IMG/VR virus record: IMGVR_UViG_3300010354_000607
Span: 1-24,847 of that record
Reading direction: 5' to 3' (one strand)
Length of the DNA: 24,847 bases
DNA from: a virus
In this document: one piece after another, positions 1 through 24,847 of the stretch
Layout of the letters: each line of letters starts with the position of its first letter
How positions within the stretch are numbered: the stretch's first letter is position 1
Translations under genes and position numbers: made by a program
The notes under the pieces: generated by a model
Told to the model about the DNA's origin: nothing
What the model saw: only the letters and a program-made list of their open reading frames with translations
The model's database searches: none

Positions 1-1
1 A

Positions 2-2980
2 GAGGTAAATGACACATTAGCAATTAAAGCAGGCGTTGGAATTGCTATTACACAAAATTCTAGTAATGAATTAGAAATTTATGCTTCGGGCGGAGCAGGC
101 ACACAAAATACATTTGCCTCTGTTAATGAAATTAGCGCGTTATACCCAAACGAGAATTTAGATATTGTTGGTGAAAATGGAATAACTGTTGAAACACAAC
201 AAGATCAAACTTTTGAAATAGGCCAACCTTTTAGCACACAAGTTTCTATTCATGCACCAAATAGTTTTGGTGTTTTTGAATTTACAACAGATAATACTGA
301 TCAAGAACAATTTACAATAGAATCTGCAACATCAAATAGTACATTTGTATTTAATGCAGGTGTTGGAATTCGATTTGACAGAGACACAAACGATGTCGTC
401 ACAATTACTGCAACAGGCGATGCCCAACCAGCAAATCGCAGTGTAGATAATGCACAGTTAGCATTGATGACTGCAAACTCAGTAAAGGTAAGTAATGCAT
501 TTGGAGAACCAACTAATTTACAGATTCCAGATGAAGGTATTATAGGTCGTTTTAGAGATGATTATAATAATTTAAGTAATATAATTTCTTTAACACCAAG
601 CGATATAAGAAAATTAATAGATGCTGCAGATGAAGGAACTTTAGAAGAAAATCAAAATGCATTTTCTGCTGTAGAAGTTGAATACAATTCAAATGTAAAT
701 CTAATAGAAGCCACACAAAAAACAGATACGATCAGATTCAAAGCGGGAACTGGTATAGTTTTACAAGGCGAAGAACAAACTGATGGCGATAAAATTGTAA
801 CAGTATCTCTAAACAGTGCATATTTTACATCATATGTCTCTGGATTTACAACTGTTCATTTACCAGATCATACATTTACTTCTGGTACAACTGGCTCAAT
901 CTTAACTTTCTCTGAAACTTCTACAATTTTACCACATACAGTAAATACAAACAACACTGATGTCGGTTTTAATATTAAACCATCCTCCATAACAAATTAT
1001 TATATGGCAGATATGCCTTTTAATAGTATTAAAGGCAACAATGATAATACAGATGGTAGTGTAACGGATATTGAAATACAAGAAAATAATTTATTCGGTA
1101 GACCAACTGGTGGATTTATAAAATCATTAACTGGTGCAGAAGCAAGAACTATATTAGGACTAACTTCAAGTGTTTATTATAAATCTGCATCAATTAATTA
1201 TAGTGGAATTACTACACAATTACCAGCAACTACTGGAAACGAAACTCTTAAATTTGTTGCAGGAACAAACATCCAATTAAGCACAAATGCAGCAAATCAA
1301 ATAGTAATTTCTGCACAAGGCGGAACCCAACAATATGGAGTAAAAGAAGTAAGAATCAATAATGAGTCTTCATCATTTCCAAATGTTCTTTCTATATCAT
1401 CACCAACTTTAGTAGGAAGCACAACATATAAAAATATAGCGTTGTCTAAGACTTACGATTCTCTAACCAATACTTATTCTTTAAGTATTGATTTAGGTGC
1501 AATGCCTGCAAATTCTGTAAAAATTGCATCAACAACTCTAAAGGACAGTGTTGCTGGAAATTATTTGCCCACAAATCTAGTATTAGGCACTAATTCAGTT
1601 GTTGGTAGATTCGGCGGAAACGTTACATCAATTCCATTAAATCTATTAACAGGATTTTTAGGAATTAAAACATTCAATAAAATTGAATTTGATAATGTTG
1701 TAACACCAACACCATCGTCTTCATCAAGCACAAGTTCTTCATCCGGAGCATTGAGTTCTTCCTCTGGTGCACTGAGCAGTTCATCTTCTGGAGGAACTTC
1801 ATCTTCATCTGCTGCTGCTCTTGTTGCAAATAGCGGTTCAACCACTGCTCAAACACTGAATAGCAAATTCAAGTTAATAGGCACTAAGGGAGTTGTAATA
1901 ACTGGTACAAATTTAGATGGTATCTATGGGACACCAACCTTCACATTTAGTGCTGAAATGGATAGTTTATTTGCAGATAAGACACCAAAATTAGGTGGAA
2001 ATTTAGATATGAATGGATACGCAATAGTATCAAATTCTTCTCTATATTTTAAGAACAATTCAAAAAATGCTATTACAATAAATGGTAATACTGGTTACAA
2101 TACAACACTTAATTTAACTGCAGGTGTAGATTATTCTGAAATAAGCGTAAGTAAATTTGCTGGATTTACTACTGTTGGCAATTTAAAATTAACTCCTGCA
2201 GGAAGCAGTTCAGTAATTATTACGAATGGTAAATTAACATCGGATACTTCTGATATGTCAATCACTGCTAATGATAGAATAATCATTGCTTCTAGAAATG
2301 GCAGCACGGCAAGAATAAGCACATCACAAAACATGGTTATGACTTCTCTGTATTCTATAGGGTTTAAGATAGATTCGGTTCTGTCTTCTGGTATAAACGA
2401 TTTGGCCATAACCAAACCCGCCGCAGATGAAGTTATGTTATCTTCTTACAATAATTTAAATTTAGTATTTGCAGCAAATACGACAGGCGGAGTTTCTGAT
2501 AAAAACATAATTTTTAAAGGAAATGTAAAATTTGATGTAAATTACAATATAATATCGGATGTAAATATTGTTGGCACATTAAAATTGAAAACAGATCCAG
2601 AAGCAAGTTTACCAACAGTTGTTGGAGAAGCCCTTCTAAATAGAGGCGGTGTACTAACTCCAGTAAATACAACTAGCTATGTAATAGATTCTTTCAACAC
2701 TGCATATACTGGTTTAGTGTACAATGTGGTAATTACAGACAATTCAAATAATACAATTAAAAAATTATATACAATTAAAATATTAAATAGCGGAACAGGT
2801 GATATGCAAATTTTAACAACAAACGATCTATCATCTATACCAGCAAAAAATAATATAGAAATTAATAGATTATCATTTGCTTGCATATATACTAGTGGAA
2901 TAGGGTCAGTTCTGACTCTAGAAAATATTACACTAGGCAAACGATATTCAGTGAGTTTCTCTAAAGTCTCATTTAATTAA
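2..2980 (+). CDS. Modular tail-fibre-like structural protein, 5' end outside window
   Basis: The reading frame is open from base 2 through the first ATG at 464 to the stop at 2980, so the gene begins before the window and at least 992 residues are visible. The protein is built of recurring fibre modules. Four copies follow the pattern AGxGI-x-n-NxIxIxAxG (around bases 32-90, 355-415, 740-810 and 1258-1320). Three copies follow (I/F/V)GR-x-n-LT-x-n-LG (around 535-615, 1092-1163 and 1600-1665). A TPKLGGNLDMNGY motif follows near 1982-2020. A poly-Ser/Ala/Gly linker splits it at 1715-1810. Such modules are common in tail fibres of marine T4-like phages, and receptor binding is inferred only. It lies 10 nt upstream of the next gene. 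No enzymatic motif is seen. Confidence 0.75.
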   Translation, partial: EVNDTLAIKAGVGIAITQNSSNELEIYASGGAGTQNTFASVNEISALYPNENLDIVGENGITVETQQDQTFEIGQPFSTQVSIHAPNSFGVFEFTTDNTDQEQFTIESATSNSTFVFNAGVGIRFDRDTNDVVTITATGDAQPANRSVDNAQLALMTANSVKVSNAFGEPTNLQIPDEGIIGRFRDDYNNLSNIISLTPSDIRKLIDAADEGTLEENQNAFSAVEVEYNSNVNLIEATQKTDTIRFKAGTGIVLQGEEQTDGDKIVTVSLNSAYFTSYVSGFTTVHLPDHTFTSGTTGSILTFSETSTILPHTVNTNNTDVGFNIKPSSITNYYMADMPFNSIKGNNDNTDGSVTDIEIQENNLFGRPTGGFIKSLTGAEARTILGLTSSVYYKSASINYSGITTQLPATTGNETLKFVAGTNIQLSTNAANQIVISAQGGTQQYGVKEVRINNESSSFPNVLSISSPTLVGSTTYKNIALSKTYDSLTNTYSLSIDLGAMPANSVKIASTTLKDSVAGNYLPTNLVLGTNSVVGRFGGNVTSIPLNLLTGFLGIKTFNKIEFDNVVTPTPSSSSSTSSSSGALSSSSGALSSSSSGGTSSSSAAALVANSGSTTAQTLNSKFKLIGTKGVVITGTNLDGIYGTPTFTFSAEMDSLFADKTPKLGGNLDMNGYAIVSNSSLYFKNNSKNAITINGNTGYNTTLNLTAGVDYSEISVSKFAGFTTVGNLKLTPAGSSSVIITNGKLTSDTSDMSITANDRIIIASRNGSTARISTSQNMVMTSLYSIGFKIDSVLSSGINDLAITKPAADEVMLSSYNNLNLVFAANTTGGVSDKNIIFKGNVKFDVNYNIISDVNIVGTLKLKTDPEASLPTVVGEALLNRGGVLTPVNTTSYVIDSFNTAYTGLVYNVVITDNSNNTIKKLYTIKILNSGTGDMQILTTNDLSSIPAKNNIEINRLSFACIYTSGIGSVLTLENITLGKRYSVSFSKVSFN
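1715..1810 (+). repeat. Poly-serine linker coding tract in fibre gene
   Basis: Low-complexity codons for runs of Ser broken by Thr, Gly-Ala-Leu and Gly-Gly-Thr. The tract mixes TCT, TCA, TCC, TCG, AGT and AGC codons, so the amino-acid bias rather than a simple DNA repeat seems to be selected. It separates the N-terminal module repeats from the C-terminal fibre part. Confidence 0.8.
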
Positions 2981-2990
2981 TGGAGGATAT

Positions 2991-3344
2991 ATGAAAGTTA
3001 AGTTGAGTGATGTTTATGTTTCAGTTCCAGTATTAACAAAAGTATTAGATCTGGAATTACCTGTAACAGTTTCTTATAAATTCATGAAGTTAGTAAATAA
3101 TCTAAATGAAGAATTAAAGGGAATTGAAGAACAAAGAGTAAAACTAGTAAAGAAATATAGCACAGATGACAATCCGGCTACAGTTTCTGATACTAAAAAG
3201 GAAGAATTCTTAGCAGAATTTACCAGCCTTTTAAACGAAGAAATTGGCATAAATTGGGAAAAATTAACTCTAGAGAAGTTAGGCGATAGTCTAAAACTCA
3301 GCCCCAATGAATTAAATAAAGTATCTTATCTGTTTTCTGAATAA
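2991..3344 (+). CDS. Small protein of unknown function upstream of gp13
   Basis: A 117-residue soluble protein with no signal peptide or membrane segment. The start is supported by a GGAGGA Shine-Dalgarno directly before the ATG and a 10-nt gap after the fibre gene. The N-terminal part reads as a short beta or mixed segment followed by an LPVxVSYKFxKL helix. A charged coiled-coil-like stretch with an EExRVKLVKKY motif follows (about residues 35-57), then a Glu/Leu-rich C-terminal half ending in a LTLEKLGDxLKLSP-type motif. This layout resembles a family of about 120-150-aa phage proteins of unknown role, some labelled DUF1617-like. That link is from memory and not tested. No function is assigned. 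It probably belongs to the fibre gene's transcript. Confidence 0.75.
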   Translation: MKVKLSDVYVSVPVLTKVLDLELPVTVSYKFMKLVNNLNEELKGIEEQRVKLVKKYSTDDNPATVSDTKKEEFLAEFTSLLNEEIGINWEKLTLEKLGDSLKLSPNELNKVSYLFSE

Positions 3345-3389
3345 ATTTAAATCTCCTTATATATAAATATTATATAAGGAGAATTAAAT
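3345..3389 (+). promoter_or_regulatory. Long inverted repeat masking gp13 RBS and start codon
   Basis: A perfect 12-bp stem pairs 3352-3363 with 3371-3382 around a 7-nt loop. After one A-A mismatch (3351/3383) six more pairs join 3345-3350 to 3384-3389, giving 18 of 19 paired positions. The 3' arm contains the AAGGAG ribosome-binding site (3376-3381) and the first two bases of the gp13 ATG. A late promoter core lies across the apex, so RNA started there would lack the 5' arm. The pairing is read directly; the regulatory role is inferred from T4 precedents. Confidence 0.75.
3362..3369 (+). promoter_or_regulatory. T4-type late promoter core before gp13
   Basis: Exact TATAAATA, the T4 late-promoter core recognised by gp55-type sigma factors. 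It lies 26 nt before the gp13 ATG, which predicts a leader of about 13 nt. It sits in the loop and inner stem of the inverted repeat that covers the gp13 start. Confidence 0.7.
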
Positions 3390-4203
3390 GAGGCCAAACA
3401 GCAGACAAGAACTTAAAGATTACTGTCTTAGAAGGCTAGGATACCCTGTAATACAAATCAACGTAGACGATTCTCAAATTGAGGATCGCCTTGATGATGC
3501 TCTGCAATATTTTTCAGAATATCATTTTGATGGTGTAGAAAGAGTATACCTAAGAAAACAGATTACCCAAGCAGACCGAGATAGAGGGTACATCGATCTC
3601 AAAGAGCCAGTAACAGAAGATACAGCGAACAAAATAAAAGCAGCACCAGCACTAGATCCTGATGGCAGATCTATTGTTAGTGTTGTTCGCTGTTATCAGC
3701 TATTCGATACATTAGGTGGTACAGGCATGTTTGATGCTCGCTATCAAATTGCATTAAACGATTTATACGGCTTAAGAACAAATACATATAGCGATAGTTT
3801 AATCTCCTATGATTTAACTCGTAGACACATGCAGATGTTACAAGATATGTTAACTCCAGAAAAATCTGTAGAATTTAGTCGTGTAACAAACAGAATTTAT
3901 GTAAACATGGATTGGAAACAACAAGTTACTCTTGGCGAGTATATGATGTTTGAGGCATATAAAATTTTAGATCCAAACATGTATACTGAAATCTATAATG
4001 ATTGGCTTCTTAAAAAATATTGTACGGCAATAATTAAATTTCAATGGGGACAGAACCTTTCAAAATATGCAGGTGTGGCTTTACCCGGAGGAGTAACTAT
4101 GGATGCTAGTACAATTATGACAGAAGCTCGCCAAGAAATGCAACAAATAGAAGAACAAATTCAAAGCAAATACGAACTACCTCCAAACTTTATGGTAGGA
4201 TAA
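3388..4203 (+). CDS. 13: Neck / head completion protein gp13
   Basis: A 271-residue protein recognised as the T4 gp13 family, which with gp14 closes the packaged head and forms the neck for tail joining. The N-terminal block is typical: RQELKDYCLRRLG, then NVDDSQIEDRLDDALQYF and FDGVERVYL (about residues 5-55). An aromatic-rich middle follows, and the C-terminus is a Gln/Glu-rich helix (about 245-265). T4 gp13 is somewhat longer (about 309 aa), and this shorter size suits marine T4-like phages. The AAGGAG site at 3376-3381 fits this ATG. gp14 follows 3 nt after the stop. The leader is unusual because the RBS and start lie in a long inverted repeat that also contains the late promoter. Confidence 0.9.
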   Translation: MRPNSRQELKDYCLRRLGYPVIQINVDDSQIEDRLDDALQYFSEYHFDGVERVYLRKQITQADRDRGYIDLKEPVTEDTANKIKAAPALDPDGRSIVSVVRCYQLFDTLGGTGMFDARYQIALNDLYGLRTNTYSDSLISYDLTRRHMQMLQDMLTPEKSVEFSRVTNRIYVNMDWKQQVTLGEYMMFEAYKILDPNMYTEIYNDWLLKKYCTAIIKFQWGQNLSKYAGVALPGGVTMDASTIMTEARQEMQQIEEQIQSKYELPPNFMVG

Positions 4204-4206
4204 TAA

Positions 4207-4899
4207 ATGGCAACAAATCCCTTTGTAAATAATGTATCCTATAAACCAACACAAGATCTGTTAGAAGATCTTGCCATTGAATCTATAAAAATGTATGGAC
4301 TAGATGTTTATTATTTACCAAGAAGATTCAAAAAGAAAAATGCTATTTTTGGAGAAGATCCATTATCTTACTTTAAAGATCATTTCAAAATAGAAGTATT
4401 TGTTGAAAATGCAACCGCATTTGAAGGTGAAGGAATGTTACTTGGAAAATTTGGTGTAGAAGTACAACAAAATATAACACTAACAGTTTCTAGAAAAAGA
4501 TTTGCCGAAGAAGCAACAAAATTACCAACATTTACAGATAGGCCGACACAATTAACAGCACCAATGGTTGGTGATTTATTTTATTTTCCATTAACAAAAG
4601 CATTATTTGAAATTAAGTATATAGATCCTCACCATGTTTATTTTCAACAAGGAAAATTATATACCTATTCAGTAAATTGTGAACTCTTCAAATACTCTAT
4701 GGAAGAACTCAATACTGGTAATACTGAAATTGATAGTATTGAAACAGCAATCGTTGGTGAATTTGGTACGGATACAGATCCAGATGGCAAATATATCAAG
4801 GATATCAAAACAGAAGATGATAATGATGAGTTACAATTAGATGCAGATAACATCATAGATTTTACAGAAAAAGATCCATTCTCACAGGGTAATTATTAA
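4207..4899 (+). CDS. 14: Neck protein gp14
   Basis: A 230-residue homologue of T4 gp14, the partner of gp13 at the head-tail connector. Matching features are the NPFVNNVSYK start, the AIESIxMxGxxxYYLPR segment (about residues 23-39), IFGEDPLSYF, the FGVEVQQNxTLTVSRKRF strand block, and the GDLFYFPxTKALFEIxYIDPHHVYFQ core (about 119-144). The C-terminal third is acidic and probably flexible. T4 gp14 is about 256 aa. An AGGA sequence lies just before the ATG, overlapping the end of gp13. The stop codon shares one base with the gp15 start, which suggests translational coupling. Confidence 0.92.
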   Translation: MATNPFVNNVSYKPTQDLLEDLAIESIKMYGLDVYYLPRRFKKKNAIFGEDPLSYFKDHFKIEVFVENATAFEGEGMLLGKFGVEVQQNITLTVSRKRFAEEATKLPTFTDRPTQLTAPMVGDLFYFPLTKALFEIKYIDPHHVYFQQGKLYTYSVNCELFKYSMEELNTGNTEIDSIETAIVGEFGTDTDPDGKYIKDIKTEDDNDELQLDADNIIDFTEKDPFSQGNY

Positions 4900-5564
4900 T
4901 GTTCACAACATTTTATCATTCATTAATACGAAAAACGGTTTCTTCGTTTGGAACATTATTTAACAACATTTATGTTGAGAGGCCAGATACTGCTTCTAAT
5001 AAAGTTCAAAAGATAAAAGTTCCTCTTACATATTCGTCTAAAGAAAGAATGTTTCAGAGGTTGAATATTGGTCCCGATATGGATCAAGCATATTCTACAC
5101 AAATAGTTTTACCAAGATTATCTTTTAATATAACAGGTATACAATATGATGCAGAAAGAAAAAGAAATTTAATACAAAAAAGATTTGCCGTAAAACCAGA
5201 CGAAACTGTTCAATATCATTTTAGTGAAGTGCCATATAATGTTCAATTTTCTGTTTATTGTTATGTCAGAAATGTTGACGATGGTTTACAAATTGTAGAG
5301 CAGATTCTTCCATATTTTAATCCCCAATTTAATATAACAATTAAACCCGGAATATTATCAGACACAAATGAAAGATTAGATATACCTATAGTTTTAGGGC
5401 AGATTATACCAACCGAAAACTATGAAGGTCTTATGAAAGACGATGCACATAGAATATTGACTTGGGAATTACAATTTACTGCTAAAATGCAAATTTATGG
5501 TCCAGTTAGAAATAGCGGTCTTATACAAAATGCAGACATCAACCTATTTGATTGGGAAGAATAA
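4899..5564 (+). CDS. 15: Tail terminator / sheath stabilizer gp15
   Basis: A 221-residue homologue of T4 gp15, the hexameric ring that caps the contracted or extended tail and binds the head neck. Diagnostic matches to T4 gp15 are the FYxSxxR N-terminus, the VPLTYSSKERMFQRLN block (about residues 41-56), VLPRLSFNI, the LSVFxRYxDD-like FSVYCYVRNVDDGLQIVEQILPYFNPQFN region, and a tryptophan near ILTWELQF. It lacks most of the long C-terminal tail of T4 gp15 (272 aa). The start overlaps the gp14 stop by one base. Confidence 0.93.
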   Translation: MFTTFYHSLIRKTVSSFGTLFNNIYVERPDTASNKVQKIKVPLTYSSKERMFQRLNIGPDMDQAYSTQIVLPRLSFNITGIQYDAERKRNLIQKRFAVKPDETVQYHFSEVPYNVQFSVYCYVRNVDDGLQIVEQILPYFNPQFNITIKPGILSDTNERLDIPIVLGQIIPTENYEGLMKDDAHRILTWELQFTAKMQIYGPVRNSGLIQNADINLFDWEE

Positions 5565-5565
5565 T

Positions 5566-5736
5566 ATGTCAAAAAAAGTAGCAAATATTAATATAAAACC
5601 AATAGTTTATGAAAAAGATTCAAATGGAGATTTTGTTATAGATACTAATGGTAATAAAGTAGTAGAGAAAACATATCCAAATGTAAAGTCTACAGATAAT
5701 TATGATTATAAAATTGAAATTACGGAATTTATATGA
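5566..5736 (+). CDS. 56-aa conserved-position small protein between gp15 and gp16
   Basis: A 56-residue Lys/Asp/Asn-rich protein starting MSKKVANINIKP. ATG 5566 is chosen because it lies one base after the gp15 stop; an upstream in-frame ATG at 5497 would run through gp15. The last codons overlap the gp16 start in an ATGA arrangement, so the gene is tightly embedded and probably translated. It holds a DSNGDFVIDTNGNKVVEK hairpin-like stretch, possibly two beta strands. There is no membrane segment or known motif. T4 has no gene here. Function is unknown, and a role with the terminase or tail terminator is only a guess from position. Confidence 0.65.
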   Translation: MSKKVANINIKPIVYEKDSNGDFVIDTNGNKVVEKTYPNVKSTDNYDYKIEITEFI

Positions 5737-6179
5737 ATGAAAAATTGAATGAAATTTTTAACTTAGACAAGCAACCAGAATCTATTGGCGAAATAATAGA
5801 AGCATCAAAGAATGAAATAAAACAAGTATCAAAAGAGTCAGACTTTGATGTAGATTATAGTGCAGTTCGCACAAATCTAAAAGATCTTATTGCAAAAGGA
5901 TCTGCAGCAATTGATGGAATACTACATGTAGCATCTGAAGGAGATTCGCCCAGAGCATACGAAGTTGTAGGCCAACTTATTAAAAGTGTTGCCGACGCAA
6001 ATAAGGATCTTATAGAACTACATAAGAAAATTAAAGAAATAACTGATACATCGGTTACTAATAATAACCAAACTCAAACTAAAATTGATAATGCAATATT
6101 TGTGGGTAGCACTGCCGATTTACAAAAAATGTTGCGGGGTCAATTAGATCAAATAAAGCAACTAGAAAATGGCACATAA
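5733..6179 (+). CDS. 16: Small terminase subunit gp16
   Basis: A 148-residue homologue of T4 gp16, the small terminase ring that recognises concatemeric DNA and stimulates the gp17 ATPase. The central helical hairpin is conserved: DFDVDYSAVRTNLKDLI, then GSAAIDGILHVASEGDSPRAYEVVGQLIKSVADANKDLI (about residues 37-92), which matches the T4 signature PRAFEVxGQLIKTVADxxKDL. A coiled-coil-like region and a Thr/Asn-rich hinge follow. It is slightly shorter than T4 gp16 (164 aa). It overlaps the preceding small gene by 4 nt and gp17 by 11 nt, so the packaging genes look coupled. Confidence 0.92.
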   Translation: MNEKLNEIFNLDKQPESIGEIIEASKNEIKQVSKESDFDVDYSAVRTNLKDLIAKGSAAIDGILHVASEGDSPRAYEVVGQLIKSVADANKDLIELHKKIKEITDTSVTNNNQTQTKIDNAIFVGSTADLQKMLRGQLDQIKQLENGT

Positions 6180-7812
6180 TAAAGATTCCTATCTAGGAAA
6201 CCCAAATTTAAAGAAAACAAATACTCCAGTAAATTTTACTCAGGAGCAAATTGCAGAGTATGCCAGATGCATGAACGATCCGGTATACTTTATGAAAAAT
6301 TATATTAAAATTGTAAATCTTGATCGTGGTTTAATTAATTTTGAGCCATATGAATTTCAAGAAGAAATGATACGAACTATAAAAAATAATCGTTTCGTTA
6401 TTGCTAAAATGCCCCGACAATGTGGAAAATCAACTTGTGTGGTTTCAGATATATGCCATGAAGCACTTTTTAAGCCAAATCAAAATATTGCTATTCTTGC
6501 AAACAAACAGTCTATTGCAAAATTGCACATGGATAGATTAAAAACTGCCTATGAATATTTACCAAAATGGTTACAACAAGGTGTTAAAGAATGGAACAAG
6601 TATTCTGTTGAGTTTGAGAACGGATCTCGCATTATAGCGTCTGCTACTTCGCCTAGTGCTATCCGTGGTGGTTCGTTTAATTATATTCTATTAGATGAGT
6701 TTGCATTCATTCCGGATAATATAGCAGAAGATTTTTATAGTTCCGTGTATCCGACAATTGCATCCGGTTCTACGACTAAACTGGTCATCATATCTACTCC
6801 AAATGGATTAAATTTATATTATAAAATTTGGACGGAAGCAACAGAAAATAGAAGTGATTTTAAGTATGTCGATGTTCATTGGTCTGATGTTCCGGGAAGA
6901 GATGAAAATTGGCGAGATCAACAAGTAAAAAACACAAGTGAAGAACAATTTCGTAAAGAACACGAATGTGAATTTATTGGCAGCACAAATACACTTATTA
7001 ATGCAAATAAATTGCGAAAATTGGTATTTAAAACACCAATTTATCAAAATGATGATGGTCTAAAGGTATATGAAAAACCAATAGTGGTTCCGGGTAAACC
7101 AGAATCAGACCATATGTATGTGATGTCAGTTGATACTTCCAGAGGAGTAGGCCAAGATTACCATGCATTTAATGTTATTGATATTACACAAATGCCCTAT
7201 AAAGTAGTTGCCACATTTAAAAATAATACAATGTCTCCTCTAGTATACCCAAGTGCAATTCTTCCTGTTGCCAAACAATATAACAATGCATATATTCTAG
7301 TAGAAATTAATGATATTGGTGGTCAAGTTGCGGATATTTTGCATAATGAATTTGAATATGAAAATTTACTAGTATCCAGTATACGCGGAAGAAAGGGTCA
7401 AACCTTAGATGGAGGATTTGGCAAAGCAGAGACACAAAGGGGCATACGAACTACAAAGGCTGTAAAGAAGCTAGGATGCTCTGTGTTGAAGAGTATGATT
7501 GAATCCGATAAATTGATTGTTAATGACTATGAAACAATAAGAGAATTGGTGTCATTTATTGCCAAGCGAGACAGTTTTGAGGCTGAAGCAAACTATAACG
7601 ACGATCTTGTTGTGTGTTTGGTATTGTTTGCTTGGTTATCTACACAAAATTATTTTAAAGATTTAACAAATTTAGACATACGCCAAAGTCTATTTAATGA
7701 AAAATTAAAACAATTAGAAGATGAAATGCTTCCTTTAGGATTTTTAGACGATGGAACTAGTTTAGAAAATGAAGGCGAAGTAGACGATGACGGTACGCTC
7801 TGGAAAGCATAA
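6169..7812 (+). CDS. 17: Large terminase subunit gp17 (packaging ATPase-nuclease)
   Basis: A 547-residue packaging motor. The N-terminal ATPase has Walker A PRQCGKST (residues 82-89), Walker B YILLDEF (172-178, with D176 and catalytic E177) and a coupling motif STPNG (209-213). The C-terminal RNase-H-fold nuclease keeps three acidic residues in context: D322 in SVDTSRG, E379 in LVEINDIGG and D478/D479 in NYNDDLV. T4 gp17 is 610 aa, so both domains fit. The start overlaps gp16 by 11 nt with no strong Shine-Dalgarno, which suggests translation coupled to gp16. The C-terminal tail is acidic and may contact the portal or gp16. Confidence 0.96.
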   Translation: MAHNKDSYLGNPNLKKTNTPVNFTQEQIAEYARCMNDPVYFMKNYIKIVNLDRGLINFEPYEFQEEMIRTIKNNRFVIAKMPRQCGKSTCVVSDICHEALFKPNQNIAILANKQSIAKLHMDRLKTAYEYLPKWLQQGVKEWNKYSVEFENGSRIIASATSPSAIRGGSFNYILLDEFAFIPDNIAEDFYSSVYPTIASGSTTKLVIISTPNGLNLYYKIWTEATENRSDFKYVDVHWSDVPGRDENWRDQQVKNTSEEQFRKEHECEFIGSTNTLINANKLRKLVFKTPIYQNDDGLKVYEKPIVVPGKPESDHMYVMSVDTSRGVGQDYHAFNVIDITQMPYKVVATFKNNTMSPLVYPSAILPVAKQYNNAYILVEINDIGGQVADILHNEFEYENLLVSSIRGRKGQTLDGGFGKAETQRGIRTTKAVKKLGCSVLKSMIESDKLIVNDYETIRELVSFIAKRDSFEAEANYNDDLVVCLVLFAWLSTQNYFKDLTNLDIRQSLFNEKLKQLEDEMLPLGFLDDGTSLENEGEVDDDGTLWKA

Positions 7813-7832
7813 AAATTAAAAATTTGTAAAAA

Positions 7833-7845
7833 TATACATACTGAT
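7833..7845 (+). promoter_or_regulatory. Possible degenerate late promoter before gp18
   Basis: TATACATACTGAT matches 10 of 13 positions of the T4 late consensus TATAAATACTATT. It lies in the 109-nt gap between gp17 and gp18, the longest non-coding gap in the window. It would give an unusually long gp18 leader of about 75 nt. No exact TATAAATA is in this gap, so the call is tentative. Confidence 0.3.
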
Positions 7846-7921
7846 AGAAAAAATAGTGTAATTTGAGAATATCTGTCTTCATAATGTTAAAAATTCAGAA
7901 GAATCCAAGGAGACATAAAAA

Positions 7922-9643
7922 ATGGCATTCCAATTGAGCCCCGGAGTAAACATAACAGAAAAAGACATTACTTTAATTGTACCTGCAGTAGCAACAACCC
8001 CAGGTGGCATGGTATCACCATTCCAATGGGGTCCAGCAGAGGAAGTTAATTTAATTGACAATGAAAGAACCCTTGTTCAAACATTTAGCACACCAAGAGA
8101 CACAGACTATTATTCAAAATTCTGGTACTGTGCATCAAATTTCTTGGCTTACGGCAATAACCTAAAGGTTGTACGTGCAGTAACCGCTGCAGATTTAAAT
8201 GCCGTCAGCACTGGTGCTGGTGTTCAAATTAAAAATCTCCAAACTTATACCACAAGCGGTGCCACTTTATTAAGTGGTAAAGGTCCTTGGGCCGCTAAAT
8301 ATCCAGGAGATCTCGGTAACAGCCTAAAGGTTGTAGTTCTCGACTCTGCTTCTAGCGATAACTATGGCGAAACAAGTGGAACAGAAGATTATGCAGATTG
8401 GATGGACAACTTTGATAACGTTCCATCAACATCAACATATGCAGAAAGTTTAGGTCTCTCAGGTATTAATGATGAAATTCACATACTAGTAATTGATAAA
8501 GACGGTAAGTGGACAGGTACTCCCGGAACAATATTAGAAAAATATGCATTCTTATCCAAAGCCAGCAATGGTATTAAATCTGATGGCACAAGCAACTACT
8601 ACAAAACAGTTATAAACAATGAATCAAAATATATCTGGTGGGTAAGCCATCCCCAAAGCAAAACATGGGGTACAGAATTAACTCCAACTGCAGCAGCATT
8701 CCCAGTATTAAGTGGATCAATCCAAATTAATTCACTAGTAAATGGTGCAAATCACACATCAATTTCTGATGCTGCAATTGCTGCACTATATAACACATAC
8801 TTTGGTGACCCAGATGAAATCGATGTTTCATTCTTCATCGCCGGTCCACTAGAGGCATCTGCTGCTAAAGAAGTGATTGAAACTGCAGAACAACGAAAAG
8901 ATTGTATTGCTTTCGTATCTGCAACAACTGTAGATGCAACGGACACAATTCAAACCAAACTAACAGACGCACTAACATATAGAACAGATCTCCAAATCTC
9001 TTCTTCATATGGCGTAATGGATAGTGGCAATAAATTACAATACGACAGATATAATGACGTATATCGTTACATCCCATTATGTGCTGACGTTGCTGGATGC
9101 TGCGTAAGAACAGATCAAGATAGAGATCCTTGGTTCTCTCCAGCCGGTGCAGATAGAGGTAGAATTTTAAATGCAGTTCGTTTAGCATATAATCCTCCAA
9201 AGGCACACAGAGACGAATTATACAAGAAGGGAATCAACCCAGTAGTATCTTTCGAAGGGGCTGGCCCAATTCTCTTTGGTGATAGAACACTATTATCTAA
9301 GCCAAGTGCTTTTGATAGAATCAATGTAAGAAGACTCTTCATTGTTCTAGAGAAGGCAATTGCAACTGCTGCCAGAAACATTCTCTTTGAATTTAATGAT
9401 GAATTTACTCGTTCACAATTTAAATTATTAGTTGAACCATATTTAACAAATGTAAAGGCAAGAAGAGGCATTACAGACTTTAAGGTTGTTTGCGATGAAA
9501 CAAATAATACAGGTCAAGTAATTGACAGTAATAATTTTGTTGCTGATATTTACATTAAACCAAATCGTTCAATTAACTTTATACAACTTAATTTTATCGC
9601 AACTCCAACTGGATTATCTTTCGAAGAAGTCACAGGATTCTGA
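7922..9643 (+). CDS. 18: Contractile tail sheath protein gp18
   Basis: A 573-residue tail sheath subunit. The N-terminus LSPGVNITEKD, then PFQWGPAEEV, and the NFLAYGNNLKVVRAV block (about residues 75-90) follow T4 gp18 closely. The C-terminal half is also diagnostic: QYDRYNDVYRYIPLCADVAG, CVRTDQDRDPWFSPAGxxRG, FDRINVRRLF, EFNDEFTRSQF and the SINFIQLNFIATPTGLSFEE end. It is shorter than T4 gp18 (659 aa), with a reduced variable middle domain. A strong AAGGAG site lies before the ATG. Use of AAG, GGT and CCA looks more biased than in the fibre genes, as expected for an abundant virion protein. Confidence 0.96.
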   Translation: MAFQLSPGVNITEKDITLIVPAVATTPGGMVSPFQWGPAEEVNLIDNERTLVQTFSTPRDTDYYSKFWYCASNFLAYGNNLKVVRAVTAADLNAVSTGAGVQIKNLQTYTTSGATLLSGKGPWAAKYPGDLGNSLKVVVLDSASSDNYGETSGTEDYADWMDNFDNVPSTSTYAESLGLSGINDEIHILVIDKDGKWTGTPGTILEKYAFLSKASNGIKSDGTSNYYKTVINNESKYIWWVSHPQSKTWGTELTPTAAAFPVLSGSIQINSLVNGANHTSISDAAIAALYNTYFGDPDEIDVSFFIAGPLEASAAKEVIETAEQRKDCIAFVSATTVDATDTIQTKLTDALTYRTDLQISSSYGVMDSGNKLQYDRYNDVYRYIPLCADVAGCCVRTDQDRDPWFSPAGADRGRILNAVRLAYNPPKAHRDELYKKGINPVVSFEGAGPILFGDRTLLSKPSAFDRINVRRLFIVLEKAIATAARNILFEFNDEFTRSQFKLLVEPYLTNVKARRGITDFKVVCDETNNTGQVIDSNNFVADIYIKPNRSINFIQLNFIATPTGLSFEEVTGF

Positions 9644-9651
9644 TATAAATA
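9644..9651 (+). promoter_or_regulatory. T4-type late promoter core before gp19
   Basis: Exact TATAAATA starting in the base after the gp18 TGA stop and 26 nt before the gp19 ATG. The spacing equals that at gp13, predicting a leader of about 13 nt holding the AGAGGA ribosome-binding site. Confidence 0.75.
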
Positions 9652-9669
9652 GTAAAGAGGAAAAAACAA

Positions 9670-10227
9670 ATGACAGATATTTCTAAATTTATCAATAGAT
9701 TCGATGGTGGCGCAAGACCAAATCTTTTTAAGGTAACCTTCACAGGTGTACCAACTGGTAATCTAGATGCAGATACTCTTCAAGTTTATTGCAAGGCTGC
9801 TCAAGTTCCAGCAACTACATTAGGTGCTATTCCAGTAAATTTTATGGGTCGTATAGTACAAATACCCGGCGATAGAACCTTTGAAGATTGGACAGTTACA
9901 GTAATAAACGATGAAGCCATGACCAACAGAAGATTCTTTGAACAATGGAACGCATGGTTCAATGGACATCTAACAAATGTTGGACAAGGAAATGGTCAGT
10001 CGCATATTGACGCTCTATCTCAAGCAACAGCAGTTGTTGAACAATTAGATAGACAACACAAGACACAAAGAGCATATACATTAAAGCACGTATGGTGCGA
10101 AAATGTACAAGCATATGATGTGTCTTACAATGATAATGATACAGTTTCTGAATTCCAAGTAACATTTAAATATCACGGACTTTCTGTAGGCGATGCACCA
10201 AGTGCAAACTCTGCAGAGTTAGGATAA
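9670..10227 (+). CDS. 19: Tail tube protein gp19
   Basis: A 185-residue homologue of T4 gp19 (163 aa), the subunit of the inner tube through which DNA passes. Family features are the N-terminal FINRFDGGARPNLFKVTF strand, the YCKAAQVPATTLG segment (about residues 36-48), the FMGRIVQIPGDRTFEDWTVTVINDE block (about 58-82), the RRFFEQWNAW helix, and a C-terminal EFQVTFKYHG strand. It follows gp18 as in T4 and has its own late promoter, consistent with the need for many copies. The extra length relative to T4 is at the C-terminus and around residues 100-125. Confidence 0.94.
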   Translation: MTDISKFINRFDGGARPNLFKVTFTGVPTGNLDADTLQVYCKAAQVPATTLGAIPVNFMGRIVQIPGDRTFEDWTVTVINDEAMTNRRFFEQWNAWFNGHLTNVGQGNGQSHIDALSQATAVVEQLDRQHKTQRAYTLKHVWCENVQAYDVSYNDNDTVSEFQVTFKYHGLSVGDAPSANSAELG

Positions 10228-10248
10228 TTTTTTTGAAAGTATTATATT

Positions 10249-11901
10249 ATGGCATTTAATTTTTTCGGTTTTGAATTTCGTAAACAAAAAGAAGATAAGC
10301 CGTTATCATTTGCAGCCCCATTGACCGATGATGGGGCTGCTTATATTGAGGCAGGTGGTCTTCAAGGTTATTATGTAGATCTTGATGGTTATCTTAGATC
10401 TGATTCGGATTTAATTAAAAAATACCGTGAAATGAGTTTACATGCGGATGTAGACATGGCAATTACCGGAGTTATGAATGATTTTTTAACTCCTGATGCA
10501 AGTGGCGTTTTAGTTAAATTAAATACTGATAAATTAAAGTTACCGTATCCTATACGCAAAATGATGATTGAAGAATTTCAACAAATTCTTCATTTATTAG
10601 ATTTTAATAGAAAAGGATTTGAAATAGTTCGAAGATGGTATATTGATGGTCGTCTGTATTACCATCAAATATTGCACGATGAAACTAATATGGGTTTACG
10701 AGAATTAAGACAAGTAGATCCTTTAAAAATTAAAAAGGTAAAAGAAGTAACACAAAAAACAAGATTAAACAATGTTGATATGGTTACTGATTATCAAGAG
10801 TATTATGTTTATACTCCAGTAGAAAGAACAAATTCTTATACAAATTCATACGAAACTACTCAAGGTATTCGTATTGCTCCAGATGCAATCAATTATGTGC
10901 ACTCTGGGTTATATGATTCTGTATCAAGAAGAATTGTAAGCCACTTACACAAAGCAATCAAGCCACTCAATCAATTAAGAATGATTGAAGATGCTACGGT
11001 CATTTATCGTGTCTCTAGAGCACCAGAACGCCGTGTGTTCTACATAGACGTAGGATCTTTACCAAAGGTAAAAGCAGAACAATATCTACGCGATCAAATG
11101 AATCGCTATCGTAATAAGATTGTTTACGATGCAGGCACAGGCGAAATGCGTGACGATAAAAAGCATATGTCTATGCTTGAAGATTTCTGGCTACCTCGTA
11201 GAGAAGGTGGTAAGGGAACAGAAATTTCAACACTACCCGGAGGCCAAAACTTAGGCGAGATGGCAGATGTTGAATACTTCCAAAAGAAACTTTATATGGC
11301 TCTAAATATTCCAATTACCCGCATGCAAGCGGATAATGGATTTAATATGGGCAGAGCATCAGAAATTACAAGAGATGAATTAAAATTTGCTAAATTTATC
11401 GACAGAATGAGAATTAAATTCTCTGAACTGTTTACCAACTTCTTAAAGACACAATTATTAGCAAAAGGAATAATGAATGAAGAAGATTGGAAAGAAATTG
11501 AACAAGACATTAAGGTAGAATTTTCTACAGATACTTATTTTGCTGAATCAAAACAAACAGAATTGATTAAAGAAAGAATGTCCGTTCTCAGAGAAGTTGC
11601 AGATTACTCAGGTAAATTCTTTTCGGATAAATGGATTCGTAAAAATATTCTTCGACAAACTGATGATGAAATTGAAGAAATTGATCGTGAGATTGAAGAA
11701 GAGAAGGCAATACAAACTGCAGAGATTGAAGCCCAAGCACAACAGCAACAAGCACAAGCTGCAACACAACAAGCCGCTGCAGCAGAAGCGGGTGGTGGGG
11801 GAGCCGAAGCCCCTCCACAAGAAGAAGGTGGCGGCGGGCAACAACAAGTAAGCGAACAACCAGAAACAAGAGATATTTATGATGTTAGCGACTTGTTATA
11901 A
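10249..11901 (+). CDS. 20: Portal vertex protein gp20
   Basis: A 550-residue homologue of T4 gp20 (524 aa), the dodecameric portal and initiator of prohead assembly. Recognisable blocks are KYREMSLHADVDMAITGVMND (about residues 59-79), a WYIDGRLYYH core, EDATVIYRVSRAPERRVFYIDVG (about 247-269), NKIVYDAGTG and the LPGGQNLGEMADVEYFQKKLYMALNIP region. The last 70 residues are Gln/Ala/Gly-rich and low in complexity. The ribosome-binding site is weak (GAAAG), and no late promoter core lies in the 21-nt gap after gp19, so it is probably read through from gp19. A strong hairpin lies within codons 22-31. A late promoter for the next block overlaps its stop. Confidence 0.95.
   Translation: MAFNFFGFEFRKQKEDKPLSFAAPLTDDGAAYIEAGGLQGYYVDLDGYLRSDSDLIKKYREMSLHADVDMAITGVMNDFLTPDASGVLVKLNTDKLKLPYPIRKMMIEEFQQILHLLDFNRKGFEIVRRWYIDGRLYYHQILHDETNMGLRELRQVDPLKIKKVKEVTQKTRLNNVDMVTDYQEYYVYTPVERTNSYTNSYETTQGIRIAPDAINYVHSGLYDSVSRRIVSHLHKAIKPLNQLRMIEDATVIYRVSRAPERRVFYIDVGSLPKVKAEQYLRDQMNRYRNKIVYDAGTGEMRDDKKHMSMLEDFWLPRREGGKGTEISTLPGGQNLGEMADVEYFQKKLYMALNIPITRMQADNGFNMGRASEITRDELKFAKFIDRMRIKFSELFTNFLKTQLLAKGIMNEEDWKEIEQDIKVEFSTDTYFAESKQTELIKERMSVLREVADYSGKFFSDKWIRKNILRQTDDEIEEIDREIEEEKAIQTAEIEAQAQQQQAQAATQQAAAAEAGGGGAEAPPQEEGGGGQQQVSEQPETRDIYDVSDLL
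10312..10340 (+). other. GC-rich hairpin inside the start of the portal gene
   Basis: A perfect 10-bp inverted repeat, GCAGCCCCAT at 10312-10321 and ATGGGGCTGC at 10331-10340, with a 9-nt loop. It begins 63 nt after the gp20 start codon. Seven of ten pairs are G-C in otherwise AT-rich DNA. The sequence after it is U-rich only in part, so a full terminator is unlikely. Confidence 0.6.
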
Positions 11902-11904
11902 ATA
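11897..11904 (+). promoter_or_regulatory. T4-type late promoter core opening the accessory block
   Basis: Exact TATAAATA that overlaps the gp20 TAA stop (11899-11901), 27 nt before the next ATG. An AGGAG site at 11913-11917 follows in the predicted short leader. Confidence 0.72.
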
Positions 11905-11923
11905 AGATAAACAGGAGATTTAA

Positions 11924-12439
11924 ATGTCAGCAGCTTATTACGATTTTTATGCAGAACAAAATTCATCATTTGTTGTTAAAATTAACATGTTAGATAAATT
12001 TAGCAACCAAATTTGCATGAGTAAATCAAATGAAGCAAATGGTGAATATATCGATGTTCCTGCTGAGTTGGCTGCTATTGGTTATACAAGAATTTACAGT
12101 TTAGAGGGAACATTGACTGTTAGGCCATCTTTAACTGCAGGAGCATCTGGTAATGAATTATTATTTACTGGTAACGCAGGCGTAACATGCGACGGTACAA
12201 CTCCCACTTCTTCTGTAGGACAACTATATTTTAAAGCCAAAGGCGATGATCATAATTTAGTAATTTATTATCCGGACATCACAATCAGTCCGGGCACATA
12301 CTTTTATGATTTTGAAATTCGCTATTGCAAAGGATTTTATGCAACAGGCGGAACCCCAGTAACAAGAGATACTAGTGTTTCCCCAAATACATTAAGAATT
12401 TTACAAGGAAAATTTATAATTATACCAAAGGTACAATAA
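11924..12439 (+). CDS. Small beta-rich putative virion protein (BppU-N-like layout)
   Basis: A 171-residue protein, first gene of the block between gp20 and gp21, with a clear AGGAG site and its own late promoter. The N-terminus (YYDFYAEQNSSFVVKINMLD) and C-terminus (SPGTYFYDFEIRYC, then LRILQGKFIIIPKV) have the shape of baseplate or appendage N-terminal domains such as BppU-N: an opening strand pair on a polymer-like motif, then GxYxYDxE and a final GKxxIxPxV strand. This similarity is judged by pattern only. It has three Cys and no signal peptide or coiled coil. It may anchor the larger Ser-linker proteins encoded just downstream, but that is inference from order alone. Confidence 0.7.
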   Translation: MSAAYYDFYAEQNSSFVVKINMLDKFSNQICMSKSNEANGEYIDVPAELAAIGYTRIYSLEGTLTVRPSLTAGASGNELLFTGNAGVTCDGTTPTSSVGQLYFKAKGDDHNLVIYYPDITISPGTYFYDFEIRYCKGFYATGGTPVTRDTSVSPNTLRILQGKFIIIPKVQ

Positions 12440-12440
12440 T

Positions 12441-12668
12441 ATGGTTTTGACTGTTTATACTCCAAACAATTTTTCAATCAAAAATATAACAGAAAATCAT
12501 ATTGAAATTATTAATTATGGATACACTCCTTCATCTTTTCTTAAACTGTATGAAATAAATTACGACCATAAAACAAAATATCCATCAACAGCATCTTTAG
12601 TGGTAGATAACTTATCAATTTGTGATGACGCATATTCCATCAACACAACTATAGACAAATGCGGTTAA
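12441..12668 (+). CDS. 75-aa protein related to N-terminus of the next gene product
   Basis: A 75-residue protein starting one base after the previous stop, with an AAAGG site at 12427-12431. Its C-terminal part contains SICDDAYSINTTIDKC (residues 59-74). The 981-aa product encoded next has SLCDEFYSVRTEDIEC at residues 66-81, with the same 13-residue Cys spacing. A preceding LYEINYD segment also aligns loosely with VYDTDFLY of the larger protein. This suggests a duplicated small domain, free-standing here. No catalytic motif is present. It ends 6 nt before the next gene. Confidence 0.65.
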   Translation: MVLTVYTPNNFSIKNITENHIEIINYGYTPSSFLKLYEINYDHKTKYPSTASLVVDNLSICDDAYSINTTIDKCG

Positions 12669-12674
12669 TATCAA

Positions 12675-15620
12675 ATGGCATTTCAATTTTCGAAAACAAA
12701 TCTTCTATACATTGCAGGAAGAGCCCAAAGAAAAATAGAAGAAAATACTGATAAGAAAATATTAACAGTATATGATACTGATTTTTTATATACAACAACA
12801 GATCTTTCTAGAGAATTAGTAAATAAAATTGATGCAAGTTATGGTATCGTAAGAATCGAAACACAAGTGTCGTTGTGTGATGAGTTTTATTCTGTACGAA
12901 CAGAAGATATCGAATGCCAACCAGAATGTGTTTATTGTAATTGCACACAAGGATCTACTTCGTCTATAAGCACAACATGTGGGCTAGAAGCACCATACGA
13001 AATAACATGTTCGTGTTTTGATAACACTATAAATGGCTGTGAACATGTTATGACTTTAAATCTAACACAGTCTTGTTGTGATGGTGGAGGAGCAACACAA
13101 AGAACTGGGAAACCATGTTTTAAAACATTTAATTCAAACAGAAGCGGGTCTAAAACAATAACATCTCCTCCAATTTGGCATGTTCCTTTTGATAATGATA
13201 CTCAGCAAACCGTTGGTGAGTACAAAAGGCCAACTATGGTTTCTGGCGACAATCATGTTGTATCGTTTGCGCGAAAATACGAAAATTTAAATGCATTGTT
13301 AGATCCAACTACACCGGAACCATATCCAGAATTAGTTGCTTGGGGGGATAATAGTTTAAATCAAATTAACAGCGTTCCAAAACTATGTAATCCGCCACCA
13401 ACATGTAGCAGTAGCAGTGGTGAATTTTGTAGATGTACAGAAGCCGATTCTGATATACAATTTGGCCAATTTGCCGGTGGTGAACCAAAAGTTGCAATAA
13501 GCGCTGTTGGCGATTCTACATTTTTAGCACACCAAAAGAAAAGTGAACCTTCAAAATTAGTTGTAAAATCTTTTGGCAAAACACAATTTAATCATGAGTT
13601 TAATTTTAATGGCAATCCAGACAATAACATTAGAATTTCTCCAACGGAGAGCATTTCGGGAATAAAAGAAGGAAGCATTAAAGGTATAAAATCCAACGGA
13701 AGAGACACAACAATGATGATATCTTCCGATGGAAGATTTTTAATGAGTTTAAATGATGGTGCTGCTTTTAGCAGTTTACAAGATACAATATATGCAGGAA
13801 AACCTATAAAATATGATCAAACACAAGTAAAATTTGGTACAACTCAAGGATCGGTTTTAAAAATTACCTCTGGAATAAATACACAAACATTTAGTGAACT
13901 TGTTGGCACAACAAAAGATAATTTAGTTTTATCTCAATCTCCAAAAATATTAAAAAGTTCAAATACAAAACAAATAAATGGCCAAACAATTTATGATATT
14001 GATTATAATATGAATTTTGGTTCTATACAAGAACCTTTGCCGTTGGGTGGTGGTGCCGTAAACAATTTAACAAGTTTTAGAAATAAAGTTGTAGATTCTA
14101 GCGGTTCTTGGAATAAAAGCAAACAAGTATATGAAATGCAAATTTCAAAAAATAATACTATAGCCGCAATGACAACAAAGGGAGATTATCCCACTTGGCC
14201 TTCAGACAATAATCCTAGAGTTCTTGCAAATAACTCTAATGTGCTAGATTTAAATTTTCAATCTATTTTAGGGAGTGCGAGTGGTAATTCTATACCAGGA
14301 TCATCTTTTAGTAAAATAGATAATAATACTTCATTCAAAATGAGTGACTCTGGTCATTTTTGTGTATTAGTAACAAACGAAGGAAAAGCAATCGTATCTA
14401 CATTAAAAGGATTGCCCGCGAGTGCAAGTTATAATTTTAATATACCATCTGATATGGTATTTGATCCAAGATACATTACAGTAACTGATGATAGTATCAC
14501 ATTAGTAGAATCTAATTGCACATATATAGAATCAGAGTATTTAACTAGAGCATTGGTTTATTCATATGCAGATATAAAAGCAGCTGCAGCAAGTTCTTCT
14601 GTAACTTTAAACGATAAAACAGACATTGAAGACCAATTAAGAACTAGTAGTCAATATATTTTAATTATAAAACATATTTTTGGACCAACACAAAATGTTA
14701 AATTTAAAATTGGAACAAAAAAAACTGCTGGCAATTTTGAATGGCTAGAAAAAATATTAAAAGTTACTGATGCAAAAAAACACATAAAAATATATTTAAC
14801 TGCAGCAGAAGCAACTCAATTATTAAATAAAATTTCTGTTTATGCATATGCTGGAGAGGTTACAAATCCAACTGCATATAATATATTTACTTCAAAAATT
14901 GATTGCACGACATCAACATCATCGACTACCAGTTCTTCATCATCTTCCCCGTGTAGAAGAATTGATGGAAGCATTAGCAGTTCAACAAGCAGCAGTACTA
15001 GTAGTGGAGGAACCGATAGCACTTCTTCTAGTTTATCATCAACATCTAGTCCTAGTTTCAGTTCATCTAGTGATAGTTTTAGTTCATCTAGTTCTAGTAG
15101 TGCAGGTACTGGGCCACCGCTTGGATTGATGTATGTATTTGGTGCGGCTAGTGGAAAATGTATAACTGGAGATTTTACATTTAATAATACTTGTTTAAAA
15201 TGTACTACTTGGGGAATTACAGATCCCGTAGAATGTTACTCTGCGTTTATGGCTTATATTGAAACAAACCCAAAAGCTTCTATATTGAGTGAATGGGGAG
15301 AATGCAATACATGCAATACTATATGCAATACATATGAAAATGTAAACACTATAGCAAGAAGTTGCTGTAAAAATACTGAAGAAAATAATTGTGGAACGGA
15401 TAGAGTTTGTATTAGTAAAAATTATTGCAATTGGATAAATGAAGGATTTGTTGACTCAGACTGTCCACAAAATTATAAATTAATAAGTGAAAATTATAGT
15501 ATATTATCGGGAAATGAATCTTCAAATTATTATGTTAATTGTTGCCATAGTTCCGATCCAAATGAGCCATTTGGTGTTTGTGGAGAAACTTGTGGTTCTG
15601 CTGGGTGTAACCAAAGTTAA
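12675..15620 (+). CDS. Large Cys- and Ser-rich putative virion appendage protein
   Basis: A 981-residue protein. Residues 1-81 share a short domain with the preceding 75-aa product. Residues 68-147 are Cys-dense, including CVYCNC, CSC and a CC pair. Around residues 190-300 there is an RCC1-repeat-like pattern, with GDNHVVSFAR and LVAWGDNSLNQ, and later similar segments hint at a beta-propeller. A Ser/Thr linker (about residues 747-809) separates a C-terminal domain of about 165 residues with some 18 Cys. There is no signal peptide, so the Cys must survive or pair after cell lysis. There is no Shine-Dalgarno before ATG 12675, so translation probably depends on the gene before. The function is unknown; a surface structure is inferred from its linkers, late context and position. 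Confidence 0.72.
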   Translation: MAFQFSKTNLLYIAGRAQRKIEENTDKKILTVYDTDFLYTTTDLSRELVNKIDASYGIVRIETQVSLCDEFYSVRTEDIECQPECVYCNCTQGSTSSISTTCGLEAPYEITCSCFDNTINGCEHVMTLNLTQSCCDGGGATQRTGKPCFKTFNSNRSGSKTITSPPIWHVPFDNDTQQTVGEYKRPTMVSGDNHVVSFARKYENLNALLDPTTPEPYPELVAWGDNSLNQINSVPKLCNPPPTCSSSSGEFCRCTEADSDIQFGQFAGGEPKVAISAVGDSTFLAHQKKSEPSKLVVKSFGKTQFNHEFNFNGNPDNNIRISPTESISGIKEGSIKGIKSNGRDTTMMISSDGRFLMSLNDGAAFSSLQDTIYAGKPIKYDQTQVKFGTTQGSVLKITSGINTQTFSELVGTTKDNLVLSQSPKILKSSNTKQINGQTIYDIDYNMNFGSIQEPLPLGGGAVNNLTSFRNKVVDSSGSWNKSKQVYEMQISKNNTIAAMTTKGDYPTWPSDNNPRVLANNSNVLDLNFQSILGSASGNSIPGSSFSKIDNNTSFKMSDSGHFCVLVTNEGKAIVSTLKGLPASASYNFNIPSDMVFDPRYITVTDDSITLVESNCTYIESEYLTRALVYSYADIKAAAASSSVTLNDKTDIEDQLRTSSQYILIIKHIFGPTQNVKFKIGTKKTAGNFEWLEKILKVTDAKKHIKIYLTAAEATQLLNKISVYAYAGEVTNPTAYNIFTSKIDCTTSTSSTTSSSSSSPCRRIDGSISSSTSSSTSSGGTDSTSSSLSSTSSPSFSSSSDSFSSSSSSSAGTGPPLGLMYVFGAASGKCITGDFTFNNTCLKCTTWGITDPVECYSAFMAYIETNPKASILSEWGECNTCNTICNTYENVNTIARSCCKNTEENNCGTDRVCISKNYCNWINEGFVDSDCPQNYKLISENYSILSGNESSNYYVNCCHSSDPNEPFGVCGETCGSAGCNQS
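14913..15101 (+). repeat. Ser/Thr-rich linker coding tract
   Basis: About 63 codons mostly for Ser and Thr, interrupted once by PCRRIDG. Short direct repeats such as AGTTCATCTAGT recur near 15059-15094. It joins the large N-terminal part to the Cys-rich C-terminal domain of the 981-aa protein. Confidence 0.75.
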
Positions 15621-15628
15621 TATAAATA
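15621..15628 (+). promoter_or_regulatory. T4-type late promoter core before the phosphoesterase-fibre gene
   Basis: Exact TATAAATA in the base after the previous TAA stop, 29 nt before ATG 15650. The leader has AAAAGGA at 15632-15638, a rather long spacing of about 12 nt from the ATG. Confidence 0.72.
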
Positions 15629-15649
15629 TTTAAAAGGATGATACTATAG

Positions 15650-18600
15650 ATGGAATATTCAATTTATAAAATAAAAGAAATACTTTGTGTGGAAGGATTT
15701 TACTCAACATCATTAGGAATGAGTACTTCATCTGTAAGCACAAGTTCTAGTAGTGGTATAAGTATTTCATCAAGTTCCTCTAGATCAAGTTCTTCAACAT
15801 CATCGGTTTCGTCTTCTAGTAGTGTTTCTTCTAGTAGTGTTTCTTCTAGTAGTGTTTCTTCTAGTAGTCCATCATTTCCTTCTGTTGCATTTTTAGGTGA
15901 TAGTGGAAATGGACCAGATTTAGTTGATGAGGTTGCCGTAGTAAATGCAATAAAAACAAAAAATCCAAATTTAGTATTTCATTTAGGAGATGCAAATTAC
16001 CAAAATTCTGATATTGTGTCTGATCTTCAATTAAAAATAAATACTAATTTTTTAAATTTATGGGGATCTACATGGTTATCTAAAATGTATATCGCATATG
16101 GTAATCACGATTTAGACAATTCTGTTGATTATGGATTGCATGTAGCAAATAATTTACCTCTGGTAAAAACAGCAATAGGAACAACAAATTTAAATACTAG
16201 AAAATTGTGTTATGATTTTGTTTTTCAGGGAATTCATTTTTTTGTTATGAATAGTGGAAATACTGCATCTGGAGATGGATTAGACTCGACCCAAGATGAC
16301 AAATTACAATGGCAAGCACAAATAGATTTTATTAGACCAAAAATAGTTGCATCTACTGCTACTTGGAAAATTTTAGTTGTACATAAAGCACCTTGGACAA
16401 ATGGAACATCACATCCATCAGTAACAACTACAAGACTTTTTGGTTCAAATTCTCATCAATCTTTAGGTATAGATTTTGTATTGAGTGCACATTCACATGT
16501 TTATGATCATATTATAAAAAATAATGTTCATTACATAGTTCAGGGATTGGGAGGAACATCTAAACACGGATTGTCTTCCACACCACAAACAGGAACAGTT
16601 ATTTCATATAATCAAAAATATGCATATACAATTTTAACAAAAACTACTGCAACTTGTTTAGACTTTACTACCTATGACGTTGATGGACAAATTATAGAAT
16701 CTTTTCAATTATGTAAAACCCCCAGTAGTTCATCTAGCAGCAGCGTTTCGTCTTCATCTAGCAGCAGCGGAGTTTGTACAACTTGTACATCTGCAGAATT
16801 TATAACAGCAGCATTTCCAACGTCAGGAACGCCAAATGGTATTAATTTTCATCTATTAGATGCAACACCCAATTATTGCACTTCTCCTACAGAATACTCT
16901 TTTACAGTTGATCCAAGTAGACCTGCAGATCCTACTGTTGGAAGATATCAAACTGGGTGTGTTGAAAAAATATTTGCATTACAAAATTGGCAAAATTTAA
17001 ATGGCTTTAAACTAAAATTTAATGGATTTGATGCAGCAGATAAAATTCATTATTATAATTATAATTTTACTACTCGTGTAGCAACACCAATAGGCACATT
17101 GGGTACAAATGATATTATAATCGGCAGTGGTCAAAATGTAGAATTGATTATAGATTATACAACAATGTCACCACCATATCCAAATGCTTTTTATATTAAT
17201 AAAAAACCTTCTGGAATAGCACCTGATACTAATCCTGTTTATAAATGTACACAATGGAAAACTGGACTAGTAGCAAATTCTTGTATTCCAAAACCATCTA
17301 GTAGTTCGTCCTCTTCTTCGTCTTCACAAGCATCTACTTCTAGCAGCATAGGAAGCACAAGCAGTTCGTCTAGTAGTGTGAGTTCTTCTAGCACATCAAG
17401 CACTATAGGAAATTCTTATTATACTTGTGCAGTTGCAGATAATCCTATTGAATGTACTGTGCTGAATTCTGGTTTATATTGTTCTGCTGCAGGAGCCTGT
17501 AATAGTTGGGAAGGGTCAGAACGCACAGTAAACAATGTTTCTGGATCCAGAACACTTGTTCATGGCTTAGAGGAAAGATTCAGTTCTTTTAGTGAAATAC
17601 GAGGAGTAATAAGGCAAGTAGCAGCAGACGTTGGCGCATGTAAAGTGCGAATTTCATTGCGCCAATGGGACGGAGATGGAAATTTAAAAACTATATTTAA
17701 AGGTTGGGAAATATCTTCTGAAAATTCTGCTAGTTCTAGTTCTAGTTCTACTTTGTACAATGAAACAGGAGGAACAGGTTCTTGTGAATATAATATAGAT
17801 TATGAACAAGATCAAACAAATGCACCATCCAGAACAGAAATAAGTTTTAATAGAACAGTAGATTCTTGTGGTTTTGCTGGTGTGGGTTCAGTAGATAGAT
17901 TTGGTTGGCAAATAGAATTTATAAATTGTAGTAATAGCGTTGTTCAATATGAGTTTGAAAATGAAGGATATTCTATCTGTTATTCTTTTTTAAGTACTTT
18001 AGCACAAGCATGTAGAGAAAGTAGTAATATTTTAGATCCAAATTATGGTGGAATGGGTGGGTATGTTGGTGCATGGGCATTTTTTAATACAGAATGTTGT
18101 GATCCAGTATCATGTACCGGCGGCACAACATTTTCTTGTAGAGGAAATGCTGGATCGGGCTTACCTCGCAGCACCTTCAATTGGGTTCAATATTGGATTG
18201 ACATCTTATGTACAGAGCCTCCAATATGTGGTGATGGTTCACTGTATGGTTGCAATAGTGTATTTGGTGGTACAGGCGATACAATGAATCCTCTGTGTAA
18301 ACCATATTTAAGAAATCATATCTGGAGACCTTTACAGCACACATTTACCGATATACTTGATATAGGTCTGTGTGAAATTGGAGCATGGCCTGTTCACCAA
18401 GGCCAAGATCTTTGTGATCCAATAATTTTAGTTTTTGATTGGGAAAGATTTTTAACATGCAGTTCAGATGGAAATATACCACAAAGAACAGAAAGAAGAG
18501 GCCCCGGAGAAGCAAATATAAAATGGCTTTGGGACACTAATCGAATTTTAGATAAAAATTTAAATCCAAGAAGCTCTTCTGCTCAACAACTATACGCAAA

Positions 18601-19132
18601 ACTCATAAACCAAGCATCTCCATATTGGGAAATGGAAACTGATTTATATCAAGAATTCAGTACTTGTGCAGCATATCAATGCTCCTTTGCATCTGGGTAT
18701 CAATCTGAAGGAATGTTTTATAATTTTTGGAAAGATCCAGATTTTAATATAAAATATTACATAACATTTGATATTAATTATTTAACCACTAGTCCACATT
18801 ATTACGATAAACTTAGATTACAACAATTTCCGTTAAATTTTAATGGAAATGGAGAAAGATGCAAATATGACAATGGATCTTACATTTCATATGCAAATAT
18901 AGAGACAAATTCAATATATTTGAATGATTTAAAGGAAAGTGGTGCAGGAAATTCTGGAGTATGTAAAAATGATTTTATATTTTATCCAAATGCTATGAAT
19001 AATATTGATACAATCAATATTGATTCTAGATGTGATATGGGGCTAGTAGTAAAACCCACATATTCATTTTTTCCTTGGGTAATGAATACATTTAGAATAA
19101 ATCCAGATTCTATTAGAATTATTGAAATTTAA
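15650..19132 (+). CDS. Ser-linker virion protein with purple-acid-phosphatase-type phosphoesterase domain
   Basis: An 1160-residue multidomain protein. After a short N-terminal segment (1-22) and a Ser tract (about 25-75), residues 78-355 form a calcineurin-like metallophosphoesterase. All five purple-acid-phosphatase-type motifs are present: GDSG (D84), GDANY (D114, Y117), GNHD (N152, H153), VVHK (H245) and AHSH (H281, H283). A dinuclear-metal phosphatase or phosphodiesterase is expected, and catalysis is plausible since no ligand is missing. Further Ser linkers at about 359-373 and 549-585 separate a Cys-containing beta-rich domain (375-547) from a large Cys-rich C-terminal half with no motif I recognise. 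It has its own late promoter. A virion surface location is inferred. Substrate is unknown: host surface phosphate esters, teichoic or lipid phosphates, or nutrient release are alternatives. Confidence 0.82.
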   Translation: MEYSIYKIKEILCVEGFYSTSLGMSTSSVSTSSSSGISISSSSSRSSSSTSSVSSSSSVSSSSVSSSSVSSSSPSFPSVAFLGDSGNGPDLVDEVAVVNAIKTKNPNLVFHLGDANYQNSDIVSDLQLKINTNFLNLWGSTWLSKMYIAYGNHDLDNSVDYGLHVANNLPLVKTAIGTTNLNTRKLCYDFVFQGIHFFVMNSGNTASGDGLDSTQDDKLQWQAQIDFIRPKIVASTATWKILVVHKAPWTNGTSHPSVTTTRLFGSNSHQSLGIDFVLSAHSHVYDHIIKNNVHYIVQGLGGTSKHGLSSTPQTGTVISYNQKYAYTILTKTTATCLDFTTYDVDGQIIESFQLCKTPSSSSSSSVSSSSSSSGVCTTCTSAEFITAAFPTSGTPNGINFHLLDATPNYCTSPTEYSFTVDPSRPADPTVGRYQTGCVEKIFALQNWQNLNGFKLKFNGFDAADKIHYYNYNFTTRVATPIGTLGTNDIIIGSGQNVELIIDYTTMSPPYPNAFYINKKPSGIAPDTNPVYKCTQWKTGLVANSCIPKPSSSSSSSSSSQASTSSSIGSTSSSSSSVSSSSTSSTIGNSYYTCAVADNPIECTVLNSGLYCSAAGACNSWEGSERTVNNVSGSRTLVHGLEERFSSFSEIRGVIRQVAADVGACKVRISLRQWDGDGNLKTIFKGWEISSENSASSSSSSTLYNETGGTGSCEYNIDYEQDQTNAPSRTEISFNRTVDSCGFAGVGSVDRFGWQIEFINCSNSVVQYEFENEGYSICYSFLSTLAQACRESSNILDPNYGGMGGYVGAWAFFNTECCDPVSCTGGTTFSCRGNAGSGLPRSTFNWVQYWIDILCTEPPICGDGSLYGCNSVFGGTGDTMNPLCKPYLRNHIWRPLQHTFTDILDIGLCEIGAWPVHQGQDLCDPIILVFDWERFLTCSSDGNIPQRTERRGPGEANIKWLWDTNRILDKNLNPRSSSAQQLYAKLINQASPYWEMETDLYQEFSTCAAYQCSFASGYQSEGMFYNFWKDPDFNIKYYITFDINYLTTSPHYYDKLRLQQFPLNFNGNGERCKYDNGSYISYANIETNSIYLNDLKESGAGNSGVCKNDFIFYPNAMNNIDTINIDSRCDMGLVVKPTYSFFPWVMNTFRINPDSIRIIEI
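15812..15868 (+). repeat. 15-bp tandem repeat in N-terminal Ser linker
   Basis: Three perfect consecutive copies of the 15-mer GTTTCTTCTAGTAGT (15824-15838, 15839-15853, 15854-15868), preceded by its last 12 bases at 15812-15823. Each unit encodes VSSSS, so gain or loss keeps the reading frame. It lies immediately before the phosphoesterase domain. Confidence 0.9.
16729..16769 (+). repeat. 17-bp direct repeat in second Ser linker
   Basis: TTCATCTAGCAGCAGCG occurs at 16729-16745 and again at 16753-16769, 7 nt apart, a period of 24 nt (8 codons). It encodes part of the SSSSSSSV linker following the phosphoesterase domain. Confidence 0.8.
17294..17404 (+). repeat. Third Ser/Thr linker coding tract
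   Basis: About 37 codons rich in Ser and Thr with Ile-Gly breaks (SIGS, TIGN). It separates the middle beta-rich domain from the Cys-rich C-terminal half of the 1160-aa protein. The DNA is low in complexity with mixed Ser codons. Confidence 0.75.
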
Positions 19133-19136
19133 TAAT

Positions 19137-19144
19137 TATAAATA
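19137..19144 (+). promoter_or_regulatory. T4-type late promoter core before prohead-core-like genes
   Basis: Exact TATAAATA four bases after the previous stop and 25 nt before ATG 19162. The AAAGGA ribosome-binding site follows. It probably drives the two small core-like genes and gp21. Confidence 0.72.
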
Positions 19145-19161
19145 TATTTAAAGGAAACCTT

Positions 19162-19623
19162 ATGAAATACGTAAAACCATTAATTGACGGAAATTTAGAA
19201 CAATTTAAACAAAATATCGAAGCATCTCTTTATGCCAAGTTATCAGAAAAACTTGATGAAGTAAAAACAGACGTTGCTTCTGATATCTACAACGAAGGCC
19301 GTTGTGTTCCTTGTTCACAAAAGATGAATGAAGAAACAAAAAAAGATTGTGATGAAATGTATAGAGATTGCATGGAAGAAGTAGAAGCGGCTGGTGGAGA
19401 TGGTGAAACTCACGGTGGCAAAGAAAGATGCAAAGAGAAAAAAAGAAAATGTGAGCAAAAAACAGTAACAGAAGGTCGCCATGAAGATGGCGATGATTGT
19501 GGTGATAGATGCAATGAAAAAATAGATAGAAAATATGGTAATAAACAAACTCTTAATGGTGTAGATCGTAACGATGCTTATGAAAAATGTTTAAATGATT
19601 GTTATGCCCGCCATTCATATTGA
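19162..19623 (+). CDS. Putative prohead-core-like small protein with ten cysteines
   Basis: A 153-residue very hydrophilic protein. The N-terminus has the pattern EQFKQNIEASLYAKLSEKLDEVKTDVASDIY (about residues 13-43 in full; an amphipathic helix plus V/I-A-S). I associate this with small T4-like prohead core proteins of the gp67/gp68 region, and the location between gp20 and gp21 fits. The rest is charged, with ten Cys in paired spacings: CVPC, two C-x6-C units and two C-x3-C units (CGDRC, CLNDC). Such helical Cys pairs are unusual for an internal core protein and could bind metal or form disulfides. An AAAGGA site precedes the start. Alternative: an accessory protein unrelated to the core. 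Confidence 0.68.
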   Translation: MKYVKPLIDGNLEQFKQNIEASLYAKLSEKLDEVKTDVASDIYNEGRCVPCSQKMNEETKKDCDEMYRDCMEEVEAAGGDGETHGGKERCKEKKRKCEQKTVTEGRHEDGDDCGDRCNEKIDRKYGNKQTLNGVDRNDAYEKCLNDCYARHSY

Positions 19624-19631
19624 GAAATAAC

Positions 19632-20159
19632 ATGAATAAAAATATTACACAATCAATACAAAAAAATTTATACACAAAAGTTGCTCAAAAAATAGATGAA
19701 ATGCGTAAAGAAATTTCCGCATCTCTATTTGAGTTTTACACAGGTTCTCATGATACTGGAGATGCCCCAGGCGAAGTAGAACAAGATTATGAGCAAGAAA
19801 TGAAAGAGGATTGTGAAAAACACATAAAAGAAAATCACCCAAATGCAACCGCAGAAGAAAAACAAAAACTTATGGATAAATGCATGGGGCACAGCATACA
19901 AGAAGCAAAAAAACCAGCAAACAAACCAGTAAAAAAACCAAAACCACAAAAACCAGCTCCAGCACCAGAAATGGCACCAATTAGACCTGAAGCAAGACAA
20001 GATGCTTTAGATTTAATGGCAAGAATTATGCTCGGTATGGGAACTGTACGAGAAGAAAAACTTCCATCTGCAGTTTTAGCACGAAGAAAAGCAGGTGGAA
20101 TGAAAAACGCTGAAACAAAACCATTAGGGTTCAGAGGCAAACACCCAGGTAAAGGATAA
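19632..20159 (+). CDS. Second putative prohead-core-like protein with Lys/Pro linker
   Basis: A 175-residue protein. ATG 19632 is preferred to the in-frame ATG 19599, which lies inside the previous gene. Its N-terminal helix (QKNLYTKVAQKIDEMRKEIS, then ASLFE) follows the same pattern as the preceding protein, which suggests paralogy or a shared scaffold-binding module. Residues about 25-80 are acidic, with two Cys. A Lys/Pro/Ala-rich linker (about 93-120) leads to a helix RQDALDLMARIMLG and a basic Gly-rich C-terminus ending GKHPGKG. The charged, linker-rich makeup fits a scaffold component, and a basic tail could contact DNA. It ends 3 nt before gp21. Confidence 0.68.
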   Translation: MNKNITQSIQKNLYTKVAQKIDEMRKEISASLFEFYTGSHDTGDAPGEVEQDYEQEMKEDCEKHIKENHPNATAEEKQKLMDKCMGHSIQEAKKPANKPVKKPKPQKPAPAPEMAPIRPEARQDALDLMARIMLGMGTVREEKLPSAVLARRKAGGMKNAETKPLGFRGKHPGKG

Positions 20160-20162
20160 AAA

Positions 20163-20804
20163 ATGAAACTCATAACAGAACATACAACAGAAGTAAGAGT
20201 ATTAACAGAAGAAAAAGAAGGCAAGAAGCATTTCTTCATCGAAGGAATTTTCATGCAAGCAGACCAAAAAAATAAAAATGGTCGCATTTATCCATATCCA
20301 ATTTTAACAAGAGAATGTGGTAGATATGTTACTGAGTATGTTCAACAAAATCGTGCTCTAGGTGAACTAGGACACCCAGAAGGACCAACAGTAAATCTAG
20401 AAAGAGTTTCACATATTATTAAAGAATTAAATGTAAACGGTAAAGATATTGTTGGTAAAGCAAAAATTATGGAAACTCCTTACGGTAAAATTGTACAAAA
20501 TCTTATGGATGAAGGTGCAAAATTAGGCGTTTCTAGCCGTGGAATGGGATCATTAAAGGAATTCCAAGGCGTAAATATGGTACAAGAAGATTTTTCATTA
20601 GCAGCAGTAGATATTGTTGCTGATCCTTCTGCCCCAAATGCATTCGTAAATGGAATCATGGAAGGTAAAGAATGGGTGTGGGAAAATGGTATAATTAAGC
20701 CAGTAGTTATTGAAAATTACAAAAAACAAATGTTAAAAACAAGCAGTAGAAAACTTGAAGAACAAAAATTAAAGATCTTCAAGGATTTCTTATCAAAATT
20801 ATAA
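20163..20804 (+). CDS. 21: Prohead maturation protease gp21
   Basis: A 213-residue homologue of the T4 gp21 prohead protease (212 aa), a serine protease that degrades the core and trims the capsid protein before packaging. The N-terminal FFIEGIFMQADQKNKNGRIYP block, the catalytic His region GELGHPEGP (H71), the ETPYGKIVQNLMDEGAKLGVSSRGMGS region with the nucleophile Ser in SSRG (S124 or S125), and the DIVADPSAPNAFVNGI block are all intact. It starts 3 nt after the upstream core-like gene with an AAAGGA site, so it is likely co-translated with the components it will process. gp22 and gp23 follow as in T4. Confidence 0.95.
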   Translation: MKLITEHTTEVRVLTEEKEGKKHFFIEGIFMQADQKNKNGRIYPYPILTRECGRYVTEYVQQNRALGELGHPEGPTVNLERVSHIIKELNVNGKDIVGKAKIMETPYGKIVQNLMDEGAKLGVSSRGMGSLKEFQGVNMVQEDFSLAAVDIVADPSAPNAFVNGIMEGKEWVWENGIIKPVVIENYKKQMLKTSSRKLEEQKLKIFKDFLSKL

Positions 20805-20808
20805 ATTT

Positions 20809-20816
20809 TATAAATA
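20809..20816 (+). promoter_or_regulatory. T4-type late promoter core before gp22
   Basis: Exact TATAAATA four bases after the gp21 stop, 41 nt before the gp22 ATG. This predicts a leader of about 28 nt, twice as long as at gp13 or gp19, with AAGGAG at 20834-20839. Confidence 0.72.
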
Positions 20817-20849
20817 TAATAGATTAAATGTCTAAGGAGATTACATAAA

Positions 20850-22040
20850 ATGGACCCCAAAAAAATAGCAGAAGAAATCATGCAAAGCCTATTTGCATCA
20901 AATGAAGAACTCTACGAAGCCGATCAAAATGAAGAAGAAGGTGAAGAAGAGGAAGGCGAAGAAGAAGAGGGCGAAGAAGGCCCAGAGCACGAACAACAAG
21001 AACCAGCAGGCCATGAAGAAGCCGAAGCCAAGAAAAACGGCGGCATGGTTAAGAACACTGCAGGATCTGCTGCTGCATCAGTAGCAATGAAGCCAACTGG
21101 TAATATGGCTGCAGCCTCATCAATGGGTGGTGGCGAAGTCGTAAGAGATGCACATGGTGGTTCAACTCATGATGCATATGGTAAGGGCGATCAAATGATC
21201 CAACCAGTTGCTCAACCCGGCATGTCACAAAACGCTGCTGCAACTCTTCAAATGAAACCATCTTGGGCTGGTGTACAAATGCCAACCTTTGACCGTGGCC
21301 AAATGGCTGAAGAAGTTAAGGCTATGTTTGGTGGTGCAGAAGATCTATCAGAAGAATTTGTTAACAAAGCAGCCAATCTATATGAGGCTCGTTTACTAAC
21401 AAATCTACAAGAAATCACAGAACAATTATCAGAGCAATTTGCAAATAAATTAGTAGAGTCTGTTGAAACAGTCGCTACTACTTTAGAAGAGCAAGTTGAT
21501 AATTACCTCAATTATGTTGTTGAACAATGGATGACAGAGAACAAACTAGTAGTTGAACAAGGTCTCCGTACAGAAATCGCAGAGAACTTTATCAATGGTC
21601 TAAGAGAACTCTTCAACAATTCATACATTGAAATTCCACAAGATAAGGTAAATGCATTTGATGAGATGGCTGGTGCAATCGAAGCACTAGAATCAAGAGT
21701 TAATGAAGAGATGGAGAAGAATGTAAATCTTGTAAATGAAATGCAAGATCTAAAAGCTTCATTAATTTTTGCTGAAGAAACAGAAGCCCTCTCTGATTTA
21801 GATGCAGAAAACATTAAAAAATTAGTAGAAAATCTTCGTTTCGATAACGAAGAAGGTTTCAGAAGCAACGTTCAAACACTAGTCGAAGGATATGTAAAGA
21901 ACAAAGTTTCAAAAACAATTAGAACTGCAAACACACTAACAGACTCAACTGTAAGTGAAGAACCATCAAATGAAAAGGTTTTCATGACAGAATCTGTCAA
22001 GAAGTATGCAGAAGTTTTAGGTAGAACACTCAAGGGATAA
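20850..22040 (+). CDS. 22: Prohead scaffold core protein gp22
   Basis: A 396-residue scaffold protein. The N-terminal MDPKKIAEEIMQSLFA helix is followed by a Glu-rich acidic tract (about residues 24-60) and a Gly/Ala/Met-rich spacer (about 65-150). A long helical, coiled-coil-like region fills about 165-350 with blocks such as LSEEFVNKAANLYEAR and AENFINGLRELFNNSYIEIPQ, and the C-terminus is ESVKKYAEVLGRTLKG. This layout and its place between gp21 and gp23 identify it as gp22, longer than T4 gp22 (269 aa) mainly through the acidic and spacer parts. Scaffold proteins of this family are cut to small peptides by gp21. Confidence 0.92.
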   Translation: MDPKKIAEEIMQSLFASNEELYEADQNEEEGEEEEGEEEEGEEGPEHEQQEPAGHEEAEAKKNGGMVKNTAGSAAASVAMKPTGNMAAASSMGGGEVVRDAHGGSTHDAYGKGDQMIQPVAQPGMSQNAAATLQMKPSWAGVQMPTFDRGQMAEEVKAMFGGAEDLSEEFVNKAANLYEARLLTNLQEITEQLSEQFANKLVESVETVATTLEEQVDNYLNYVVEQWMTENKLVVEQGLRTEIAENFINGLRELFNNSYIEIPQDKVNAFDEMAGAIEALESRVNEEMEKNVNLVNEMQDLKASLIFAEETEALSDLDAENIKKLVENLRFDNEEGFRSNVQTLVEGYVKNKVSKTIRTANTLTDSTVSEEPSNEKVFMTESVKKYAEVLGRTLKG

Positions 22041-22059
22041 TTTTCAAAAAAAAGTAAAT

Positions 22060-22067
22060 TATAAATA
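22060..22067 (+). promoter_or_regulatory. T4-type late promoter core before gp23
   Basis: Exact TATAAATA, 44 nt before the gp23 ATG, which predicts a leader of about 31 nt carrying AAAGGAG at 22088-22094. It is the longest leader among the exact-match late promoters here. Confidence 0.75.
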
Positions 22068-22103
22068 TATTTACAAACAAATAGTTTAAAGGAGCTAGAA
22101 AAA

Positions 22104-23597
22104 ATGGACCCCCGTAATCAAATGTTAACAGAATCAGTAAGACAAAAATGGGACGCTATCGTAAATCACGAAGCACTTCCCGAAATTAAGGATAGTTACC
22201 GCAAGACAGTAACCACCATTCTACTTGAGAACCAAGAGAATGCTCTTCTCACAGAGAACGGCGTTCTAGGTACAAGTTTAGGTAACGTTGGTGGTGGCTC
22301 AGGCTCAACAACTGGTATCGATGCTTTCGATCCAATTCTAATCAGCCTAGTTCGTCGTAGCATGCCAAATCTAATGGCCTATGATATCGCTGGCGTTCAA
22401 CCAATGAATGGCCCAACCGGTCTAATCTTCGCAATGAAGACCAAGTACGGCGGTGCAGATGCTTCAACAGGTTCACGCGGTAACAGCGAGGCTCTATTCA
22501 ATGAAGCCGACAGCGGTTACTCTGGCAAGAACACAATCACCAAGAACACAAACCAAACTGGTGCAAATAACCAAGCCGCAGGTAGCAACAGCTATCACGC
22601 AGGTAACATGGGCGATATGTTTGCTGGTGATGTTGGTGGTGGCTCCGATGGTTCATTCGAAGCCGGTACAGGTATGCCAACAACCACTGCTGAAACTCTA
22701 GGTTCAACTGGTAATGCATTTAATCAAATGTCATTCACCATTGAGAAGACTTCTGTAACTGCTCGTAGCCGTGCTCTAAAGGCCGAGTACACCACAGAAC
22801 TCGCTCAAGACCTCAAGGCAGTACACGGACTTGATGCCGAGACAGAACTTGCAAACATTCTTTCAACAGAAATTATGTTTGAAATCAACCGTGAACTAGT
22901 AAGAACAATTTACCAAATTGCTCGTCTAGGTTGCCAACAAAGCGATCTAAACGGCAAGCAAGCTGGTAAGGGTCTAAACGGCAATGCAGGCGGTGGCGTA
23001 TACGATCTAGAACTAGACTCTGATGGCCGTTGGTCAGCCGAGAAGTTCCGTGGTCTAACTTTCCAACTCGAAAGAGAAGCCAACGTAATCGGTGCAGAAA
23101 CCCGTCGTGGCAAGGCAAACTTCGCAATCGTTTCACCAGACGTTGGTGCAGCACTAAGCATGAGCGGTCTACTAGACTTCAGCCCAGCTTTCAGTGGTGG
23201 AATCAACACTGATGTAAATGGTAACAGCTTTGCTGGTACACTACACCAAGGCAGAATTAAGGTCTACATCGATCCATATTCAATGCCAACACAATATGCC
23301 AACTTCACACCAGTAAACTACGTTTGCGTAGGTTACAAGGGAACAAGCCCATACGACGCTGGTGTATTCTACTGCCCATACGTTCCACTACAAATGGTAA
23401 GAGCTGTTGATACCAGCACTTTCCAACCCAAGATTGGATTCAAGACCCGCTACGGCATGGTCAGCAATCCATTCGTCACAACAAGCGTTGGTGGATACAC
23501 TCCAGACGGCGAGCAACTAACACCAAGAGTCAACCAATACTACCGCATCTTCCGCGTAGACAACCTACACGGTAATGACGCTAGCTACGGTGGCTGA
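22104..23597 (+). CDS. 23: Major capsid protein gp23
   Basis: A 497-residue major capsid protein. The N-terminal propeptide has several gp21-type sites of the form (L/I)xE: LTE10, LPE27, LLE42 and LTE51. Cleavage after E51 would give a mature chain of about 446 residues. The marine T4-type core is clear: GIDAFDPILISLVRRSMPNLMAYDIAGVQPMNGPTG in pieces from about residue 72, later TSVTARSRALKAEYTTELAQDLKAVHGLDAE, and the C-terminal FQPKIGFKTRYGMVSNPF block. Codon use differs sharply from the accessory genes: AAG is preferred to AAA, and CGT/CGC and GGC/GGT are common. This fits very high expression. It has its own late promoter, a strong RBS and a strong terminator. Confidence 0.97.
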   Translation: MDPRNQMLTESVRQKWDAIVNHEALPEIKDSYRKTVTTILLENQENALLTENGVLGTSLGNVGGGSGSTTGIDAFDPILISLVRRSMPNLMAYDIAGVQPMNGPTGLIFAMKTKYGGADASTGSRGNSEALFNEADSGYSGKNTITKNTNQTGANNQAAGSNSYHAGNMGDMFAGDVGGGSDGSFEAGTGMPTTTAETLGSTGNAFNQMSFTIEKTSVTARSRALKAEYTTELAQDLKAVHGLDAETELANILSTEIMFEINRELVRTIYQIARLGCQQSDLNGKQAGKGLNGNAGGGVYDLELDSDGRWSAEKFRGLTFQLEREANVIGAETRRGKANFAIVSPDVGAALSMSGLLDFSPAFSGGINTDVNGNSFAGTLHQGRIKVYIDPYSMPTQYANFTPVNYVCVGYKGTSPYDAGVFYCPYVPLQMVRAVDTSTFQPKIGFKTRYGMVSNPFVTTSVGGYTPDGEQLTPRVNQYYRIFRVDNLHGNDASYGG

Positions 23598-23623
23598 TAG
23601 AGTTAGTTAAGGGGATTCATTTG

Positions 23624-23657
23624 CAAGGGCGGCTAGAAATAGCCGCCCTTGTCTTTT
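23624..23657 (+). terminator. Intrinsic terminator after gp23
   Basis: A perfect 11-bp stem, CAAGGGCGGCT (23624-23634) with AGCCGCCCTTG (23641-23651), around a 6-nt loop AGAAAT. It is followed by TCTTTT. It stands 26 nt after the capsid stop and is the strongest classical terminator I can see in the window. Confidence 0.92.
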
Positions 23658-23669
23658 ATAGATACTTTA
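23657..23669 (+). promoter_or_regulatory. Possible degenerate late promoter before gp3-like gene
   Basis: TATAGATACTTTA matches 10 of 13 positions of the T4 late consensus TATAAATACTATT. It lies directly after the terminator and 22 nt before ATG 23679. A promoter is expected here because the terminator would cut off readthrough from gp23. Confidence 0.4.
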
Positions 23670-23678
23670 GGAGGATTT

Positions 23679-24227
23679 ATGGCATCAGAAATAGCAAAAT
23701 CAGTAATTGCAAGACAACCTAAAACTATAAACACTCTGCAATATAATCAATTTAGATTTGTGTTGCATAGAACACCAGAAATAATATATTTCTGCCAAGG
23801 AGTAAAGTTTCCAGGATTAAGTATGGAAACTATAAAACAACCTTCTCCATTTGCAACACCAATAAACAGAACACCCAATAATGTTGCATATGAAAATTTA
23901 GAATTTTCATTTCTAGTTGCAGAAGATTTTAAAAATTGGTTAGAAATTCATAACTGGATGCATAGACTACTGCCAATACGACAGACACAAAATCAGTATG
24001 CAGAAAATTATAGTAAAATAAATCCAGACGCTAAGGAATTAAGATTTCAAGATGCTAGTTTAATTTTATTAAATAGTGTATCCAAAGGATTCATGGAAGT
24101 TACATTTAATAATTGTTTTCCAATATCTTTAGGTGGTATTGATTTTTCAAGTACAATCGATGATACAAAACCAGTAGTTTCTACTGTACAATTTGCATAT
24201 TCGGGTTATACTATAAGCACATTATAA
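23679..24227 (+). CDS. 3: gp3-like / tail-tube-fold protein
   Basis: A 182-residue protein. ATG 23679 is chosen because AGGAGG lies 4 nt upstream; a TTG at 23649 would sit within the terminator. The NxFRFVLHRTPEIIYFCQGVKFPGLS motif (about residues 18-43), the TPINRTPNNVAYENLEFSFLVAEDFKNWLEIHNWMHRL block and the late FNNCFPISLGGIDFSS region are typical of small tail-tube-fold proteins of marine T4-like phages. In that phage group the gene between gp23 and uvsY is usually called gp3, the tail completion protein that terminates the tube. The family shape is clear; the exact gp3 identity rests mainly on gene order, and another tube-fold protein is possible. Confidence 0.65.
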   Translation: MASEIAKSVIARQPKTINTLQYNQFRFVLHRTPEIIYFCQGVKFPGLSMETIKQPSPFATPINRTPNNVAYENLEFSFLVAEDFKNWLEIHNWMHRLLPIRQTQNQYAENYSKINPDAKELRFQDASLILLNSVSKGFMEVTFNNCFPISLGGIDFSSTIDDTKPVVSTVQFAYSGYTISTL

Positions 24228-24237
24228 GGAGTGCTTT

Positions 24238-24675
24238 ATGGACATTATGAAGATTCGTGAGATGGCAAAAGATGACCTTCCCATCAATGAAGAAAAACTT
24301 GATATTGAATCGCTAACTATACCACAATTACATGGTAAGTATCTTAACATCTATCAAGATGAAAAGATCATGTTACATGGTTTAAAAATTGAGTATCGTA
24401 AATTAAAAAAATTAAAGTGGGAATATTATACGGGAAAACTTGATCAAGAAACTCTCAAAAAATATAATTGGGAACAGTTTGATTTAAAAATTCTTAGACA
24501 AGATATAGATCTTTATCTAGAAGCAGATGATGAACTAATTGCTCTAGAAAAGAAACTCTTAATTCAAGAAGAAAAGGTAGATTATTTGGAATCTATTCTC
24601 AAAGCACTAAATAACCGCCAATTTCATATACGAGACGCTATATCTTGGAGAAAGTTCATCAACGGAGTAAACTAA
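24238..24675 (+). CDS. uvsY: Recombination mediator UvsY
   Basis: A 145-residue helical protein matching the UvsY family (T4 UvsY 137 aa), which loads the UvsX recombinase onto gp32-coated single-stranded DNA. Seen here: an N-terminal acidic segment, the LHGKYLNIYQDEKIMLHGLKIEYRKLKKLKWEYYTGKL region in pieces (about residues 32-69, corresponding to the T4 Lys/Arg-rich YYSGR region), then a long helix with a LEADDELIALEKKL motif, and a C-terminal IxxRQFHIRDAISWRKFI block like the T4 GFAIKHIQDMRAF end. The AAGGAG site overlaps the previous stop. It is co-directional with uvsW 10 nt downstream, as in exo-T-even phages. Confidence 0.9.
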   Translation: MDIMKIREMAKDDLPINEEKLDIESLTIPQLHGKYLNIYQDEKIMLHGLKIEYRKLKKLKWEYYTGKLDQETLKKYNWEQFDLKILRQDIDLYLEADDELIALEKKLLIQEEKVDYLESILKALNNRQFHIRDAISWRKFINGVN

Positions 24676-24683
24676 ATACTATT
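24671..24683 (+). promoter_or_regulatory. Possible late promoter at uvsW start
   Basis: ACTAAATACTATT matches 11 of 13 positions of the T4 late consensus TATAAATACTATT, including the full AAATACTATT end. It overlaps the uvsY stop. RNA started from it would begin within a few bases of ATG 24686 and be nearly leaderless. Tentative. Confidence 0.35.
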
Positions 24684-24685
24684 AG

Positions 24686-24847
24686 ATGTGTGACTTGAAG
24701 ATTTCCAACATAGATTCTGTTTTTATAAAGGTTGATTGTGATGCTGGCTACGCTAAAGAACTCTCAGACTTCTTTACCTTCACAGTCCCTGGGCATAAGT
24801 TTATGCCCGCATTTAGAAAGAAGATGTGGGATGGAAAGATCAAACTC
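24686..24847 (+). CDS. uvsW: DNA/RNA helicase UvsW, N-terminal part only
   Basis: 54 codons are visible, and the gene runs off the window end. The peptide MCDLKISNIDSVFIKVDCD, then YAKELSDFFTFTVPGHKFMP, then RKKMWDGKIKL matches the N-terminal double-stranded-DNA-contact domain of UvsW. In T4 the same region reads RIDCEESTFHELRDFFSFE, with a WDGRIRL motif. UvsW is an SF2 helicase that unwinds branched recombination and replication intermediates. The helicase motifs lie beyond the window. No Shine-Dalgarno precedes the ATG, and only 10 nt separate it from uvsY, so it depends on coupling or a near-leaderless late transcript. Confidence 0.88.
   Translation, partial: MCDLKISNIDSVFIKVDCDAGYAKELSDFFTFTVPGHKFMPAFRKKMWDGKIKL

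Follow-up and report, generated by a model that had tools for sequence, protein, structure and literature searches.

The window (i.e., the whole 24,847-base stretch of viral DNA analysed here) encodes on its + strand a homologue of the neck protein gp13 (head-tail adaptor Ad2; 3388..4203, 271 aa; phrog_211, E 6.6e-40), followed by homologues of gp14 (4207-4899, + strand; phrog_460/679), gp15 (4899-5564, + strand; phrog_227), and terminase. Directly upstream, on the same strand, lies a 117-aa ORF (2991..3344) of phrog_1401, a family that assigns it no function, and before this the 3′ part of a long + strand ORF (2..2980), which is open at the left end of the window and without a family match. 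This long ORF is the likely source of read-through RNA into gp13. An earlier note on this DNA had spoken of read-through from the fibre gene; its expectation that such RNA would be closed at gp13 agrees with the folds described below, but the next gene upstream is the 117-aa ORF, and the fibre identity of the long ORF is unproven since its listed part (464-2980) drew no PHROG or Pfam match.

Across eight contigs (the window and those of seven relatives), the ORF directly 5′ of gp13 is in every case 115-118 aa long and similar at its start. Large same-strand ORFs are located 5′ of this small ORF in the contigs examined, with gp6- and gp25-like baseplate homologues farther upstream in seven of the eight and a gp8-like homologue in three; in two contigs, a late-promoter motif precedes an ORF of 1956 or 1959 aa situated 11-14 kb upstream of gp13. 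The genes upstream of gp13 form a co-directional, probably morphogenetic cluster, and RNA reading through from them into gp13 would therefore probably be late mRNA.

The hairpin at the gp13 start and its embedded late promoter

Directly 3′ of the TAA of the upstream ORF, intergenic sequence forms the 5′ arm of a hairpin (3345..3363, + strand; ATTTAAATCTCCTTATATA), which pairs with the Shine-Dalgarno sequence (SD) of gp13. The 3′ arm (3371..3389, + strand; TATATAAGGAGAATTAAAT) holds this SD, AAGGAG (3376..3381, + strand), as well as the AT of the start codon (ATG at 3388), with both elements paired in the stem. The arms match at 18 of their 19 positions and enclose an apical loop of 7 nt (3364..3370, + strand), as given by both the fold and the inverted-repeat search. 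A T4-type late promoter, TATAAATA (3362..3369, + strand), covers the final two positions of the 5′ arm together with most of the loop. In T4, late transcription starts approximately one helical turn downstream of the TATA box (excerpts of PMC2988020); by analogy, the late start of gp13 would fall at 3374..3376 (+ strand), and the entire switch would take up only ~45 bases.

Both this stem, with its buried AAGGAG and AT of the ATG, and the placement of TATAAATA at its apex had been described in the earlier note, and the inverted-repeat search returned the same pairing at the same coordinates. No other inverted repeat matching at 16 or more of 19 positions, with a loop of 3-15 nt, occurs anywhere in the 24,847-base window. 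The note had also proposed comparing the fold of the read-through RNA with that of RNA started at the promoter: RNA spanning 3300-3420 is predicted to fold at -30.2 kcal/mol against a shuffle mean of -13.0 (z -6.56; 0 of 200 shuffles as low), whereas in RNA beginning at 3375 the stem is absent and 17 of 200 shuffles fold equally well or better (z -1.66). A search of the window against Rfam gave no match above the gathering score. A sigma-70 scan of positions 1-10000 returned 34 matches, below the shuffle mean of 50.2, and was set aside as uninformative.

The promoter motif TATAAATA occurs seven times in the window against 4.3 expected, a number reached by 15 of 100 shuffles; the count by itself is weak evidence. 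All seven copies lie on the + strand, each shortly 5′ of an SD-bearing ORF. T4-type late transcription is likely in these phages, since homologues of gp55, gp33, and gp45 were found (in 5/8, 3/8, and 4/8 contigs, respectively, the contigs being incomplete). In cyanophage, NATAAATA has been reported as a late promoter (excerpts of PMC2984593). Truncation of the RNA at the predicted start shifts the opening cost of the start region by 0.1-1.1 kcal/mol for the six other late promoters of the window, versus 18.4 for gp13, which bears out the earlier remark that none of the others has such a structure. Elsewhere in the window, a 1160-aa ORF (15650-19132) situated among structural genes has a late-promoter motif of its own, and residues 79-285 of its product form a calcineurin-like phosphoesterase domain (PF00149); a very stable fold, perhaps a terminator, is present at the end of the major capsid gene (23581-23650; 75-nt windows to -31.3 kcal/mol).

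Conservation and covariation in the gp13 clade

A protein search of IMG/VR yielded 80 loci, and four further gp13 scans starting from other members widened the set to 330 loci (including 14 named records), of which 328 had a gp13 match and 323 a usable start with a leader of at least 70 nt, corresponding to 160 distinct leaders. Selection was by gp13 homology, with structure not used. In the gp13 protein tree of these 160, the clade of the window is one starred branch of 47 rows (SH-aLRT 99), comprising 47 distinct leaders that all come from viral contigs, with no isolate among them.

Every one of the 47 leaders has an SD-bearing 3′ arm and a T4-late-type promoter in or beside the hairpin loop, the promoter core being [TC]ATAAATA in 44 and a CTAAATA-type variant in the remaining three. 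A strict test, i.e., a late-promoter core, z < -2.5, at least 6 pairs across the predicted start, and at least 4 start-region bases paired upstream, was passed by 43 of the 46 clade leaders at or above 55% gp13 identity. The three exceptions (L022, L048, and L070) fail on z alone (-2.05, -2.36, and -1.54, respectively) and display the same type of stem; they were counted as hairpins by judgement. In the tree, 46 of the 47 rows were thus scored as having the hairpin; the exception, L071, whose gp13 identity falls slightly short of 55%, did not count as a pass, although a 10-pair stem is clearly visible in its fold.

When the register is anchored at the GG of the SD, Watson-Crick pairs make up 450 of 515 cells, the remainder being 23 G-U, 10 A-C, and 32 other combinations. 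At positions 2-5, which lie inward of the SD and outside it, all four Watson-Crick types are used, and 162 of 181 cells are paired when each phage keeps its own arms; swapping arms between phages lowers pairing to 47.4% (sd 3.7; maximum 64% in 2000 shuffles), and sliding the partner register by 1-3 positions gives 43-52%. Parsimony on the gp13 tree assigns to positions 1-5 a total of 25 two-sided pair-keeping changes, 4 one-sided changes, and 16 breaks or mends, the corresponding figures for all 12 positions being 35, 10, and 35; over the full set, breaks or mends thus equal the two-sided pair-keeping changes, which speaks against the lock. Pair breaks are found chiefly near the loop or at the base of the stem, and the SD half is little variable, as expected. 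The search for compensatory change in related phages that the earlier note had suggested thus returned a hairpin retained, with compensatory changes, in 47 of 47 leaders, and the absence of conserved pairing that the note had named as grounds for refutation was not observed.

These comparisons bear on two alternatives. In an AT-rich leader, the SD might pair fortuitously with the promoter region, and the window does have a G+C content of 34% and no over-representation of TATAAATA; however, a z of -6.56, a repeat that is the sole one of its kind, and compensated hairpins in 47/47 relatives make chance pairing scarcely credible, and the comparison with relatives refutes it. The dyad could instead act in DNA, i.e., as a palindrome aiding promoter opening or binding a dimeric protein, as its centring on the promoter and its AT-rich apex would allow. 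Yet such a structure is missing from most of the other late promoters that these phages carry, and a DNA-level role does not account for the SD always being one arm. A single protein site is excluded because pairing is conserved and stem sequence is not. Moreover, G-U pairs outnumber A-C pairs (23 vs 10 of 515 cells), a direction that fits sense-strand RNA, in a strand test that is weak because the sequences are related and the register slips in bulged stems. A DNA-level element is thus highly improbable. As judged from this pattern of covariation, the gp13 hairpin is a real RNA structure under selection.

Predicted opening by late transcription and specificity for gp13

In RNA started upstream, the SD and/or AUG is predicted to be paired in the window and in all 47 clade leaders. 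The opening cost of the gp13 start region in the window falls from 21.2 kcal/mol in the read-through RNA to 2.9 in the late RNA, the medians across the 47 leaders being 17.6 and 3.4 kcal/mol; the drop exceeds 3 kcal/mol in all 47 and 5 kcal/mol in 44, all of these energies being predictions for naked RNA. An open site in promoter-started RNA, as the earlier note had anticipated, is therefore predicted throughout the clade. The predicted start lies 12-25 nt before the AUG, and in 47/47 leaders the G/C bases of the stem have their 5′ partners upstream of it. The late RNAs are unevenly open, with the probability of an unpaired SD ranging among clade members from 0.08 (in L067, the late RNA of which retains an opening cost of 6.0 kcal/mol) to 0.99. 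A ribosome terminating at the abutting upstream stop codon (3342-3344 in the window) could melt part of the stem.

RNA running in from upstream would carry both arms and fold such that the SD (and, in the window, the AT of the AUG) is paired; the paired SD would prevent 30S loading, and no gp13 would be made from the read-through RNA. As the late promoter lies at the hairpin apex, RNA initiated at ~3374-3376 would be without the 5′ arm and would begin with a 12-14-nt leader in which the SD is open. With the read-through RNA locked and the late RNA open, gp13 would be translated only from its own late transcripts. We consider such a cis-acting RNA lock very likely.

The hairpin could alternatively be an intrinsic terminator that stops transcription of the upstream cluster, with the late promoter merely lying inside it. 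This would suit the 10 of 47 clade leaders in which 6 or more of the 9 bases past the last G/C of the stem are T, several of these leaders showing TTTTTTT directly 5′ of the ATG, as well as the promoterless GC-rich hairpin that T4 gene 13 has at the same junction. However, 30 of the 47 leaders have 4 T or fewer (3 of 9 in the window) and some have runs of A, a scan of the + strand for terminators does not call the window hairpin, and the SD is inside an arm in every clade member. Termination as the general function is ruled out by the stem tails, too few of which are T-rich, and a terminator is accordingly an unlikely explanation for the hairpin; given the T-run after the stem in 10/47 leaders, termination may add to the lock in those phages. 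Nuclease processing of RNA is known in general to act on sites of this sort, and the hairpin might be one such site, at which cleavage of the AU-rich loop in the read-through RNA frees the SD so that both RNAs are translated. The loop is indeed AU-rich and single-stranded in the fold, but the occurrence of a late promoter at the same place in 47/47 leaders would be left unexplained, and we deem processing distinctly improbable next to translation from late RNA alone.

Specificity was assessed on the window and the contigs of seven relatives (522 kb; G003 was left out), with a site called locked at z < -3 and at least 4 SD bases paired across the start. Among 47 ORF-leading TATAAATA or CATAAATA sites in these eight contigs, gp13 is locked in 8/8 and the others in 2/39; both of the latter are in G004, before a RegA homologue and a 478-aa ORF without clear function. 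The leaders of the tail tube, scaffold, and capsid genes in the eight contigs have a late promoter without the lock. For the 36 sites whose SD spans 4 letters or more, the gain in opening cost is 8.5-18.5 kcal/mol at gp13 (8 sites) and has a median of 0.9 at the others, 3 of 28 of which exceed 5 kcal/mol.

Separately, truncation opens the starts of the 478-aa ORF in G004 (near 49401, - strand) and of a 208-aa ORF in G007 (near 4444) by 6.8 and 12.1 kcal/mol, respectively. In the leaders of RegA homologues (phrog_242, PF01818), a long hairpin extending to the ATG often encloses the late-promoter core, and the test was passed by 17 of the 47 distinct ones (L364-L381 and others examined; G004 near 25789, G007 near 51440). 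The RegA-leader hairpin could be the same kind of lock or a site of RegA autocontrol.

The proposed purpose of the gp13 lock and comparison with known systems

Since the read-through RNA is probably late as well, the lock would separate two late modules. Its purpose would be to isolate the neck genes; what it shuts out would probably be late RNA running on from the baseplate/fibre cluster before them and not early RNA, and isolation from any earlier read-through, as in T4, would be a potential additional benefit. The chances seem to us evenly balanced that, in this large T4-like phage clade and separately in several other gp13 lineages, the promoter-in-hairpin arrangement serves as a late-against-late insulator that bars translation of the neck gene off long baseplate/fibre messages. 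If so, the supply of the head-tail joining protein would be set only by its own late promoter; this would be a means of controlling timing or stoichiometry within the late programme, unlike the early-gene silencing of T4, and one held over deep divergence by compensatory change. To our knowledge, RNA structures controlling phage morphogenesis are rarely backed by comparative evidence. The choice of gene is itself informative, as gp13 is locked in every clade member and the tail tube, scaffold, and capsid genes are not; this raises the question of why synthesis of the neck protein should be barred from read-through RNA.

Hairpins with the same logic and a different sequence or geometry occur outside the clade (L136/L154/L155/L171; L222/L224/L229/L237/L243; L311, L342, and L351). 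A second geometry (L222/L224/L229/L237/L243 and L311) places the promoter over or right next to the base of the 5′ arm, with the predicted start falling within the arm itself; in L229 and L311, the ATG is in addition preceded by a T-run. On the gp13 tree, the hairpin label changes 8 times (at least 6 as counted by starred branches), with gains and losses indistinguishable and the figure of 8 about one too many because L071 was counted as lacking the hairpin. One automatic pass, L078, was rescored as negative because its promoter core is no more than CTAAATA and its fold is generic. The lock is absent from 14 of 25 outside-clade leaders with a [TC]ATAAATA promoter, and no hairpin is present in any of the 14 named records examined, including Mosig, HTVC008M, Melnitz-3, P-SSM2, S-SM2, and Cr30. 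The Pelagibacter phages Mosig and HTVC008M, which are the nearest isolates by gp13 (44%), have the late-promoter motif before gp13 without the hairpin. In HTVC008M, the genes upstream of gp13 are oppositely oriented, such that a lock would have no read-through RNA to act on; in Mosig, the upstream genes share the direction of gp13, yet the hairpin is absent, such that restriction of the hairpin to co-directional upstream genes is not a strict rule. That rule was also rejected on the finding that 13 of the 14 unlocked outside-clade promoter leaders appear co-directional upstream.

T4 gene 13 is the same gene in the same place after baseplate/whisker genes, and it too has a hairpin upstream. In T4, however, the 55 nt preceding the ATG contain no late-promoter core, and the GC-rich hairpin lies 5′ of the SD without pairing it, by which T4 gene 13 was ruled out as a member of the lock group. 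This promoterless hairpin sits at the wac/13 junction (NC_000866, just before 93624; in L362), and the junction there may be insulated differently.

For six known T4 cases, the strict test recovered four (e, 49, I-TevII, and segB), with the stems of soc and I-TevI falling below threshold. T4 genes 51 and inh also pass the promoter-in-hairpin test (z -3.76 and -3.33; leaders L360-L363), and the leaders of 53, segE, and 4 fold comparably, although at a weaker z; genes 51, inh, 53, and 4 are absent from the published lists of such genes as they appear in excerpts of PMC3014915 and PMC2988022. That the same scan finds RegA leaders and further T4 genes suggests that this T4 device is commoner than the classic list.

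The T4 precedents invoked in the earlier note (e, soc, 49, and I-TevI) are all documented in excerpts of PMC3014915. In long transcripts of T4 e, the SD and/or AUG is paired in a structure that reduces lysozyme synthesis ~100-fold, and the late promoter, TATAAATA, lies within the region encoding the 5′ strand, which late transcripts are without (excerpts of PMC3014915). A late or nearby promoter with an SD-sequestering hairpin is likewise described for T4 soc, 49, I-TevI/II/III, and segB and for Aeh1 mobE (excerpts of PMC3014915 and PMC2988022). These are mostly homing endonuclease or accessory genes in early/middle units, and none is a neck gene. No hairpin-embedded late promoter at gene 13 or at a neck gene was found in the open-access literature searched; as far as that search extends, the promoter-in-hairpin lock is new for gp13 and its clade, and the kind is known from T4. 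The gp13 lock has the same anatomy as that of T4 e (z -4.69 in our test), although the genes are not homologous: e functions in lysis and is entered by long transcripts made early, whereas gp13 is a structural gene within a co-directional, probably morphogenetic cluster, and the RNA reading into it is probably late mRNA, unlike the early RNA that enters e and I-TevI in T4.

Follow-up and report, generated by a model that had tools for sequence, protein, structure and literature searches.

What is a phosphatase domain doing inside a serine-linked protein of a T4-like phage, between the genes for the portal and the prohead protease? The window analysed here is the entire IMG/VR record IMGVR_UViG_3300010354_000607 (24,847 nt) and corresponds to the T4-like late module of an uncultured phage, as recognised by profile matches and, for some names, by position and synteny. 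The module begins with a partial protein at the fibritin position, followed by gp13, a T4 neck protein, gp15, gp16, gp17, gp18 and gp19. The portal gp20, four genes occupying the portal-protease interval (the slot), two small genes, gp21, the scaffold gp22 and the capsid gp23 come next, and a tube-like gene, uvsY and the start of uvsW complete the order. The names gp13, gp19, tube-like gene, uvsY and uvsW are based only on sequence, position and synteny with sibling contigs, the others having profile matches. Among deposited phages the closest portals are those of cyanomyoviruses (53%), and the best first-round metagenomic contigs reach 54%. The protein under study has 1160 amino acids and its gene sits in this structural late module, between gp20 and gp21 (Table 1).

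Table 1. Features of the slot and its borders in the window; percentages are identities to sibling contigs.
Feature	Position	Strand	Remarks
Portal gp20	10249-11901	+	phrog_213, E 3.9e-197; upstream border of slot
171-aa slot protein	11924-12439	+	blastp; family also in L212, L086, L002, L003, L014
75-aa slot protein	12441-12668	+	Resembles N-terminus of 981-aa protein; weak, by eye and MAFFT
981-aa Cys-rich poly-Ser protein	12675-15620	+	Neighbour of 1160-aa ORF; hypervariable between siblings (39%, 32%)
T4-type late-promoter-like TATAAATA	15621-15628	+	Exact match, 29 nt 5' of 1160-aa ORF
1160-aa appendage-like protein with phosphatase domain	15650-19132	+	Open ORF, ATG; domain-less homologs in L211, L212
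N-terminal segment (aa 1-18), MEYSIYKIKEILCVEGFY	15650-15703	+	Conserved in siblings
Poly-Ser linker 1 (aa 25-76)	15722-15877	+	Ser-rich stretch
Predicted PAP-type metallophosphoesterase domain (aa 78-355)	15881-16714	+	Pfam, PDB profile, model and fold search, ligands
Poly-Ser linker 2 (aa 359-375)	16724-16774	+	Ser-rich stretch
Cys-containing middle domain (aa 376-549)	16775-17296	+	Common to L211 (49%), L212 (39%)
Poly-Ser linker 3 (aa 550-586)	17297-17407	+	Ser-rich stretch
C-terminal Cys-rich domain	17417-19129	+	Common to L211 (37%), L212 (32%); no Pfam/PHROG family
Two small genes (19162-19623; about 19632-20159)	19162-20159	+	Conserved, precede protease
Prohead protease gp21	20163-20804	+	PF03420, E 4.6e-35; phrog_207; downstream border of slot

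Residues 78-355 contain, in this order, the motifs GDSG (D84), GDANY (D114, Y117), GNHD (N152, H153), LVVH (H245) and AHSH (H281, H283). The codons of the ligands start at 15899 (D84), 15989 (D114), 15998 (Y117), 16103 (N152), 16382 (H245), 16490 (H281) and 16496 (H283), and that of the second-sphere H153 at 16106. The sequence-only reading, made before any database search, had described five metal-ligand motifs in order and this was borne out. Motif IV is LVVH and not VxxH and motif V is AHSH and not GHxH, differences that leave the ligand histidines unaffected. The metal set of the calcineurin-like superfamily (D, D, N(H), H, HxH) is complete and all seven metal ligands of purple acid phosphatases (PAPs) are kept, including the tyrosine of GDxxY (Y117). 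Moreover, the domain matches PF00149 (Metallophos) with 40.8 bits (cut-off 21.5; E 4.2e-10), which places it in the superfamily.

Used as a single sequence, the domain had no match among viral and genome contigs, among deposited phages or in the PDB, and the starting point for a profile was provided by four plasmid matches. A profile of five sequences (the domain and its relatives) found the PAP 6git in the PDB (E 5.6e-18), and one of 13 viral sequences found purple acid phosphatases (E 1.5e-17), with the motif residues aligned in both cases. The AlphaFold2 model of the domain (pLDDT 83.3, pTM 0.87) retrieved mammalian PAPs as the best PDB folds in Foldseek (E 7e-14). Its best fold match was the pig PAP 1ute (Z 28.3, rmsd 2.6 over 254 residues), and ranks 1 to 8 were all occupied by mammalian PAPs (Z 26.8-28.3). 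The folds of GpdQ, Rv0805, PhoD, Mre11 and acid sphingomyelinase scored clearly lower (Z 16-22 vs 28) and were rejected. Profiles and predicted model together confirm residues 78-355 as a PAP-type dinuclear metallophosphoesterase domain, the match being far beyond chance; the structural check proposed for the domain thus came out in its favour, and the ligands of the dinuclear site are present in the sequence. Known PAPs, both mammalian (TRAP/uteroferrin) and plant (1ute, 2bq8, 6git, 1kbp), have the same whole-domain fold (Z 24-28), all the metal ligands and the tyrosine. However, the window domain is only about 15% identical to them, has no plant-type N-terminal domain, and lies in a different setting, between poly-Ser linkers of a phage late protein.

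The poly-Ser flanks anticipated from the letters alone correspond to linkers 1 and 2, and the roughly 800 Cys-rich residues expected downstream are 785 residues, from residue 376 to the end, with 32 Cys. The short N-terminal segment is 70.6% identical to that of contig L106 over 17 aa, and its counterpart in L211 is MEYNIYKIKEILCIEGSY. Immediately 5' of the phosphatase domain, SSSSV units are encoded by a perfect tandem repeat of 15 bp (3.8 copies, 15812-15868), a possible site of recombination or slippage. No PHROGs family describes the full protein, and outside the phosphatase domain neither Pfam nor PHROGs recognised anything in it; the carrier matches no known virion family. Predicted without an alignment, the structure of the C-terminal region reached a pLDDT of 33. 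One name was tried and dropped: with the domain alone as query, an internal stretch accounts for a match to phrog_1696, a family of 2079 positions called "major tail protein" (E 3.5e-05), but the reverse search was empty in the window and positive in five bacterial control genomes.

The late promoter and the location between portal and protease that had been described for this gene were both recovered, the former as a promoter-like match. The motif TATAAATA occurs seven times in the window, always on the + strand and always within 60 nt of a gene start, a placement reached in none of 2000 mononucleotide shuffles of the upstream stretches. The count over the whole window was discarded as a signal, since seven is not above chance (15 of 100 shuffles); it is the placement alone that stands out.

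Comparison with sibling contigs showed that the domain is not a fixed part of its carrier. The contigs L211 and L212 are close to the window in gp21 (95% and 97%) and gp23 (96% and 85%), and L106 is 99.98% identical to L212 across their overlap. Their homologs of the 1160-aa protein are shorter (845 aa in L106/L212, 868 aa in L211) and align on both sides of the domain, that is, in the N-terminal segment and from residues 374-376 to the end (34% and 39%, respectively). Where the window has linker, PAP and linker, a single poly-Ser linker is found in L211 and L212, and the PAP is absent. Contig L086, with 95% in gp21 and 83% in gp23, does carry a PAP domain, 48% identical to that of the window and again placed between poly-Ser linkers (residues 1470-1761), but its carrier is a 2002-aa poly-Ser protein with 64 Cys in which nothing outside the domain can be aligned with the window protein. 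The survey of T4-like genomes suggested for this linker-domain layout was therefore positive for L086 and negative for L211 and L212, and this pattern indicates that the domain is optional and is found in different scaffolds.

The borders of the domain coincide with the poly-Ser linkers, and both junctions lie in low-complexity repeats, which are error-prone for assemblers. Together with the two scaffold-sharing siblings that have no domain, this could be taken to mean that the repeats joined two unrelated fragments in an assembly chimera. Such an artefact is highly improbable because L086, a separate record, has the same linker-PAP-linker layout with a protease 95% identical and a PAP only 48% identical to those of the window; moreover, the reading frame is open across both junctions.

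The slot itself is unusually large. In the 114 T4-like contigs having both genes, the portal-protease interval has a median of 823 nt, whereas that of the window spans 8.3 kb and that of L086 10.2 kb; it exceeds 3 kb in 10 of the 114, and several of these encode Cys-rich proteins without a phosphatase. Among the four siblings, identity is 72-97% for the core proteins and only 32-39% for the appendage proteins. As the appendage proteins diverge fast and the core is nearly invariant, the slot is probably a fast-changing host-contact locus.

The phosphatase domain is also found well outside T4-like phages. Scanning IMG/VR with profiles yielded 20 and 45 loci, and about 40 further viral loci contain relatives of the domain, many of them as C-terminal fusions on SU10-adaptor-like connector proteins. 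At least 19 related viral proteins have it fused to one connector-type N-terminal domain, whose two subgroups were matched to one another with a probability of 99.2%. Matches to the SU10_adaptor family (PF24175) are faint: 23.3 bits for L088, below the cut-off of 27, and E ≤0.01 in 2 of 30 members. Neither connector profile (A5, A6) led to a solved structure by sequence. The gene order around these fusions (capsid, small genes, adaptor-PAP, nozzle-like gene) fits the SU10 type, the capsid and nozzle names being assigned in most contigs from order and length. The SU10 adaptor forms a ring of twelve subunits that sits between portal and nozzle and bears the long tail fibres (PMC9509320). The connector-PAP fusions (L185, L186, L188, L189, L095, L096 and others) share the phage domain lineage of the window and likewise join it to a putative virion protein, but in them the domain is C-terminal to the adaptor-like domain and the gene order is another one, whereas that of the window is embedded in a poly-Ser linker belonging to a T4-like appendage protein.

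The tree places the window and L086 domains together (100/98) and joins to them that of the 304-kb contig L087 (100/97). This clade falls within a phage group (100/99) that includes the connector fusions and is separate from 24 sampled bacterial sequences; both sides were sampled by pattern scans with the same profile and the tree is hence uninformative on the origin of the lineage. The idea that this was a system peculiar to the window is not supported, since the domain is optional, occurs also in L086 and belongs to a PAP lineage that is more widely carried by phages. Other architectures were observed among the relatives. L197 encodes a 926-aa putative virion protein with the domain at its end. 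L206 (7161-9518; 786 aa) combines a connector-like domain and the phosphatase with an Ig domain similar to Hoc-type head decorations, and in L103 (6450-9380; 977 aa) the phosphatase is flanked by two similar connector-like regions.

The metal set is kept in 29 of the 30 proteins examined and the PAP tyrosine in 23 of them. The exception is the connector-PAP fusion of L088 (7986-8744), in which decay of the metal site has turned GNHD into GGND and GHxH into SGWSR, with the loss of the N, the H and both HxH residues. Catalysis is thus not required in every family member and the domain can outlive its catalytic site. This exception agrees with the view that the phage domain has a binding or structural role without catalysis, in which it would hold metal or phosphate and recognise a ligand that is phosphorylated, in the manner of GAP50. 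This Plasmodium protein is a PAP-fold anchor, and its structure (3tgh) is among the nearest folds to our model (Z 25.6). We consider this unlikely for the window, given that the ligands are complete in the window, L086 and L087 at only 48% and 40% identity to the window domain and are so widely kept in the family.

The explanation we favour, if with some reserve, is that of an exchangeable PAP module displayed on the virion by a T4-like appendage protein and acting on phosphorylated polymers of the host surface, a reading built on sequence comparison and the predicted model. The 1160-aa protein would be assembled late in infection on the exterior of the particle (head, neck or collar), and the poly-Ser linkers would form a flexible arm holding the enzyme outward. 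On approach or adsorption the domain would cleave phosphate esters of host surface polymers, such as phosphate of LPS or EPS or teichoic-type polymers. Recombination inside the repetitive linkers may allow it to be gained, lost or moved as hosts change. Late-module position and promoter-like site speak for a virion location, which is made more credible by the fusion of relatives to putative connector-type virion proteins elsewhere and by the slot evolving like a host-contact locus. Against the favoured explanation count the decayed metal site of L088 and a carrier that resembles no known virion family.

PAPs are broad phosphatases that serve phosphate supply in plants, and the portal relates the window phage to cyanophages (53%). 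An auxiliary metabolic enzyme releasing phosphate from organic phosphorus for phage production could be imagined on these grounds, and liberation of phosphate was among the functions suggested earlier. We judge it very improbable, as the domain shows no sign of being a separate enzyme, is one part of a late, Cys-rich poly-Ser protein of the structural module, and is optional between siblings; nutrient release found no support here. Of the sequence-only reading, the intact PAP-type domain between poly-Ser linkers of a late-module protein stands and the virion location gains credit, while uniqueness and phosphate supply find no support. An intracellular phosphoesterase that enters with the genome or is made late, with a target such as the nucleotide signal of a defence system, has a parallel in the mycobacteriophage calcineurin-like phosphoesterase Gp48, a five-motif superfamily metallophosphoesterase like the window domain, which helps the phage to evade host immunity (PMC12287305). 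However, the paper treats Gp48 as another kind of metallophosphoesterase and describes it neither as a virion protein nor as a structural fusion (PMC12287305), and the window domain is flanked by poly-Ser linkers within a Cys-rich late protein and has relatives fused to connector proteins. An intracellular role therefore seems improbable to us.

More tentatively, the favoured display module may be one case of a broader pattern: this PAP lineage is possibly a dedicated, exchangeable virion enzyme shared by unrelated phages (connector fusions, a jumbo-phage contig and T4-like poly-Ser appendages), with the poly-Ser linkers of the portal-protease slot acting as recombination slots for plug-in surface domains. 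If the display reading is right, some phages would show a metallophosphatase around the head or neck, a region seldom regarded as the working end, and this would suggest that phages modify surface phosphate groups prior to attachment or in its course. Siblings with the domain (two) and without it (two), on a near-identical core, offer a natural experiment on the turnover of surface enzymes through poly-Ser linkers. Moreover, many unannotated fusion proteins of uncultured phages would receive a testable name.

The absence of a T4 counterpart, noted at the outset, extends to all 50,697 deposited phage records, T4-likes included, where no match was found to the domain, the C-terminal region or the 981-aa neighbour. 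The connector-PAP fusions tried had no relative in the same records except for a weak match in one unannotated faecal phage record. Full-text literature searches found no PAP domain described in a phage structural protein, which is weak evidence of absence given their partial coverage, and two reviews of virion enzymes name no phosphatase of the PAP kind. Fold and chemistry are known; the phage-appendage context appears to be undescribed in the literature searched. The nearest described protein is ORF22 of Thermobifida phage P1312 (PMC4569894), of about 1100 aa and with a metallophosphatase domain next to another module (CBM4_9); unlike the window protein, with which it was compared by description only, it has a signal peptide and is read as secreted by its authors (PMC4569894). 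The phi29 gp12 and GDPD-type tail lysins (PMC6116005, PMC10194240) are virion enzymes which cut phosphoester bonds of a surface polymer (teichoic acid), but they belong to different enzyme families and sit in tail appendages, and so are a precedent for the way of working and not for the family. The metallophosphatases of Thermobifida phage P318, described as SbcD-like, and of staphylococcal phage K, described as cd07390, were set aside as members of other subfamilies.

Several other genes around the slot have features of their own. The partial 992-aa protein at the fibritin (wac) position (2-2980) also has poly-Ser linkers, with a repeat at 1733-1776, which makes this linker style common to several candidate appendage proteins of the window phage. 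Poly-Ser linkers are present in the 981-aa protein too; its Cys-rich C-terminal part is absent from the L211 version, and a stretch, VAWGDNSLNQI (ISWGDNSRGQT in L211), resembles an RCC1 propeller repeat, with no supporting Pfam match. Very Cys-rich slot proteins (33-57 Cys) without phosphatase and without poly-Ser are found in L002 (12173-14800), L003 (5809-8367), L014 (3971-5431), L113, L131, L139 and L164. In L086, a 569-aa version of the 171-aa slot protein (227-1936) carries about 420 residues between ends that are conserved, the second domain-sized insertion seen in the portal-protease slot. The same contig encodes, among its poly-Ser genes, a 261-aa DUF6734 protein (2809-3594; E 1e-43) with a DxD-like stretch, which may be a glycosyltransferase and, as a guess, could act on the Ser linkers.
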